Below are positions 1 to 64,000 of a stretch of 64,000 nt of DNA, in pieces; within the stretch, counting starts at the first letter, position 1, and the number at the start of each line of letters is the position of its first letter. A program made the translations under genes and the position numbers. Source of the DNA: Azonexus hydrophilus. GTDB lineage: Bacteria > Pseudomonadota > Gammaproteobacteria > Burkholderiales > Rhodocyclaceae. The notes beneath the pieces were generated by a model. It saw only the letters and a program-made list of their open reading frames with translations. It ran no database searches and had not been told where the DNA came from. The stretch covers positions 62,001 to 126,000 of the forward strand of contig NZ_CAJHOB010000001.1 in NCBI RefSeq assembly GCF_905120355.1, in the 5' to 3' direction.

Positions 1-267
1 GTCTTCATGACCACGCGCGGTGAGCATGATGATGGGCAGCAGCCGGGTGCGCTCTTCGGCCCGCAACTGCCGCGCCAGCGCCACGCCGGAACGGCCCGGC
101 AACATCCAGTCGAGCAGCACCAGGTCGGGCAAGGTGGCGCGAATGGCCGCCTCGGCCTCTTCCGCACTCTGCGCCCGCACCGGCTGAAAACCGGCGTGCT
201 TGAGGTTGATGACGATCAGTTCAAGGATGGCCGGCTCATCTTCCACGACCAGAACCACCGGAATCAC
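1..267 (-). CDS. phoB: Phosphate regulon response regulator PhoB (N-terminal part; runs off the window)
   Basis: Only the first 89 codons are in the window. They form a receiver domain with the acidic pair in VVEDE near residues 9-10, the phospho-acceptor Asp in VLLDW, and the start of the LTAR switch region. The gene starts with GTG at 265-267, overlaps the phoU stop codon, and is preceded by a GGAGG ribosome site. In the PhoB family an OmpR-type winged-helix DNA-binding domain follows; it lies outside the window. Position directly after pst-phoU is the main reason to call it PhoB rather than another OmpR-family regulator. Its expected targets include the Pho box before pstS. Confidence 0.85.
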   Translation of the reverse strand, partial: MIPVVLVVEDEPAILELIVINLKHAGFQPVRAQSAEEAEAAIRATLPDLVLLDWMLPGRSGVALARQLRAEERTRLLPIIMLTARGHED

Positions 268-977
268 TGCTCGCCTCCGTTATGTTCGTTGATCATCGGC
301 GATTTGGCGTGGCGGATGTCGCGTCCTTCGGCGATGTACACCACCAGCTCGGACACATTCTTGGCATGGTCGCCAATGCGTTCGATGGCGCGGGCAATGG
401 TCATCACCTCCAACGCCTGGGTGATGGTGCGCGGATCTTCCATCATGTGCGTGATCAGCTGCCGCAGCACCGCCTTGAACTCGATATCGACGGCATCGTC
501 AGCGCGGATCACGCTCAAGGCAAGCGGTGCATCCAGGCGGGCGAAGGCATCCAGCGCCTGCCGCGTCATGCTCAGCGCCGCTTCGGCGATATGTCGCACC
601 CCCACCGCAAAACGGCGTTGATCGACACCTTCGGCATGCAGGCGGCGCACCCCCTTGGCAATTTTCTTCGCCTCGTCGCCGGCGCGCTCCAGATCGGTCA
701 CGATCTTGGTCACGCCAAACACCAGACGCAGATCAGACGCCGTCGGCTGGCGCCGGGCAATGATCTGGGCGCAATCGTCGTCGATGGTTTTTTCCAGGGC
801 GTTGATCTTGCGGTCAGTTTCCAGAATCTGTCCAACGCCCGCCGGATCGCCGCTGGCATAGGCGTCGATCACCGCCGACACCTGATTCTCGACCAGCCCG
901 CCCATCTGCAGCACATGCGTGCGCAGGCGGCTCAGGTCTTCATCGAACTGGCTCGACACATGCAGGATTTCATTCAT
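264..977 (-). CDS. phoU: Phosphate signalling protein PhoU
   Basis: 237 residues, the usual PhoU length, all helical in character, with two related PhoU repeats. PhoU links the state of the PstSCAB transporter to the PhoR/PhoB two-component system and holds it off when phosphate is plentiful; it acts at the inner face of the membrane. An upstream in-frame start would add 26 residues overlapping pstB; I chose the ATG at 975-977 (MNEILHVSSQ) because it follows a GAGAAACGAG ribosome site and matches the family N-terminus. The gene lies 13 bp after pstB and overlaps phoB, so the whole block is probably one operon. Confidence 0.93.
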   Translation of the reverse strand: MNEILHVSSQFDEDLSRLRTHVLQMGGLVENQVSAVIDAYASGDPAGVGQILETDRKINALEKTIDDDCAQIIARRQPTASDLRLVFGVTKIVTDLERAGDEAKKIAKGVRRLHAEGVDQRRFAVGVRHIAEAALSMTRQALDAFARLDAPLALSVIRADDAVDIEFKAVLRQLITHMMEDPRTITQALEVMTIARAIERIGDHAKNVSELVVYIAEGRDIRHAKSPMINEHNGGEQ

Positions 978-990
978 CTCGTTTCTCCGC

Positions 991-1773
991 TCAGCCAACC
1001 CGGCCGGTAATATAGTCTTCAGTGCGCTTGTCCTGTGGCTTGATGAACAGCTCATCGGTCTTGCCGAATTCGATCAGTTCACCAAGATACATGTAGGCCG
1101 TGTAATCCGACACTCGTGCAGCCTGCTGCATGTTGTGAGTGACGATGGCGATGGTGAATTCGCGCTTGAGTTCATGGATCAGATCCTCGATGCGCATGGT
1201 CGAGATCGGGTCCAGCGCCGAAGTCGGCTCATCGAGCAACAGCACCTGCGGCTTCACTGCCACCCCACGGGCGATGCACAAACGTTGCTGCTGACCGCCG
1301 GACAACCCGGTGCCCGGCTTGTTCAGCTTGTCCTTGACCTCGTTCCACAGTGCCGCCTTGGTCAAGGCCCATTCGACGCGATCATCCATTTCGTTGCGCG
1401 TCAGTTTTTCGTGCATGCGCACACCGAAAGCGATGTTTTCGTAGATCGACATCGGGAACGGCGTCGGTTTCTGGAACACCATACCCACCTTGGCGCGCAA
1501 ATCGATGGTGTCGACGTTCTTGTCGAGAATGTTCTTGCCGGCAACGATCAACTCGCCTTCGGCGTACTGCCCCGGGTAGAGGTCGTACATGCGGTTGATC
1601 GTGCGCAGCAGGGTCGATTTGCCACAGCCCGAGGGGCCGATGAACGCGGTGACCTTGCCCTTGTAAATATCGAGATTGATGTTCTTGAGGGCAATCGCCT
1701 TGCCATAGTAAAAGTTGAGATTGCGGATGCTGATCTCGGGTGTCTGATTCTGGACAGCGGATTCGACAGGCAT
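991..1773 (-). CDS. pstB: Phosphate ABC transporter ATP-binding protein PstB
   Basis: 260-residue ABC ATPase that powers high-affinity phosphate import. Walker [10 protein letters not shown] is at about residues 46-54, the Q-loop in [10 protein letters not shown], the signature LSGGQQQR near 157-164, Walker [13 protein letters not shown] near 178, and the switch His in VTHNM. The [20 protein letters not shown] stretch is typical of PstB rather than other ABC ATPases. A TTG five codons upstream (1788) is possible but has no ribosome site; the ATG at 1771-1773 is preferred. It sits between pstA and phoU in the usual pst order. Confidence 0.95.
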
Positions 1774-1806
1774 TGTGTTGGATTCCAATTAGAGTTGATC
1801 TGCAGC

Positions 1807-2649
1807 TCAGTGGTTGGCCGATTGCTGGCGGAAGACGACGCGCGCCAGGATGTTGAGGAAGAGCACCCCCATCGTGATGATGAAGACGCCGGCCCAGGCA
1901 AGTTGCTGCCAGTCCGCGAAGGGGCTCATTGCATATTTGAAGATGGTCACCGGCAGGTTGGCCATGGGCTCGGACAGGTCGGTGCTCCAGAACTGGTTGG
2001 ACAGCGCAGTAAACAACAGCGGCGCAGTTTCGCCGGAAATACGGGCCAGCGCCAGCAGGATGCCGGTAATCACCCCCGTCTTGGCCGAGCGCAGGGTGAC
2101 CATGATGATCACTTTCCACTTCGGCGCGCCCAGGGCAAATGCGGCTTCGCGCAAGGTATTCGGCACCAGTACCAGCATGTCCTCGGTCGTGCGCACCACC
2201 ACCGGAATCACCAGCAACGCCAGCGCGACGGCGCCGGACAAACCAGAAAACTTGCCGACCTGAGACACATAGATGGCATACACGAACAGACCGATCACGA
2301 TCGACGGCGCCGACAGCAGGATGTCATTGACAAAGCGGGTCACCCGGCCGAGCAGCGTGCGGCGCCCATATTCGGCGAGATAAATGCCGGCCAGGATCGC
2401 CACCGGCGTAGCGATCAGCATTGCCAGTCCGACCATGATGACGCTACCGAAGATCGCATTGCGCAGGCCGCCGACATTACCCGGCGCCGGCGTGTCATGC
2501 ACCAGCAGATCGAAGGAGAGCGCGCCGATACCCTGCTCGAAGACCATCCAGAGAATCCAGATCAGCCAGAACAGGCCAAAGGCCATGGCCGCCAGCGACA
2601 GGCCAAGCGCGACGACATTGGTCAATTTGCGGCGAAGTTTCAAATTCAT
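1807..2649 (-). CDS. pstA: Phosphate ABC transporter permease PstA
   Basis: 280-residue inner-membrane permease with about six hydrophobic segments. It includes the ABC permease coupling-loop region around [25 protein letters not shown] (EAA motif). PstA and PstC form the channel fed by periplasmic PstS. The start at 2649 (MNLKLRRKL) is chosen over an ATG at 2679 because AAGGAG lies about 8 bases upstream and the longer form would overlap pstC by 20 bp. It is followed by pstB after about 33 bp. Confidence 0.93.
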
Positions 2650-2659
2650 GGCCGGCTCC

Positions 2660-3613
2660 TTAGTGCGCACTGCCGCCATTTTGCTTTTCCATCGACAGAA
2701 GAAGCAGCTTGGACAGGGACAGCACGACGAAAGTAATGAAGAACAGGATCAGGCCAAGTTCGACCAGGGCTGCCGTATACAAGCCCGGGCTCGCCTCGGC
2801 GAATTCGTTGGCCAGCGCCGAGGTGATGCTGTTACCCGGCATAAACAAGGAAAAATTGCCGAGCAGGCTGGCGTTGCCGATGACAAAGGTGACCGCCATC
2901 GTCTCGCCCAGCGCCCGCCCCAGGCCAAGCATGACGCCACCAATCACCCCCACCCGCGTGTAGGGCAGCACCACCTTGCTGACCGTTTCCCAGGTCGTTC
3001 CCCCCAGGCCGTAACAGGATTCCTTGAGCATCGGTGGCACCAGCTCGAACACATCGCGCATGACCGAGGCGATGAAGGGAATGATCATGATGGCCAGGAT
3101 GATGCCGGCGGCCAGAATACCAATGCCGAGCGAGGGTCCGGAAAACAGACTGCCGACCACCGGCAGTTTGCCCAGGGTCTTGGCAATGAGCGGCTGCACG
3201 TGCTGGCCAAAGAACGGCGCAAATACGAGCAAGCCCCAGATGCCATAGACGATACTGGGAATCCCCGCTAGCAGCTCGATGGCAATACCGAGAGGACGGC
3301 GCAGCCAGGTGGGCGCCATCTCGGTCAAGAACAGGGCAATGCCGAAGCTGATCGGCAGCGCGATCGCCAGGGCAATGAGTGAAGTCACGATGGTGCCGTA
3401 AATCGGCACCAGGGCACCAAAATCTTCTGCCGGTGGATTCCAGGCGGAACTGGTGAGAAAACCGAGGCCGAATTTCTCGATTGACGGCCAGGCACTCCAG
3501 GTCAGCGAAATCACGATCCCGCCCAGCAGGGACAGGGTGATGAAAGCGACGGTGCGCGTCAGGTTGAAAAACAGCAGGTCGGCCAATTTACCCTTGGCTT
3601 GCATATGACTCAT
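2660..3613 (-). CDS. pstC: Phosphate ABC transporter permease PstC
   Basis: 317-residue inner-membrane permease, partner of PstA. The first hydrophobic helix is near residues 20-40, followed by a periplasmic loop typical of PstC ([23 protein letters not shown]) and then the permease core. The EAA coupling loop is recognisable in [23 protein letters not shown]. Ten bases separate its stop from the pstA start, so the two are co-translated. The 130 bp between pstS and pstC hold no gene I can support. Confidence 0.93.
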
Positions 3614-3743
3614 GACGGTTATCCGTTTCGATTGACGTAGTGCAGCACTTCATGTGGCAACGCAATGCGGCATTTTGCACGTAACAAAAGCGCGCGCCCC
3701 CAGTCTGTGCCACCGGAAGCGCCCGCTCCATGTCCAGTGCCGC

Positions 3744-4778
3744 TTATTTGACAGCCTTGCCGGAAGCGTCCTTGATGTTGCTCCAGGAAGCCGTCACCTG
3801 TTTCACCAGGCTCTCCGGCAGCGGCACGTAATCCAGCTCGGACGCCAGCTTGCTGCCGTTCTTGTAAGACCATTCGAAGAATTTCAGCACTTCAGCCGCC
3901 TGCGCCGGCTTGGCCTGCACCTTGTGCATCAGGATGAAGGTGGCACCGCTGATCGGCCAGGAAGCCTTGCCCGCCTGTGCCGTCAGGATTTCGCCGAAAG
4001 CCGACTTGCTCCAGTCGGTCCCCGCAGCCGCCGCCTTGAAACTCTCATCGTCAGGACGAACGAACTCACCCGCCGGATTCTTCAGCCAGGCCCAGGCCAG
4101 ATTATTCTGTTTGGCATAGGCATATTCGACATAGCCGATCGAGTTCGGAATGCGTTGCAGGAAGGCAGCAACCCCTTCGTTACCCTTGCCGCCCATGCCG
4201 GTCGGCCACTGCACTGCGGTGCCCTCGCCCACCTTGCTCTTCCACTCGCCACTGACCTTGGACAGGTAATTGGTGAAAATGAACGTAGTCCCGGAACCGT
4301 CAGCACGGCGCACCACGGCGATATCATCGCCCGGCAGCTTGGCATTCGGGTTCAGTTCAGCAATGGCCTTGTCGTTCCACTTGGTGATCTTGCCGAGGTA
4401 GATGTCGGCAATGATTTCGCCAGTCAGGCGCAAATCACCCGCCTTGATCCCGGTCACGTTGATCACCGGCACCACGCCGCCGATCACCGTCGGAAACTGC
4501 ACCAGCCCGTCCTTATCCAGCACTTCCTGCTTGAGCGGCATGTCGGATGCACCGAAATCAACCGTCTTGGCGTTGATCTGCTTGATCCCGCCGCCAGAAC
4601 CGATCGACTGATAATTCACCTTGTTGCCAGTAGCCTTCTGATAGGCATCCGCCCATTTTGCATACACCGGCGCCGGGAACGAAGCCCCTGCACCGGTCAT
4701 ATCGGCGGCCTGAACAGTCGCCCCAAACCCCAGCGTCACAGCCAGAAAAGTAGTGCGGAAAATACGCGTTTGCAGCAT
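3744..4778 (-). CDS. pstS: Phosphate-binding periplasmic protein PstS
   Basis: 344 residues with a Sec signal peptide ([20 protein letters not shown], cleavage probably after VQA). The mature protein begins [20 protein letters not shown], a PstS hallmark. Phosphate-contact motifs are visible: GAGASFP, the SGGG loop ([10 protein letters not shown]), DFGASD and RADGSGTT. It captures phosphate in the periplasm and hands it to PstCA. The ATG follows AAGGAGCAGAG. It is the first gene of the pst operon, and its upstream region carries a Pho box. Confidence 0.95.
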
Positions 4779-4826
4779 CTCTGCTCCTTGGTCGTTGAAT
4801 GAACAGGCGCAACTTTAGGGCGGCTT

Positions 4827-4845
4827 TGTTACAGGCAGATGACAC
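4827..4845 (-). promoter_or_regulatory. Pho box upstream of pstS
   Basis: Read on the minus strand the site is GTGTCATCTGCCTGTAACA. It carries two direct 7-bp half-sites (TGTCAT and CTGTAAC) spaced as in the PhoB consensus CTGTCATAWAWCTGTMAY. The AT-rich centre of the consensus is not conserved. It lies about 50 bp before the pstS start codon, the right place for PhoB activation from a -35-like position. Confidence 0.65.
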
Positions 4846-4865
4846 GGCAGGAGCTACTGCGCTCT

Positions 4866-5696
4866 TTATTTCTCCAGCGCCAGACTGCGGCGCAAGGCGA
4901 CCAGATAATCAAGACCGGCAATCGCCCGGCTGCCGTACCAGGAGACCATTTCCCCATCGATCATGTGCGCCGGCTTCGCCGCCAGCGCGCTGACTTCGGC
5001 CAGATCATCCGGCTTGAAATGGTATGGCTCGGTCGACAAAAACACCCGCGCCACTGACGCCATCTCCGCCCAGGAAAACACTGGATAGCGCAATTCGCTC
5101 GCCGCCGGAGCAGTCTGCCAGCCCACCGCCGCCAGCATCGCTGAAATATAGGTCGAGCGCGCCACTGTCATCCACGGCTCACGCCAGATCAGGTAGGCCA
5201 CCGCCTCATCGTCCAGGCTGCGCCGCAACTCCGCCGCGCGTAACAAAGCAGCCTCCAGACTGGCGCACAGCTCCGCTGCCAGCGCCTCACGCCCGAACAC
5301 CCCACCCAGCAGGCGAAACAGCGTCAGGTTATCGGCCGGCGTACACGGGTGCGTCACGATCACATGCGGCACGAAACGCGCCAGCTCCGCCACCGTCTCC
5401 CGCGTATTCTCGTCAACGTTCACCAGCAAATGTGTCGGCGCCAGCGCGCGCACCACCTCCAGCCGGACATCCTTGGTCCCCCCCACCTTCGGAATATCCC
5501 GCAAAACCTCACGCGGATGCACACAAAACCCGGTACGCCCCACCAACTGCGCACGTAAGCCAAGATCGCAAACCAGCTCGGTCAACGAAGGCACCAACGA
5601 CACAATACGCGCGCCCTCCCCCGCCGGAGCATGCACCTGGCCGCTGGCGTCGATCAAAGCAGAGGGGTCGGAGGGATGGGGGGAAGATGAATTCAT
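4866..5696 (-). CDS. Helical-backbone metal/cobalamin-binding protein (BtuF/TroA-like fold)
   Basis: 276 residues of the class III periplasmic-binding fold: IVSLVPSLTELVCDLG at about residues 30-45, VGRTGFCVHP, then VGGTKDVRLEVVRALAPTHLLVNVDENT, as in BtuF/FecB-type receptors. Family members bind cobalamin or iron chelates for ABC import. No signal peptide is visible at the chosen ATG (MNSSSPHPSDPS), and no permease or ATPase is adjacent. A periplasmic role is therefore not shown, and the ligand is unknown. It is the last ordinary gene before the CRISPR array. Confidence 0.7.
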   Translation of the reverse strand: MNSSSPHPSDPSALIDASGQVHAPAGEGARIVSLVPSLTELVCDLGLRAQLVGRTGFCVHPREVLRDIPKVGGTKDVRLEVVRALAPTHLLVNVDENTRETVAELARFVPHVIVTHPCTPADNLTLFRLLGGVFGREALAAELCASLEAALLRAAELRRSLDDEAVAYLIWREPWMTVARSTYISAMLAAVGWQTAPAASELRYPVFSWAEMASVARVFLSTEPYHFKPDDLAEVSALAAKPAHMIDGEMVSWYGSRAIAGLDYLVALRRSLALEK

Positions 5697-5788
5697 GGGG
5701 GGGATGGTAGCAAATGGGCAAAATCACTACGAAACAGGCACCACGATACGATAGACCTCACTGCCCTTCCTGTGTCGAAGTTTGAGAT

Positions 5789-8339
5789 TTTTCAATCTAC
5801 GCCTCCCGTTGCCGGGAGGCGAAGCCAGTGTCCGAGAAAGTGCAAGTTCTTCTGTGCTCGTTTCAATCCACGCCTCCCGTTGCCGGGAGGCGAAGCCATC
5901 GGAGTCCCGCCGTGCTGCGCGGGTGGGGATGTTTCAATCCACGCCTCCCGTTGCCGGGAGGCGAAGCTCACCTGCCCAGGCAGCGCCATTAACACAAAGC
6001 GGGTTTCAATCCACGCCTCCCGTTGCCGGGAGGCGAAGCCTGGCGTAAGCCACGCCCCATGGTGTGAGGGGTAGTTTCAATCCACGCCTCCCGTTGCCGG
6101 GAGGCGAAGCAGAATACGACCGCGCGGGATGTGATACTCGTTTTGTTTCAATCCACGCCTCCCGTTGCCGGGAGGCGAAGCGGAGTTGTCCTGTACCTTG
6201 CGGACGCAGCCGACAGGTTTCAATCCACGCCTCCCGTTGCCGGGAGGCGAAGCCAGGTTATGCGCCTAGCCAAGCAGACCTGGGGCTCTTGTTTCAATCC
6301 ACGCCTCCCGTTGCCGGGAGGCGAAGCCTACGCCCGTGATCCGGCGACTGATCCGCTTGCGAAGTTTCAATCCACGCCTCCCGTTGCCGGGAGGCGAAGC
6401 ACGTCCACCGAGTAGTTGATGGCCCGGGCCGCAGGGTTTCAATCCACGCCTCCCGTTGCCGGGAGGCGAAGCCTGATAGACAAAGAGATTACCCGGAGAA
6501 ACAAATGTTTCAATCCACGCCTCCCGTTGCCGGGAGGCGAAGCCCCGCCGGACAAGCCACGCAGGCGGGCGAACAGTGGTTTCAATCCACGCCTCCCGTT
6601 GCCGGGAGGCGAAGCGGTAGAACATCGCCTGTTCCTCGAACTCAGAAAGAGTTTCAATCCACGCCTCCCGTTGCCGGGAGGCGAAGCGCCGAATCCGCCA
6701 GCCTGGCTGACAGTCAAGCCGTTTCAATCCACGCCTCCCGTTGCCGGGAGGCGAAGCCCTCGCCGTCTTCTCGTTTCAGTGGAACCTCAACGCGTTTCAA
6801 TCCACGCCTCCCGTTGCCGGGAGGCGAAGCATTTTTGTCCGACCGTTGCTGTGTAAGGGAGTAGCGTTTCAATCCACGCCTCCCGTTGCCGGGAGGCGAA
6901 GCCCTGGAACAACAGGTAAACAACGGACGTGATACCGATGTTTCAATCCACGCCTCCCGTTGCCGGGAGGCGAAGCGACAGACGCGCTCGCCGATAGTGT
7001 CGGTGGCCTTGTTTCAATCCACGCCTCCCGTTGCCGGGAGGCGAAGCCGTGGTCACGTCGGCAGGCACCGCCGCCATAGCCGTTTCAATCCACGCCTCCC
7101 GTTGCCGGGAGGCGAAGCGCAACGACGGAAACGCAGGCGTGGTGGTGGGGAAGTTTCAATCCACGCCTCCCGTTGCCGGGAGGCGAAGCCCGGCAATTGT
7201 TCCGGCAACAGAAGCCAGACCGGTTTCAATCCACGCCTCCCGTTGCCGGGAGGCGAAGCCTGCCCGTGGCGTTTGTCTGTGATTTCCATTACCTGTTTCA
7301 ATCCACGCCTCCCGTTGCCGGGAGGCGAAGCTGTGCAATAAAACGGCAAGCGGCTTCTGGTGAATCTGTTTCAATCCACGCCTCCCGTTGCCGGGAGGCG
7401 AAGCCTCATGAGCAAGTGCCGCCGGTTGCGGAATGGACCGTTTCAATCCACGCCTCCCGTTGCCGGGAGGCGAAGCCCGAAATCCAGCCGATCTTACTGG
7501 TCCGCAGGTGGAAGTTTCAATCCACGCCTCCCGTTGCCGGGAGGCGAAGCCCCGAAGCTCTGGCGGGCGACCTCATCATCAGCCAGTTTCAATCCACGCC
7601 TCCCGTTGCCGGGAGGCGAAGCGTGGCGGGTCTCGCGCATTGCGGAATTCCTGGGTGTTTCAATCCACGCCTCCCGTTGCCGGGAGGCGAAGCGATTTGA
7701 GCATGTGGGCAAAATTTGTGCCGAAGCTGGTTTCAATCCACGCCTCCCGTTGCCGGGAGGCGAAGCGGTGCGCTTTGCGCTGCAATGCTTCGCGTAGGCC
7801 AGGTTTCAATCCACGCCTCCCGTTGCCGGGAGGCGAAGCCGCGGTTTTATGGAGATCTACTGATGGACGAACAGTTTCAATCCACGCCTCCCGTTGCCGG
7901 GAGGCGAAGCCTCCGGCTGGCATTGGGTCAAACGCGGGCGGATTGTTTCAATCCACGCCTCCCGTTGCCGGGAGGCGAAGCATGGCCCGCAAGCCGGCGG
8001 AACGTGCGACCCTGTTGTTTCAATCCACGCCTCCCGTTGCCGGGAGGCGAAGCTTGGCGAATGACTCCAAGCAGGTGAACGAGGTAATGTTTCAATCCAC
8101 GCCTCCCGTTGCCGGGAGGCGAAGCCCGGCGCCCCTGACAGCCCCGCCCCCAGCGCAACGTTTCAATCCACGCCTCCCGTTGCCGGGAGGCGAAGCCCCT
8201 CGTTGGGGTTTTTGGATTGTTGGCAAAACCGGTTTCAATCCACGCCTCCCGTTGCCGGGAGGCGAAGCTTAGTCAACGTTTCCATTAGTCATCCTTGATG
8301 CCGTTTCAATCCACGCCTCCCGTTGCCGGGAGGCGAAGC
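5789..8339 (-). CRISPR. Type I-C CRISPR array, 36 repeats of 37 bp and 35 spacers
   Basis: By hand count there are 36 repeats. On the plus strand each starts GTTTCAATCCACGCCTCCCG and ends GGGAGGCGAAGC. Read on the minus strand the repeat ends GGCGTGGATTGAAAC, the standard type I-C 3' end, so the array is transcribed on the minus strand like the cas genes. Inside each repeat CGCCTCCCG pairs with CGGGAGGCG around a GCAA loop. Spacers are 33-37 bp, mostly 34-35. The repeat at 5789-5825 has two changes (first base G to T, tenth base C to T on the plus strand), marking the old, leader-distal end; I saw no changes in the other 35. The leader end therefore faces cas2. Long reading frames through the array are artefacts of repeat periodicity. 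Confidence 0.98.
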
Positions 8340-8521
8340 TCATCTCCTGCAACTACAGGAGATCAAAGAACAATTCGGCCGCATTGCGCGAACCTCGTCC
8401 TTTTTGAGCAGCCGGCATCTTACGTGAAGCTCGCGCCGGGATGGAAGCTCCGACAAATCAGTGCCTTGTCGCCCGCGCGAACCTACCGGGAAAAAGTTGT
8501 GCACTCGGGGTTCGCGCGCCA
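8340..8521 (-). promoter_or_regulatory. CRISPR leader between cas2 and the first repeat
   Basis: 182 bp without a plausible gene, between the newest repeat and the cas2 stop. It contains an 8-bp inverted repeat next to the first repeat (ATCTCCTG 8342-8349, CAGGAGAT 8356-8363). Nearer to cas2, CGCGCGAACC (8474-8483) is inverted as GGTTCGCGCG (8509-8518). A further direct copy of GCGCGAACC is at 8386-8394. Leaders carry the array promoter and the sequences that guide Cas1-Cas2 integration; these repeated elements are candidates for such sites. I could not identify a convincing -35/-10 pair by eye. Confidence 0.75.
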
Positions 8522-8812
8522 TCACAGCACCAGGGGCGCGTCGAAGTCGGTGGCGCGGAAGCAGCCATGTTCCTTGACCTCGTAGCCGCGCAATTCGGCA
8601 ATGCGATAGAAGCGCAGGTTGTCTTCCTTGGGGTCGATTTCGGCGATCAGGTCGCGTTCAAGCGCTTCAAACTGCGCTCGGTCGACCTGGCATTCAAAGA
8701 CCGATTTTTGCACCCGCTGGCCGATGCCTTCGCACAGCTTGGCGACACGGCGCAGGCGGCGTCGGCCTTCTCGGGTTTCGGTATTGACGTCGTAGCAGAC
8801 GATGACCAGCAT
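8522..8812 (-). CDS. cas2: CRISPR adaptation endoribonuclease-fold protein Cas2
   Basis: 96 residues with the ferredoxin-like Cas2 pattern: [11 protein letters not shown] at the N-terminus with the conserved Asp at position 8, then a basic helix ([25 protein letters not shown]), as in the type I-C Cas2 group. Cas2 forms the central dimer of the Cas1-Cas2 integrase that inserts new spacers at the leader end. Its start overlaps the cas1 stop by one base, so the two are translationally coupled. It is the last cas gene, and the array leader follows directly. Confidence 0.95.
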
Positions 8813-9840
8813 CAGCGCACCAGGTAGGGAAGATATTCATCGGTGTCGCCGCGCAGGGTGCGTGCCAACAGACGGGCCTGAACGTGCGGCAGCAGGCCGA
8901 AGGGCAAGCTCTCGGCCAACAGCGGATGCGAGGTCGGCTCCTGCTTGCGCTCCTGATAGGCCACCAGCACAGCTTTCCGGGCATCGCCTTCGAGCAGGAC
9001 GGCGCCGCCTTCGCGCTCGACGAAGTCGTCGGCGTCGAGTTGGCCGCGATTGATCAGCGACAGCGCCAGACGGTCGGCGAAGAAGCGAAACTCCTCCACC
9101 AGGTCGAGCGCCAGCGCCGCCCGCCCCGGCCGCAGGGCATGCAGAAAGCCGACTTGCGGGTCGAGCCCGGCGGCTTCGATGGCCGAGCGGCAATCGTTCA
9201 TCAGCAGCGAGTAGAGGAAGGAAAGCAGCGCATTGACGCGGTCGCGCGGCGGTCGTCGGCTGCGCCCATCCATACGAAAGGCGTCACGAGCGCTTGGGCG
9301 GACAAGATGATTGAGCGCGGCGAAATATTGCCGCGCCGCTTCTCCCTCTACGCCGCGCAGGGTATCAAGATCGCCCGCCGTCGGCAGGGCGCGCAAGGCA
9401 GCGGCAAGATCGTCGGCACCGCGCGCCAGGATGGCAGCGTCTTCTTCAAGCTTGCTCTCGCGCGCGCCGCGCAGCAGCACCTGGCGGCAGTTGCGCACCT
9501 TGCCGGCGATGCAGTTGCGCGCCAGCCGGACGGCAAGCGCGGTATCGTCCGCCGCCCGGTGCTGCGCCTGCCGGAGCAGCACATTGCCCGACACCGCGCC
9601 TTCCAGCCGCGCCTTGAAGCGCCCGTTGGCATCGAGCAAAACCAGCGCCACGCCCTCTTCCGCCAGGCGGTGCATCAGCGGCAGCGACACCGTGACGTGG
9701 CCGAAACAGACCACGGCGCCAAGGTGGTGCAAGGGCACCCGTAAGCGGGTTTCACGTTCGATGTCCAGCCGCACAGTGTTGTTGTCGAGGTGGACGTAGC
9801 TTTCCGGCGTCGTCACATACAAGGTGTTGAGCAACTGCAT
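8812..9840 (-). CDS. cas1: CRISPR integrase Cas1 (type I-C)
   Basis: 342 residues, the usual length for type I-C. The metal-binding catalytic residues are visible as Glu165 ([11 protein letters not shown]), His234 ([10 protein letters not shown]) and Asp246 ([10 protein letters not shown]). Cas1 is the transesterase that integrates prespacers. The start [10 protein letters not shown] at 9838-9840 is chosen because it matches the family N-terminus and lies just after the cas4 stop at 9842. An open frame extends upstream through cas4 and was trimmed. All key residues are present, so adaptation may be functional. Confidence 0.96.
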
Positions 9841-9841
9841 G

Positions 9842-10480
9842 TCAGTCCTCCGGCTCGAACAGATGGGCCAGCGCAGCGGTGCGCGCCGGGTTGTTGTGCA
9901 CCGCGTCCGGCTGGCACAGGTCGCGTAGCGAACAGGCACGGCAATGCTCGTCGGCCAGCGGTGGCGGGGTGATGCCGCTAGCCAGCAGATCGCGCACCCC
10001 GGTGATGGCGATCATGGTTTTTGCCCTTAAAGCGGCGTCGACCGCAACATTTCGCCGCCGGCGCGAGCTGGCGTAATACAAGGCGCCTTCCGGTACCGGC
10101 TTGCCGAACATCTCTTCCAGACACAGCGCCTGCGCCGCCAGTTGCACGTCGTCACAAGCCGCGATGTCGGCCCGCTTGTGGCGGGAACCGTGTTTGTACT
10201 CCACCGGGTAAGGCGTGCCGTCGGGCAGGAATTCCACCACATCGGCCTTGCCGACCAGCCCCAGCCGGTCGCTGAACAGCGGCAGGGCACGCTCGATGCG
10301 CAGGCCATCTCGTACCTCAAAGCCGGGGTCATCGACCCGCTTGTGCAGGGCCTGACCGCGCTGGGTGAACAGGTTGTCCTCGAACACCTGCTCAATGTGG
10401 ATCAAGGCGTACTGGCGCGGGCAGTAGCACCAGTGCTGGAGGGCGGAAAGGGGAATGGGATCAAGGGGTTCGCTATTCAT
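9842..10480 (-). CDS. cas4: CRISPR-associated exonuclease Cas4
   Basis: 212 residues of the RecB-like nuclease family with an iron-sulfur cluster. Candidate cluster cysteines are Cys18 or Cys20 (HWCYCPRQY) at the N-terminus and Cys180, Cys183 and Cys189 (HCRACSLRDLC) at the C-terminus. The nuclease motifs are GKADVVEF (Asp80) and VEYKHG (Glu94, Lys96), followed by QLAAQALCLEE (QxxxY-like region). In type I-C, Cas4 works with Cas1-Cas2 to trim prespacers and choose those next to the right PAM. It is separated from cas7 by about 590 bp holding a toxin-antitoxin pair, so cas4-cas1-cas2 need read-through or their own promoter. Confidence 0.95.
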   Translation of the reverse strand: MNSEPLDPIPLSALQHWCYCPRQYALIHIEQVFEDNLFTQRGQALHKRVDDPGFEVRDGLRIERALPLFSDRLGLVGKADVVEFLPDGTPYPVEYKHGSRHKRADIAACDDVQLAAQALCLEEMFGKPVPEGALYYASSRRRRNVAVDAALRAKTMIAITGVRDLLASGITPPPLADEHCRACSLRDLCQPDAVHNNPARTAALAHLFEPED

Positions 10481-10508
10481 CGGCCAAGCAATCGTGAAAG
10501 AACTTCTC

Positions 10509-10514
10509 TACAAT
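10509..10514 (+). promoter_or_regulatory. Candidate -10 box of the toxin-antitoxin promoter
   Basis: TACAAT lies about 30 bp before the antitoxin ATG, in the 64-bp gap between the divergent cas4 and antitoxin genes. No good -35 box is visible at 16-18 bp, so the call rests on the -10 match and position only. An AAGGAGGG ribosome site follows at about 10530. Confidence 0.4.
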
Positions 10515-10544
10515 CCGAGGTCTACCGCGAAGGAGGGTTTCACG

Positions 10545-10769
10545 ATGTCGCTCACTTACCAGCAAGTGGCCCAGGCCGCCATGCAACTCCGCCCGGACGA
10601 GCGCGTCGACCTGGCGGAAAAGCTCTGGGTCAGCGTCGAGACACCGGAGGCGATTGCCGCCGCCTGGGACGAGGAAATCGCTCGCCGTGTCGCCCAACTG
10701 GAAGCCGGCGAGGTTGAAACCGTGCCCGCCGAACAAGTCATTGCCGAACTACGCACCCAGCTGGTGTGA
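10545..10769 (+). CDS. Antitoxin of a ParE/RelE-type module (addiction module protein family)
   Basis: 74 residues (MSLTYQQVAQAAMQLRPDER). The layout is a helical first half with the pattern LRPDERVDLAEKLWVSV and an acidic tail with EEIARRVAQLEAGEVETVPAEQV. This is typical of the short addiction-module antitoxins (Pfam Unstab_antitox type) that pair with RelE/ParE toxins. The ATG follows a strong AAGGAGGG site. The toxin gene begins inside its last codons. The pair lies on the strand opposite to all cas genes, between cas4 and cas7. Confidence 0.85.
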   Translation: MSLTYQQVAQAAMQLRPDERVDLAEKLWVSVETPEAIAAAWDEEIARRVAQLEAGEVETVPAEQVIAELRTQLV

Positions 10770-11062
10770 TTGCCATCCGCTTCCACCCAGCCGCCCGCAA
10801 GGAAATTCAGCGGGCTTTTGACTGGTATCGGCAGGAGGCAAGCCCGCTCGTCGCAACCGGTTTTCTTGACGACTTTGAACAAACCCTGGCACTCCTGAAA
10901 CGCCACCCGAAAATCGGCGAAACCGGCAACAGCCAAACCCGCCGCCAGGTTTTCCAGCGCTACCCCTACACCGTGGTCTATCGCCTGGCAGGCGAAACGC
11001 TGGAAATCGTCGCCATCGCCCACCACAGCAGACAGCCGGAGTATTGGGCGAGGCGACGGTAG
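10766..11062 (+). CDS. ParE/RelE-superfamily toxin
   Basis: 98 residues starting with GTG, overlapping the antitoxin stop by 4 bp (GTGA), as usual in such pairs. The sequence follows the ParE/RelE plan: an N-terminal strand with FHPAARKEIQRAFDWY, a long helical hairpin, then QVFQRYPYTVVYRLAGETLEIVAIAHHSRQPEYW, where the final strands and the RR tail match family toxins. ParE members poison gyrase and RelE members cut mRNA on the ribosome; the sequence alone does not separate the two here. It converges on cas7, whose stop is 11 bp away. Confidence 0.85.
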   Translation: MIAIRFHPAARKEIQRAFDWYRQEASPLVATGFLDDFEQTLALLKRHPKIGETGNSQTRRQVFQRYPYTVVYRLAGETLEIVAIAHHSRQPEYWARRR

Positions 11063-11072
11063 GGGCTGCGAT

Positions 11073-11936
11073 TCAGAAGCCGTCGATAATTTCCGGTTCC
11101 AATCCGGGCAAGGCCTGACGCAAACGATCCTTGTCGAAGCTACCATCATCGTTGAGCAGGTTTCGCAACGAATCGTGGACCTTAGCCGCAGAGTACTGTC
11201 CGGCCTTGCAGTTGTGCTTCCACCAAATCACCGACAGAACCTGCATGCTTCCGTCGGGACGTGCAGACGAAGCATCGTTCTCGAAAAGTCGCGGCAAAAT
11301 CCCCTTGATGACTTCCGCATCTGCATCGCTGAAGCCAGTTCGTTCGGCAAGTTGCGGGTTAATGCTGCCGTAGCATTCGTAAATTCCTTGATCGACCCGA
11401 TGTTTCATGCCCATGGTGTCCGCACCCCGCTTGCTGCCATCGCCTTCGCCACTGACGCTCTTAGTAATCTGCGTGCTGGTCACACCAACAATTTCCTTGC
11501 TGAAAGCGGACTGCACGGTAACCGGGCCTCGAATAGGAATGGAAACACCACTGGCATCACCGTCCTTGCCGAACGCAAAGACCTGCCCAAACGCCCGGAC
11601 ATCGAACCATTTTTCGCAAGCTTTTTTCGCTGTCTCGTCCTTTTTTGTCTTTTTCGGGTTCCAGGCATCTTTGCCTAACCCATTGGTTTCCGACTCGGCC
11701 CTGCTTCGTAGACTTGGCTCACCATCCATCTTGCGATCATCAGACTGTACAAAAATCGAATGTTTCTCCTCTTGCAAACGGTCCCGCAATTTGCGCTTGA
11801 GGCAAACGTCGGTAATTTCCCCGAAACCACCGTAATCAGTGCGGGGACGATTGCCGTTCAACGGATCGCCGTTCGGATTGGCATTGCGGACGCGCAAGAC
11901 GAGCGCGAAATCGATTTTGTTTTGCAGAGTGCTCAT
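11073..11936 (-). CDS. cas7: Cascade backbone protein Cas7 (Csd2, type I-C)
   Basis: 287 residues beginning with the Csd2 pattern FALVLRVRNANPNGDPLNGNRPRTDYGG. GVSIPIRGPVTVQSAFSKEIVGVTSTQITKS follows in mid-protein. Multiple Cas7 copies coat the crRNA spacer and force every sixth base of the guide out of pairing with target DNA, which bears on the guide match discussed at 17403-17423. It lies 33 bp after cas8c, with a clear purine-rich start region. It is the last gene of the interference half of the operon. Confidence 0.95.
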   Translation of the reverse strand: MSTLQNKIDFALVLRVRNANPNGDPLNGNRPRTDYGGFGEITDVCLKRKLRDRLQEEKHSIFVQSDDRKMDGEPSLRSRAESETNGLGKDAWNPKKTKKDETAKKACEKWFDVRAFGQVFAFGKDGDASGVSIPIRGPVTVQSAFSKEIVGVTSTQITKSVSGEGDGSKRGADTMGMKHRVDQGIYECYGSINPQLAERTGFSDADAEVIKGILPRLFENDASSARPDGSMQVLSVIWWKHNCKAGQYSAAKVHDSLRNLLNDDGSFDKDRLRQALPGLEPEIIDGF

Positions 11937-11969
11937 TTGGATTTCCTTTCAGAAAAATACTTGGCTAAT

Positions 11970-13910
11970 TCAGTGGTTGGTTTCGGCTTGGCTATCGGCG
12001 CTGGCGGCTTGCTTGTCCGCATCCGCCGCTGGCCAGAAGTCCTTGCGTTGCGCGTGGTAGCCGAGCAAGAACTCGCCGCTTAAAGGCGCATCGCTGGTTC
12101 TTTCCGGCAAGTCATTCAGCCGACTCATCACCTCATCAAGCAACTTGCGACGCTTGACCAGAAGGCCAACCGATCTGTCGCTCCCAGCCTGCATCCGGGC
12201 TTCATAAGGTTTGAGCGCAAGTTCAATCGTCCGCCAGGTTGAGAACGGACGATCCGCGAAACGCTGCATCAGCCGGCCTGCCGTGGTTTCCCGCTTTTTC
12301 CCCTCATCCGAAGCCGACAAGGCATAGCCTTCGATGCTATCAGCGATGGCCAGCAAACGGCCGTAGAGGTAGTCGCGACTGTTTCTTTCCGTTTCCAAAT
12401 CCATCTGGTAGTTCCTTTCCTGGTGGTATCCCTTAAAAAGTGCGCAAGCTATTCCCAAAACCTTTTCCCATTCCCAGCGTTCCAGTCCGACGCGATTGGT
12501 CGCTCGCCGAACAGTGCTTCTCACCAGATCAAGCGGCACATCCCAGCCATCGACAATGCACGGCAGCAAACGCTCTACCGTTGCCTTCTGGAGCTTTTCG
12601 TCGAGGCGCCGACCGTAGGCCGCTTCGGCAATATCAGGCGGCGCTGGCGCGCCAATGAAACGCGTGTCCTTGCCGTAGTTTTGATGCCAGGCATACCGTG
12701 CATGCCAAGCTTCCAGTCGCTTGAGAAAGTCGGAACCCTTCAGTTCGCGGTAAAAGCTGATCGCCATACGACCCGGCGTCGCTGAATCCAAGCCAATTAC
12801 AACGACATCCTCTTTGGGATCGAGGTTGGCGCCGTAACCGGCAACGGCTTTCTTCAGGCGCAAGGCAAAGTTCTGGTCGGTACCAACCGAACTTGTCGCA
12901 GCTTTTATGTCCGAGCTATCAAGCTCGAATTGCTCAAAGATGTTCTTGATCGGATTGGGCAACAAAACACCGGAAACAGCCCAACTCACGACGGCCTGAT
13001 CGCCCTTCCGGTAGCCTTGATGGGCAAGCAGCCAGCGCAAGGCGTTATGCGCCTTTTGCGTGACATCAAAGCCCACCGAAATAACTTCCTTGGCCTCTAT
13101 GAACTTGCCGCGAAAGGTATAGCCAGAATCATCGTTAGCAGAAATCAGCTTGGCCTTATCGCCGGCATGCCTGAGTTTCGCCGGGTGCTGAATCGCTAGC
13201 GCCGATTCCTGTCCGGTCACCATGCAAATCCCGAACAAAGCTTGGGTATGCTGGTAATACGCTATCCAGGAGTCAATCAGGGCCTGATCCTGCCAAGTTG
13301 CGCTCAACGGATCATCTGGTGCGCTTTCCACCCGCCAACGAACAAAGGCGTCTTCCGGTGCTTGGGTGTTCTGAATGACTTTGAAAATGGCCGGTGCGGG
13401 ATTCGCCTCGTCACTCCAGCTTTTGAGAAGTTTGCCGTCCTCGCCCAGCGGCAGGATTCCCGCCGTGACCAAATCCCGCACCACGCTCCCTTTTTCCACG
13501 TAGTGGAGAATGGCCGTCAATTTGGGATGCTGCCACTCAGAGGCAGCCCAAGCACGTAGCCCGACCAGATAGTCGCGGTTCGGCACTTCCGGCTCTTTGG
13601 CAAAACCCGAGGTCACTTCACCGCCGAAAACCACGAAGTCCTTGGCCACGTACTGTAATTTATCGCAAAGCGGATGATTAACCGGCTTGCTCCCGGATCG
13701 ACTCGCGGACCCCTCAGTACAAGGAATCAGGGTCGTACCCTGACTTTTTTCGATTACAACAGCCCGTTTGAAGCCACCATTGCCGTCGAGCACAATTTCA
13801 ATCTGCGCCTGCTGGGTGGAGTGGCAAATCGGCATCAGCGGCTCGAAACCTTCTGGCTCGTGCCCGGCACTCTGTTCGTAGGTTTCATACAGCTTTTGAA
13901 TCCAGCTCAT
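11970..13910 (-). CDS. cas8c: Cascade large subunit Cas8c (Csd1)
   Basis: 646 residues, in the usual size range for Csd1. Recognisable stretches are [13 protein letters not shown] at the start and [21 protein letters not shown] in mid-protein. The region around residues 500-520 has [18 protein letters not shown] (RNYQMDLE follows), a conserved part of the family. Cas8c recognises the TTC PAM and recruits Cas3; in type I-C an internal start in cas8c also yields the small Cas11c subunit. No separate cas11 gene is seen here, in line with that. Its start overlaps the cas5 stop by 4 bp. Confidence 0.95.
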
Positions 13911-14641
13911 GATTGCGCCTCCAACTGGCCGGCCAAATCATCGGCTTCTTCATCCACCGCACGCTGGTTGCTCGAAACACCAAAGGCTTTCGGACTCATA
14001 TCCCGGACGAACTTCCGCACTTTGCAATCTTCCGGTCGGTCGAAGCGGATCACACCGTTGACCATCGTCGGAGACCAGCTCCGGGTGTACAGCTTATTTT
14101 CCCCGATCTCGTCGGGGTAGTCGAAGCTGTGAAACATCAGCCCAAACCCGAGTTCACCGTCGGCATCCAGCTCGCCGACGCCGGAACCGAATTCGCAGGG
14201 TTCGACGTAGCCCTGGCAATCGCGGGTTCCCAGAAAAATGTCCTGGCGCCCACCCCGCTCCAGCATGCGCTTGGCAATGTCGTAGTGTTTCCCTTCTATC
14301 CGGTCCGCTGCCAATTCCTGGCGGTAGGTGTTCCACTCGAAATGTGCCCGAACCTGATACTCGACATCAGACAGGAAGGTATAGATCGCCAGACTGTTGC
14401 CGCCGCTGTATTCCTGCGGCTTGGTGCCCTTGGTCTGCGTCCGGATACGCTTCATAACGCGCACCTCATCCACCACCCAGATCAACGTCGGTTTCCAGTA
14501 AATGGACTTCAGGACACCCTTGAGGGCTTCATAAGTGGGGATGTGGTACGAGCATTTTTCGCCACCGATACGGGTCAGCGGATCGGTAAATAGGGCATAG
14601 CGGCCCCATAAACGGAATTCGATACTGTTGCGCCTAGACAT
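13907..14641 (-). CDS. cas5c: crRNA-processing protein Cas5c (Cas5d)
   Basis: 244 residues. In type I-C, which lacks Cas6, Cas5c itself cuts the pre-crRNA and leaves an 11-nt 5' handle. The residues corresponding to the catalytic set known from the Bacillus halodurans protein (Tyr46, Lys116, His117) appear as Tyr48 (SIYWKP), Lys118 and His119 (EGKHYD), so processing should be active. The N-terminus [18 protein letters not shown] is typical. Its start overlaps the cas3 stop by 8 bp. The expected handle TGGATTGAAAC is present both in the array repeats and at 17485-17495. Confidence 0.95.
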
Positions 14642-17126
14642 TGAGTGTCTCCATCAAAGAAACGGGTTCAGTCGCCAGACCGAACTGCTTGCTGTAATAG
14701 CGGGGATCAAGGCTGTAAATTCGGACGCCCTCCTTGATGACATGCAAGGCTTCGGCCTTGGAAAGTTTGTCGAACACATGCGGAAAAACATTGACGGTGA
14801 ATTGCTGGGCTTCGCGCAACAATTCACCCTCCAGCGAAATGTCGTAGGCACCATGCAGGCGACCAATCAGATCAGCCCCCGCTTTGCCCCAGGGAACCAC
14901 TACACCTTGGGTTGGCGAGTCGATGGCTTTGAATGCTTCGGCTGCGGACATGAAGGACTGATTTAGTCCCCGAATAGAAGATGAATCCCCATTGCGCGCG
15001 GCCTCTTTCAAAGACGACTCGTTGTCCGACAACAGGCTCAGCAAGGAGTCATTTCGCCCAATGGCTTTCGCCTCCTTGGGGGAAACGGGGTAGCCCATGT
15101 CCTTTTGCCGCTCAAAGAAATAATGGGTGTAGTAGTCAGCCAAAGCCTGCGGCCCTAGCAGGTCGTGCTCATAACGCTCTGGCGTTTCGCGGAAGAAATC
15201 GAGGACTGAAGCGACTTTGTCTCGCCCGATGGCGATATCTTTCAAGTACTCCAGCGCGACATGCTCATCCGAAGGATTCACCAAATACACCCGGCCTCGC
15301 GCCGACTTGCCGTTGCGATTGCAACGCCCGGCCGCTTGCGCGATGGAGTCCAGCCCAGCCATGGAACGAATCACCGCGCCGAAATCCACATCAACGCCGG
15401 CCTCGATCAACTGCGTGCTAACACACAGCGTTGGCAATCCGAATTCGAGGCGAGACTTGATCTTTGCCAACTCGGATTTCCGGTGCATGGGGCACATGTC
15501 AGTGCTGAGATGAGAGAGGCTGTCTGCATTGACCAATGACTGGCAGGCAAGAAAGATTTGCTTGGCAGCGTCTTTGGTATTGACGATGACTAGGCAGCTT
15601 TCCACCCGCTCTACCTCAGCGCGGGCCAAGTCTGCTATCTCAGCAAAAGTCCAACCGTTTGGCCGTCGTTGATCAATGATCTCCACCCGCTTGAGGTCCG
15701 CAAAAAGCTGGCGGACATCGCTGACAATTTCATGTCCTTCGGCCAGACGAATCGCCCCCTGATCGAGCGCCACCTGATGCAGCAATGGCTGCGTGGCTGT
15801 GCAGAGCACGACGGTACTGTTGCACTGTTCGCTCAGGAAATTGATGGCGTTATTGAACAAGTGGACGCAACGGATCGGCAAAGTCTGGATTTCGTCGAAA
15901 ATCAGGACCGCATTGGCCAACTGGTGCATGCGCCGCGCGCCGCGCGTGCCACTGCCAAACAAGGTTTCAAGCAACTGCACCATGGTCGTGTAGACCACTG
16001 GCGCATCCCAGTTCTCGCAAAGCATCTTTTCCCGCCAAGTCTGCTTTTCCGGAGTAACGCTGGAGTGATGTTCCAATACGACCTTGCCCTGATCCTGCGG
16101 AAAATCCTCAGGTTCGAGAATGTCGCGGACCACTTTCGCGTTCTGGTCGATGATGGACGTGAACGGAATTACGTAGATGACGCGATCCAATTTGCGCCGC
16201 TCCGCATGATGTAAGGCAAAACGCAAGCTGGCCAAGGTTTTGCCGCCGCCCGTCGGCACCGTCAAGGTGTAAATCCCGGCTGGACGCTCAGCGGCATCTT
16301 TGCACTCAGTGGAGATTTGCTGCCGCAAGTGGTCAATCGGATGTCGCGGCGCGAAAGCTGCCAGTGCTTTTTCCAGACGCTCAATCAGAACAGCCCAAGG
16401 CACGTAATCGCCTTGTGGCCGATTAGCGGCGACTTTCTTTTGTTCGAAATTCGCCGTATCGATACGGTCGGCATCGATCAAACAACTGAACAGAAACCGG
16501 ACAGCCAAGCCCAGTTGCTGAAACAACGGCCTCGAATTTTTCTCTTTCTGGTTGAGGGTCGTCAGCAGATTTTTCATTTCGCCAATTAACTCAGGCGAAT
16601 CCAGCAGCACATGCGCCCGCGCCAGTATTTCTGCATCGGCGCAGGACTGCACTTCTTCAAGGTGAGTCTTCTCTTCCGGCTTTCTCATGCGCTTGCCGAA
16701 GACATCGCTACCCTCTGGATCTAGGCAATCGATCAAGCCGGAATGGTGGGATGCAATGCAGAGTGCCAGTAACTGGCCGATCAAGGACTCTCGCTCTCCT
16801 CTCTTGGACAAGGTTTGCCAGATAAACTGGGCACCGGCCGATGAGTGATCGACCTTGCCCTTGAGAGCCCCAGAATCAACGTAATCATCCTCGTCAGGGT
16901 TAAGCAAACCGAGGGCGGAATGGATATAGCACCGAAAATCCTCGCTGTACTTCCCGAGATCGTGAAGCAATCCGATCAACTCTCCGGCAACCTCAAGACT
17001 GATTTTCTTGCCAAAGATGCTCGATAGCGCGGCCACACCAAGCAAGTGACTGGAAAGGGCTTGAAAAACCTGATCATTTTTCCGCCAATGAGCCATTGGC
17101 AGAAGTTTGGCTTCTTCGCTTTTCAT
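14634..17126 (-). CDS. cas3: CRISPR helicase-nuclease Cas3
   Basis: 830 residues with an N-terminal HD nuclease domain (His27, His-Asp at 55-56 in [12 protein letters not shown], then the SHHSGLID motif near 126-133). A superfamily 2 helicase follows: Walker A PTGGGKT near 291-297, DEIQ in place of DEAD/H at 411-414, and motif VI in [11 protein letters not shown]. It is recruited by Cascade to degrade target DNA. The ATG lies about 11 bases after GGAG. A 52-codon ORF and the cas promoter lie upstream, so cas3 is probably the second ORF of the transcript. Confidence 0.96.
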
Positions 17127-17199
17127 AATTTCGCGTCTCCATTGCGAAAGCCACCGTCGATACCCCTTGGTACTACCCGCTCAAGACATTCAGGAAGAG

Positions 17200-17358
17200 T
17201 CACATCAGCCGCAACAACAACTCTTTGAGCACAAAGGAGCGAAAAAACATACCAGTCGCAGCAAGCGCAAAAACAAGTACACAGGCAGCATAGAAGCGAT
17301 GCGACGGCTGATTTTTCATCAACCGTAATTCGCGCAATAATCCAATTAGATTGCCCAT
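17200..17358 (-). CDS. Small putative membrane peptide at the head of the cas transcript
   Basis: A 52-codon ORF (begins MGNLIGLLRELRLMKNQ) between the putative cas promoter and cas3. It has a basic N-terminal part, one hydrophobic segment at about residues 22-42 (FYAACVLVFALAATGMFFRSF) and a short basic tail, a layout shared with membrane-acting toxic peptides and other small membrane proteins. GAGGTAAGGGGT precedes the ATG and can serve as ribosome site. It ends 73 bp before cas3. I know no family for it, and it may be non-coding leader sequence. Its place directly downstream of the Cascade target site makes a CreT-like guarded toxin conceivable. Confidence 0.45.
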   Translation of the reverse strand: MGNLIGLLRELRLMKNQPSHRFYAACVLVFALAATGMFFRSFVLKELLLRLM

Positions 17359-17389
17359 ACCCCTTACCTCGCACCAAGAAACTGGACAA

Positions 17390-17418
17390 ATCATAGCATT
17401 CGTTCTTAGCTTGTGTTG
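17390..17418 (-). promoter_or_regulatory. Putative cas operon promoter
   Basis: On the minus strand TATGAT at 17390-17395 is a good -10 box, about 30 bp before the small ORF and 265 bp before cas3. At 17-18 bp spacing the -35 position (about 17413-17418) reads CAACAC or ACAACA, a weak match. The guide-matching site at 17403-17423 lies over exactly this spacer and -35 region. Confidence 0.55.
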
Positions 17419-17423
17419 TTGTG
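17403..17423 (+). promoter_or_regulatory. PAM-flanked partial protospacer over the cas promoter (CreR target)
   Basis: TTC at 17403-17405 is the type I-C PAM. The next 18 bases, TTAGCTTGTGTTGTTGTG, match the first 18 bases of the guide at 17496-17513 except at positions 6, 7 and 12. Positions 6 and 12 are flipped out in Cascade and do not need to pair. The match stops after base 18. Partial seed-only pairing of this kind allows Cascade binding but not Cas3 cleavage, which suits repression. Confidence 0.75.
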
Positions 17424-17448
17424 CGGTTTAAACCGGGGCCGCAATAAA
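17419..17448 (+). promoter_or_regulatory. Possible promoter of the CreR-like RNA
   Basis: TTGTGC at 17419-17424 and AATAAA at 17443-17448 with 18 bp between them could be -35 and -10 boxes. Transcription would start near 17455, just before the degenerate repeat. Both boxes are weak. The -35 would touch the end of the target site, so the RNA could limit its own synthesis too. Confidence 0.35.
17424..17435. promoter_or_regulatory. Perfect 12-bp palindrome between the divergent cas and CreR promoters
   Basis: CGGTTTAAACCG is a perfect palindrome centred about 40 bp upstream of the cas -10 box. It could be an operator, for example for the neighbouring WYL regulator, but nothing in the sequence assigns a protein to it. 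Confidence 0.4.
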
Positions 17449-17458
17449 GTCTGGTAGA

Positions 17459-17560
17459 CTTGGTACCTCGCCAAAAACTAGGCGTGGATTGAAACTTAGC
17501 AGGTGTAGTTGTGAAGCCAGCAAGAGTTGATTGGGCCGGGCTTGTCCCGGCCCTTTCTTT
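17459..17560 (+). ncRNA. CreR-like mini-CRISPR RNA (one degenerate repeat, one guide, terminator)
   Basis: The segment 17481-17495 (GGCGTGGATTGAAAC) is identical to the 3' end of the array repeat read in crRNA orientation, including the whole 11-nt handle. Upstream the repeat is degenerate but CGCC at 17469-17472 still pairs with GGCG at 17481-17484, giving the basal stem with an 8-nt loop in place of the longer array hairpin. A guide-length stretch (17496-17532) follows and then an intrinsic terminator. Cas5c could process this RNA and Cascade could load it. The guide's first bases match a PAM-flanked site over the cas promoter. Family knowledge: CreR RNAs (cas-regulating, crRNA-like) direct Cascade autorepression in other CRISPR subtypes. 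A decayed solitary repeat is the alternative, but it would not explain the PAM-flanked match. Confidence 0.8.
17533..17560 (+). terminator. Intrinsic terminator of the CreR-like RNA
   Basis: GGGCCGGG (17533-17540) and CCCGGCCC (17546-17553) form a perfect 8-bp stem with loop CTTGT, followed by TTTCTTT. The T-tract is on the plus strand only, so it terminates a plus-strand transcript. The only candidate is the mini-CRISPR RNA. Confidence 0.85.
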
Positions 17561-17582
17561 ATCGAAGGCTAGGTAACTCACT

Positions 17583-18554
17583 TCACTCATCCCCATACCT
17601 CCCCGCCGCCGCCTTCAACAACCCCACCACCTTCGCCCGCAACTCCGCCGGCGCCACCACCTCGCAATCCGGCCCGTGCTTCAGGATGTCCATGATCAGT
17701 TCCGGGTCCTGGCTGTAGGGCACGCAGAGTTGATAGCGGCCGTCGGGCAGGAATTCGCCGTGCTGTTGCGGGTGCCAGCGTTCGCTGGCGACCCAGCGGG
17801 CGCGATGGATGGAGAAAACCAGGACAGCCAGATGTTCGGCTGGGCCGCTGAATATTCCATAGCCCGAACTCAGGACTTGATCAAGCACTGCCTCTTCAAT
17901 ATCTACCGCTCCGGTATCAACAACGCTGGCTGTTTGAATCGCATCGACCGAAAAACTGCGCAGCTCTTCGCGCAAGTGGCACCAGGCATCGAGATACCAG
18001 TTGTCACGGTAGTGCACCAAACGCTGGGGCGAAACCTCGCGCTGGGTAATCTGGCCGTCGCTGCGTGCAGCATAGGTGAGCAGCAGACGACGACGTTCCA
18101 TCAAGGCCGCTGCAATCGTCTGAAAAAACATCGGGTTACACTGCCTGGGCGCACTTCCCAAAATGCGGACACGCCAGAAGATATCGGCGACATCGCCACC
18201 GCAGCTTTCGAGTAGGCCGAGAAGACGTTGGCGCAACGGCGCTATCTGCTCGGCAAGTACACCACTGCCATCAATGCTGCCAAGCAGTTGTTGTGTGCTA
18301 AGCAAGGCGTGAATCTCTGCAGGAGAAAACCATAAGCCAGGCAGCGCATGGCGTTCGACACTGCGATCAATGCGGTAACGCCCCTGCTCACGATCGAACA
18401 AGATGGGCACCTGCAAGCATTCCCGCAACTCGCGCAAATCCCGGTGCAGTGTGGCACGGGACACCTCCAGCCGCTGCTGCAGTTCAGCAAAGTGAACGCC
18501 GCGACGAGTCAGCAACATGCGCTCGATGATTCCGAATCGTTCTGATTTTGTCAT
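17583..18554 (-). CDS. WYL-domain transcriptional regulator
   Basis: 323 residues. The N-terminus is a helix-turn-helix of the DeoR/HTH_11 kind (RFGIIERMLLTRRGVHFAELQQRLEVSRATLHRDLREL, residues 6-43). The C-terminal half has a WYL domain (RRRLLLTYAARSDGQ, later YRDNWYLDAWCHLREELRSFSVD, where WYL is literally present) and a WCX-like end. WYL proteins sense nucleic-acid or nucleotide ligands and often regulate defence loci, including CRISPR-Cas operons. It is transcribed toward the cas control region and ends about 20 bp from the CreR terminator. A role in cas control is inferred from position only. Confidence 0.85.
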   Translation of the reverse strand: MTKSERFGIIERMLLTRRGVHFAELQQRLEVSRATLHRDLRELRECLQVPILFDREQGRYRIDRSVERHALPGLWFSPAEIHALLSTQQLLGSIDGSGVLAEQIAPLRQRLLGLLESCGGDVADIFWRVRILGSAPRQCNPMFFQTIAAALMERRRLLLTYAARSDGQITQREVSPQRLVHYRDNWYLDAWCHLREELRSFSVDAIQTASVVDTGAVDIEEAVLDQVLSSGYGIFSGPAEHLAVLVFSIHRARWVASERWHPQQHGEFLPDGRYQLCVPYSQDPELIMDILKHGPDCEVVAPAELRAKVVGLLKAAAGRYGDE

Positions 18555-18674
18555 CGCTCCCCCTCGCCCGGCATCTTATGCGTTTATGCAGCCGGCAATC
18601 CAGCCCCATTTGCATTTGTACTGATCGGGATGACTTACGGCCATCCCGAGCGCATGCCGAGTATAAATAGCCAA

Positions 18675-18693
18675 AGTCTCACAAAGTGAGACT
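18675..18693. promoter_or_regulatory. 19-bp inverted repeat upstream of the WYL regulator
   Basis: AGTCTCAC-AAA-GTGAGACT is a perfect inverted repeat. A TATACT -10-like box lies on the minus strand at 18660-18665, so the repeat covers the likely -35 region of the WYL gene, as an autoregulatory operator would. The 216-bp gap (18555-18770) holds no gene I can support. Confidence 0.45.
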
Positions 18694-18770
18694 ATTAATT
18701 AGCCATAAGCAAGGGGGGGGTTCTGCGGCCTGGGCCGTGTCGCCACGCAGGATCGGAGAAAATTGCTGTT

Positions 18771-21700
18771 CTATGGACTGACTGCCCCACCCTTGCGCCG
18801 CGCCAGCACGGTATAGACCACTGGCACCACGAACAGGGTGAGGAAGGTGCCGAGCAGCAGGCCGCCGACGATGACCCAGCCGATCTGCTGGCGGGATTCG
18901 GCGCCGGCGCCGGTGGCGAGGGCCAGGGGGATGGCGCCGAGGACCATGGCGCCGGTCGTCATCAGGATGGGGCGCAGGCGCAGTTCGGCGGCTTCAATGA
19001 CGGCTGTCTTGATGTCGCGCCCCTGCTCCTGCAGCTGATTGGCGAATTCGACGATGAGGATGCCGTGTTTGGTAATCAGCCCCACCAGAGTGACCAGGCC
19101 GATCTGGCTATAGACGTTGAGCGTGCCGTGGGTTGCCCACAGGGCGAGCAGCGCGCCGGCCATGGACAGGGGGACGGTGAGCATGATGATGAAGGGATCG
19201 CGGAAACTCTCGAATTGCGCGGCCAGCACCAGATAGATGAAGGCCAGCGCGAGCACGAAAGTGATCGCCAGGGATGAGGACGACTGGCGGAATTCGCGCG
19301 ACTGGCCGTTGTAATCGATGCTGTAACCCGGCTTGAGCACGCCGGCCGCGGCGCTTTCCATGGCGGCCAGCGCCTCTCCCATGGTGTAGCCCGGCGCCAG
19401 GTTGGCGGTGATGCTGACGGCGCGGCGCTGGCCAAAGTGATTGAGCTCGCGCGGCGCCACCGTTTCCTGCACTTCGAGCAGGTTGTTCAGCGGAATCATG
19501 GCGTCGTTGGCGCCACGCACGTAGATGTCGCTGATCTGCGCCGGATTGCTGCGCTCGGTATCGGCCACCTGCACGATCACGTCGTACTGCTCGCCATCGC
19601 GCTTGAAGCGGGTGACCTGGCGCCCACCGAGGGCGCTTTCCAACGTGCGTCCGATGTTCTCCACCGGCACGCCGAGATCGGCGGCTTTGTCGCGGCGCAC
19701 CTGCACTGACAACTCGGGCTTGTTCAGTTTCAGATCGGTATCGAGATTGGTCAGGCCGGGGTTGCTGGCCAGCGCATCAAGCAACTGCTGGGTCACTTCC
19801 TGCAGCTCTTCGTACGAGGCCGAGGTTGCGATGATGAAATTGATCGGCCGCTCACGCGGACTTTGCCCCAGAGAGGGCGGCGTGACGGGAAATGCGCGCA
19901 CGCCGGGAATGGCGGCAAATTGCGGTAACAATTCCTTGGCGATGGCCTGTGAATTACGGTCGCGCTGGCTCCAGTCGGTCAGACCGACGAAGGATGTGCC
20001 CTGACTTACCACCGGGTTGCCCGCAACCACAAAATAGCGCTCGATATCCGCCGTGCGGCTGTAAATATCTTCCAACTGGCGGGCGTATTTTTCGGTGTAG
20101 TCGAGCGTGGCGCCTTCCGGGCCATTGAACACGCCGACGATGGTGCCGCGATCCTCCACCGGGGCCAGCTCCGATTTCAGTGTCTGCAGCAGAACCGCGC
20201 ACAGCGCGGCAACCAGGGCGAAGCCGACGAATACCAGCCAGCGGTGGGCCAGCGTGGCAGTCAGTACACGCCGGTAGCCGGCATTCAACCAGTTGAGAAA
20301 ATTCTCGATGAGCATGAACCCGCGCGAGTGCTTTTCTTCGTGGCGCAGCAGTACCGAACACATCATCGGCGACAGGGTCAGCGCCACGAACCCGGATACC
20401 AGCACGGCGCCGGCCAGGGTCAGAGCAAATTCGATGAACAGCTTGCCGATACGGCCGGTCATGAAGGCCACCGGGGCATACACGGCAGCCAGGGTGAGCG
20501 TCATCGCCACCACGGCAAAACCGATTTCCTGCGCGCCCTTGAATGCCGCTTCACGCCGCGGCATGCCTTCCTCGATGTGGCGGTAGATGTTTTCCAGCAC
20601 CACGATTGCGTCATCCACCACCAGACCGATGGCCAGCACGAGAGCCAGCAGGGTCAGGGTATTGATGGAGAAACCGAACATGAACATCAGCGCGAAGGCG
20701 CCGATCAGCGACACCGGTATGGTCACCAGCGGAATGAGGGTGGCGCGCAGATTGCGCAGGAAGAAGAAAATGATTGCCAACACCAGCAGGATGGCTTCGC
20801 CGATGGTGGTGAACACGGACTTGATCGAACGGTCGATGAAGATCGAGGAGTCGTAGGAAATATTCACGCTCATGCCCGGCGGCAATTCCGCGCTGATGCT
20901 CGGCAATTCCGCGTACATGGCCTGCGACAGTTCAAGCGGATTGGCCGTCGCCTGTTTGATGATTCCCAGCGAAACCGCCGGTCGTCCCTTGAAACGCACC
21001 GAACTGCGCTCGCTGGCGGCGCCGATTTCCACCTTCGCCACATCGCCGATGCGCACCGGATAACCGTTGACGGTACGCACCACGACGGCGGCAAACTCTT
21101 CCGGAGTGCGCAAATCAGTCGTCGCCACCACGGAAAATTCACGCGCCGTACTTTCGATGCGCCCGGCGGGCACTTCCACATTCTGCCGGCGCAATGCCTC
21201 CTCGACATCCGCCGGCGTCAGGCGATAAGCCGCCAGACGCTGCTTGTCGAGCCAGATGCGCATGGCGAATTTGCGTTCGCCGAACACCCGCACGTCCGCC
21301 GCGCCGGGCAGTGTCTGCAGGCGGGGTTTGACGAAACGGTTGGCGACATCGGTGACTTCGAGCGGCGAATGGCGGTCGGACGAAAAAGCCATCCAGATGA
21401 TGGGGTTGGCATCCGCTTCCACTTTGGCGATGACTGGCTCATCGACCTCGTCCGGCAACTTGTTACGCACCCGCGACACCCGGTCGCGCACGTCGGAAGC
21501 GGCCGAATCCGGCTCCCGCTCCAGCTTGAAACGCACTGAAATCTGGCTGCGCTCGGCGCGCGAAATGGAGGTCAGCACCTCAACGCCCTCGATCCCGGCC
21601 AGCGAATCTTCCAGCGGCTTGGTGACCTGGCTCTCGATGATGTCAGCCGAGGCGCCACGGTAGTCGGTGGTCACCGTCACCACCGGTTCGTCGATCTTGG

Positions 21701-21812
21701 GATACTCGCGCACCGACAGCCGCTCGTAGGACACCAGCCCGAGCAGCATGATGACCAGCGAGAGGACGGTGGCGAAGACCGGCCGCTCGATGCAGATGGC
21801 GGAGATTTTCAT
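18771..21812 (-). CDS. RND-family multidrug efflux permease (AcrB/MexF type)
   Basis: 1013 residues with the standard AcrB plan: one N-terminal helix, a large periplasmic loop, a helix bundle, and the same repeated. The proton-relay Asp pair is visible in LVLAIGLVVDDAIVVLENIYRH, and the matching Lys in LVGLITKHGILIVEFANQ. It works as an inner-membrane proton antiporter within a tripartite pump. The adaptor gene precedes it with a 4-bp overlap. No outer-membrane factor is adjacent; the TolC-like protein at 52614 or one elsewhere could serve. Substrates cannot be told from sequence. Confidence 0.93.
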   Translation of the reverse strand: MKISAICIERPVFATVLSLVIMLLGLVSYERLSVREYPKIDEPVVTVTTDYRGASADIIESQVTKPLEDSLAGIEGVEVLTSISRAERSQISVRFKLEREPDSAASDVRDRVSRVRNKLPDEVDEPVIAKVEADANPIIWMAFSSDRHSPLEVTDVANRFVKPRLQTLPGAADVRVFGERKFAMRIWLDKQRLAAYRLTPADVEEALRRQNVEVPAGRIESTAREFSVVATTDLRTPEEFAAVVVRTVNGYPVRIGDVAKVEIGAASERSSVRFKGRPAVSLGIIKQATANPLELSQAMYAELPSISAELPPGMSVNISYDSSIFIDRSIKSVFTTIGEAILLVLAIIFFFLRNLRATLIPLVTIPVSLIGAFALMFMFGFSINTLTLLALVLAIGLVVDDAIVVLENIYRHIEEGMPRREAAFKGAQEIGFAVVAMTLTLAAVYAPVAFMTGRIGKLFIEFALTLAGAVLVSGFVALTLSPMMCSVLLRHEEKHSRGFMLIENFLNWLNAGYRRVLTATLAHRWLVFVGFALVAALCAVLLQTLKSELAPVEDRGTIVGVFNGPEGATLDYTEKYARQLEDIYSRTADIERYFVVAGNPVVSQGTSFVGLTDWSQRDRNSQAIAKELLPQFAAIPGVRAFPVTPPSLGQSPRERPINFIIATSASYEELQEVTQQLLDALASNPGLTNLDTDLKLNKPELSVQVRRDKAADLGVPVENIGRTLESALGGRQVTRFKRDGEQYDVIVQVADTERSNPAQISDIYVRGANDAMIPLNNLLEVQETVAPRELNHFGQRRAVSITANLAPGYTMGEALAAMESAAAGVLKPGYSIDYNGQSREFRQSSSSLAITFVLALAFIYLVLAAQFESFRDPFIIMLTVPLSMAGALLALWATHGTLNVYSQIGLVTLVGLITKHGILIVEFANQLQEQGRDIKTAVIEAAELRLRPILMTTGAMVLGAIPLALATGAGAESRQQIGWVIVGGLLLGTFLTLFVVPVVYTVLARRKGGAVSP

Positions 21813-22882
21813 GGCTGCGCGCTGACCGGCTGCACCGGCGTCCCGGGGCGCAACTTGAGCTGACCAGCAGTCACCACGACATCGCCGGCCTGCACGCCAG
21901 AAACGATTTCCACCTGGCCGTTGCGGCGCACGCCGAGACGGACATCCACCTTCTCCGCCTTGCCGTCGACCACCCGGAACAGGCTCGGCGGATTGCCTGC
22001 TTCGATGGCCGCCTCCGGAATCATCAGCGCCCCGGAACGCTGGCCAAAATTCAGGCGCACCCGCACGAACATGCCCGGGCGCAACTTGCCGGCACTGTTA
22101 TCGAGCCGTGCCCGCACGGCAATGGAGCGCCCGTCGGGATCGATCTGCGGATTGATGGCATCGACCTGCGCCACGAAGCTTTCGTCAGGCAAGGCATCGC
22201 TGAACAAGGTCAGCCCCTGGCCGACACGCAGCCGGCTCACCTCGGTTTCCGCCAGCCGGAAATCAACACGCAGGCTGCGGATGTCTTCCAGATTGATCAG
22301 CGCTTCGCCTTCCTTGATGTAACTGCCCAGGCTCACATCGCGCAGGCCGACCACACCGTCAAACGGCGCTTTCAACTGCAGTTTGCTCAGGCGTGCCTGC
22401 GCCAGCTGCACCGCCGCTTCCTGCACCTTCAGCGCCGCAGCGGAGGCATCGAGCGCCTGCGGACTGATGAATTTCTTCGCCAGCAGTTCCTGGTTACGCT
22501 GATGCGTACTGCGTGCCAGCGCCAGACTGGCTTGCGCCTGCGCCAGTTCGGCCGCAGGAATGGCAGCATCCAGACCGATCAGCAATTCGCCACGGCGCAC
22601 CAAGGCGCCATCGCGAAACCCGATGCGCACAACCTTGCCGCTCACTTCCGGGCGCAGGATGACCGATTCATTGGCTTTCAAGCTGCCAATGGCATTGGTG
22701 TCCTCATTGACAGCGAGGGCTGTGACTACGGCTGTCTCCACCGCGACGGCGGCCGGGGCTGCGGCGCCATTTGCTACGGGTGCCTTGCCCGGCGCCTGGA
22801 ACACGCCCCAGGCCACATAGCTGAGCACGACCAGACCGGCAAGCGCCAGGGCAATGAGGGCGGGGCGACGGGACACATTCAT
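21809..22882 (-). CDS. RND efflux periplasmic adaptor (membrane fusion protein)
   Basis: 357 residues. An N-terminal membrane anchor (PALIALALAGLVVLSYVAWGVF) is followed by the HlyD/AcrA plan: a barrel-sandwich half (IGSLKANESVILRPEVSGKVVRIGFRDGALVRRGELLIGLD), a coiled-coil hairpin, the second half (LSKLQLKAPFDGVVGLRDVSLG), then a beta barrel and membrane-proximal domain. It bridges the inner-membrane RND permease to an outer-membrane channel. Its start overlaps the rlpA stop and its stop overlaps the permease start, so rlpA, adaptor and permease are probably co-transcribed. Confidence 0.92.
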   Translation of the reverse strand: MNVSRRPALIALALAGLVVLSYVAWGVFQAPGKAPVANGAAAPAAVAVETAVVTALAVNEDTNAIGSLKANESVILRPEVSGKVVRIGFRDGALVRRGELLIGLDAAIPAAELAQAQASLALARSTHQRNQELLAKKFISPQALDASAAALKVQEAAVQLAQARLSKLQLKAPFDGVVGLRDVSLGSYIKEGEALINLEDIRSLRVDFRLAETEVSRLRVGQGLTLFSDALPDESFVAQVDAINPQIDPDGRSIAVRARLDNSAGKLRPGMFVRVRLNFGQRSGALMIPEAAIEAGNPPSLFRVVDGKAEKVDVRLGVRRNGQVEIVSGVQAGDVVVTAGQLKLRPGTPVQPVSAQP

Positions 22883-23454
22883 CGGACACTGCTTTCTTCA
22901 CTCAGACGCCGGTTCTCCCCGTGCGGAAACACCGGCAAATTCGTCTCCAGCAGGCCGGCTGCCGTTGCTGGCAGGGCATCGAGATCCCCGAGATCAATTG
23001 CGTCATCTGGCGCAAACGCGGCATGGCAACTGGCAGTTTTTTCTTCCGGTGCCGCCGCCTGCCAGCGCGCCTCGAAATCGGCGGCCAGCGCCACCACCTG
23101 CACCTGGCTGATGCCGGCCCGCAGCATGCCCAGATAATCCGCAGCGCCCTTCGAGAGATCGACAATACGGTGCTGCTGCCGCCGGCTCATGCGGTCATTG
23201 ACGCGGACGACCGCGCACTGTCCGCTTTCCGGACGACGCACCGCCAGCCAGGTACCCAACGGAAAATGGTTGCTGGCAGCGGAGAATTTCTTCTTGTCGA
23301 AACGCTCGCCGGAGGCCGTGCGCCGGCCATGAAACTTGCCGCCATAAAAACTGGCCAGACCTTCGCGTACAGCCTCCACACCCTGCGCCAGGGTGATGTC
23401 TGCCGCTGCTGGGGAAGTCAGCAGCAGCGCCGATGCCAGCCCGCAGACCAGCAT
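22879..23454 (-). CDS. RlpA-like protein (double-psi beta-barrel)
   Basis: 191 residues with a signal peptide (MLVCGLASALLLTSPAAA) and one RlpA-type double-psi beta-barrel: LASFYGGKFHGRRTASGERFD, then NHFPLGTWLAV, VVRVNDRMSRRQQHRIVDLSKGAADYLGM. RlpA proteins are lytic transglycosylases acting on denuded glycan, or structural relatives. The usual NDRGP motif is NDRMS here, and there is no SPOR domain, so enzymatic activity is doubtful. A GTG at about 23511 overlapping purM would give a longer, more basic signal-peptide start; the ATG has a poor ribosome site, so the start is uncertain. Confidence 0.75.
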   Translation of the reverse strand: MLVCGLASALLLTSPAAADITLAQGVEAVREGLASFYGGKFHGRRTASGERFDKKKFSAASNHFPLGTWLAVRRPESGQCAVVRVNDRMSRRQQHRIVDLSKGAADYLGMLRAGISQVQVVALAADFEARWQAAAPEEKTASCHAAFAPDDAIDLGDLDALPATAAGLLETNLPVFPHGENRRLSEESSVR

Positions 23455-23482
23455 CCGGAACCGGGCCTGATACGGCGCGGCT

Positions 23483-24526
23483 TCAGCGAACCTGTGTCTG
23501 CGCTTCGTCACCCTGACGGGCCCGAATCTGACCGAGGCGATACACCGTCTCGCCCTGTGCCTGCAATTCCGCCATCGCCCGCTCGGCATCCGCCGCTGCG
23601 ACCACCAGCACCAGGCCGATACCGCAGTTGAAGGTGCGGTGCATTTCCTTTTCGTCGACGTTGCCTTCGGCTTGCAGCCACTGGAACAGCTTGGGACGCG
23701 GCCAGCTCTTGCCGTCAATGTCGGCCACGGTGTTTTCCGGCAGAACGCGGGGAATGTTCTCCAGCAGACCACCGCCGGTAATGTGCGCCATGCCCTTGAT
23801 CGCCACCTTGGCCAGCGTCGCCAGCACCGGTTTGACGTAGATGCGGGTCGGCGCCATGACCACGTCGGCCAGGGTTTTGTCGCCGTCGAACGGGGCATTC
23901 ATGTCTGGCTGGGCACGTTCGATGATTTTGCGCACCAGCGAATAACCGTTGGAATGCGCGCCCGACGAGGCCAGGCCAAGCACCACGTCACCTGCGGCAA
24001 TGGTCTTCTTGCCATCGAGCGCCTGCGATTTTTCCACCACGCCCACGGCAAAACCGGCCAGATCGTATTCACCCGGCGGGTACATGCCCGGCATTTCCGC
24101 CGTCTCACCGCCAATCAAGGCACAACCGGCAAGCTCACACCCCTTGGCGATGCCGCCCACCACTGCGGCCGCCGTATCGACATCAAGCTTGCCACAGGCA
24201 AAGTAGTCCAGGAAAAACAGCGATTCAGCACCCAGCACCAGAATGTCATTGACACTCATCGCCACCAGATCCTGCCCCACCGTGTCATGCCGATTGAGGT
24301 CGAAGGCCAGCTTCAGCTTGGTTCCCACCCCGTCGGTACCGGACACCAGCACCGGCTCCTTGTAGCGCTTGGGCACCTCGAACAGGGCGCCGAAACCGCC
24401 GATCCCACCCAGCACGCCATCGCGCAGGGTTTTCTTCGCCAACGGCTTGATCCGGTCCACCAGCGCATCGCCGGCATCGATATCAACACCCGCGTCGCGG
24501 TAGGAAAGAGAGCTTTTCTGGTTCAT
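23483..24526 (-). CDS. purM: Phosphoribosylformylglycinamidine cyclo-ligase (AIR synthetase)
   Basis: 347 residues with the PurM signature throughout: [16 protein letters not shown] at the N-terminus, [34 protein letters not shown], and [28 protein letters not shown]. It converts FGAM to AIR with ATP in cytoplasmic purine synthesis. It is complete and divergent from ubiG. rlpA follows 28 bp after its stop or overlaps it. Confidence 0.97.
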
Positions 24527-24622
24527 GGCACTATGCAGGAAGGCGGAAAAGGCGCGATTTTACCTGAAACCACACGACCTCAGGAAAACAGACGAAAGCA
24601 CGCCGATGGAGAGGCTTCTTGC

Positions 24623-24660
24623 TACAATGCGCAACCCTGCTGCGGCAGGGGTTTTCTTTT
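24623..24660 (+). promoter_or_regulatory. ubiG promoter -10 box followed by a terminator-like hairpin
   Basis: TACAAT at 24623-24628 is a good -10 box. Just downstream CCCTGC (24635-24640) pairs with GCAGGG (24645-24650) around TGCG, followed by GTTTTCTTTT. This is an intrinsic-terminator shape placed in the leader of ubiG, 17 bp before its ATG. The upstream gene purM runs the other way, so it does not end another gene; attenuation is an inference. Confidence 0.45.
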
Positions 24661-24677
24661 CCCCGAGCACCGACATC

Positions 24678-25382
24678 ATGCAAAACGCTGACCCTGCCGA
24701 ACTGGAAAAATTTGGTGAACTCGCCCATCGCTGGTGGGACCCGAATAGTGAATTCAAACCCCTGCACGACATCAATCCCTTGCGTCTGGACTGGATCGAG
24801 CGCTCGGTCGGCAGCCTGAAAGGCAAGCGCGTGCTTGATGTTGGCTGCGGCGGCGGCCTGCTCTCTGAAGGCATGGCCGCGCGCGGCGCGGAAGTGACCG
24901 GCATCGATCTGTCGGACAAGCCGCTGGGCGTGGCCCGGCTGCACCTGCTGGAAAGCGGCCAGGAAGTCACTTACCGCAAGATTTCTGCGGAAGAACTGGC
25001 GGCGGAAATGCCGGACAGCTTCGATCTGGTGACCTGCATGGAAATGCTGGAACACGTGCCGAACCCTTCAAGTACCATCACCGCCTGCGCCCGCCTGGCC
25101 AAACCTGGCGCGCCGGTATTCTTTTCCACCCTCAACCGCAACCCGAAAGCCTACCTGCTGGCGGTGATCGGCGCCGAGTACATTCTCAAGATGCTGCCGA
25201 AAGGCACGCATGATTACGCCAAGTTCATCAAGCCCTCGGAACTGGCGCGCTGGGCCAAGCTGGGCCAGCTCGATCCGGTCGAACTGATCGGCATGAGCTA
25301 CAACCCGCTCAGCCGCAGCTATTCCCTGGGCAAGGACGTCAGCGTCAATTACCTGATGCGCGCCGTACGCCAGGCGTACTGA
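24678..25382 (+). CDS. ubiG: Ubiquinone biosynthesis O-methyltransferase UbiG
   Basis: 234 residues, the usual length. The N-terminus [29 protein letters not shown] is highly characteristic of UbiG. The SAM motif I is [16 protein letters not shown] at about residues 51-66, with EVTGIDLSD following. UbiG performs both O-methylations of ubiquinone synthesis at the membrane surface. The ATG at 24678 matches the family start; an in-frame ATG at 24606 would add 24 residues across the terminator-like hairpin and is less likely. It converges on the next gene with a 4-bp gap. Confidence 0.95.
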
Positions 25383-25386
25383 TCAG

Positions 25387-27522
25387 TCACCGCCCGGCGG
25401 CGCGTTCGCGGCGGCGGTAACTAAAGATGGCCGGCGCCACCAGCAGCACTAACAGCCCGCAGGCAACGAACAGGGGCCAGCGCACCGGCCGGTTCCACTC
25501 GGCGCGCGCCTGCGCCCGTGCGGCACCGTCCACACGCTGATATTTCAGTCCGTTGTTACCCATTTCGTTGGGTTTGCGGTTCTTCAGCCAGGCGTGCACC
25601 AGGGTGTAGCTCTTGGGATGGAAGCCGAACACCCAAGGCGCATCGCGGTGCAGAATGCCCAGCATGTCGCGGATCAGACCCAGCCGCTCGGGCGTGTTGT
25701 CCATGTTCTTCATTTGCAGGAACAAGCGGTCAAAGGCGGGATTGGCATAATTGGACGAATTTTCGCCCCCATGTACCCGCCCTTCCGGCCCGTACAGCAG
25801 GAACATGAAGTTTTCCGGATCGGGATAATCGGCGTTCCAGCCCAGGTAGTACAGTTGCACGGCCCCCTTGCGCAACTTGTCCTGGAAGCGGTTGAAATCG
25901 GTTGAACGCACCACCAGCTGCACATCGATCTTGGCAAACTGGCGGGTCAGCCAGTCTAGCCGCGATTTGTCCCCCATGCCGCCACCAGTGGTGTCGAGAT
26001 TGAGCACCAGCGGCTCACCGGTCTGTGCATGACGACCATTCGGGTAACCTGCTTCGGCCAGCAGACGCCGCGCCTCCTGCACCGATTTGCGCTGCGGCCG
26101 GCCATCCACCCAGTCGTACACTTGGGGGTCCAGACCAGCAGGGCCGGCATCATAGCCAAAGATTCCCGGCGGCAATGGACTTTGCGCCGGAATGCCCCGC
26201 CCGTTCATGAAAATGGAAATGAACTCTTCCTGATCGATGGCAATCGACACCGCCTGGCGCAACTTGGCAGCCGCATCGTTCAGACCACCCACCACCGGAT
26301 CCTGCATGTTGAATCCCATGTAGAAAGTGGACGGACGCACCGAAGTCAGCAAGTGGATACCACGGGCCTGCATCTCATCGGACAAGCCCACATCGCCACC
26401 GACGTTGATACGCACCGCCTGATCGAAGCTGTCGGAAGAAATCCCGGAGGCGTCGTAATAGCCTTGCAGGAATTTGTTCCAGTAGGGAATGGCTTCCTTT
26501 TCCCGGGTAAACACAGCACGCTCGATGAACGGCAGGGGCTTGCCACAATCGACGAGCAGTCCAGCAGCGGCATCCTCCGCCTCGCCCTCGCAGGGATAGC
26601 GCTCACCATGGAAATTGGGATTCCTGAGCAGCACCATGCGCCGGTTCGGGTCATTTTCCGCCAGCATGTACGGGCCGCTGCCAACCGGCCACCAATCCAG
26701 GGTCAGGTTCTTTTCACGCATGCCCGGCTGGGCATAAAAGCGGTCCACTTCGCGCGGCACCGGTGCGAAGAAATGCATCGCCAGCCAGTAGGCAAATTGC
26801 GGATATTTGCCATGAATACGGATGCGCCAGGTCCGCTCATCAAGCACTTCAACACCACTCAACGCGAATTGATCGAGATCGAGCCAGGCATCGTCCGGCA
26901 TGTCCTTGACGGCGCTGCGCAAGTTGTCACCTAGTGCCTTCAAGCCCACGATCCGGGCCGCCATCATGCCGTAAATGGGCGAATGCAGGCGGGGGCTGGC
27001 CAGACGCTTGATCTGGTAAACATAGTCAGCGGCACGCACCGGCCGGCTGTCCTGCTGCGGAAAATCACTGATCACCTGGCGGCCCAGCGCCGTTTCCGCC
27101 CCCAGATACAACGGTGCCCCTGACGCATCAAGGGCGAAGGCAGGATGCGGCTGGTAACGGATGCCGGGACGCAGCTGCAGTTCATAGACACTTTCAGCGA
27201 TGCTGTCGGCTGCTGCATCGGCGGGCAGTTCGCGACCGTCCGCTGCGTAATAGCGGGGCTGCGGCAATTCGGTCACCGCCGCCGGCACCAGTTGGTAGGG
27301 GCGCTTCAGATAATGGTACTGCAGGGGCGGCTCGTAAATCTGGGCGGTAAACACCGCTTCGTCTTCAGTATAAGACTGAGCCGGATCGAGATGCTTGGGC
27401 CGATCGGTAAAGGCTGCGTAAAGCGTATTGGCATCGAGCGCATCCGGCGCATACGGCGTATTCCATGCGTCACCGCAGGCGGTGAGCAAAAGAAGCGTCA
27501 GTGCAGTAAGCAGTTTTCCCAT
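25387..27522 (-). CDS. Extracellular solute-binding lipoprotein, OppA/DppA family (SBP_bac_5)
   Basis: 711 residues. MGKLLTALTLLLLTACGDAW is a lipoprotein signal peptide with lipobox LTAC. The body follows the family-5 binding-protein plan (PKHLDPAQSYTEDEAVFTAQIYEPPLQYHY, later DWWPVGSGPYMLAENDPNRRMVLLRNPNFHGE). Family members bind oligopeptides or similar ligands for ABC import. Unusually, a C-terminal hydrophobic helix (WPLFVACGLLVLLVAPAIF) with a basic tail follows. No permease or ATPase genes are adjacent. A longer ORF starting 16 codons upstream was trimmed to the lipoprotein start. Confidence 0.85.
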   Translation of the reverse strand: MGKLLTALTLLLLTACGDAWNTPYAPDALDANTLYAAFTDRPKHLDPAQSYTEDEAVFTAQIYEPPLQYHYLKRPYQLVPAAVTELPQPRYYAADGRELPADAAADSIAESVYELQLRPGIRYQPHPAFALDASGAPLYLGAETALGRQVISDFPQQDSRPVRAADYVYQIKRLASPRLHSPIYGMMAARIVGLKALGDNLRSAVKDMPDDAWLDLDQFALSGVEVLDERTWRIRIHGKYPQFAYWLAMHFFAPVPREVDRFYAQPGMREKNLTLDWWPVGSGPYMLAENDPNRRMVLLRNPNFHGERYPCEGEAEDAAAGLLVDCGKPLPFIERAVFTREKEAIPYWNKFLQGYYDASGISSDSFDQAVRINVGGDVGLSDEMQARGIHLLTSVRPSTFYMGFNMQDPVVGGLNDAAAKLRQAVSIAIDQEEFISIFMNGRGIPAQSPLPPGIFGYDAGPAGLDPQVYDWVDGRPQRKSVQEARRLLAEAGYPNGRHAQTGEPLVLNLDTTGGGMGDKSRLDWLTRQFAKIDVQLVVRSTDFNRFQDKLRKGAVQLYYLGWNADYPDPENFMFLLYGPEGRVHGGENSSNYANPAFDRLFLQMKNMDNTPERLGLIRDMLGILHRDAPWVFGFHPKSYTLVHAWLKNRKPNEMGNNGLKYQRVDGAARAQARAEWNRPVRWPLFVACGLLVLLVAPAIFSYRRRERAAGR

Positions 27523-27620
27523 GCCGGCGAGTGTAACAAAGGCTTGACCGGGGCGGCGGCCACCGAACACAATGAATCCGCCCCCAATGCAGGTTTTGCC
27601 CCGACGAGAAAGGAATCGCC

Positions 27621-28076
27621 ATGCTCGACACCCAGATCGCGAATTTCACCCTCCCCACCACCAGCGGCCAGACATTCGATCTCGCCAGCCAACGCGGCAA
27701 ACATGTGGTGATTTATTTCTACCCCAAGGACAGCACCCCCGGCTGCACCACCGAAGGCCGGGATTTCAGCGCCCTGTTCCCGGAGTTCACTGCGGCAGGT
27801 GCCGTCATTCTCGGCATCTCGCGCGACAGCCTGCGGGCGCATGAAAATTTCAAATGCAAGCAGGAATTTCCGTTTGAACTCGGCTCGGATGCCGATGAGA
27901 AAGTCTGTCAGCAGTTCGGCGTGATCAAGGAAAAGATGATGTACGGCAAGCTCTGCCGTGGCATCGAACGCAGCACCTTCGTCATCGACAAGGCAGGCAA
28001 GCTGCGTCGCGAATGGCGGGCGGTCAAGGTTGCCGGCCACGCCCAGGAAGTGCTCGATTTCGTCAACACGCTCTAA
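27621..28076 (+). CDS. bcp: Thioredoxin-dependent peroxiredoxin (BCP/PrxQ)
   Basis: 151 residues with the PrxQ pattern IYFYPKDSTPGCTTEGRDF, peroxidatic Cys42. The resolving Cys found five residues later in some members is absent (Arg or Gly there). Cys79 in NFKCKQEFPF is about 37 residues away, as in the other BCP subgroup, and is the probable resolving residue. It reduces peroxides in the cytoplasm using thioredoxin. The next gene starts 20 bp after its stop and may be co-transcribed. Confidence 0.93.
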   Translation: MLDTQIANFTLPTTSGQTFDLASQRGKHVVIYFYPKDSTPGCTTEGRDFSALFPEFTAAGAVILGISRDSLRAHENFKCKQEFPFELGSDADEKVCQQFGVIKEKMMYGKLCRGIERSTFVIDKAGKLRREWRAVKVAGHAQEVLDFVNTL

Positions 28077-28096
28077 TCACTCAGAGGAGTCGCATC

Positions 28097-29524
28097 ATGG
28101 CGCGAACGACCAAAAAAGCAGCCGCCGGCAAGGGCGCAACACGCAAGCTGTTCGTCCTCGATACCAACGTGCTCATGCACGACCCGAGCAGCCTGTTCCG
28201 CTTCGAGGAACATGACATCTTCCTGCCGATGATGACGCTGGAAGAGCTGGACAACCATAAAAAAGGCGCCTCGGAAATTGCCCGCAATGCGCGCCAGGCC
28301 TCGCGCATGCTGGATGAGCTGCTAGCCGGTGATGATTCATCGATCGACAACGGCATCGAACTGACCGCACCTTCCGGCAAGCTCGCCACGGGCCGCCTGT
28401 TCCTGCAGACCCAGGCCATCGGCAATGAATTGCCGACCGCCCTGCCAGCCTCGAAAGTCGACAATCACATCCTCTCAGTGGTCATTCACCTGCAGAAGCA
28501 ATTTGCCCAGCGCCCGGTGATTCTGGTGTCGAAAGACATCAACATGCGCATCAAGGCACGCGCACTCGATCTGCTGGCAGAAGACTACTTCAACGACAAG
28601 GTCCTGGAAGACACGGACATTCTGTATTCCGGTAGCCTGGCCCTGCCGGACAATTTCTGGGACAAGCACGGCAAGGGCATGGAATCCTGGAAACAGGAAG
28701 GCAGAACCTATTACAAGCTGAGTGGGCCGATGTGTCCGCAGTTTCTCATCAACCAGTTCGTCTGGATGGAAAAGGACGGCCTCTACGCCCAGGTGATTGA
28801 AGCAGCTGGCAAGAAGGCAACGCTGGAAACCCTGATCGATTACACCCATCCGAAAAATGCGGTGTGGGGCATCACGGCGCGCAATCGCGAGCAGAATTTT
28901 GCCCTCAACCTGCTGATGAATCCGGAAATCGATTTCGTGACCCTGCTCGGTCAGGCCGGCACCGGCAAGACCTTGCTGACGCTGGCGGCTGGTCTGGCAC
29001 AGACACTCGAAAAGAAAACCTTTTCCGAAATCATCATGACCCGCGCCACGGTCCCGGTGGGCGACGACATTGGCTTCCTGCCCGGCAGTGAAGAGGAAAA
29101 AATGGCGCCCTGGATGGGCGCCCTGGAAGACAACCTGGAAGTCCTCGCACATACGGATGACAACAGCCCCTACGGTGGCGACTGGGGCAAGGCGGCAACC
29201 AACGACATCCTGCGCGCCAAGATCAAGATCAAATCGCTCAATTTCATGCGCGGGCGTACTTTCATCAAGAAGTTCCTGATCATTGACGAAGCGCAGAACC
29301 TGACGCCGAAGCAGATGAAGACCCTGATTACCCGTGCCGGCCCGGGAACCAAGGTGATCTGTCTGGGCAACATCGCGCAGATCGACACCCCCTACCTGAC
29401 CGAAGGCAGTTCCGGCCTGACTTACGTGGTGGACCGCTTCAAGGGCTGGCCACATTCGGGTCACATCACGTTACAAAGAGGGGAGCGTTCGCGTCTGGCT
29501 GACCACGCAGCCGACGTGCTATAG
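28097..29524 (+). CDS. PhoH-family ATPase with N-terminal PIN domain
   Basis: 475 residues. A PIN nuclease-like domain (FVLDTNVLMHDPSSLFRFEEHD, residues 19-40) is joined to a PhoH ATPase domain with Walker A GQAGTGKT at about 285-292 and Walker B FLIIDEAQNLTPKQMKTL near 392. This is the PhoH2 layout, whose members are RNA helicases/nucleases; the cellular role is not settled. The ATG follows GAGGAG. It is not in the pst region, so the name does not imply phosphate control here. A terminator-like hairpin follows the stop codon. Confidence 0.93.
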   Translation: MARTTKKAAAGKGATRKLFVLDTNVLMHDPSSLFRFEEHDIFLPMMTLEELDNHKKGASEIARNARQASRMLDELLAGDDSSIDNGIELTAPSGKLATGRLFLQTQAIGNELPTALPASKVDNHILSVVIHLQKQFAQRPVILVSKDINMRIKARALDLLAEDYFNDKVLEDTDILYSGSLALPDNFWDKHGKGMESWKQEGRTYYKLSGPMCPQFLINQFVWMEKDGLYAQVIEAAGKKATLETLIDYTHPKNAVWGITARNREQNFALNLLMNPEIDFVTLLGQAGTGKTLLTLAAGLAQTLEKKTFSEIIMTRATVPVGDDIGFLPGSEEEKMAPWMGALEDNLEVLAHTDDNSPYGGDWGKAATNDILRAKIKIKSLNFMRGRTFIKKFLIIDEAQNLTPKQMKTLITRAGPGTKVICLGNIAQIDTPYLTEGSSGLTYVVDRFKGWPHSGHITLQRGERSRLADHAADVL

Positions 29525-29539
29525 TCAGCCCCAATTTCA

Positions 29540-29577
29540 GGCCATGGTCATGTGATTTTCATATGCCATGGCCCTTT
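29540..29577 (+). terminator. Terminator-like hairpin after the PhoH-family gene
   Basis: GGCCATGG (29540-29547) and CCATGGCC (29566-29573) form a perfect 8-bp stem that can extend inward with CAT/ATG, followed by CTTTC. The T-tract is short, so efficiency is uncertain. Confidence 0.5.
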
Positions 29578-29635
29578 CGATTGGATCCCGTCAGCGCCCA
29601 TTTTTTAGCGCCAACACGCACGCTGGAGTCATGTT

Positions 29636-30886
29636 TTGAAGCGTCGAGATTTCCTGGCTGCGGCCGCCGCCCTCCTCAGTCTGGAGGCCATCGCCGCGCC
29701 GCAGAAAAAGAACCAGAAAGCACCGGCACGATCGGCCAAGAAATCCAGCAGCAAACCCGCTGCATCAAGGAAGAAAAAAACTGCCGCAACCCGAAGCACG
29801 AAAGCACCGGCTCGTCCCATCGCTCCGCCGCCTTCGGCAGAAAATTCCGTCATCGACAATCCACCTGCCGGCACCTCTGCCACCCGCCTGCCCCCCGTAC
29901 GGGCAGCAGAAGTCCCGCAGCAATGGAAACAGTTCGAGATCGTCACCACCCTGAAGCTGAAAGCCAGCACGCCCTGCCGTTTCTGGCTACCTCTGCCCCT
30001 GGATCAGGATGGCCTCTATCAGCGTCTGAACAGCCATCAATGGCAGAGCAATTCACCCAAGCTCACTCTGTCCCGATTGCCCGACGGTCAGCTTGAGGTT
30101 CTGTACGCAGAGTGGCGCGGCGGCGAAGAAGCCCAACTGCAACTGGTGACCCAGATCAGCACGGCTGACCGCCAGTTCGACATCACCCGGCGCTCCATGG
30201 CACCGGAGCGCGAGGACATTCTGCGGCGGGCCTTGCAGGCAAGCGAAAACATTCCCAATGAGGGCCCGATTCGCCAATTGGGTGAACGCATCATCGGCCG
30301 CATCAAGGACCCAGTCGCGCAAGCCAAGGCAATCTATGACTGGATTACCGAAAACTGCCTGTACAACAGCACCCTGGCCGGCTGTGGCAGCGGCAACGTC
30401 AACCAGCAACTGAGCAGCGGCATTTACGGTGGGCGTTCAGCCGACATCAACGGGCTGTTCGTTGCCTTGTGCCGCAGCATGGGCATACCAGCCCGTACCG
30501 TTCCCGGTCTGCGCATCGGGCCCTCGAAACTGCTGCACAGTCTGGGTATCAACAATGGCGATGCCACACACGCCCAGCACGTCCGTGCCGAATTCTATGT
30601 TCCCGGTTATGCCTGGATTCCCACCGACCCCAGCGACGTCTGCCGTGCCATTGCCCGCGAATCGATGGGGCCGCACGATAGCCGCCTGGATGCCCTCAAG
30701 CGCGTCCTGTTCGGTGTCTGGGAGATGAACTGGATCGCCTTGAACAACGGCAACGATCTTCTGTTACCCGGCGACAACGCGCGCCAGGCATTTTTTGCGC
30801 ACCCGAAAGTGCTGCTTGATCAGCAAGCGCTGGATAGCCTCAACCCGCTGTTCACGCCGTACACCATCAGTACCCGCAGCCTCTGA
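29636..30886 (+). CDS. Transglutaminase-like protein with Tat-type leader and a Cys-to-Ser change
   Basis: 416 residues starting with TTG. The N-terminus MKRRDFLAAAAALLSLEAIA looks like a twin-arginine signal, followed by a Lys/Ala/Pro-rich linker (about residues 22-70). The transglutaminase core is GGRSADINGLFVALCRSMGIPARTVPGLRIG and then AQHVRAEFYVPGYAWIPTDPSDV. Relatives normally have GGKCADIN; here the nucleophile position is Ser268 (codon TCA at 30437-30439), while the His and Asp positions are kept. The protein may be inactive or a Ser variant. GGAG lies about 9 bases before the TTG. An ATG-TTT-TGA mini-ORF at 29631 overlaps the start. It precedes the minus-strand dnaB gene. Confidence 0.8.
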   Translation: MKRRDFLAAAAALLSLEAIAAPQKKNQKAPARSAKKSSSKPAASRKKKTAATRSTKAPARPIAPPPSAENSVIDNPPAGTSATRLPPVRAAEVPQQWKQFEIVTTLKLKASTPCRFWLPLPLDQDGLYQRLNSHQWQSNSPKLTLSRLPDGQLEVLYAEWRGGEEAQLQLVTQISTADRQFDITRRSMAPEREDILRRALQASENIPNEGPIRQLGERIIGRIKDPVAQAKAIYDWITENCLYNSTLAGCGSGNVNQQLSSGIYGGRSADINGLFVALCRSMGIPARTVPGLRIGPSKLLHSLGINNGDATHAQHVRAEFYVPGYAWIPTDPSDVCRAIARESMGPHDSRLDALKRVLFGVWEMNWIALNNGNDLLLPGDNARQAFFAHPKVLLDQQALDSLNPLFTPYTISTRSL

Positions 30887-30941
30887 GGCCAGTTCTGGTT
30901 CTGTGTGCTGCCAGCGTCCACTGCTGGTAGCAGCGCAGCAA

Positions 30942-32348
30942 TCAGTCGCGAGCTTCCCGGTATCCGCCGCCCGCCAGGTTCTCGAAACGGGTGTATTCGC
31001 CGAGGAAGGCCATGCGCACGGTGCCGGTTGGACCATTACGTTGCTTGCCGATGATGACTTCGGCAATCCCCTTGTCGGGCGAATCTTCCTTGTAATACTC
31101 GTCACGGTACATCATCAGGATCACGTCAGCATCCTGCTCGATGGCGCCTGATTCGCGCAAGTCAGACATCATCGGACGCTTGTCGGTACGTTCTTCGACT
31201 TTCCGCGACAGCTGTGACAAGGCAACAATGGGCACCTGCAGCTCTTTCGCCAGCGACTTGATCGAACGGGAGATTTCCGAAACCTCGGTCGCGCGGTTCT
31301 CTCCTTGTTTGTTGCCACTCATCAGCTGGATGTAGTCAATCACCAGCAGCCCCAGCTTGCCACCGTACTGGCGCGCCAGCCGGCGGGCACGGGCACGCAG
31401 GTTAGCCGGGGTAAGGCCACCGGTCTCATCGATGTAGATGGGCGCTTCGTGCAACTTACCCAGGGCAAACGACAGGCGCGACCATTCATCATCGGTCATC
31501 CGCCCGGTACGCAGGCTTTGTGAATTCAGACGCCCGATCGATGCCAGCATCCGCATCGCCAACTGCGCTCCCCCCATTTCCATGGAAAACACACCGACTG
31601 GCAGCCCGGTATCAACAGCTACGTTTTCGGCAATATTCAGCGCAAACGCTGTTTTACCCATCGAGGGGCGGCCGGCGACAATGATCAGATCACCGGGCTG
31701 GAAACCAGACGTTTTCTGGTCCAGATCGACAAAACCCGTCGGGACCCCGGTAATGTCAGATGGATTATCACGGTCGTGTAATTCCTGAATCCGCTCCACC
31801 ACCTGCGTAAGCAGCGGATTGATGTGCACGAAGCCTTCGGCATGTCCGGCACCGGCTTCGGCAATCTTGAAAATCTTTGACTCAGCCTCATCGAGCAAGG
31901 TGGCCGCATCACGCCCGAGTGGGTTGAGTGCATCCGTCGCAATTTCATCGGCGGTCGCCACCAGCTGGCGCAACACGGCGCGTTCGCGCACGATCTCGGC
32001 ATAACGACGAATATTGGCGGCCGAAGGGGTGTTCGCCGCCAGTTCGCCAAGGTAGGCAAGGCCTCCTGTCTGGTCATTTTCACCCGCAGCGTCGATGGCC
32101 TCGGCAACCGTCACCACGTCGGCTGGCTTGGCTTTTTCCAGCAACCCACGGATTTGACGGAAAATCCGGCGGTGTTCATCGCGATAAAAATCGCTTTCCG
32201 TCACTTGATCGCCAATCCGATCCCAGGCATTGTTGTCGAGCAGCAACCCACCCAGAACCGACTGCTCAGCCTCAATCGAATGCGGTGGCACACGCAACAG
32301 CTCCAGCGATGGATCTTTAGTTTTGGGTTTGCTGGTACGGGTATTCAT
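30942..32348 (-). CDS. dnaB: Replicative DNA helicase DnaB
   Basis: 468 residues. The N-terminal domain begins RVPPHSIEAEQSVLGGLLLDN, as in all DnaB. The RecA-like domain has FQPGDLIIVAGRPSMGKTAFALNIAEN (Walker A), LGLLVIDYIQLMSG (Walker B) and the arginine finger region KQRNGPTG. It unwinds DNA at the replication fork. The ATG at 32346-32348 is preferred to a TTG directly before it. It lies downstream of rplI but is separated by a terminator. Confidence 0.96.
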   Translation of the reverse strand: MNTRTSKPKTKDPSLELLRVPPHSIEAEQSVLGGLLLDNNAWDRIGDQVTESDFYRDEHRRIFRQIRGLLEKAKPADVVTVAEAIDAAGENDQTGGLAYLGELAANTPSAANIRRYAEIVRERAVLRQLVATADEIATDALNPLGRDAATLLDEAESKIFKIAEAGAGHAEGFVHINPLLTQVVERIQELHDRDNPSDITGVPTGFVDLDQKTSGFQPGDLIIVAGRPSMGKTAFALNIAENVAVDTGLPVGVFSMEMGGAQLAMRMLASIGRLNSQSLRTGRMTDDEWSRLSFALGKLHEAPIYIDETGGLTPANLRARARRLARQYGGKLGLLVIDYIQLMSGNKQGENRATEVSEISRSIKSLAKELQVPIVALSQLSRKVEERTDKRPMMSDLRESGAIEQDADVILMMYRDEYYKEDSPDKGIAEVIIGKQRNGPTGTVRMAFLGEYTRFENLAGGGYREARD

Positions 32349-32361
32349 CAAAGGGTCCGGA

Positions 32362-32391
32362 AATTAAAAAGGCCCCGCGTCGCGGGGCCTT
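32362..32391 (-). terminator. Intrinsic terminator after rplI
   Basis: GGCCCCGCG (32371-32379) and CGCGGGGCC (32381-32389) form a 9-bp stem with AA/TT flanks. On the minus strand it is followed by TTTTTAATTT, which fits termination of the rpsF-priB-rpsR-rplI operon before dnaB. Confidence 0.85.
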
Positions 32392-32411
32392 GCAGCGTAA
32401 GTGAAAGCGCC

Positions 32412-32858
32412 TTATTCGGCAACCACATTCACGGTCACTGTTGCCAGCACATCGGTGTGCAGAGCCACTTCAACCGGAAACTCACCGATCATCTTGAGCG
32501 GGCCTTCCGGCAGGCGGACAGCAGATTTGTCAACATCGAAACCGGCGGCCTTGAGTGCCTCGGCGATATCCGCATTGCCCACAGAACCAAACAGACGGCC
32601 ATCCATTGCCGACTTGCGGGCAACGGAAACTGCAGCGCCATTCAATTTGTCGGCGACAGCCTGGGCAGCAGCCAGCTTCTCGGCAGCAAGCTTTTCCAGT
32701 TCGGCACGACGGGCTTCGAACTCAGCCAGAGCCGCCGGCGTGGCGCGCTTTGCTTTTTTCTGTGGAATCAGGAAGTTACGAGCGTAACCATCCTTGACCT
32801 TGACCACTTCACCGAGGTTACCAAGGTTCAGGACCTTTTCGAGCAGAATGATTTGCAT
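32412..32858 (-). CDS. rplI: 50S ribosomal protein L9
   Basis: 148 residues. [40 protein letters not shown] is the L9 N-terminal RNA-binding domain, followed by the long connecting helix (Ala/Glu/Lys-rich, about 42-75) and the C-terminal domain. It binds 23S rRNA near the L1 stalk. It is the last gene of the operon. Confidence 0.97.
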
Positions 32859-32873
32859 GTGTCGTCTCCTCGA

Positions 32874-33149
32874 TTACTGATGGTTGTCGGTATAGGGCAA
32901 CAGTGCCAGGAAGCGGGCACGCTTGATGGCGGTACCCAGCTGACGCTGATAGCCAGCCTTGGTGCCGGTCAGACGAGCCGGCATGATCTTGGCGTTTTCC
33001 TGGATGTATTCCTTGAGCACATCGACATCCTTGTAGTCGACCTGCTCAACCTTTTCTGCCGTGAAGCGGCAGAATTTGCGGCGCTTGAAGAGGCTGCTGC
33101 CGCGACGTTTTTTCTTGTCATCAAGTTTTTTCTTGAAGAATCGTGCCAT
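32874..33149 (-). CDS. rpsR: 30S ribosomal protein S18
   Basis: 91 residues ([20 protein letters not shown]), with the typical [23 protein letters not shown] and the [26 protein letters not shown] end. The start at 33147-33149 follows AAGGAAACGAAA; an upstream in-frame start at 33173 is not needed. The gene overlaps the end of priB by 29 bp, so they are coupled. S18 pairs with S6 in the 30S platform. Confidence 0.97.
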
Positions 33150-33450
33150 TTTCGTTTCCTTCCAAATATTCAATCATCTGTGCGTGCAGGACGGGGGTTT
33201 TGCTGTGACGGCTGCGGGCCGCGAGAAAGCCTTCGACTTTAACCCCGCCACCGAGTGACCCCGCTGCCAGAACCTTGGCCAGATCACCGAGTGCCACTAC
33301 CGCCAACTCGACTTCTACCTGCCGCTCACCGCCATTTTCATGCAGCTGTGAACGATGTTGTAGCCGTGCTTCGCTGACCGCAACCCCAGCCGGGGTATAG
33401 CGCATTGGCTTGCGCTCGATCAGGTTGCCAGACAAAACAATGGTATTCAG
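33121..33450 (-). CDS. priB: Primosomal replication protein N (PriB)
   Basis: 109 residues with the single-strand-binding OB fold: [33 protein letters not shown] matches E. coli PriB NRLVLSGTV..PLRKVSPSGIP. It helps restart replication forks with PriA. No ATG is available at the family start; CTG at 33448-33450 has GGAGG four bases upstream and gives the family N-terminus. TTG at 33465 and GTG at 33504 are in frame but lack a ribosome site or overlap rpsF. The position between rpsF and rpsR is standard for beta- and gammaproteobacteria. Confidence 0.88.
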
Positions 33451-33472
33451 TCGTCCTCCGTCCAAACGCCAA

Positions 33473-33844
33473 TCAGGCTGCTTCAGCCGCCGGCTCAGCC
33501 TCACCCGCGAGCAGGGGTTTCGACTTCTCTTCCTTCATCATCGGCGAAGGCGAGGTCACTGCCGCTTTCATCTTGATGGTCAGATGACGCAGCACGGCAT
33601 CGTTGAACTTGAAAGCGAGCTCGAGTTCATTCAGCGTTTCACCATCACACTCGATGTTCATCAGCACATAGTGTGCTTTGTGGATTTTCTGGATCGGGTA
33701 AGCCAGTTGACGGCGACCCCAGTCTTCCAGACGGTGCACCGAGCCACCTTTGGCGGTGACGATGGCACGATAACGGTCGACCATGCCGGGCACTTGTTCG
33801 CTCTGGTCCGGATGGACGATAAAGCAGATTTCATAATGACGCAT
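33473..33844 (-). CDS. rpsF: 30S ribosomal protein S6
   Basis: 123 residues. [65 protein letters not shown] is S6 without doubt. The ATG at 33842-33844 follows AAAAGGAG. The C-terminal tail is Glu/Ala-rich, as common in proteobacteria. First gene of the rpsF-priB-rpsR-rplI operon. Confidence 0.97.
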
Positions 33845-33865
33845 GAATGCTCCTTTTGGGATAAA

Positions 33866-33889
33866 CCCTCCGTCATGCGAACGGTAGGG
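33866..33889 (-). promoter_or_regulatory. Candidate S6:S18 autoregulatory leader hairpin before rpsF
   Basis: On the minus strand CCCTACCGT pairs with ACGGAGGG around TTCGCATG, leaving an unpaired A next to CCG. The known S6:S18-binding leader motif has a bulged CCG in such a stem shortly before rpsF, and this one ends 22 bp before the start codon. The match to the exact motif geometry is by eye. Confidence 0.45.
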
Positions 33890-34041
33890 CAAGGTGGAAA
33901 ACGTGGGATTTTACCACCCATACCAAATCATCGAAACAGATTTCGCGATTTTTCTGCAAAAAACCCGTATTACCCCAAGAAGTGTCTCAGCTAGTGCTCG
34001 ATGCTGTGACGCAAGCGCAAGCTCGCTGGCAGCCATCCGGA

Positions 34042-35796
34042 TCAAGCATCGGCCAGCTCTCGCTCAATGTTGAGTTCTGTTTCCTTCAACTCAATCAAGA
34101 AGAGGATATCCTCCACCACAGGCAAAGGAAAACCTTGGCGCTGACCACTACGATTGTCACGCAACAACTGCTGCATGTAATCAAGAACCTCGGGCGAGGA
34201 CCACTGCTTGGTCAAGGCGGCCACAATCCGCGGCATATCCTCCACACTGCGCGCACGATCCGACGACTGCGCCGCATCGACAATCGCGACATCCTCCGGC
34301 GCAGACCCGGATGAACCATTCTCGGTTGGTTCCCACGGCTGAATTTCCACATTGAAATGCTGATTCAGGTTGCTGGCCACGGCATCGAACTCTTCCCGCA
34401 TGTTGGCCATGCGGTACACCTCCAGCAACCGCACCCAAGGCTGCAATGCCTCTTGTGGGTTATTGTCGATGTATTCCTGCAGCGCTTGCGCCGCACCCTT
34501 GACCCGCCCGAAGGACAGCATGATGTCAGCCAGTTCCATCACTGGATTGGCTTCGAAGTGCTCATCAACCGTAGTCGGGTTGATCGAGAAAATGGAATCA
34601 CCTGGACGCGGTTGCGGCTTAGCTGGCACCACCGGGGCAACACTTGCTGTACCGCCAAGTTCAAAATCCACGGGCAAGGGCTTGTTAGCAGCTGCCGGCT
34701 CCAGATGCAAATCAACCTGCTGCGCTACCGCACGGGAAGGAACACTCAATTCAGCCTGACGCGGCGCATCCACCAAAGGTTCGGCATGCAGAAGACCAGC
34801 GTTGTCCGCGTCCCTGGCTTGGCGCTGCCGCCAGTACAGCCCGCCGGCCAGAAGCAATACCAACGCCAGCAGCAAACCGTACCACCCCCAGTCCGACGAC
34901 GCCTCTTCCAGCGGAGCCGCTGGCACAGCAGCCGCTTGCGGCAACGGCGCATCCTCAACAGCTGCAGCACGTGCCTGCAAACCTGCCGCCCGCCCCTGCA
35001 GATCAGTCAAGGCGGCTTCCATGCTGCGCAGCTTTTCCGCTACCGCCAACTGATCGGTGGCACGCTCATGCAGAGCTGCCAGCATTCGATACTCGAGACG
35101 TAGTGCTTCGCGCTGTTCCTGAGTGAATGCAGTTTCACGCAGCATGTGCTCGCCAAGCACCATGGACAGGCGCAAAGATGCCTCGCCGCCATCGTCATTT
35201 GCTGAGAGAAAGAAGCGGTCGCCGCCACCCTGCGTTGCGGCAGCAAGCGGCTGATGCACCACCTGCCCCCCCACCGTGGAGAGCTGCTGGTCTCCAGCGA
35301 GAGGCAACACTGGCACCGCCTGCGCCCGCGATGCGGCACGCCGTACCTCACTGCGTTCTCGCTTTCTGCGCGAAACTGGCAATTTTTCCGCCACATCCTG
35401 CGTGGTCACTGCTGGCACAGATTCTGTCAGAACGGGATTGGCGAGAAGCGTGTATTCACGATAAAGATCATTGCCGCAACCTAGATCGATTGCCACCTGA
35501 AACAACGGCTCACGCACCACGTCCGAGCGCAGGCGCAAGCGCGGCGACTTACCTGGAACGACCTGAACATCAGCCTGCTTCACCCAGGGCAAATCTTCCC
35601 CGGAGCGGGGCTTCACCACCCGAAAACAACTGCCATCCGGGACAGCTCCGTCGACCCCAAGCAGGGGAATGCTGAGATCGAGGCGTTGCCCGAGAACCGG
35701 CTCCTGGCGCGGCTCTCCCAGGCCAACGGCCAGCGCCACTGACGGCAACACCAGCGCACCGCCAAGAAACAGAATATGTGCAAGCTTTTGCTTCAA
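34042..35796 (-). CDS. FimV-like pilus/polar-organisation protein
   Basis: 584 residues. A signal peptide (KQKLAHILFLGGALVLPSVALA) is followed by GLGEPRQEPVLGQRLDLSIPL, the FimV N-terminal hallmark. A basic and Ala/Pro-rich periplasmic part, a coiled-coil stretch (LRLEYRMLAALHERATDQLAVAEKLRSMEAALTDLQ) and one TM helix (GWYGLLLALVLLLAGGLYW) follow. The cytoplasmic tail has a TPR-like segment (VMELADIMLSFGRVKGAAQALQEYIDNNPQEAL). FimV proteins organise type IV pili and polar signalling. The start is TTG at 35794-35796 with GAGGTG upstream; it is shorter than classical FimV. Confidence 0.75.
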   Translation of the reverse strand: MKQKLAHILFLGGALVLPSVALAVGLGEPRQEPVLGQRLDLSIPLLGVDGAVPDGSCFRVVKPRSGEDLPWVKQADVQVVPGKSPRLRLRSDVVREPLFQVAIDLGCGNDLYREYTLLANPVLTESVPAVTTQDVAEKLPVSRRKRERSEVRRAASRAQAVPVLPLAGDQQLSTVGGQVVHQPLAAATQGGGDRFFLSANDDGGEASLRLSMVLGEHMLRETAFTQEQREALRLEYRMLAALHERATDQLAVAEKLRSMEAALTDLQGRAAGLQARAAAVEDAPLPQAAAVPAAPLEEASSDWGWYGLLLALVLLLAGGLYWRQRQARDADNAGLLHAEPLVDAPRQAELSVPSRAVAQQVDLHLEPAAANKPLPVDFELGGTASVAPVVPAKPQPRPGDSIFSINPTTVDEHFEANPVMELADIMLSFGRVKGAAQALQEYIDNNPQEALQPWVRLLEVYRMANMREEFDAVASNLNQHFNVEIQPWEPTENGSSGSAPEDVAIVDAAQSSDRARSVEDMPRIVAALTKQWSSPEVLDYMQQLLRDNRSGQRQGFPLPVVEDILFLIELKETELNIERELADA

Positions 35797-35842
35797 CGAA
35801 GCACCTCTAATGACGCATAAATATATCCGGCGATTATAACGG

Positions 35843-36508
35843 CTATTTATGAAAAATGTAGTGCGCATCATCAAACGACCCAACCCAATGCGGACGGTAG
35901 ATGACGAAAACTGTCAGCACTCCACCTGACAGCCAGGCTTCAGAAAATGCCAGAAGCAGAAAATACGGCAAATATTCTTCAAATAGATAGAGCAAGGGGT
36001 AAGCGCCCCCCAACCCCAGTAGCAAGGTCGAAACCAGACCAACACCCAGAATTACCGCGCCGCCGCACAGAAAGGCATTGACGAATATGTAAACGAAATA
36101 ATTTCTCGGCAAGCGCACAGCCAGCAACCGGAACAACCCATGACTCAGCGCAACGCCAACCCCCGCCAGCAGCAAGGCATTCGCCGCATAAGAAAACCAG
36201 GCGCCGCCGTCGTTCAGGCTGGTGCACAACAGGACGACGGCCAATCCAACCAGTGCCAGATGGGGACCGAAAACCAGGGTGAACACATTGGCACCCAGCA
36301 GATGCAGGCTCAACCCTTCCTGGGCACTGGCTTTCATCGTCCACAGCAGAACCAGAGCGACGATCAATCCCAACCATAGATTGGACTGCTCGGAATCCAC
36401 CAGACGCTTCCAGGGCGCGCGCCAAACAGAATGGGCGAAAAGAGGTATCCAGACGAGCCATGCCGCCCAGTACCACGTTTCGCCCAACAGGTTATCAGTC
36501 AGATTCAC
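35843..36508 (-). CDS. CbiM-like energy-coupling-factor permease (predicted membrane protein)
   Basis: 221 residues with about six hydrophobic helices. LHLLGANVFTLVFGPHLALVGLAVVLLCTSL resembles the substrate-pocket region of CbiM/NikM, though the typical N-terminal MHI... metal-binding start is absent (MNLTDNLLGETW). It belongs to the CbiM-like membrane proteins found alone in many proteobacteria. No ECF ATPase is adjacent, so a transport role is uncertain. It follows etfA by 9 bp and may share its transcript. Confidence 0.65.
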   Translation of the reverse strand: MNLTDNLLGETWYWAAWLVWIPLFAHSVWRAPWKRLVDSEQSNLWLGLIVALVLLWTMKASAQEGLSLHLLGANVFTLVFGPHLALVGLAVVLLCTSLNDGGAWFSYAANALLLAGVGVALSHGLFRLLAVRLPRNYFVYIFVNAFLCGGAVILGVGLVSTLLLGLGGAYPLLYLFEEYLPYFLLLAFSEAWLSGGVLTVFVIYRPHWVGSFDDAHYIFHK

Positions 36509-36517
36509 ACGGGCATT

Positions 36518-37450
36518 TTAGCCCAGCGCGCGCTCCAACTGCGGCACCACTTCAAACAAATCGGCCACCAGACCGTAATCGGCCACTTGGAAGATCGGCG
36601 CATCAGGATCCTTGTTGATCGCCACGATCACCTTGGAGTCCTTCATGCCAGCGAGATGCTGAATGGCACCGGAAATACCAACCGCGACGTAAAGCTGCGG
36701 CGCCACAACCTTGCCGGTTTGCCCGACCTGATAGTCGTTCGGGACAAAGCCGGCATCAACTGCAGCACGACTGGCGCCGAGCGCAGCGCCCAGCTTGTCG
36801 GCCAGCGGATCAAGCAATTTGTGGTAGTTGTCACCACTGCCAAGGCCACGACCACCGGAAACGATGATCTTTGCTGCGCCGAGTTCCGGACGTTCAGACT
36901 TGGTGAGTTCCCGCCCCTGCAGCTGCGTGCAGCCAACATCGGCCGCTGCCGCCAGCACTTCGACCGGTGCGCTATTACCTGCGCCCACGGCATCGAAGGC
37001 TGTAGTACGCACGGTAATGACCTTGATCTTGTCCGCACTTTGCACGGTGGCCATGGCATTGCCGGCATAGATCGGGCGCACGAAGGTATCAGCGCTTTCA
37101 ACCGCCGTGATTTCCGAGATCTGAGCCACATCGAGCAGGGCCGCCACGCGCGGCAGCACGTTCTTGCCGAACGTGGTGGCCGGCGCAAGGATGTGGGAAT
37201 AGGCGCCTGCCTGCGCCACTACCAAGGCCGCAACGTTTTCGGCGGTCTGATCGGCATAGTGCGCAGCATCAGCCACCAGCACCTTGCTCACGCCCTGCAG
37301 GGTAGCCGCCTGCGTAGCGGCGGCCGCACACCCTGCCCCGGCGACGAGCACATGAATATCGCCACCAAGCTTTGCCGCTGCAGCCAGGGTATTGAGGGTG
37401 GCAGCCTTGACGCTTTGCTGGTCGTGTTCGGCAATTACAAGAATCGTCAT
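36518..37450 (-). CDS. etfA: Electron transfer flavoprotein alpha subunit
   Basis: 310 residues. The C-terminal FAD domain is clear: [74 protein letters not shown], then [28 protein letters not shown]. With EtfB it carries electrons from acyl-CoA dehydrogenases to the quinone pool. The start is one base after the etfB stop, so the two form an operon. Confidence 0.97.
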
Positions 37451-37451
37451 G

Positions 37452-38201
37452 TCAGATCACCTTCGCTTCATTTTTCAGTTTATTCACCAACTCAGCCACA
37501 TCTGCGACCAGCACACCGGCGGAACGCTTGGGCGGCTCGACCACTTTCAGGGTGGTCAGACGCGGTGCCACATCGACACCGAGCGCGTCCGGCTTTACGG
37601 TATCCAGCGGCTTCTTCTTTGCCTTCATGATGTTGGGCAGGGTGGCATAGCGCGGCTCATTCAGACGCAGGTCAGTCGTCACCACCGCCGGCAGAGACAT
37701 CGACAAGGTTTCCAGGCCACCGTCGATTTCGCGCGTTACCGTCGCCTTGCCGTCAGCCAGCACAACCTTGGAAGCAAAGGTCGCCTGCGGCCAGCCCGCC
37801 AGAGCTGCCAGCATCTGGCCGGTCTGGTTGGAATCATCGTCGATGGCCTGCTTGCCACAAATCACCAGCTGCGGCGCTTCCTTGTCGCACAGTGCCTTGA
37901 GCAGCTTGGCCACAGCCAGGGGTTGCAGGTCGGCATCACTTTCGACCAGGATGCCGCGATCGGCACCGATGGCCATGGCTGTGCGCAGAGTTTCCTGGCA
38001 TGCCGCCGGACCGCAGGACACAACCACCACTTCCGTTGCCACACCGGCTTCCTTCAGCCGCACCGCTTCTTCGACGGCGATTTCGTCAAACGGGTTCATG
38101 CTCATCTTGACGTTGGCCAGATCGACACCGCTGCCGTCCGCCTTGACCCGGACCTTGACGTTGTAATCGATGACCCGCTTGACGGGAACGAGAATTTTCA
38201 C
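37452..38201 (-). CDS. etfB: Electron transfer flavoprotein beta subunit
   Basis: 249 residues. [26 protein letters not shown] and [19 protein letters not shown] are standard EtfB. The start is decided by the ribosome site: AAAGGAG abuts an ATG at 38205-38207, too close to use, but sits 6 bases before GTG at 38199-38201, which also gives the conserved [10 protein letters not shown] start. EtfB binds AMP and docks the dehydrogenases. The gene is divergent from a TetR regulator, with paired operators between them. Confidence 0.95.
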
Positions 38202-38303
38202 TGACATCTCCTTTGGCTGTACTGCCCGATTTTTTGAATAGACTGCCTGCTGCTGGATGTTGCTCGACGGTTTGACAGGCAGCTTGGCAAACCGCAGAAT
38301 CCC

Positions 38304-38341
38304 CATACCGTATAGTATGGAAGAGCATACGTTAGTGTATG
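38304..38341. promoter_or_regulatory. Two tandem CATAC-N6-GTATG operators between etfB and the TetR gene
   Basis: Site 1 is 38304-38319 and site 2 is 38326-38341. Both have perfect CATAC/GTATG half-sites with 6 bp between them, and their centres are 22 bp apart, about two helical turns. This is a typical arrangement for two TetR-family dimers on one face of DNA. It lies about 100 bp before etfB and 40 bp before the TetR gene. Confidence 0.7.
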
Positions 38342-38379
38342 AAAAAACATGCTGTCAAGCCACTCCCGCAAACGCCATC

Positions 38380-38973
38380 ATGCCACCCCGTAAAACAGGC
38401 GGAAAAACGCCCGGCCTGACGCGCCAATCGCTGGACCGAGAGGACTGGGTGCGCGCTGCCCTCAATCTCCTGGCCGAAGAAGGGATCGCCGGGGTCCGTA
38501 TCGAAGTTCTGGCCAAACGCTGCGGCGTCACCAAGGGCAGCTTCTACTGGCACTTCAAAGATCGTCAAGCCCTGCTCGAAGCCGCCCTGGAAACCTGGTC
38601 TGCCGGACGTATCCGTGACATCGAGAAAAACACCTCGGTCATCCCCGGCGCCGAAGCGACTCAACTGCGCCACGCCATCGACTGGTACAGCGCCAACCGC
38701 AATCGCAAGGGCATGGCGATCGAGCTGGCCGTCCGCGACTGGGCCCGCCACGACAAGCGCGCCGCCGCCAGTGTAGAGGCCGTCGATCTTTATCGACTAC
38801 GCTGTACCGAACGCCTCCTGCTTGCTGCGGGAACACCCGCAGCGGATGCAAAAAGCCGCAGCTTGCTGCTCTACGCGTGCACCTTTGGTCTGTCACTCAT
38901 GCACTACGCCTCCTTTGCTGACGACCCCACCAGACTGAGGGAACAGATCAGCGCCTACCTGGTAAGCCAGTGA
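38380..38973 (+). CDS. TetR-family transcriptional regulator
   Basis: 197 residues from MPPRKTGGKT. The helix-turn-helix is LTRQSLDREDWVRAALNLLAEEGIAGVRIEVLAKRCGVTKGSFYWHFKDRQALLEAAL (about residues 11-68). The C-terminal ligand domain is not one I recognise. An in-frame ATG at 38317 lies inside the operator region and is unlikely. The gene is divergent from etfBA, and the shared gap holds two palindromes, so self-control and control of etfBA are likely. The ligand may be an acyl-CoA or similar compound, by analogy only. Confidence 0.85.
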   Translation: MPPRKTGGKTPGLTRQSLDREDWVRAALNLLAEEGIAGVRIEVLAKRCGVTKGSFYWHFKDRQALLEAALETWSAGRIRDIEKNTSVIPGAEATQLRHAIDWYSANRNRKGMAIELAVRDWARHDKRAAASVEAVDLYRLRCTERLLLAAGTPAADAKSRSLLLYACTFGLSLMHYASFADDPTRLREQISAYLVSQ

Positions 38974-38980
38974 GTCAGTC

Positions 38981-40462
38981 TCAGGAAACCACCTGAAACT
39001 CTTTCCCTACCTGCCGCCAGAGGTGGGTTTCATCAAGCAACGCGGTCGCCGTCCACGGGTTTTCTGCCAACCAGGCAGCCGGTAATCGCACGCTGAACCC
39101 TTTGCCGCATTCAGCGACCTGTACAAATGCCTGCTCGCGCTCTTCTCGTGCCCGGCAGAACAGGGCGGCAAGCCGCAAGCAAAAAATCAGCGGCCAGAGT
39201 GGGTCAGTCACCGACAGCGGCGGCAGTTTGTCGAGCTTGCCACGGTGCCCCAGCACCAGGGTTGCCAGCTGCGCCTGATCCTTGCGGGAAAAACCGGGCA
39301 TGTCGGCATGCGTCAGGATGTAAGCCCCATGTCGATGGTAGGCATTGTGCGCCACCGAGATCCCGATTTCATGCAGGCGACACCCCCAGGACAAAAGCTG
39401 CAACTCCGCTTCACGCTCTTCGCCCGGGTAGAGTTGGGCGAAGAAATCCAGCGCCATCCGCTCCACGCGTTCCACCTGCTGACGCTCGACGTGATAGCGT
39501 TTGCGAAACTGCTCCACCGTCGCATCGCGCATGTCATGCTGATGAAAGCGGCCCAGTTGATCGTACAAAACCCCAAGGCGCAGGGCACCATCAGCGTAAA
39601 CCATGTGCTCCAGCGCAAACGCCTCAAATATGGCCTGCATGATGACGACACCTCCGGCCAATACCGGCAGGCGGTCTGCCTTCAGGCCACGCAACTCGAG
39701 CCGCTCGGCGCTGCCCGCCTTGATCAGTAGCGCCGACAAACGCGCCAGCCCTTCCTGTGTAATACCTTCTTCGCCCCCAGGATTCAGCGCGTTTTGTTCA
39801 AGCGCATCAGCAATCGCCTTTGCCGTCCCGGAGGTACCCACCGCCTCTTTCCAGCCCCGCTGCCTGTACTCCTGAACGATGTGCTGAATCTGCCGCGCAG
39901 CAGCCACTTGCGCCTCACGCCAGCGGCGCTTGTCAACTTTGCCGCCGGGAAAGAATCGCTGCGTATAACTGACACAGCCCATATACAAGGATTCGGTCAG
40001 CTGCGGCACATGGCGTTTGCCAATGATGCATTCGGTGGAGCCGCCTCCGATATCGACGACCAGCCGCTTGTAGGCTGCCGTCGGCAGTGAATGCGAAGCA
40101 CCGAGATAGACCAGCCGCGCCTCTTCGCGCCCGGCAATCACTTCGATCGGAAAACCGAGGGCAGCTTCTGCCTGCGGCAGAAAATCCGCCGCATTCTTGG
40201 CCACCCGCAAGGTATTGGTTGCCACCGCCCGCACGGCACCTGCATCCAACCCGCGCAACCGTTCCCCGAGCCGCCGCAGGGCCTCCAGCGCACGCTCCTG
40301 GCTGGCCGCATCGAGCATTTTCCGCTCATCCAGACCAGAAGCCAGACGTACCGGTTCTTTCAGGGAATCGAGCGGATAAATCTGATTACCAACAACCCGG
40401 CCGACCTGCAGACGAAAGCTGTTCGAGCCAAGATCAACTGCCGCAATAGTTTCGTAAATCAT
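38981..40462 (-). CDS. ppx: Exopolyphosphatase (Ppx/GppA family)
   Basis: 493 residues with the Ppx/GppA actin-like fold: IAAVDLGSNSFRLQVGRV at the N-terminus, the glycine loops VVDIGGGSTE and the LAGGVVIM region, and a C-terminal HD-like helical domain (LLSWGCRLHEIGISVAHNAYHRHGAYIL). The length favours exopolyphosphatase over short GppA. It removes phosphate from polyphosphate or converts pppGpp. It converges on the TetR gene with a 7-bp gap. Confidence 0.92.
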   Translation of the reverse strand: MIYETIAAVDLGSNSFRLQVGRVVGNQIYPLDSLKEPVRLASGLDERKMLDAASQERALEALRRLGERLRGLDAGAVRAVATNTLRVAKNAADFLPQAEAALGFPIEVIAGREEARLVYLGASHSLPTAAYKRLVVDIGGGSTECIIGKRHVPQLTESLYMGCVSYTQRFFPGGKVDKRRWREAQVAAARQIQHIVQEYRQRGWKEAVGTSGTAKAIADALEQNALNPGGEEGITQEGLARLSALLIKAGSAERLELRGLKADRLPVLAGGVVIMQAIFEAFALEHMVYADGALRLGVLYDQLGRFHQHDMRDATVEQFRKRYHVERQQVERVERMALDFFAQLYPGEEREAELQLLSWGCRLHEIGISVAHNAYHRHGAYILTHADMPGFSRKDQAQLATLVLGHRGKLDKLPPLSVTDPLWPLIFCLRLAALFCRAREEREQAFVQVAECGKGFSVRLPAAWLAENPWTATALLDETHLWRQVGKEFQVVS

Positions 40463-40521
40463 GGCCGGGATGAGGCGGACAAAAAGGGAGTGCGATTCTA
40501 ACGCAGCCCGAATTCAAGCGT

Positions 40522-41634
40522 TTATTTTTTACCCGCCGTATCGGCTGCCCGCCGTTGAATCACATCCATCGGCAATCCCAGTGTCAAAGTTTCGTCCATC
40601 AGCGCCAGCAGAGGCAGCAACTGGGAAAGGAGGACATCAAGATGCGGTCGCACGGCATCCGGGCGACGCACCCGCAACAACTCCAGGGCATGCGGAATGG
40701 AGATCGGGCGTTGCGCTGGTGTGTCGGCATTACTTTCCACGCGGTTGCCGCCAGCCTGCAACGCCTTTTCCATGCGCTCCATCGCCAGGTCGAGCAGCGC
40801 ACCGGCAGAAGTGACCGTATCGGCAGGTACGCCAGCCAGACCAATACTGACGGTCAGCTCTATCGTTTCCCCCTGCGCCGCCAGTCGGGAAGCTTCAACC
40901 GCTTGCCGCACGCGTTCGGCAAAACTCGCGCAGTGGACCAACGCCGTCCCCGGCGACACGACCGCCAGACACCCCGGTGCCACGTGGCCCAGACTGTCTT
41001 CCTGGCGCACCTTGCCGGATAGCATGCGGGCAAAGCGTTGAATGATCTTTTCCGCTTGTTCCACTCCAAGCCGCTCGCCCAGGCTTTCGAAACCATCGAA
41101 GCCGAGCACCATCAGGCTCACATCCATACCATGCCGGGCCGAGTGCGACAGTGCCTGGGCAATCTGCAGCTCGAGGAACTTGCGCGTGTACAACCCGGTT
41201 TGCGGGTTCTGCACCCGCTCTTCCTGCACACTTTCGACTGCTTCGTGCGCCTCTTGCAGCGCCAGTAAATTCCCCAACTGGGTCAGGATTTCGACGGTGC
41301 CGCTGCCCTTGGTAATAAAATCAGAAGCGCCGGCAGAGCGTGCCCGGGCACGCTCTTCTTCAGTCTCTTCCCCCGACACCAGAATGAAAGGCATCTGCTG
41401 CAAGCGGCGCAGGCGTGAGGTACGCAGACGCTCGAGCAACTGGTAGCCGTTCATTTTCGGCATCTGCAGATCGGACACGACCGCGCGGATCGACTGATCG
41501 AGCACCAGCGCCTGCCACGCAGCTTCACCATCACCCTCTTCACGTACATCGTAAGAGGCCCGGATGTGCTGCACTAGCGAAGCGCGCACCAGGCGCGAAT
41601 CGTCGACAACCAGAACGCGCGGCAAATCTGCCAT
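40522..41634 (-). CDS. Response regulator with degenerate GGDEF domain
   Basis: 370 residues. The receiver domain is RVLVVDDSRLVRASL (acidic pair) with the phospho-acceptor Asp in AVVSDLQMPKMNGYQ and Lys in DFITKGSG. After a coiled linker, a GGDEF-like domain begins NPQTGLYTRKFLELQIAQALSHSARHGMDVSLMVLGFDGF. At the signature position the sequence is HVAPGCLAVV instead of GGDEFAVL, so cyclase activity is not expected; it may bind c-di-GMP or act by contacts. A longer frame upstream overlaps acuI and was trimmed to MADLPRVLVVDD. Confidence 0.85.
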   Translation of the reverse strand: MADLPRVLVVDDSRLVRASLVQHIRASYDVREEGDGEAAWQALVLDQSIRAVVSDLQMPKMNGYQLLERLRTSRLRRLQQMPFILVSGEETEEERARARSAGASDFITKGSGTVEILTQLGNLLALQEAHEAVESVQEERVQNPQTGLYTRKFLELQIAQALSHSARHGMDVSLMVLGFDGFESLGERLGVEQAEKIIQRFARMLSGKVRQEDSLGHVAPGCLAVVSPGTALVHCASFAERVRQAVEASRLAAQGETIELTVSIGLAGVPADTVTSAGALLDLAMERMEKALQAGGNRVESNADTPAQRPISIPHALELLRVRRPDAVRPHLDVLLSQLLPLLALMDETLTLGLPMDVIQRRAADTAGKK

Positions 41635-41635
41635 C

Positions 41636-42634
41636 TCAGGCCCCACCCACCTCGACCACCACCCGCCCCTTGATGCGTCCGCCGATGAATTCGTCGAACA
41701 TCGCCGGCAATTCAGCAAAGGCCACCCGGCGCGTCATCGCTGCCAGGTGCGGCGGCCGCAAATCGCCTGCCAGACGCTGCCAAACACCGCTACGATAAGG
41801 CTCGCGGATATAACCGGAATCGACTCCCAGCAAGGAAACTCCACGCAAGATGAAAGGCGCAACGGTGGTATTCAGCTTCATGCTGGAAGCCAGGCCGATG
41901 CTGGCGATGGTGCCGCCCTGCAACATCGTGCTCGCAATCCAAGCCAGGTAGTCCCCGCCCAGATTGTCGACAGCGCCGGCCCAGCGGCCACTGTCGAGCG
42001 GGCGAATTTTGCTCAGATCGAGATCCTGCCGTAGCAGAACCTCGCTGGCGCCCAGTTCGCGCAGGTAATCTGCCTCGCTGGCCTTGCCGGTCAGTGCCAC
42101 CACCTGATATCCGCGCTGCGCCAGCATATCGACGGCCAGACTACCGACCCCCCCCGTCGCCCCGGTCACGATCACCGGACCCTTGGCTGGGGTCAAACCA
42201 TTCTCTTCCATGCGCACGATACCAAGCGCCGCGGTGAACCCCGCAGTACCCAGTGCCATCGCGTCGTACAACGAGAGATTCGCGGGGAGCGGCACCACCC
42301 AATCAGCGGGCACGCGAGCCAGTTCAGCATAGCCGCCATGGTGCGCAACACCAATATCAAAACTGGTGGCAATGACCGGATCGCCGGCTTTGAAACGGTC
42401 GTCAGCACTGGAGACCACCGTGCCACACAGATCGATGCCCCCAACACAGGGGAAACGCCGGATGATCTTGCCAGCCCCGGTCGCAGCTAAAGCATCCTTG
42501 TAATTGATGCTGGAGAAAGCCACACGAATCACCACTTCGCCGGCATCGAGGTCAGCCAGCGACATCGTGGCAAAGCGGTGCCCGACCTTGCCTTCATTTT
42601 CCTCGATCAACAACGCTTGAAAACCATCGGCCAT
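41636..42634 (-). CDS. acuI: YhdH/AcuI-family quinone oxidoreductase (acryloyl-CoA reductase type)
   Basis: 332 residues of the zinc-free MDR family. The YhdH-type N-terminus has VIRVAFSSINYKDALAATG, FPCVGGIDLCGTVVSS follows, and the NADPH-binding motif is VIVTGATGGVGSLAVDMLAQRGYQVVALTGK (residues about 153-183). AcuI reduces acryloyl-CoA to propionyl-CoA with NADPH. The exact substrate here is inferred from the family. The next gene starts 2 bp after its stop. Confidence 0.88.
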   Translation of the reverse strand: MADGFQALLIEENEGKVGHRFATMSLADLDAGEVVIRVAFSSINYKDALAATGAGKIIRRFPCVGGIDLCGTVVSSADDRFKAGDPVIATSFDIGVAHHGGYAELARVPADWVVPLPANLSLYDAMALGTAGFTAALGIVRMEENGLTPAKGPVIVTGATGGVGSLAVDMLAQRGYQVVALTGKASEADYLRELGASEVLLRQDLDLSKIRPLDSGRWAGAVDNLGGDYLAWIASTMLQGGTIASIGLASSMKLNTTVAPFILRGVSLLGVDSGYIREPYRSGVWQRLAGDLRPPHLAAMTRRVAFAELPAMFDEFIGGRIKGRVVVEVGGA

Positions 42635-42776
42635 TGTCTGCTCTCCTTTTAGTTTCTGGCGCGCATGATAACCCTACACGCCCTCAGACAGACAAGCCAA
42701 ACAAAGATTTCCACATAATGTAAAAATGACAACGTGGGGTTTACAGCCATAAAAATTTCAAATAGATTACGCGCCC

Positions 42777-43304
42777 ATGTCTCGACGCAGCCTTTTCCTC
42801 TCCCTGCTTGGTGCCGCCTGTAGCTGCGGCCTCCTCGGCCCGGCGCACGCCAGTGAAACTCTTCGCCTAGACGGCCTGCGCCCCCTGGACACCCCAATCT
42901 CGCTGGTCGAGCGCTACACCAATGCAACCCAGGATGTGATCCTGGAAGGCCTGAAACTGGTTGGCGTACGCTACAAGATGGGGGGCAACAGCAGCGAAAC
43001 CGGCCTAGACTGCAGCAGCTTCGTGCAAACAGTATTCAAGGAAAGTATCGGCACTTATCTGCCTCGCACCGCGCGCGAGCAAAGCCAGCTGGGCGAGCAT
43101 GTTGACCTCAATCAACTGAAGCCTGGCGATCTGGTGTTCTTCAACACCATGCGCCGCGCCTTCTCGCATGTTGGCATCTATCTGGGTGACAACCATTTTC
43201 TGCACGCGCCGCGTGCTGGCGCTGAAATTCGTGTCGAAAACATGAACAGCGGTTACTGGCTGACGCGTTTCAATGGCGGCCGCCGCTTGATCGACGCACG
43301 CTAG
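42777..43304 (+). CDS. Secreted NlpC/P60 cysteine peptidase
   Basis: 175 residues with a signal peptide (SRRSLFLSLLGAACSCGLLGPAHA). The NlpC/P60 domain has GVRYKMGGNSSETGLDCSSFVQTVF with catalytic Cys79, then LKPGDLVFFNT and SHVGIYLGDNHFLHAP with His131 and a further His. It cuts peptidoglycan stem peptides in the periplasm. All catalytic positions are present. It is divergent from acuI. Confidence 0.92.
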   Translation: MSRRSLFLSLLGAACSCGLLGPAHASETLRLDGLRPLDTPISLVERYTNATQDVILEGLKLVGVRYKMGGNSSETGLDCSSFVQTVFKESIGTYLPRTAREQSQLGEHVDLNQLKPGDLVFFNTMRRAFSHVGIYLGDNHFLHAPRAGAEIRVENMNSGYWLTRFNGGRRLIDAR

Positions 43305-43376
43305 GAAACCCCTCGCCGGCTCGCCAAAACGGGCAACTTCTCCTAGAATCCATGCGTCAGCCTGAAGTAAGGATTC

Positions 43377-44087
43377 ATGAGCTCCAAATTCACCCCTGCT
43401 GCCAGCAGCCCCCTGATCAGCGCCATCCGCGCTGGCAACCTGCATGCACTGCGCACCGCAATCGACACGGGCGGCAAGCTCGAAGAAGCCGACATGCATG
43501 GTTATCCTGGCCTGCCTCTGCGTACAGCCTGCTTTGGCGGCAATCTGCTTATCGTGCAGGCACTTCTCGATGCCGGCTGTGACATCAATGCACCGACCGC
43601 TGATGGCCGTGGTGCGCCACTGCGTCTAGCCTTGCGTGCCGGGCATCAGGATATAGCGGCCTTGCTCCTCAGTCGCGGCGCGGAAATTCCAGCGGGCGTC
43701 ACGATTCCCCCATCCCTCATGGAGCGCGCGCAGGGAATGGCCAGCGGTAAACGCACCGTCGTCGACATGCCAGCACTTGAGTTCGAGCGCAGCCCGGCAG
43801 TGGAAACCCAATTTGTACCGGCTGCTGATCCACTGCCTGCCCCGCCGGGCATGACGGAAACCCAGCTGGGCAACATCATCGACTTTGAATTCGCTCCACC
43901 ACCGGCAGCCCCTTCCGCTGTCCCAGCCGCTGCACCTGCTGCACGCACCCCGCAGGCCAAGCTCAATGAAATCGAGGAAGTCGACATGAAAGGCGTCTAC
44001 GGTGTAGACACCAACATCATCAACATGGATCTCGAACGTCTGAGTGGCGCCCTGCTTGAACCTGTGCCACCACCGGTGCGCAAATAA
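43377..44087 (+). CDS. Ankyrin-repeat protein
   Basis: 236 residues. About three ankyrin-like repeats fill residues 10-105 (SPLISAIRAGNLHALRTAIDTG, PLRTACFGGNLLIVQALLDAGCDIN, PLRLALRAGHQDIAALLLSRGAEI). A Pro/Ala-rich linker and a conserved-looking C-terminal tail (NEIEEVDMKGVYGVDTNIINMDLERLSGALL) follow. No signal peptide is seen, so it is probably cytoplasmic. Partner and function are unknown. It precedes aat by 14 bp. Confidence 0.8.
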   Translation: MSSKFTPAASSPLISAIRAGNLHALRTAIDTGGKLEEADMHGYPGLPLRTACFGGNLLIVQALLDAGCDINAPTADGRGAPLRLALRAGHQDIAALLLSRGAEIPAGVTIPPSLMERAQGMASGKRTVVDMPALEFERSPAVETQFVPAADPLPAPPGMTETQLGNIIDFEFAPPPAAPSAVPAAAPAARTPQAKLNEIEEVDMKGVYGVDTNIINMDLERLSGALLEPVPPPVRK

Positions 44088-44101
44088 GGTCGTGACCCGG
44101 T

Positions 44102-44770
44102 TTGCCGCTCGCGCATACCATTCCCCTGCTCTCTGCGGACGACCCACTCCCCCCGGTCACACACGCCCGGCCTGAACTGGGCGGCCTGCTGGCAATAGGT
44201 GGCGGCCTCTCAGTAGCGCGCCTGCTCGGCGCCTATCGCTGCGGTGTCTTTCCCTGGGGCACGCAGCATGGCCTGCCGCTGTGGCACTACCCCGAACCAC
44301 GCATGGTGCTGCTGCCACAGGAATTCAGGATCAGTCGCTCCTTGGGCAAGACCCTGCGCAACTCACGCTTCGTCTTCAGACACAACAGCGATTTCCCGGG
44401 CGTGATCCGTGCCTGTGCCCAGACTCCACGCCCAGGCCAGGACGGCACCTGGATCAGTGAAGAAATGATCGCCGCCTACTGCGAACTGCACCGTCTGGGC
44501 TGGGCACACTCGGCGGAAACCTGGCTGGATGACGAACTCGTCGGCGATCTGTATGGTCTGTGGATCGGCCAGGTATTCTTTGGGGAGTCGATGTTTTCCT
44601 GGCATAACAATGCTTCCAAATTCGCCCTGGCACACTGGGTTGCGCACCTGCGCGCCGAGCACTGCGGCCTAATCGATTGCCAGATGCATACCGCCCACCT
44701 GGCCTCCCTGGGAGCTCGGGAAATTTCCGGAACACAATTCCAGCACCTGTTGCAGACCTTAATCGGATAG
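44102..44770 (+). CDS. aat: Leucyl/phenylalanyl-tRNA-protein transferase
   Basis: 222 residues with the family landmarks [55 protein letters not shown] and [21 protein letters not shown]. It adds Leu or Phe to proteins with N-terminal Lys or Arg for ClpS/ClpAP degradation. The start is TTG at 44102; no in-frame ATG fits the family start. bpt follows after 4 bp, giving a paired N-degron operon. Confidence 0.94.
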
Positions 44771-44774
44771 CGCC

Positions 44775-45503
44775 ATGGCCCACCCGGACGATGCTGGTCT
44801 CCCCTGCTCCATATTGCAGTTCTACGCAACAGCACCCTATCCCTGCAGCTATCTCGATACACAGCAGGCACGTTCGCAAGTTGCGGCTCCGCCGCATCTG
44901 GTTGATGTAAACACTTACAGTCAATTGATTCGCCAAGGCTTTCGCCGCAGCGGCCTGTTCACCTACCGTCCCTATTGCGATAGCTGTCAGGCTTGCGTTC
45001 CGGTACGCCTGGCGGTCGATCAATTCCACCCCAACCGCAGCCAGCGGCGCGCCTGGAGCACCCACCGTACACTGCAGGCGCGCGAACGACCACTGGTCTT
45101 CGATGCAGCACATTACGCGCTCTATCAGCGCTATCAACAATGCCGCCATGCCGGCGGCGGCATGGACGAAGACGGCAGCGAGCAGTACGGCCAGTTCCTG
45201 CTGCAAAGCTACGTCGATACCCGCCTCATCGAGTTTTCCGAAAACGGCGTGCTGCGCATGGTCAGCATCATTGACGTGCTGGACGATGGCCTATCCTCCG
45301 TCTACACCTTTTACGATCCCGCTGTTGCTCACGCCAGCTACGGCACCTACAACATCCTCTGGCAAGCGCAGCAGTGCCTGGGTAGCCAGTTGCCCTATCT
45401 CTATCTCGGTTACTGGATCGCCGAATCAAGGAAAATGGCCTACAAGGCCCGTTTCCGCCCCCTGCAGGCCTTGCTCGACGGCCGCTGGCAGAATCTGCCC
45501 TGA
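44775..45503 (+). CDS. bpt: Aspartate/glutamate leucyltransferase (arginyltransferase family, Bpt)
   Basis: 242 residues. [65 protein letters not shown] and [24 protein letters not shown] are typical of the bacterial Bpt/Ate group. It attaches Leu to N-terminal Asp or Glu, feeding the same ClpS pathway as Aat. It is complete and follows aat directly. Confidence 0.94.
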
Positions 45504-45563
45504 GCCGGCGCGGGGACGTGCTGCTACACTGCCCCCTGATCTTTCACTCACGCAGGAAAAACC

Positions 45564-46157
45564 ATGTCCCATCGCCTGTTCGCGCTTATTCTGTGTCTCG
45601 CCACCTTGCTTTCGGGCTGCGGCTACAACCAGATCCAGATCAATGACGAGGATGTCAATGCCGCCTGGTCGGAAGTCCTCAACCAATACAAACGGCGCGC
45701 CGATCTGGTGCCGAATCTGGTGGCCACCGTACAGGCCTATGCGGCGCACGAAAAAGACGTATTCACCCAGGTCGCTCAGGCGCGCGCCAGCGTCGGTGGC
45801 ATTCAGGCCACGCCGGAACTGATCAACGACAGCGCCGCGTTTGCCAAATTCCAGTCCGCGCAGGCGGAGATGACGAGCGCCATCGCCCGCCTGCTGGTGG
45901 TCGCCGAAAATTACCCGCAACTCAAGGCAGACGCCAATTTCCGCGACCTGCAGGCGCAACTGGAAGGTACGGAAAACCGCGTCACTGTCGCGCGCAACCG
46001 TTACATTGACGCGGTTCGCACCTATAACGTGTCCGTGCGCACCTTCCCCAACAATCTCACCGCCATGGTCATGGGCTGGCAGCCCAAGGCCAATTTCAGC
46101 GTCGACAACGAAAAAGCCATCAGCGACGCGCCGAGTGTCAATTTCGGCAGCAAATAA
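45564..46157 (+). CDS. lemA: LemA-family protein
   Basis: 197 residues. MSHRLFALILCLATLLSGCGYNQIQ has a lipobox-like LSGC, so it may be a lipoprotein or have one N-terminal helix. NAAWSEVLNQYKRRADLVPNLVATVQAYAAHEKDVFTQVAQARA is the LemA core, mainly a long helical bundle. It stands one base before a TPM-domain gene, the common LemA-TPM pairing. Function in the envelope is not well defined. Confidence 0.93.
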   Translation: MSHRLFALILCLATLLSGCGYNQIQINDEDVNAAWSEVLNQYKRRADLVPNLVATVQAYAAHEKDVFTQVAQARASVGGIQATPELINDSAAFAKFQSAQAEMTSAIARLLVVAENYPQLKADANFRDLQAQLEGTENRVTVARNRYIDAVRTYNVSVRTFPNNLTAMVMGWQPKANFSVDNEKAISDAPSVNFGSK

Positions 46158-46158
46158 G

Positions 46159-46974
46159 ATGCTGCTACCGCGACTGCTCCTTCTCTTCAGCCTGCTCTGC
46201 TGCAATCTGGGGGCATCAGCTGCCCCTGTGGCGCTGCCCGCGCTGACGGCACCGGTCATCGATACCACGCACACCCTGCCCCCGGCAGCGCTCACCGCCC
46301 TCAATCAGCGCCTGACCCAACTCTCGACCCAGACGGGTAGCCAGATCGCCATCCTCATGCTGCCGACCACGCAGCCGGAGAGCATCGAGCAATTCAGCAT
46401 CCGTCTGGCGGAAACCTGGCAGATCGGCCGCAGCAAGGTCGACGACGGCGTCATCATCATCGTTGCCAAAGAGGACCGCAGCACCCGCATCGAAGTGGGT
46501 TATGGCCTGGAAGGCGCAATTCCTGACGCCATTGCCAAGCGCATCATTGCCGAAGAGATGACGCCGCATTTCAGTCGCGGCGACTTCGCCGGTGGCCTCA
46601 ATGCGGCAATCGATCGCCTCGAAAAACTGATCGCCGGCGAAGAACTGCCCGCCCCCACCAAGGACAGTGCAAACCGCTTCGACTCGCCCCTGATCTTCCT
46701 GGTGCTGCTCGCCGCCAGCCTGGCCCGCGCCTTGTTCGGGATGGTCGGCAGCATCGGCATTTCACTGGTTGCCGCGGCCATCACCTGGTTCACCTTTGGC
46801 TCCATCGTCGCTGCCATCGGCGTCGGGCTGTTCACTTTCCTCATCTCCCTGATCCGTTTCAGCCCCGGCAGCGGCGGCGGGCGCGGCGGTGGCGGGGGAG
46901 GATTTTCTGGCGGCGGCGGATTCTCGGGTGGAGGGGGTCGTTTTGGCGGCGGCGGCGCCTCCGGCAAATGGTAA
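46159..46974 (+). CDS. TPM-domain membrane protein with Gly-rich tail
   Basis: 271 residues. After a signal peptide (LLPRLLLLFSLLCCNLGASA) comes a TPM domain: PVIDTTHTLPPAALTALNQRLTQLSTQTGSQIAILMLPTTQPESIEQFSIRLAETWQIGRSKVDDGVIIIVAKEDRSTRIEVGYGLEGAIPD. One to three hydrophobic helices and a glycine-rich tail (about residues 237-268) follow. Such proteins pair with LemA and are anchored in the membrane with the TPM domain outside. An ORF reading back into lemA was trimmed to the ATG at 46159. Confidence 0.9.
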   Translation: MLLPRLLLLFSLLCCNLGASAAPVALPALTAPVIDTTHTLPPAALTALNQRLTQLSTQTGSQIAILMLPTTQPESIEQFSIRLAETWQIGRSKVDDGVIIIVAKEDRSTRIEVGYGLEGAIPDAIAKRIIAEEMTPHFSRGDFAGGLNAAIDRLEKLIAGEELPAPTKDSANRFDSPLIFLVLLAASLARALFGMVGSIGISLVAAAITWFTFGSIVAAIGVGLFTFLISLIRFSPGSGGGRGGGGGGFSGGGGFSGGGGRFGGGGASGKW

Positions 46975-47116
46975 AACCAGTACCAAGACGGCACCCCGGG
47001 CGAACTAATCCACCGATTCAGTTGCCTTATCCACGCCGCCGATTTGAGCCGGATTAAAGTTCAGCCTCGCCAAGCCCCCCGAGAATTGACCCCATCTTCA
47101 ATTTCCCTCGAATACC

Positions 47117-47590
47117 ATGCGCCTTCCTGCCTTGTGCCTTGCCCTGGGACTTCTGTCCGCACCCGCCCTGAGTCAGACCTTTTCGCCGGACCAGCCAATT
47201 CATGACGCAGCGCGTCTGGGGGACGCTGCCGCCGTGACCCTGGCCCTGAAAAACAACCCCAACGCCCGCGACCAACGCACCCAACTGGGCTCGCAGCCGA
47301 TCCATCTCGCCGCAATGAACCCCGATGTCAGCGCCCTGCGCGCCTTGATTGCCGCGGGCGCCAATGTCAATGCGCGCGATGCCGAAGGGGCGACACCACT
47401 GCACATGGCGGCGTATGCCAGTCGCACCACACACGTGCAGATCCTCCTCGAAGCCGGTGCCGACCCGCTCGCCGTCACCGACAACGGCCGTGACCCGACG
47501 GCCATGGCACGCAAGGTCAAGGCCGACGAAACCGCCGGTGTGCTGGCCCTGTGGATATTGAAAGGCTGTCAGGCGAAAAAACCATGCTGA
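47117..47590 (+). CDS. Secreted ankyrin-repeat protein
   Basis: 157 residues with a signal peptide (MRLPALCLALGLLSAPALSQ). Three to four ankyrin repeats follow (QPIHDAARLGDAAAVTLALKN, QPIHLAAMNPDVSALRALIAAGANVN, TPLHMAAYASRTTHVQILLEAGADPLA). It should act in the periplasm by protein contacts. Its stop overlaps the DUF411 gene by 7 bp, so they are co-translated. A shared metal or redox task is possible but not shown. Confidence 0.85.
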   Translation: MRLPALCLALGLLSAPALSQTFSPDQPIHDAARLGDAAAVTLALKNNPNARDQRTQLGSQPIHLAAMNPDVSALRALIAAGANVNARDAEGATPLHMAAYASRTTHVQILLEAGADPLAVTDNGRDPTAMARKVKADETAGVLALWILKGCQAKKPC

Positions 47591-48072
47591 AATCCATCAC
47601 CCTGCTCCTCGCCCTCGCCGCCACAACGGTTCAGGCCACCGAACTGCCAACCATCAAGGCCTATTCACCCAAGGTCTGCCTGGCCTGCATCGACTGGGCC
47701 GAACATTTGCGCCAGCAAGGATTCAAGGTTGACATGACGCAAACCGACGACATGGAGGCCATCAAACGCAAGCTGAAGATCCCCAAGGAACTGGAAGCCA
47801 TTCCCAGCGCCACAGTCGCCGGCTATTTCATCGAAGGCCACGTACACGCAGACCAGATCAAGGAATTGCTCAGCGAAAAACCCAAGGCACGGGGTCTGGC
47901 TGTTCCCGGGTTGCCGCTGGGCGCACCGGGCCGGGAATATTCCAGCCCGACCTGCCAGACGGCGTGTACGGTGCTCGATACCGACACCGCCCCACAGCGG
48001 GTGCGCCGCGAGTTTTACGAAACCCTGCTGGTATTGCCGGACGGCTCAACCAAAACCTGGGCACGCCACTGA
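47584..48072 (+). CDS. DUF411 family metal-binding protein
   Basis: 162 residues with a signal peptide (LKSITLLLALAATTVQA). VCLACIDWAEHLRQQGFKV carries Cys32 and Cys35 at the family CGCC position. The stretch PSATVAGYFIEGHVHADQIKELLSEKPKARGLAVPGLPLGAPG is the conserved DUF411 core. Family members are periplasmic and often linked with copper resistance. The usual Cys before SATV is missing. A second Cys pair (CQTAC) lies in the tail. Confidence 0.85.
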   Translation: MLKSITLLLALAATTVQATELPTIKAYSPKVCLACIDWAEHLRQQGFKVDMTQTDDMEAIKRKLKIPKELEAIPSATVAGYFIEGHVHADQIKELLSEKPKARGLAVPGLPLGAPGREYSSPTCQTACTVLDTDTAPQRVRREFYETLLVLPDGSTKTWARH

Positions 48073-48106
48073 TGTTGCGGCCCTGGCGCGCCGAACCCAA
48101 TAACCG

Positions 48107-49369
48107 CTACAGGAATTCAGCATAGTGCGCGGCGGCCCAGGCGGCCGCCGCTGCCAGTGGGTCGGCCTCCTGCTGCTGGCGGATTTCCTGCATGAGGAAA
48201 CCGTCACCGCGGCGGCGGTAAGCGACTTCCAGACGCGTACCCCTATCCGGTGCAACCCCGGTCAACAAATGGCAAACGCTGTCAGGCCAAGCTGGCGCAG
48301 CGCCAGCACCGGCGATCTGGGCAGCCACCATGATCCCCATGGCCGCCGCCACATGGGCGGTTTTCGGGTAATGCCCGAACTGTGACGAGACTCGCCCGGC
48401 CGCATCGCCGATGATGAAAACGCTGGCATCCACCCCACTGCGCAAGCTTGCCGCATCCTGAGCCCCCCAGGGATCGTTCGCACTTGCCAGCAATCCAGCC
48501 GCCGCCAACCAGGAGGGCGCCTTCTGCGGTGGTGACAAAAATGCCGCCGCAAACGGAATGTCATCCAGATCGGTGCTGACCGTACGCTTGTCCAAATCGA
48601 TGGCACGCACCCGGGCGTGATCGAGATAGGTGATCTGTTCCCGCCAGGTATCGTTGAAGGCCCGCCGGTAAGCAGGCATCAACGGATTGGGATCAATCAC
48701 GATGACTTTGCCGGGCAGGCGCCTTTGCTTCAGCCACCAGGCCAGTAGCAGCGCGCGTTCATACGGTGCAGGTGGGCAACGGTAGGGCGCAGGCGGTATT
48801 GCCAGCACCAGATCCCCGCCCTTGAAATCCTGCAAGCGCGCCCGCAGCCGTGGCAAATCTGCGGCACTGCGCATGGCTCCCGACGCCTCGGCTTCCAACC
48901 GCGCCACGCTGGCAGCATCATCGACACCCCAGGCCCGCCAGTCCTCCTCGATGCCCGGTGCCACAACCAGCCAGTCGTAAGGCAGGGCGCCGGCACTGGT
49001 ATGCAGCAGTTGGGCGGCCCGTTCGAGCGCACGAATTTCTCCCTGCAGAAAACGATAACCGCGCGCCGCCGCCAGTTCGGCGTAGTTCCGCTGCAGCGGT
49101 GGCGGTGCGTCGGCGTGGCCGACCAGCCAGCGGTTGCTGCCGCTGAAAGACGTGAAGTACGCCGACCGGTCGACCAGCGTTACCTCCAGCCCGGGTGCAT
49201 ACTGCCGCAGGGCCGCTGCGGCGCGCAAACCACCCCAGCCGGCACCCGCAATCACCACCCTGCCGCTTTTCGGTACCGCATGCGCCGTGCGCAGCAACGG
49301 CCACACAGCGGCTGCATACAAGAACCGCCGGCGCGATACGGAGGACAGGCGAGGGAACTGGGCAACCAT
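48107..49369 (-). CDS. FAD-dependent oxidoreductase, flavocytochrome c sulfide dehydrogenase (FccB/SoxF)-like
   Basis: 420 residues. A Tat-type leader (SVSRRRFLYAAAVWPLL) is followed by a Rossmann FAD motif (RVVIAGAGWGGLRAAAALRQY) and the sequence IPPAPYRCPPAPYERALLLAWWL seen in the FccB/SoxF group. A C-terminal flavin-binding region has VFIIGDAAGRVSSQFGHYPKTAHVAAAMG. FccB oxidises sulfide in the periplasm with a cytochrome subunit; no fccA or sox gene is next to it here. The ATG at 49369 is preferred to a TTG at 49390. It converges on the DUF411 gene. Confidence 0.8.
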   Translation of the reverse strand: MVAQFPRLSSVSRRRFLYAAAVWPLLRTAHAVPKSGRVVIAGAGWGGLRAAAALRQYAPGLEVTLVDRSAYFTSFSGSNRWLVGHADAPPPLQRNYAELAAARGYRFLQGEIRALERAAQLLHTSAGALPYDWLVVAPGIEEDWRAWGVDDAASVARLEAEASGAMRSAADLPRLRARLQDFKGGDLVLAIPPAPYRCPPAPYERALLLAWWLKQRRLPGKVIVIDPNPLMPAYRRAFNDTWREQITYLDHARVRAIDLDKRTVSTDLDDIPFAAAFLSPPQKAPSWLAAAGLLASANDPWGAQDAASLRSGVDASVFIIGDAAGRVSSQFGHYPKTAHVAAAMGIMVAAQIAGAGAAPAWPDSVCHLLTGVAPDRGTRLEVAYRRRGDGFLMQEIRQQQEADPLAAAAAWAAAHYAEFL

Positions 49370-49487
49370 GAGCAATTTCCGGACAGACAAAACCCGCAGC
49401 CTAGGGCGTCCACGGCAGACGGTAAACGTGCCAGATCAAATCAGCCGAGCGTATCGCATGCGCTTATCGCGCAATAACGACATTCAA

Positions 49488-50708
49488 TCACTGATAGCGC
49501 AAGGCTTCGATCGGATCGAGGCGAGCCGCCTTCTGGGCCGGATACCAGCCAAAAAAGATGCCGACACTGGCCGCCACGGCAAAAGCCAGCAATGCCGCCG
49601 TACCGGAAATGACAATCACCATGCCGGTCAGGGCATTGATACCCAAGGCAATGGCGATACCCAGAAGCAAGCCGGTAAAACAGCCGGCAAAGGAAATCAT
49701 CACCGCTTCCAGGAGGAACTGCAGCAGGATGTCGCGCTGCCTGGCCCCGATCGCCATGCGGATACCAATTTCACGGGTACGCTCGGTAACCGACACCAGC
49801 ATGATGTTCATGATGCCAATCCCACCGACAATCAGCGAAATGGAAGCAATCGCTCCGAGCAGGATCGACATGGTGCGCGTCGTCGCCGCCTCCGATTCCG
49901 CTGCGGCTGACAGATTGCGCATGAAAAAATCGTCCGGCATGTCATCGCGGAGACGGTGGCGCTGGCGCAGGAGCGCCGTCGTCTGCGCCATCACCTGCTC
50001 CATCTGGTCGGCGCGCTCCGTCTGCACCATGATCATGCGCACCGAACCGACGAACGGTGTCCCAAAGACCTTGCGCTGGGCGGTTGTCAGGGGAATCAGC
50101 ACGGTGTCGTCCTGATCGCGCCCATCCAGGCTCTGCCCCTTGGCACCGAGCACCCCGATCACCACGAAGGGACTCTGCTGGATGCGCATGGTCTTGCCGA
50201 CAGGCTCTTCCTCTCCAAAGAGATTTTCCGCCACGGTTTGCCCGATCACCACCACCCGGGTGGCCGAACGCACGTCGGAATCGCTGAAGCCGCTCCCGCT
50301 GGTGATACTCCAGGCGCGTGCATCGAGATAGGCCGGCGTGGTGCCGATGACCTGCGTGCTCCAGTTTTGCGCGCCATAGATCACTTGCCGCGAGCCCTGG
50401 TGCGTGGGGGCCACATTGGCCACACCATCCAGCTCGGCAATCGCATCGGCATCGGCCACGGTCAGTGTCGGACCACCGCCGCTGCCGCTCCTGACACCGC
50501 CGGAAGAAGAAAACCCGGACAGCACGATGAAAAGATTGGACCCCATGGTGCTGATCGTCTGCTGAATCGCATACTGCGCGCCCTGACCGATCGCCAGCAT
50601 GATGACCACCGCACCCACACCAATCACCATGCCGAGCATGGTCAATGCCGCCCGCAGGCGGTTGGCGTTCATCGCCGACCAGGCTTCACCCAGCATCGGC
50701 CGGATCAT
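49488..50708 (-). CDS. MacB-type ABC transporter permease
   Basis: 406 residues: one N-terminal helix (LTMLGMVIGVGAVVIMLAIG), a large periplasmic domain (about 45-285) and three C-terminal helices of the FtsX/MacB kind. VTERTREIGIRMAIGARQRDILLQFLLEAVMIS is the family coupling region. E. coli MacB has the ATPase fused to this part; here the two are separate genes with a 4-bp overlap. It acts as mechanotransmission permease driving a TolC-type channel. Confidence 0.92.
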   Translation of the reverse strand: MIRPMLGEAWSAMNANRLRAALTMLGMVIGVGAVVIMLAIGQGAQYAIQQTISTMGSNLFIVLSGFSSSGGVRSGSGGGPTLTVADADAIAELDGVANVAPTHQGSRQVIYGAQNWSTQVIGTTPAYLDARAWSITSGSGFSDSDVRSATRVVVIGQTVAENLFGEEEPVGKTMRIQQSPFVVIGVLGAKGQSLDGRDQDDTVLIPLTTAQRKVFGTPFVGSVRMIMVQTERADQMEQVMAQTTALLRQRHRLRDDMPDDFFMRNLSAAAESEAATTRTMSILLGAIASISLIVGGIGIMNIMLVSVTERTREIGIRMAIGARQRDILLQFLLEAVMISFAGCFTGLLLGIAIALGINALTGMVIVISGTAALLAFAVAASVGIFFGWYPAQKAARLDPIEALRYQ

Positions 50709-51403
50709 GCCGCTGCTCCGGTCAGGTGGTCACTGATGATGCATCCGTCACGAAAACGCACCTGGCGTCTGGCGTGCTCGGCAATATCAAGCTCGTGCGT
50801 CACCAGCACGATGGTGATGCCATCCCGGTTCAGACTGTCGAACAAGGCCATGATGTCTTCACTGGTCTGACTGTCGAGGTTGCCGGTCGGCTCATCAGCA
50901 AGGATGAGACGCGGCTGATTGACCAGCGCCCGCGCAATCGCCACCCGCTGTTGCTGACCGCCGGAAATGCGGTTAGGCAGGGAGTCGGCATATTGCCCCA
51001 GACCCACCCGTTCCAGCAGCACCCGAGCCCGGGCACGGCGGCTGGCCTTGTCCACCCCGGCATACACCAGCGGCAAGGCAACGTTGTCCTGCAGGCTCAT
51101 CCGCGGCAGGAGGTTGAACCCCTGAAAAACGAATCCCAGGGTATGGTTGCGCAGTCGCGCCAGCGCATCCCGATCCATCTCAGCCACATTGGCACCCGCC
51201 AGAAAATAAGCCCCGCTACTGGGTCGATCGAGACACCCCAGCAGATTCATGAAGGTCGATTTACCGGAACCTGAGGGCCCCATGATGGCAAGGTATTCGC
51301 CGCCATCGACACGCAGATTGACCCCGCGTAGCGCAGGAAACTCGCCCGCCGCAGTCTGATAGGACTTACCCAGACCCTCGACCCGAATAACCGCTTCCGT
51401 CAT
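50705..51403 (-). CDS. MacB-type ABC transporter ATP-binding protein
   Basis: 232 residues of the LolD/MacB/FtsE subfamily: Walker A GPSGSGKSTFMNLLGCLDRPSSG, Q-loop LGFVFQGFNLLPRM, signature ISGGQQQRVAIARAL, Walker B LILADEPTGNLDS, switch His in VTHELDIAEHA. It supplies energy to the MacB-like permease. It shares one base with the adaptor stop. Confidence 0.95.
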   Translation of the reverse strand: MTEAVIRVEGLGKSYQTAAGEFPALRGVNLRVDGGEYLAIMGPSGSGKSTFMNLLGCLDRPSSGAYFLAGANVAEMDRDALARLRNHTLGFVFQGFNLLPRMSLQDNVALPLVYAGVDKASRRARARVLLERVGLGQYADSLPNRISGGQQQRVAIARALVNQPRLILADEPTGNLDSQTSEDIMALFDSLNRDGITIVLVTHELDIAEHARRQVRFRDGCIISDHLTGAAA

Positions 51404-52611
51404 CAGAACATCCGCATGCCGACAGAAGACGGTGCTTTGCCGCCACTGGCGTTTTCGCCGACTACCACCAGCGTACCTGGCTGCAGCAAGGAGGTTGGCT
51501 CGCCGCCCAGAACTTCTGTATTGCGGCCATCGGTAATGCCCAGCCGGACATTGACGGGTTGCAATTTACCTTCTGCCAGCACGTGGATCGTGGCCCCCTG
51601 GCCCGCGCGCTTCTTGCCCTTGGCCCCCCCCGCTTCCGCCGCACGCATTTTTTCAGCCGCCTTGTCGCCTCCACTAGCCTTATCCACCACAGTCTCGGCC
51701 GGTTTGAAGCGCAGCGCCGCATTGGGCACCAGCAGAACATCATCGCGCGATTGCACGCCGATCGTGACATAGGCCGTCATGCCGGGCAGAAGGATGTGTT
51801 CCGGGTTGGCGACGGAAATGCGCACGTTGTAGGTGACGACATTCTGTTGCGTTGTCGGGTTGAGACGAATCTGCTGCACTACGCCTTCGAACTGACGATC
51901 CGGAAACGCATCGACGGTAAACCTGGCCGGCAGGCCCTCGCGGATATTGCCCAGATCGGCCTCGGCAAAACTCGTATCGATGCGCATCTCGGTCAGATCC
52001 TGTGCAATCTTGATCAGGGTCGGTGTCTGGAAACTCGCCGCCACCGTCTGCCCGAGATCGACCACCCGGTCAATCACCACGCCATCCACTGGCGAACGGA
52101 TGGTGGTGTAGCCAAGGTTGGCGCGATCACGCGCATTCGCCGCCTGCGCCTGGGCCAGTTGGGCCCGGGCCGACTTCAGGGCCTGCGCCGCCTGATCGTA
52201 TTCCTGGCGGGAAACGTACTCCTGCGCGAGCAGGGCCCGCATCCGGGTTTCGTTGGCCTGCGCCAGATCCAGCGAAGCCTGTGCATTGATCACGTTGGCT
52301 GCGCTCTGGCGCTCACTGGCGGCAACCAGGGCATCATCCAGTTCGAGCAAGGGCTGCCCGGCCTTCACCTGATCGTTGAAATCGACATACAGCTTCTTCA
52401 CTGTGCCGGACACCTGCGTCCCCACGCTGACCAGCACCACCGGATTAAGCGTGCCATTGGCCGATACACTTTGCACGACGCTACCACGCTCAACGGCCAC
52501 CGTACGATAACGCTGCGCCGGATCCTGCGCAGCACGACTGCTCCCCCACCAATACAGCAGGCCAGCCAGCACGGCCAGGAAAATACTGCCAAGGAGAATT
52601 TTTTTCTTCAT
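51403..52611 (-). CDS. MacA-type periplasmic adaptor
   Basis: 402 residues. A membrane anchor (KKKILLGSIFLAVLAGLLYWW) is followed by VERGSVVQSVSANGTLNPVVLVSVGTQVSGTVKKLYVDFNDQVKAGQPLLELD, the typical MacA entry, then a long helical hairpin and a C-terminal barrel. A basic Lys/Ala-rich insertion (about residues 312-345) lies before the last domain. The ATG at 52609-52611 is used; a TTG two codons earlier overlaps the upstream stop. Confidence 0.92.
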   Translation of the reverse strand: MKKKILLGSIFLAVLAGLLYWWGSSRAAQDPAQRYRTVAVERGSVVQSVSANGTLNPVVLVSVGTQVSGTVKKLYVDFNDQVKAGQPLLELDDALVAASERQSAANVINAQASLDLAQANETRMRALLAQEYVSRQEYDQAAQALKSARAQLAQAQAANARDRANLGYTTIRSPVDGVVIDRVVDLGQTVAASFQTPTLIKIAQDLTEMRIDTSFAEADLGNIREGLPARFTVDAFPDRQFEGVVQQIRLNPTTQQNVVTYNVRISVANPEHILLPGMTAYVTIGVQSRDDVLLVPNAALRFKPAETVVDKASGGDKAAEKMRAAEAGGAKGKKRAGQGATIHVLAEGKLQPVNVRLGITDGRNTEVLGGEPTSLLQPGTLVVVGENASGGKAPSSVGMRMF

Positions 52612-52613
52612 GT

Positions 52614-54011
52614 TCAAGGTCTTTCCGGTGCTGGCGCAAGCAGCGAATCATCGAGTGCGCCCATGGCCTGCGCCAGGACGGCGCGATACACGTACCAGTC
52701 AAGCTCCGACTGGATGCGCTGCATCCGGGCTGCCGCCAGGGCGCTTTGCGCATTCAGCACATCCAGTACCGTGCCGACCCCTGCCTTGTAGCGCCCGAGC
52801 GCCACCCGCTCCGACTGTTCGGCACTGGCCAGCAAATCACGCGTGGTCTGCACTGCTTCCGCGGCTGTCTGCAAGCGCTGATAGGCCTGCCAGACATCCA
52901 GCGTCACCTGATTCTGCAGGCGCTCATTCTGGGCCAGACGAACCTCACGCTGCGCCTGCGCCGCGCGAATGCGGTAGCTGTTTTCGAAACCGGTAAAAAT
53001 CGGCACATTCACTACCAGCCCGACACTATTGCCACGACTCCGGTCATCCTCAATGCGCTGCCAGTTCGGCCCGGCATTCAGCGACACGCTCGGCCGTCCC
53101 TGCGCCCGAACCGCCTCAATGCTGGCTTCAACCGCCCGCAACTGGGCGGCGGCAGCCTTCAAATCGGGGCGCTGCTCAAGCGCAGCACGGATCAGGCTAT
53201 CAACATCGCGCTGAAATGCAGCCACCTCACCTAGCGGCTCTGCTGCCACCAGGGTAAAACCAGTGGCAGCCGGAAATCCCAGGGCATTGGCGAGTACCCC
53301 CTGGGCGTTACGCGCTTCGCCCTCAGCCCGCTGCCGAGCCAGCCTTGCCTGCGAGGCCGCCGTCTGTGCCTGCAGGCGATCGGCGGGCGTTGCAGTCCCG
53401 ACCTGATAGCGCAACTCTGCGGCGGCCAGACTTTCCTGTGCCGAACGCTCATTCTGCTGCGCAGCCACAACCGCAGCCTGGGTTGCCTGAGCATTGTAAT
53501 AGGCCTGCAGAGCAGCGAGAAAAACCGCCTGCGCAACACTGTCACGATTGGCCAGCGCCATATCCAGCAAGGCTGCCGCGTTGTCTTCGTTGGCACTGCT
53601 TTCCCCGCCATCAAACAAAAACCAGGACAAAGAAAGGTTGGCATTTTGCTGCTTGCTGCTGCGCCCATCGATCGTATTGCGGCTCGTCGCCAGACGTGCG
53701 TCCAGCGTCGGCAACCAGGCGGCGCGCGCCACACCCAGTTGTGCCGCCTGCGCCCGCGCTGCAGCCCAGGCCTCACGCGTCTGCGGTTGCCGGCACAACG
53801 CTATATCCACCACATCGGCAGCAGTCAATGGCCTGCCTGGCAACACATCGGCACAGGGACGCTCGGCCACGCGACTGGCAAGCAACGAGGCGCCACGCAA
53901 GTGCAAAGCCTCCTCTGTCCGCAGAGGATCATCAAAAAACGGTTCTGCGGCACCGGCCAGGCCGGAAAACACACCACAGGCAACGAACAATAGTTTTTGC
54001 AAGCGAGACAT
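52614..54011 (-). CDS. Outer-membrane efflux channel (TolC family)
   Basis: 465 residues with a signal peptide (LQKLLFVACGVFSGLAGAA). The two-fold repeated TolC plan is visible: LTAADVVDIALCRQPQTREAWAAARAQAAQLGVARAAWLPTLDARLATS, then DSLIRAALEQRPDLKAAAAQLRAVEASIEAVRAQGRPSVSLNAGPNW. It completes a MacAB-TolC type pump encoded in one operon in the order tolC-like, macA-like, ATPase, permease. Cargo cannot be told. Confidence 0.92.
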   Translation of the reverse strand: MSRLQKLLFVACGVFSGLAGAAEPFFDDPLRTEEALHLRGASLLASRVAERPCADVLPGRPLTAADVVDIALCRQPQTREAWAAARAQAAQLGVARAAWLPTLDARLATSRNTIDGRSSKQQNANLSLSWFLFDGGESSANEDNAAALLDMALANRDSVAQAVFLAALQAYYNAQATQAAVVAAQQNERSAQESLAAAELRYQVGTATPADRLQAQTAASQARLARQRAEGEARNAQGVLANALGFPAATGFTLVAAEPLGEVAAFQRDVDSLIRAALEQRPDLKAAAAQLRAVEASIEAVRAQGRPSVSLNAGPNWQRIEDDRSRGNSVGLVVNVPIFTGFENSYRIRAAQAQREVRLAQNERLQNQVTLDVWQAYQRLQTAAEAVQTTRDLLASAEQSERVALGRYKAGVGTVLDVLNAQSALAAARMQRIQSELDWYVYRAVLAQAMGALDDSLLAPAPERP

Positions 54012-54206
54012 GGAGGCAGTTTAACGTCCACCCTATCGTCATGGCTGTTACAAATTGTTGATTCCCCTTCGCAGATACCTTGCGGCAAATATCGGCACTT
54101 CCTCTTGGCACGCCGCCTGCTGACTGGCACAATCGCAATGGGAGCTCAATCGGCGGCAGTGTTTTCTCGGCACGGCCCAGCCTGAAATCATAAAAAGGTC
54201 ACAACA

Positions 54207-55826
54207 ATGTCACGTTTTTCCGACTTGAAAATCTGGGTCCGTCTCACTGCTGCCATCTGGCTTGCCCTGGCGCTGATCTGGGCCGGTGCCATTGTCTGGA
54301 CCACGCAGGTCAACCGCGACACGTCGATCAAACAGGCCAAGGAATTTGCGCAAAGCATTCACGAAATGACCATGGCTGGCCTGACCGGCATGATGATCAC
54401 CGGTACAGTCGGCCAGCGGGAAGTGTTCCTCGACCAGATCAAGCAACTCTCCATCATCAAAGATTTGCACGTCGCCCGTAGCGAAGCGGTGAGCAAGTTG
54501 TATGGCCCGGACAGCAAGAGCAACCGCTCGCTCGATGCACTCGAACAGCAGGTCATGCAAACGGGTGAGCCCTACATGGCGGTTGAGCACGAGGACGGTC
54601 ATTCCTTCCTGCGCGTCATCAATCCGACCAATGCGGCCAAAAACTACCTCGGCAAGGATTGCATCATTTGTCACCAGACCCCGGAGGGGACGGTACTGGG
54701 GCTGGTGAGCATGAAGGTTTCGCTTGATTCCGTGGAAACGGAAGTCTCGGCCTTCCGCCTGAAAATTGCCGGAGCCGCACTCGGCGCGCTGGGGCTGTTG
54801 CTCGTCATCGTGTACGGCCTGACCCGCCATTTCGTCACCGTGCCGCTGGAACATCTGCGCAACGGCCTGAGCGACATCGTCCGTGGCGACGGCGATCTCA
54901 CCCGCCGCCTGCCGGTCAATGGTCAGGATGAAGTGGGGCAGGCATCCGCTGTTTTCAACGATCTGATGGCCAATTTCCAGCAACTGATTAGTCAGGTACG
55001 CGACGCTGCGAGCCAGGTTTCGGTGCGCATCAGCAGCCTTTCGGATAGCGCCGACCAAGTGGCCGACAGTTCGCGTCAGCAAAATGAAAAATCCAATGCT
55101 GCTGCCGCCTCTGTCGAACAGCTGGTGGCAAGCATCTCTGCCATTGCGGAAAGCGCCGAGCGGGTACAGAAACAATCGCAGGAAAGCCTGGATCGCGCCA
55201 ACGAAGGCAATCAGAACCTGCAAACCCTGCTCACTGAAATGGCTGTCGTTGAGCGCGCGGTCAGGGAAATGGCCGAATCAGTCGAGAACTTCGTGCACAA
55301 CACGGACGCCATCAGCGCCATGACGCGGGAAGTCAAGGACATCGCCGACCAGACCAACCTGCTGGCTCTCAATGCCGCCATCGAAGCAGCCCGCGCGGGT
55401 GAACAGGGACGAGGTTTTGCTGTCGTCGCCGACGAGGTTCGCAAACTCGCCGAAAAATCAGCTCGTTCAGCCAGCGAAATCGACACCATTACCGCTGCTC
55501 TCAATGCACAGTCGGTCTCTGTACGCCGCAGCATCGAAGCCGGGGTGAGCCACCTGAACAGCAGTCAGTCCGCCGTTGCCGCCGTTGCCAGCGTACTCGA
55601 AGCGACCAGTGGTTCGGTGGCCGAAGTGGATCGCGGCCTTGACGAAATCGCCGCGGCGACCGAACAACAGCATCACTTCTCCGGTGACGTCGAGCACAAC
55701 ATCGAAGCCATTGCCGGCATGGCGCGTGACAACGACAGTGCCGTCGGCCGTACCACGCATACTGTGCACGATCTCAAGCGTCTGGCAGAAAGCCTGGCCA
55801 ATCTGGTCGGCCGCTTCCGGGTGTAA
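54207..55826 (+). CDS. Methyl-accepting chemotaxis protein with a periplasmic heme-c motif
   Basis: 539 residues. TM1 is near residues 11-32, a periplasmic sensor of about 150 residues follows, TM2 is near 184-208, then come HAMP and a full signalling domain with the hairpin tip [42 protein letters not shown]. Inside the sensor, Cys152-Ile-Ile-Cys155-His156 ([13 protein letters not shown]) is a CXXCH covalent heme site, right before TM2. This suggests a redox, oxygen or NO sensor. It stands alone; no che genes are near. Start ATG follows AAAAGG. Confidence 0.93.
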
Positions 55827-55906
55827 CAAGGAAAACCCAAGCCAGACGAGAGACATCCCCCCACGGTCCATGACCGGGGGGGGGCCAGCTAGCCGCTACC
55901 GCCTCG

Positions 55907-57253
55907 TCAGTCGACCAGCTTCAAACCGAAACCGCTTCCGTATTGCGAGCTTTGCAGCGGATCTACCGCCCGCGCGCCCTGCGCCGCGACAAGTTTATTG
56001 ACGTTGCGGAAACGCTCGATCAAGCGCACCAGCAAACTGTTGCGCATTCGCTCCAGGAGTTCCTCCGAAGCCAGCAGGAGTGCCGAGGCATTGATTTCGA
56101 GGAAGCGAGTCGGCTCCAGCGTCACCACGCTGCCATGGCGCAGATCGCTCGACGGATGCAGAAAAGCCACCTCACCCACCGGTTCGCCGGGGCCCAGGCG
56201 ACAGATCGACTTGCCCCCCTGCGAAACCTCCACATTGCCTTCGATGATGATACCGAACAGCCGGTTGTGTTCGCCTTCGCGGATCAGGGCCACATTGGCG
56301 GCCACCTCGCGCCAGACCGCGACACGCAGCACTTCCCACAGTTCGACATTCTCGAATTCGGTGAAGAACGGCAGGCGGCGTAGGCATTCGAAATGGCTCT
56401 GGTCATTGACCGTTTCGTCTTCTTCCAGAATCTGGAAACGGACTGAAGAAAGATCCTTTGCCATTTCCGCCCCATTACGGTAGCGGCTGTACAAATCCTT
56501 TTCCAGCGCCTTTTTCACCACCGCATTCAAGCCTTCGGGCAGATTCGGGTTGAGCGCAGTCACCGAGGGCGCATCGGTGTTGATGATTTTGTATACCAGA
56601 GTCGCCTGGTTGTTGGCCCGAAATGGCAGACGCCCTGTCAACAACTGGAACAGCAGCACCCCAAGCGAATAGAGATCGGTTTTCTGGTTGAGCGGGTAAC
56701 CCTTGATCTGCTCCGGCGACATGTAGGCCGGCGAGCCCACTCCCATGATGAAGGTCGAATCGCGGTCGAGGTCCTTGTTGAGATTGAGGGCCAGGCCGAA
56801 ATCGGCAATTTTCGGTTCGTCATTCGCCGCAATCAGGATATTGGCCGGCTTGATATCCCGGTGGATGATGCCCTGGCGGAATGCCGCATCCAGGGCCATG
56901 GCGCATTTGAAGATGATGCCGACCACCCGGTGCATGGGGAGCAGCCTATCGATCCGGCAATGATCTTCCAGGCTGAAACCATCGACAAACTCCATCGCCA
57001 GATAAGCGTAATCCGCCTCCACCACCGCATCGTACACCTGTACGATATTCGGGTGATTGAGGCGGCGCGACACCATCCCCTCGTTCTGGAACAGCTTGCG
57101 CAAGCGGCGCGACATGGCGGCGCAGTCCTTGCCAAACTGGATCACCTTCACCGCCACCTGACGATCCGCATCGGGGTCATCGCACAGATACACCGTAGCC
57201 GTCGCGCCCTTGCCCAATTCGCGAATGACGCGGTATTTGCCGATTGTTTCCAT
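55907..57253 (-). CDS. Ser/Thr protein kinase with C-terminal cyclic-nucleotide-binding domain
   Basis: 448 residues. The kinase domain has GKGATATVYLC (residues 15-24), Lys36, HRDIKPAN (131-138, catalytic Asp133), DFG (151-153) and the APE-equivalent SPE. A Crp-like domain at about 300-420 includes NRLFGIIIEGNVEVSQGGKSICRLGPGEPVGEVAFLHPSSDLRHGSVVTLEPT; the Arg of the phosphate-binding cassette is plausible in LRHGS. There is no membrane helix. This fusion suggests kinase control by cAMP or a similar ligand. Targets unknown. It is divergent from grpE. Confidence 0.9.
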   Translation of the reverse strand: METIGKYRVIRELGKGATATVYLCDDPDADRQVAVKVIQFGKDCAAMSRRLRKLFQNEGMVSRRLNHPNIVQVYDAVVEADYAYLAMEFVDGFSLEDHCRIDRLLPMHRVVGIIFKCAMALDAAFRQGIIHRDIKPANILIAANDEPKIADFGLALNLNKDLDRDSTFIMGVGSPAYMSPEQIKGYPLNQKTDLYSLGVLLFQLLTGRLPFRANNQATLVYKIINTDAPSVTALNPNLPEGLNAVVKKALEKDLYSRYRNGAEMAKDLSSVRFQILEEDETVNDQSHFECLRRLPFFTEFENVELWEVLRVAVWREVAANVALIREGEHNRLFGIIIEGNVEVSQGGKSICRLGPGEPVGEVAFLHPSSDLRHGSVVTLEPTRFLEINASALLLASEELLERMRNSLLVRLIERFRNVNKLVAAQGARAVDPLQSSQYGSGFGLKLVD

Positions 57254-57383
57254 AGCCGTCGCTTTCCAGGTCACCTTTCTGTGCGGCGCGGCACCACTAA
57301 AGGTACGCCGCCTGTTTTCGCCGATGCTAGCACGCCGGGGAAATCCGCAATACGCAGCCTGTGTGAAAAATGTCGCACACAGA

Positions 57384-57409
57384 CTTGAAATGCGTCACTA
57401 CACCCCCAT
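57384..57409 (+). promoter_or_regulatory. Sigma-32 heat-shock promoter of grpE
   Basis: CTTGAAA (57384-57390), 13 bp, then CCCCAT (57404-57409) followed by GTA, a near-perfect match to the RpoH consensus CTTGAAA-N11-16-CCCCAT-T. It ends 30 bp before the grpE ATG. Confidence 0.9.
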
Positions 57410-57439
57410 GTAGGTAAGAGTTTTTTTGGAGAATGACGC

Positions 57440-57979
57440 ATGTCCCACGAAGCACCCCAGCCGGAAAACCACGAACTTTCCCCGCCCCCGACGGATGACA
57501 GCAGCGCCCCCCCTGCTGCTGCCAACGATTTACAAACCGCCAACGACGCCCTGACTGCTCAGGTTGCCGAACTGCAGGACGCCTGGCTACGCGCCAAGGC
57601 AGAAGCGGAAAACGTGCGCCGGCGGGCGCAGGAAGACGTCAGCAAGGCACATAAGTTCGCCATCGAGAAATTCGCTGCCGATCTCCTCGCAGTCAAGGAC
57701 AGCCTGGATGCTGCCCTGGCGGTCGAAGAGCAGACTGTGGATACCTTCCGTACCGGCGTCGAACTGATTGCCAAACAGTTGATCGCTGCATTCGACAAGA
57801 ATGCGCTGCAGGAAATCAACCCGGTCGGACAAAAGTTCGATCCGCACCAACATCAGGCCATCAGCATGGTGGAATCGGAGCAGGAAGCGAACACCGTGGT
57901 CAGCGTGCTGCAAAAAGGCTACCTGATCGCCGATCGTGTCCTGCGCCCGGCCATGGTCATGGTTGCCAAAGGTAAATAA
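57440..57979 (+). CDS. grpE: Nucleotide exchange factor GrpE
   Basis: 179 residues. A Pro/Glu-rich N-terminus leads into a long coiled coil ([52 protein letters not shown]) and the beta domain ([48 protein letters not shown]). It releases ADP from DnaK. First gene of grpE-dnaK-dnaJ. Confidence 0.97.
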
Positions 57980-57993
57980 CAGCGCAAAACGCT

Positions 57994-58019
57994 CTTGAAT
58001 TCCCGGGGCCACGCCCCAT
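57994..58019 (+). promoter_or_regulatory. Second sigma-32 promoter, upstream of dnaK
   Basis: CTTGAAT (57994-58000), 13 bp, CCCCAT (58014-58019): the same layout and spacing as the grpE promoter. It lies in the 78-bp gap between grpE and dnaK and ends 38 bp before the dnaK ATG, so dnaK can be induced separately. Confidence 0.75.
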
Positions 58020-58057
58020 CTCACGAACATCGACAATTTCTTTGAAGGAACACCAAC

Positions 58058-59986
58058 ATGGGCAAGATCATCGGTATTGACCTCGGCACCACCAACTCCT
58101 GCGTCGCCATCATGGAAGGCGGTACGCCCAAGGTCATTGAAAACGCAGAAGGTGCTCGCACCACGCCATCGGTCATCGGTTACACCGAAGACGGCGAGAT
58201 CCTGGTTGGGGCCCCGGCCAAACGCCAGGCCGTGACCAACCCGAAGAACACGCTGTACGCCGTCAAGCGCCTGATCGGCCGCCGTTTCGAAGAGAAGGAA
58301 GTGCAGAAGGACATCGCCCTGATGCCGTTCAAGATCGTCAAGGCCGACAACGGCGACGCCTGGGTCGAAGCGCGCGACAAGAAGATCGCGCCGCCGCAGG
58401 TTTCTGCCGAAGTGCTGCGCAAGATGAAGAAGACCGCCGAAGACTACCTCGGCGAGGAAGTCACCGAAGCGGTCATCACCGTGCCGGCCTACTTCAACGA
58501 CAGCCAGCGCCAGGCGACCAAGGACGCCGGCCGCATCGCCGGCCTGGAAGTCAAGCGCATCATCAACGAGCCGACCGCCGCCGCACTGGCCTTCGGCATG
58601 GACAAGGTCGCCGGCAAGGACAAGAAGGTGGCGGTATACGACCTTGGCGGCGGCACCTTCGACATTTCGATCATCGAAATCGCCGACGTCGATGGCGAAA
58701 TGCAATTCGAAGTACTGGCCACCAACGGCGACACCTTCCTCGGTGGTGAAGACTTCGACCAACGCCTGATCGACTACATCATCGGCGAATTCCAGAAAGA
58801 ACAGGGCGTCGACCTGAAGAAGGACGTGCTCGCCCTGCAACGCCTCAAGGAAGCGGCCGAAAAAGCCAAGATCGAACTCTCTTCCAGCCAGCAGACCGAA
58901 GTCAATCTGCCGTACATCACCGCCGACGCTTCCGGCCCCAAGCACCTGGCCGTCAAGATCACCCGCGCCAAACTGGAAGCTCTGGTGGAAGATCTGGTTG
59001 ATCGCTCCATCGAGCCGTGCAAGACCGCGCTCAAGGATGCTGGCGTGAAGGCCAGCGACATCGACGACATCATCCTCGTCGGCGGTCAGTCGCGCATGCC
59101 CAAAGTTCAGGAAAAGGTGAAGGAATTCTTTGGCAAGGAACCCCGCAAGGACGTCAATCCGGATGAAGCCGTCGCCGTGGGCGCTGCCATCCAGGGTGGC
59201 GTGCTGCAGGGCGACGTCAAGGACGTGCTGCTGCTCGACGTCACGCCGCTGTCGCTCGGTATCGAAACCCTGGGCGGCGTCATGACCAAGCTGATCCAGA
59301 AAAACACCACCATCCCGACCAAAGCCAGCCAGGTGTTCTCCACCGCCGACGACAACCAGTCCGCGGTCACCATCCACGTGCTGCAGGGCGAACGGGAGAT
59401 GGCCGGTGGCAACAAGAGTCTCGGTCAGTTCAACCTGGAAGGCATCCCCCCAGCACCGCGCGGTCTGCCGCAAATCGAGGTCATTTTCGACATCGACGCC
59501 AACGGCATCATGCACGTCACCGCCAAGGACAAGGCCACCGGCAAGGAAAACAAGATCACCATCAAAGCCAACTCCGGCCTGAGCGAAGAAGAAATTCAGC
59601 GCATGGTGAAGGATGCTGAACTGCACGCGGAAGAAGACAAGAAGGCGCACGAACTGGCGGATGCCCGCAACCAGGCCGACAGTGCTGCCCACATGGCGAA
59701 AAAATCGCTGACCGAGCATGGCGACAAGCTCGATGCCTCCGAGAAGGAAGCCATCGAAAACGCCATCAAGGAAGTGGAAGAAGTGCTGCGCGATGGCGAC
59801 AAGGACAAGATCACCGCCAAAACCGAAGCCCTCACCCAGGCCGTGATGAAGGTCGGCGAAAAGCTTTACGCCGCGCAGCAGGCCCAGGAAGCTCCGGCCC
59901 AAGGCCAGCCGCAAGGTGAAAAGACGGTCGATGGCGACGTGGTCGATGCCGAATTTACCGAAGTGGAAAAAGACAAGAAGCAATAA
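58058..59986 (+). CDS. dnaK: Molecular chaperone DnaK (Hsp70)
   Basis: 642 residues. [22 protein letters not shown], the [22 protein letters not shown] motif, [25 protein letters not shown], and the linker [21 protein letters not shown] are all in place. The tail is Gln/Ala-rich, ending in [16 protein letters not shown]. It is the ATP-driven folding chaperone working with DnaJ and GrpE. A long antisense frame across it is a shadow of its codon use. Confidence 0.98.
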
Positions 59987-60004
59987 TCCTTGGCCTGACC
60001 ACAC

Positions 60005-60045
60005 GGCACCGAGCCTCCCGGAATCCTCCGGCGGTGCTCGGTGCC
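60005..60045 (+). terminator. Hairpin between dnaK and dnaJ
   Basis: GGCACCGAGC (60005-60014) pairs perfectly with GCTCGGTGCC (60036-60045), and the 21-nt inside can form a second small stem (CCGG/CCGG). TTTGT follows. It may partly stop transcription after dnaK or protect the mRNA end, lowering dnaJ relative to dnaK. Confidence 0.5.
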
Positions 60046-60069
60046 TTTGTCACATAGACGGTATACAAC

Positions 60070-61215
60070 ATGTCAAAACGCGATTTTTACGAAATACTCG
60101 GCGTCAACCGCGATGCGGGCGATGACGAAATCAAGAAGGCCTACCGCAAGCTGGCCATGAAGTACCACCCGGACCGCAATCCGGACAATCCGTCTGCCGA
60201 GGAAAAATTCAAGGAAGCCAAGGAGGCCTACGAAATTCTCTCCGACAGCCAGAAACGGGCTGCCTACGACCAGTACGGACATGCCGGGGTAGACCCCCAG
60301 GCTGGCATGGGTGGCGGTTTTGGCGGTGGTGCCGGCATGGGTGGCTTCGCCGATGCCTTTGGCGGCATCTTCGACGAGATTTTCGGTGGCCGTGGCGGCA
60401 GTGGTGGTGGCGGTAGCCGCTCCAACATCTACCGTGGGGCCGATCTACGCTACAACCTGGAAATCACGCTGGAGCAAGCTGCCAAAGGAACGGAAACCAA
60501 GATCCGCATTCCCACCATGGAAGTCTGTGAACCATGCAAAGGCAGCGGCGCCAAGGCCGGCACCCAGCCCAAGACCTGTCCGACCTGTAACGGTTCTGGT
60601 CAGGTCCGCCTGCAGCAGGGTTTCTTCTCCATTCAGCAAACCTGCCACAAATGCCACGGCACCGGCCGCTTTGTTGCCGACCCTTGCAAGAGTTGCGGCG
60701 GTGCTGGTCGCACCAAGCAGCACAAGACGCTGTCAGTAAAAATTCCGGCGGGTGTCGATACCGGTGACCGCATCCGGCTGGCCGGCGAAGGCGAACACGG
60801 CGTCAACGGCGGCCCTCCGGGCGATCTCTACGTCCAGATCCACCTCAAGCAGCACCCGGTCTTCCAGCGCGACCACAACGACCTGCACTGCGAGATGCCC
60901 ATTTCCTTCACCACGGCAGCCCTTGGTGGCGAAATTGAAATCCCGACGCTGGACGGTGCCGCGGCCATCAAAATCCCACCGGAAACGCAATCGGGGCGTG
61001 TCTTCCGCCTGCGCGGCAAGGGAATCAAAGGCGTCCGCAGCAATAACCACGGCGACCTGATGTGCCACGTCATTGTCGAGACCCCGGTCAACCTTACCGA
61101 CCGCCAGAAGGAACTGCTGCGCGAACTGGAAGAATCGAGCAAGGATTCCGACCACAAGCACAACCCGCGCGCCAAGTCATGGATGGACAAGGTCCGCGAG
61201 TTCTTCGGCGAATAA
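60070..61215 (+). CDS. dnaJ: Co-chaperone DnaJ
   Basis: 381 residues: J domain ([34 protein letters not shown], with HPD), a Gly-rich segment (about 78-120), four zinc-binding CXXCXGXG repeats ([37 protein letters not shown]) and the C-terminal substrate domain. It is complete and followed by a terminator. Confidence 0.98.
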
Positions 61216-61222
61216 ACAGGAC

Positions 61223-61257
61223 AAAAAAGGCCGGGCTATCACCCGGCCTTTTTTTGA
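61223..61257. terminator. Bidirectional intrinsic terminator after dnaJ
   Basis: AAAAAAGGCCGGG and CCCGGCCTTTTTTT flank a CTATCA loop. It gives a T-tract in both directions, fitting the convergent dnaJ and membrane-protein genes. Confidence 0.9.
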
Positions 61258-61266
61258 GTGCCCACT

Positions 61267-61608
61267 TCACTGGCGAGCATTGAAGATGGCATTTGCCAGC
61301 AGCAGATAGACCAGGATCAACACCGCCGAGATCACGATATAAGCAGTCGCCGACAGGTCGAAAATGGCGAATAGGGTATTCAAGCCCAGTGCAATCCCGA
61401 AGAAAACCCCGCTGACCACACGGAGATTGACCCCGCGCCGAGCACTGGCATACCCCCCCAGCAGCAAGGGCAGCAAGGTAGCAATGAAGAAGATCGCACT
61501 CCCGGCTGCCACGTAGTTGCGTAATGGCCCATCCAGGCTCCACAAACCGTAACTGAGAACAGCGCCCAACAGAACGGCAATCAATGCATTGACTGGATTA
61601 AGCCTCAT
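61267..61608 (-). CDS. Small four-helix membrane protein of unknown function
   Basis: 113 residues starting MRLNPVNALIAVLLGAVLSYGLWSL. Four hydrophobic stretches are visible (about residues 8-24, 33-53, 61-80, 85-108). No family is recognised. The start overlaps the stop of the GYF_2 gene by 4 bp, so it belongs to the same transcript as the GYF and SPFH genes. A longer in-frame extension upstream is a shadow of the GYF_2 gene. Confidence 0.75.
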   Translation of the reverse strand: MRLNPVNALIAVLLGAVLSYGLWSLDGPLRNYVAAGSAIFFIATLLPLLLGGYASARRGVNLRVVSGVFFGIALGLNTLFAIFDLSATAYIVISAVLILVYLLLANAIFNARQ

Positions 61609-61982
61609 GCTTGCACCTCGGGCGGCAGGGGGGGCGGGCACAGGGCAACCAGCTTGAGCACTTCCGGCACATCCTGGCAATGCGCCCAGCCGGCCATACC
61701 GGCACGCCAGACATACGTCATCTTGTGGATCCGGCCTTGCACAATCAGTCGACTCAGTTCCTCGGCGGAAAACGGCCCCGCCTGCTTGCCGTCGAGCACC
61801 ACGAAATAGCTGACGGGCAGGCTATTCACCTCTCCTGGCATGGCGGCCAGGCCATTCATCGGCCCCGGAATATGCACATTCTTCATGGCCTGATTCATCG
61901 AATTGACCATCTGCTGGGCAATCCCCATACCAAGTCCGAACTCGACCAGACGTTCGATCGAAAAGAAATTGTCATCGTTCAT
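61605..61982 (-). CDS. GYF_2-domain protein
   Basis: 125 residues. The N-terminal half resembles a short linker with SIERLVEFGLGMGIAQQMVNSMNQAM. The second half is a GYF_2 domain (YFVVLDGKQAGPFSAEELSRLIVQGRIHKMTYVWRAGMAGWAHCQDVPEV). The neighbouring SPFH protein ends in the same domain type (YHVSVNGQNSGPFNMAQLQQL), so they probably act together. The exact role is unknown. Confidence 0.8.
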   Translation of the reverse strand: MNDDNFFSIERLVEFGLGMGIAQQMVNSMNQAMKNVHIPGPMNGLAAMPGEVNSLPVSYFVVLDGKQAGPFSAEELSRLIVQGRIHKMTYVWRAGMAGWAHCQDVPEVLKLVALCPPPLPPEVQA

Positions 61983-62003
61983 CTAACGATCTCCTGAAAA
62001 GTA

Positions 62004-63359
62004 TCAAGGCGCTGGCGGCGGCGGAGGCGGCGGCGTGAATTGCTGCAGCAGGGGCGCCAGCTCGGCAACGTTGGCGAGCAACTCCCACTGACTCATGCCT
62101 GCCTTCCAGACATGCACACCGGCATGCAGCTGACCGGCCGCTGCCAGTTGCTGCAACTGGGCCATATTGAAGGGGCCGCTGTTCTGCCCATTGACCGATA
62201 CGTGGTAGAGCGCCTGCGGGGGCGGCGGTGGCATGTTGGCAGGATTCATCTGCTGCCCCATAGTGCCCATCATGTTCGCCATCTGCCCGCCCATGGCGCC
62301 ACCCAGTGCCATGCCCATCATCATCCCCGCCGGATTCAGGCCGCCATCGCCGCCCCCCTGGCTGCCGCCCCCAAGATCAACCTGCCCCATGCTGCCCAGA
62401 TTTTCTGCGGCCGCAGTCAGTACTGCCGTCTGCTGGTTGATCTGGTGTGCCCCCAAGTATTGCTGCTGGGTCTGCAGGGCAGCCAGACGTTCGGCCTGCT
62501 CACGCTGGATGCGCAAGGTTTCGCTCATGTTTTCGGCATTGATTGCTTGCGTTGCTTCGAGGTTGCGCATGTTGATCTCGTTCTGTTTCTGGCGCATTGC
62601 CGTTTCCAGATCGGCAGTCACTGCACGCAGCTGACGGTATTCCTCGGAATCCTTGTTCGGCTCGATGCTGCTCAGATCGAAGCTGTGCAGGTTCACCCCG
62701 AACTGCTCCTGGAATACCTGACTCAGCTGCGGTGTAATCAGGTCATTCACCTCGGCCAGCTTGCGCTCCAGCTGCAGCACGGGCAAACCATGCTCGGCAG
62801 GTGCGTTGGCAACAACCTGCTTGACACGGCGCACCACAGCATCGCGCACCAGATCGGCAAAGGCCGAAATTTCGAAATTCACCAGCCGATGCAGGCGAAT
62901 GAACGCCCGGTAATCGGTGATGTTCATCCGCAATGAACCCCCGGCGGCCATACGCACCGGGAAATCCAGGGCCCGCGGATCGAACACGTCGAAATAAGGT
63001 ACCCGGAAGTCGATCTTGATGTTCCCGGCCAGGTTGATGAAATACACCTCGGCCTGAAACGGCGAGTCTCCGGCATAGGCCATGCCGAGGATATTTGACA
63101 GCACAGGAAAGTTGGCCGTCCGCAGGGTATCGTCAAACGGGCCCTCGATGAAATCCTGAACTGCCCCACTCTCCTGCTTGTAGACAAAAACGGCCACCTC
63201 GCCGTCCTTGACCCGCAGGCTGCTCCCCCAGCGAATGGCGTTTTCCTTGCGCGTAGCTGCACCGTCACCCGGTCGCCATTTCCAGACCAGATAGGTCGGC
63301 TCATCGCAGCGTATGACGTCAAGCACGCCGCCTTCGTTTTTCTTGCCAAACAAAGCCAT
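62004..63359 (-). CDS. SPFH-domain protein with C-terminal GYF_2 domain
   Basis: 451 residues. An SPFH/virion-core-like domain (ALFGKKNEGGVLDVIRCDEPTYLVWKWRPGDG, then GSSLRVKDGEVAVFVYKQ, about residues 2-240) is followed by a Gln/Glu-rich coiled coil. After a Gly/Met-rich stretch with GMMMG-like repeats comes a GYF_2 domain ending in a Pro tail. Such proteins occur in bacterial stress or membrane-organisation clusters. Start ATG follows AAAGGAG. Family function is not established. Confidence 0.8.
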   Translation of the reverse strand: MALFGKKNEGGVLDVIRCDEPTYLVWKWRPGDGAATRKENAIRWGSSLRVKDGEVAVFVYKQESGAVQDFIEGPFDDTLRTANFPVLSNILGMAYAGDSPFQAEVYFINLAGNIKIDFRVPYFDVFDPRALDFPVRMAAGGSLRMNITDYRAFIRLHRLVNFEISAFADLVRDAVVRRVKQVVANAPAEHGLPVLQLERKLAEVNDLITPQLSQVFQEQFGVNLHSFDLSSIEPNKDSEEYRQLRAVTADLETAMRQKQNEINMRNLEATQAINAENMSETLRIQREQAERLAALQTQQQYLGAHQINQQTAVLTAAAENLGSMGQVDLGGGSQGGGDGGLNPAGMMMGMALGGAMGGQMANMMGTMGQQMNPANMPPPPPQALYHVSVNGQNSGPFNMAQLQQLAAAGQLHAGVHVWKAGMSQWELLANVAELAPLLQQFTPPPPPPPAP

Positions 63360-63417
63360 GCCAGCTCCTTTTACCGTTGTTCGGTGCGTGCCTGAGGCAC
63401 GTCACACAACATGATCA

Positions 63418-64000
63418 TTAGTCCCTTGCCTGGCGCGTTTCTGCACCACGCCGTGCCCGCTGGGCCAGCTCAGCCTCGGCCCTGGCAATGCGCCGGGCCT
63501 CTGCCTGCGCGGCCACAGCTCGCTGCTGCTCAGCTTCCCGCGCTTTTTCCTGGTCGAGCTCAGCTTGCTGGGCCGCTTTTTCGCGCGCAATCTCGGCCGC
63601 TGCCTGTTCCCGTTCAGCCGCCTGAGCCGCTTCGATACGCGCGGCCAGTGCCTGTCGGCGTGTTTCCCAGGCCGCCGTCTCCTGCGCAACCGCTTCCGCC
63701 TTGCAGGCTTCCTGGTATTGCCAGCGCAACTGCGCCAGTTCAGCCTGGGCCGCAGCGTAGTCCTTCTGTTGCAGCTTGCCGTCAAAAATAGCCACAATGC
63801 TTTCCAGACGCGCCGTTTCAGCCTGGGCAGCGGGTGTATAGGCCGCCGTGCAGCGAGCTTCCTGCCAGCCTTGCCATTGCGTGCTGATCAGACCGACAAC
63901 CGCCAGCACGGCAACCCCGCCAACTAGCAAAAAAAGCATCGGATTACGCCGGGTACGCTCCTTCACCGCCTCGGTAAAACCAAGATTGGCACTGCGCTCA
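63418..64000 (-). CDS. Partial single-TM coiled-coil protein (continues past the window end)
   Basis: The frame is open to the end of the window. From a GTG at 63966 it would give 182 residues: one membrane helix (PMLFLLVGGVAVLAVVGLIS) followed by a long Ala/Glu/Arg/Gln coiled coil. Residues before that GTG (RSANLGFTEAVKERTRRN) also look coding, so the true start is probably beyond 64000. It is just upstream of the SPFH gene in the same direction. No family is recognised. Confidence 0.55.
   Translation of the reverse strand, partial: ERSANLGFTEAVKERTRRNPMLFLLVGGVAVLAVVGLISTQWQGWQEARCTAAYTPAAQAETARLESIVAIFDGKLQQKDYAAAQAELAQLRWQYQEACKAEAVAQETAAWETRRQALAARIEAAQAAEREQAAAEIAREKAAQQAELDQEKAREAEQQRAVAAQAEARRIARAEAELAQRARRGAETRQARD

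What the first reader, a model, noticed from the sequence alone, without database searches (positions are those of the whole stretch)
17403..17560. A CreR-type mini-CRISPR RNA that appears to aim Cascade at its own type I-C cas promoter
Seen directly: a plus-strand unit made of a degenerate repeat (15 identical 3' bases, GGCGTGGATTGAAAC, with the basal CGCC/GGCG stem kept), a guide of about 37 nt and a perfect terminator. The first 18 guide bases, TTAGCAGGTGTAGTTGTG, match TTAGCTTGTGTTGTTGTG at 17406-17423. That site follows TTC, the type I-C PAM, and covers the spacer and -35 zone of the likely cas promoter. Mismatches are at positions 6, 7 and 12; positions 6 and 12 are the flipped bases in Cascade, leaving one effective mismatch. 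The match stops after 18, as expected for binding without cleavage. Known: CreR RNAs do this in other CRISPR subtypes. Inference: this one autorepresses the type I-C operon and so senses loss of Cascade or anti-CRISPR attack.
Basis: partly seen in the sequence, partly recalled or inferred. Interest (0 to 1): 0.92.

Follow-up and report, generated by a model that had tools for sequence, protein, structure and literature searches.

The report
Self-silencing guide RNA of CRISPR genes
Beside its CRISPR immune genes this bacterium carries a tiny lone guide-RNA gene that appears to steer the immune complex onto the genes' own promoter as a self-made brake, and related bacteria keep the same brake with different letters that still match.

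Summary
In detail: a lone degenerate type I-C repeat (17469-17495), a 37-nt guide and a terminator, plus a TTC-flanked partial copy of the guide at 17406-17423. Comparison makes it much stronger. I assembled by hand 34 loci with such a unit beside type I-C effector genes. With no PAM required, the best local match of the guide follows TTC in 25 of 34. In those 25, positions 6 and 12 mismatch in 17 each, against 0-3 at every other position from 1 to 11: the Cascade flipped-base fingerprint. The summed score of own guide/promoter pairs exceeds all 20,000 reshufflings. Five of this array's spacers match viral sites at six places, all after TTC. So this is a CreR/CreA-type RNA for type I-C Cascade. 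The window is a mosaic: its effector genes belong to a divergent clade in which I found no other clear unit (26 loci). One seed mismatch (position 7) remains, so repression here is likely, not shown. Whether the membrane peptide is a Cascade-silenced toxin is open.

The parts
17403..17405 (+). TTC PAM of the promoter target
   Evidence: sequence; TTC also precedes all six protospacer places found for five of this array's spacers
17406..17423 (+). Target of the guide, over the -35 zone of the minus-strand promoter
   Evidence: 15 of 18 identical to guide; mismatches at 6, 7, 12
17390..17398 (-). Putative extended -10 (TGC-TATGAT) of the small-ORF/cas promoter
   Evidence: read by eye; the consensus scanner did not list it
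17452..17460 (+). Putative extended -10 (TGG-TAGACT) of the guide-RNA gene
   Evidence: read by eye; some relatives have a similar element a few bases before the repeat stem
17469..17495 (+). Degenerate repeat: CGCC/GGCG stem and 11-nt handle TGGATTGAAAC
17496..17532 (+). Guide, about 37 nt, of which the first 18 match the target
17533..17560 (+). Intrinsic terminator where a second repeat could be expected
17203..17358 (-). 52-aa single-TM small protein, first gene behind the targeted promoter
   Evidence: homologues in related unit loci; third-codon-position bias
14634..17126 (-). cas3
   Evidence: Pfam, PADLOC
13907..14641 (-). cas5 (Cas5c/d, expected repeat-cleaving enzyme of type I-C)
11970..13910 (-). 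cas8c
11073..11936 (-). cas7
9842..10480 (-). cas4
   Evidence: 89% identical to canonical locus L047
8812..9939 (-). cas1
   Evidence: 91% identical to L047
5799..8339 (-). CRISPR array, 36 copies of the repeat core
17583..18554 (-). WYL-domain regulator

Best explanation
The unit is a type I-C CreR/CreA-type gene. A roughly 90-nt RNA starts just before the degenerate repeat and ends at the terminator (inferred). Cas5 cuts below the stem, leaving the handle UGGAUUGAAAC and the guide (inferred from type I-C processing). The RNA loads into Cascade, which binds the TTC-flanked site 17406-17423 on the -35 zone of the minus-strand promoter. Pairing is limited to about 18 positions, so Cascade blocks the polymerase without DNA destruction (inferred). 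The repressed transcript is small membrane protein - cas3 - cas5 - cas8c - cas7. When Cascade is scarce, occupied by ordinary crRNAs or blocked by an anti-CRISPR, the brake should lift (inferred from published CreR work). Shown here by sequence: PAM, co-varying guide and target, the 5+1 mismatch code, and the position before the first gene of the operon; the promoter itself is predicted.
For: 34 loci assembled by hand with a solitary repeat beside I-C effector genes; the best ungapped match of the guide over 17 positions, both strands of the 760-nt region, no PAM condition, follows TTC in 25 of 34 (1 in 64 expected per locus). In those 25, mismatches at position 6: 17, at 12: 17, at each other position of 1-11: 0-3; 34 of 78 mismatches (positions 1-17) sit at 6 and 12 against 9.2 expected, and none of 20,000 permutations reached it; with one row per hand-made cluster (20 rows) 27 of 65 against 7.6, again none. 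Own pairs score 11.56 of 14 on average against 7.00 swapped; summed own score 393 against a maximum of 287 in 20,000 permutations; own is best or tied best in 25 of 34. In one search, with no PAM asked, 21 of 32 solitary repeat-like sites had a partner at 8 of 10 seed bases or better within 250 nt on the same strand, and for 19 of these 21 the best partner followed TTC. Spacers 3, 4, 5, 6 and 8 of this array match viral contigs at six places, all after TTC. Published I-B CreA needs each of positions 1-5 and 7-11, tolerates changes at 6 and 12, uses TTC, and one form ends in a terminator (passages of PMC8501985). Of 78 canonical loci whose cas3 end could be placed, 0 of 52 with a cas3-cas5 gap of 120 nt or less carry a unit and 23 of 26 with a larger gap do.
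Against: No expression data. The window pair has a seed mismatch at position 7; in the I-B system a change at any of the ten seed positions abolished function, although 12 of the 25 natural I-C pairs carry exactly one. In the window's divergent effector clade none of 26 other loci has a clear unit upstream of cas3 (two with under 300 nt to look at; L035 has a near-repeat, GAGGATTGAAAG, without a TTC partner), so the RNA may not suit this Cascade. Nine of the 34 units do not have TTC at their best ungapped match, own is not the best region in 9 of 34, and L081 has no target found. The -35 element is poor and the promoter is predicted by eye.
Confidence: 0.8

Rival explanations
1. CrePA/CreTA-like toxin-antitoxin: the guide RNA is an antitoxin that keeps a small membrane-peptide toxin (17203-17358) silent through Cascade; the cas genes behind it are carried along. 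Loss or inhibition of Cascade would release the peptide and harm the cell.
For: By my reading of the ORF table a 40-65-aa single-TM ORF lies between target and effector genes in 23 of the 34 loci, in at least two families that look unrelated by eye. All 8 loci with a strong homologue of the window's ORF (E below 1e-3; 5 of them were in the query alignment, 3 were new) carry a unit. Among 78 canonical loci the unit occurs only where the cas3-cas5 gap exceeds 120 nt. CreTA/CrePA are known designs (passages).
Against: Nine unit loci (L094, L110, L111, L153, L156, L114, L119, L123, L124) show no such TM ORF, and L081 and L152 are uncertain, so repression of the cas promoter itself must suffice there. 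In the window no T-run terminator is seen between the ORF and cas3 (by eye). The window's ORF has no Pfam or PADLOC match (NCBIfam and PHROGs not searched). Toxicity is untested.
Confidence: 0.3
2. A relic: the cassette was left behind when the canonical effector genes were replaced by the divergent ones, and it no longer represses.
For: Seed mismatch at position 7; mosaic locus; no clear unit in 26 clade relatives; short repeat stem, 4 bp.
Against: Repeat 3' end identical to the array, terminator intact, PAM intact, positions 8-11 and 13-18 intact, small ORF intact with codon-position bias among relatives; 12 of 25 natural pairs have one seed mismatch.
Confidence: 0.15
3. The two similar 18-mers are operator half-sites of a DNA-binding protein such as the adjacent WYL regulator, or a simple duplication, with no RNA guide.
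For: Direct repeat of 19 nt at 90-nt spacing; WYL gene adjacent.
Against: Operator sequence should be shared between loci, but here both copies change together; one copy sits behind a CRISPR repeat and in 25 of 34 loci the best other copy sits behind TTC; mismatches concentrate at 6 and 12; in six loci the best copy lies on the opposite strand 190-255 nt away.
Confidence: 0.02

Closest known systems
CreR (cas-regulating RNA; autorepression of I-B, I-E and V-A Cas proteins)
   Same: crRNA-like RNA outside the array, limited complementarity to the cas promoter, Cascade as expected repressor
   Different: type I-C; a 5' degenerate repeat and a terminator; cassette usually holds a small membrane-protein gene; window has a swapped effector. 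Reported subtypes taken from a passage of the review PMC13131331
CreA of CreTA (type I-B, Haloarcula hispanica / Halobacterium hubeiense)
   Same: TTC PAM, pairing at 1-5 and 7-11 with 6 and 12 free, one-repeat form ending in a terminator (passages of PMC8501985); cassette inside the cas locus (recalled)
   Different: the known toxin is an RNA; here a peptide gene, and the promoter also serves the effector genes
CrePA (CRISPR-repressed protein toxin)
   Same: crRNA-like RNA, Cascade represses a protein gene
   Different: CreP typically has a KilA-N domain (passage of PMC12737573); here 40-65-aa TM peptides
Standalone-repeat mini-arrays (Shmakov et al. 2023, NAR)
   Same: standalone repeats in cas loci aimed at cas or cargo promoters (recalled; paper not held)
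   Different: I could not check whether type I-C units like these are among its predictions
Racr (phage RNA anti-CRISPR), including RacrIC1
   Same: solitary I-C repeat
   Different: phage- or prophage-borne and inhibits CRISPR immunity; no promoter target described in the passages seen (PMC10651486)

Membership tests
CreR | Solitary repeat-guide unit outside the array | tested here: met
CreR | Guide partly complementary to the cas promoter next to the system's PAM | tested here: met
   PAM from own spacers; the promoter is predicted by eye
CreR | Guide and target co-evolve in relatives | tested here: met
CreR | Complementarity at 1-5 and 7-11 intact in this locus | tested here: inconclusive
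   9 of 10; position 7 mismatched
CreR | RNA is made, processed and represses cas genes through Cascade | not testable with these tools
   needs RNA-seq and reporter
CreR | Not coupled to a toxin gene (PMC12737573: generally not) | tested here: inconclusive
   a small TM-protein gene is the first gene; toxicity unknown
CreTA (RNA toxin) | RNA toxin downstream of the target | tested here: inconclusive
   a protein-coding gene with codon-position bias lies there; RNA toxicity untested
CrePA | Protein toxin, typically KilA-N | tested here: not met
   no Pfam or PADLOC match of the window's small ORF; toxicity not testable here
Type I-C CRISPR-Cas | cas3, cas5c, cas8c, cas7c, cas4, cas1 | tested here: met

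The most novel reading that the evidence does not exclude
A widespread type I-C cassette in which one Cascade-guided promoter controls both the Cascade genes and a small membrane toxin: anti-CRISPR attack or loss of Cascade would raise Cas production and, if that fails, release a self-killing peptide. In the window the cassette has moved to a different effector family. The natural pairs may also show that Cascade tolerates a missing target base opposite a flipped guide base: in 7 of 14 loci tested the best alignment skips one target base, and the skip can be placed at 6 or 12 in 6 of those 7 (other positions tie, so suggestive only).
Probability: 0.27. Interest if true: 0.83.

Novelty: new variant of a known kind. 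Interest (0 to 1): 0.64.

Why it matters
It extends RNA-guided self-repression to type I-C, a compact subtype, with natural pairs that read out the Cascade pairing code (1-5, 7-11, 13-16) from evolution alone. It predicts that anti-CRISPRs against I-C switch on cas genes and a small membrane protein, which is directly testable, and it suggests that such a brake can be kept through an exchange of the whole effector module.

Tried and rejected
Rejected: protein operator or chance duplication. Rejected for the family as a whole: mere array fragment, because target pairing is kept. Led nowhere: Rfam (none at gathering threshold in 6 sources); Pfam for eight small ORFs (seven none, one chance-like match at E 0.1); small ORF in plasmids (none); array against phages (none) and plasmids (4 records at 70-74% identity, not followed); sigma-70 scan for the cas promoter. 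MAFFT could not align the repeat stems because loops differ in length, so no pair counts were made. Stem evidence stays modest: 16 of 19 divergent-layout and 7 of 15 same-direction repeats have a stem of 4 bp or more ending exactly 11 nt before the guide, but only 6 of 34 reach a shuffle value of 0.05 or below.

Coverage: of 78 genomes with a Cas3 match I fetched loci of 60; of 41 with a Cas5 match all; of 36 with a Csd1 match 30. Six weaker small-ORF hits (E 0.002-0.01) were not examined. Rows dropped before counts: solitary repeat-like hits that lay in coding sequence or away from the cas5-upstream region (for example L005, L008, L046 at 424, L051, L064 at 416, L118 at 2175, L137, L140, L142, L157, L163-L165, L167, L093, L129) were left out by me when I assembled the 34. 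L089, L146, L150 and L020 were looked at and have no unit. The 34 are my hand-made list; L114, L123 and L124 were added because they resemble L119 although their repeat ends in AAAT. Of the nine without a TTC best hit, seven fit a TTC site with one skipped base, L105 has a TTC site at 9 of 10 seed bases, L081 none. Of the 17 canonical loci whose cas3 end could not be placed, 10 have a unit and 7 do not. The count of 23 of 34 loci with a small TM ORF is my reading, not a computed test; for L031 I inferred an alternative start. The repeat scans see only repeats close to GNGGNTTGAAAC, so more degenerate units would be missed.

Papers: Shmakov 2023 not held; the CreR research paper was only recalled. 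Search listings 7, 14, 15, 35, 42, 54 and 83 showed no I-C CreR paper; this does not show that none exists.

Full report
What is there. On the plus strand, 17469-17560 holds a degenerate type I-C repeat whose last 15 bases equal the array repeat, a 37-nt guide and an intrinsic terminator. Its first 18 guide bases recur at 17406-17423 behind TTC with mismatches at 6, 7 and 12. Nothing else in the window comes within three mismatches, and 100 dinucleotide shuffles give none. The cas operon runs on the minus strand away from it: cas3, cas5c, cas8c, cas7c, cas4, cas1, then the array. The RNA folds with the CGCC/GGCG stem and the terminator (z -2.0; 4 of 200 shuffles fold as well).

The first gene behind the targeted promoter is a 52-aa ORF (17203-17358, minus) with a single hydrophobic segment. 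Among the 20 other loci of the first set it is found in two, L046 and L047, and not in the other 18; these two are also the ones in that set with a unit. It shows codon-position bias (75, 46 and 142 differences at codon positions 1, 2 and 3, of 270 each, summed over ten pairs of five sequences) and a family motif LLRELRLM..QP..RFYA. Its profile, searched in 395 family and 399 order genomes, gave 8 loci at E below 1e-3, all with a unit; five of them were already in the query alignment and three were new. A scan of genome contigs with the first three sequences gave four loci, all with a unit; L052 repeats L047 and L053 repeats a locus fetched.

Comparative test. I looked in loci fetched from searches with Cas3 (78 of 297 genomes matched, 60 fetched), the small ORF, Cas5 (41 of 399 matched, all fetched) and Csd1 (36 of 369 matched, 30 fetched). 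In one search, without asking for a PAM, 32 solitary repeat-like sites were listed; 11 had no partner at the threshold, and of the 21 with one the best partner followed TTC in 19. Of the two exceptions one lies away from the effector promoter (L064 at 416) and the other (L119) is a unit whose TTC target lies farther off. I then assembled 34 units by hand. In 25 the best ungapped match over 17 positions, both strands, no PAM condition, follows TTC. In these 25, positions 1-5 and 7-11 match in 22-25 loci each, positions 6 and 12 in only 8 each, and the match fades after about 16. Selection used equal weights at all 17 positions, so the dip at 6 and 12 is not built in. Permuting mismatches within rows never reached the observed value in 20,000 trials, also with one row per hand-made cluster of near relatives (20). 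Swapping guides among loci gives 7.0 of 14 against 11.6 for own pairs; own is best or tied best in 25 of 34. Of the nine others, seven fit a TTC site if one target base is skipped, L105 has a TTC site at 9 of 10 seed bases, and L081 has no target found.

Layouts. In 19 loci, the window included, the unit points away from the effector genes. In 16 of these the target lies 58-90 nt before the guide on the same strand, in two 117 and 128 nt, and in the doubtful L152 on the other strand. In a second layout the unit lies between a small TM ORF and cas5 on the cas strand, with the target on the other strand about 190-255 nt upstream (L084, L085, L118, L125, L128, L145, L147). L111, L153 and L156 have the unit on the cas strand and the target 60-94 nt before it on the same strand. 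L114, L119, L123 and L124 have the target about 315 nt upstream and a conserved hairpin leader instead of a TM ORF. Among 95 distinct canonical cas5-upstream regions, 33 have a unit. Where the cas3 end could be placed (78), a gap of at most 120 nt had 0 units in 52 and a larger gap 23 in 26; of the other 17, 10 have a unit. This is no census, since some loci were fetched because of the small ORF.

PAM of this system. Eight of this array's 34 spacers were searched as 21-mers in viral contigs: four gave nothing and four gave one locus each, three distinct in all. Comparing all 34 spacers with these three loci, spacers 3, 4, 5, 6 and 8 match at six places (1, 0, 0 and 7, 0, and 6 mismatches), all six directly after TTC. 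The two places of spacer 5 are related.

Mosaic. The window's cas3, cas5, cas8c and cas7 are 86, 95, 94 and 96% identical to L032 but only roughly 22-43% to canonical I-C loci over long alignments, while its Cas4 and Cas1 are 89 and 91% identical to canonical L047. In canonical loci the unit sits between cas3 and cas5; in the window it sits between the WYL gene and cas3. None of 26 other loci of the window's effector clade shows a clear unit upstream of cas3 (L037 and L038 have under 300 nt to look at, and L035 has a near-repeat without a TTC partner). The simplest reading is exchange of the effector module beneath a retained promoter-unit-small-ORF cassette (inference).

How it most likely works. 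Published work on type I-B CreA found that each of positions 1-5 and 7-11 is essential, 6 and 12 are not, the PAM is TTC, and that one form has one repeat and a terminator (passages of PMC8501985). The type I-C units show the same code by evolution. A review names CreR in I-B, I-E and V-A (passage of PMC13131331); another says type I and V-A and describes sensing of crRNA load and anti-CRISPRs (passages of PMC12737573). By that analogy the window's unit should repress the small ORF and the effector genes. The seed mismatch at position 7 is a real caveat; 12 of 25 natural pairs (the window's among them) carry one seed mismatch, L118 at the same position.

Open question. Small TM proteins of at least two families that look unrelated, in 23 of 34 unit loci by my reading, suggest a function tied to Cascade-controlled expression. 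A membrane toxin is the bold reading; the nine unit loci without such an ORF argue that cas autorepression alone can be enough to keep the RNA.

Novelty. The principle is known; the subtype, the small-protein cassette and the retention through an effector exchange are new to me and did not show in the searches listed. The closest research papers were not held, so this is provisional.

Noticed in passing
window 8812-17126: Effector genes of a divergent I-C clade combined with canonical-type Cas4/Cas1: module exchange.
   Followed up: partly
window 10556-11149: 197-aa ORF between cas7 and cas4 without a Pfam match; partial similarity in L051 and L055.
   Followed up: no
L046, L047, L053, L055 (5' leader of the small ORF): Palindrome CCTGGCCAGG between the target promoter and the small ORF in four relatives; degenerate in the window and L054.
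   Followed up: no
L114, L119, L123, L124 (upstream of cas5): Conserved leader with a strong hairpin and a very short ORF before the unit; could be an RNA-toxin-like or regulatory leader.
   Followed up: no
L020 and L146, cas3-cas5 gap: The same gap can hold other cargo: in L020 an ORF that by eye resembles a GIY-YIG nuclease, in L146 one that resembles a PIN-type protein; names are recalled, not tested.
   Followed up: no
L118 near cas5: The degenerate repeat overlaps the 3' end of the small TM ORF, so one stretch serves as protein code and repeat.
   Followed up: no
L035, 84 nt upstream of cas3: Near-repeat GAGGATTGAAAG in a locus of the window's own effector clade, without a TTC partner; possibly a decayed unit.
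   Followed up: no
L185 (IMG/VR contig): Viral contig matched by spacers 3, 4, 5 and 6 of this array, so probably a phage of this host lineage.
   Followed up: no
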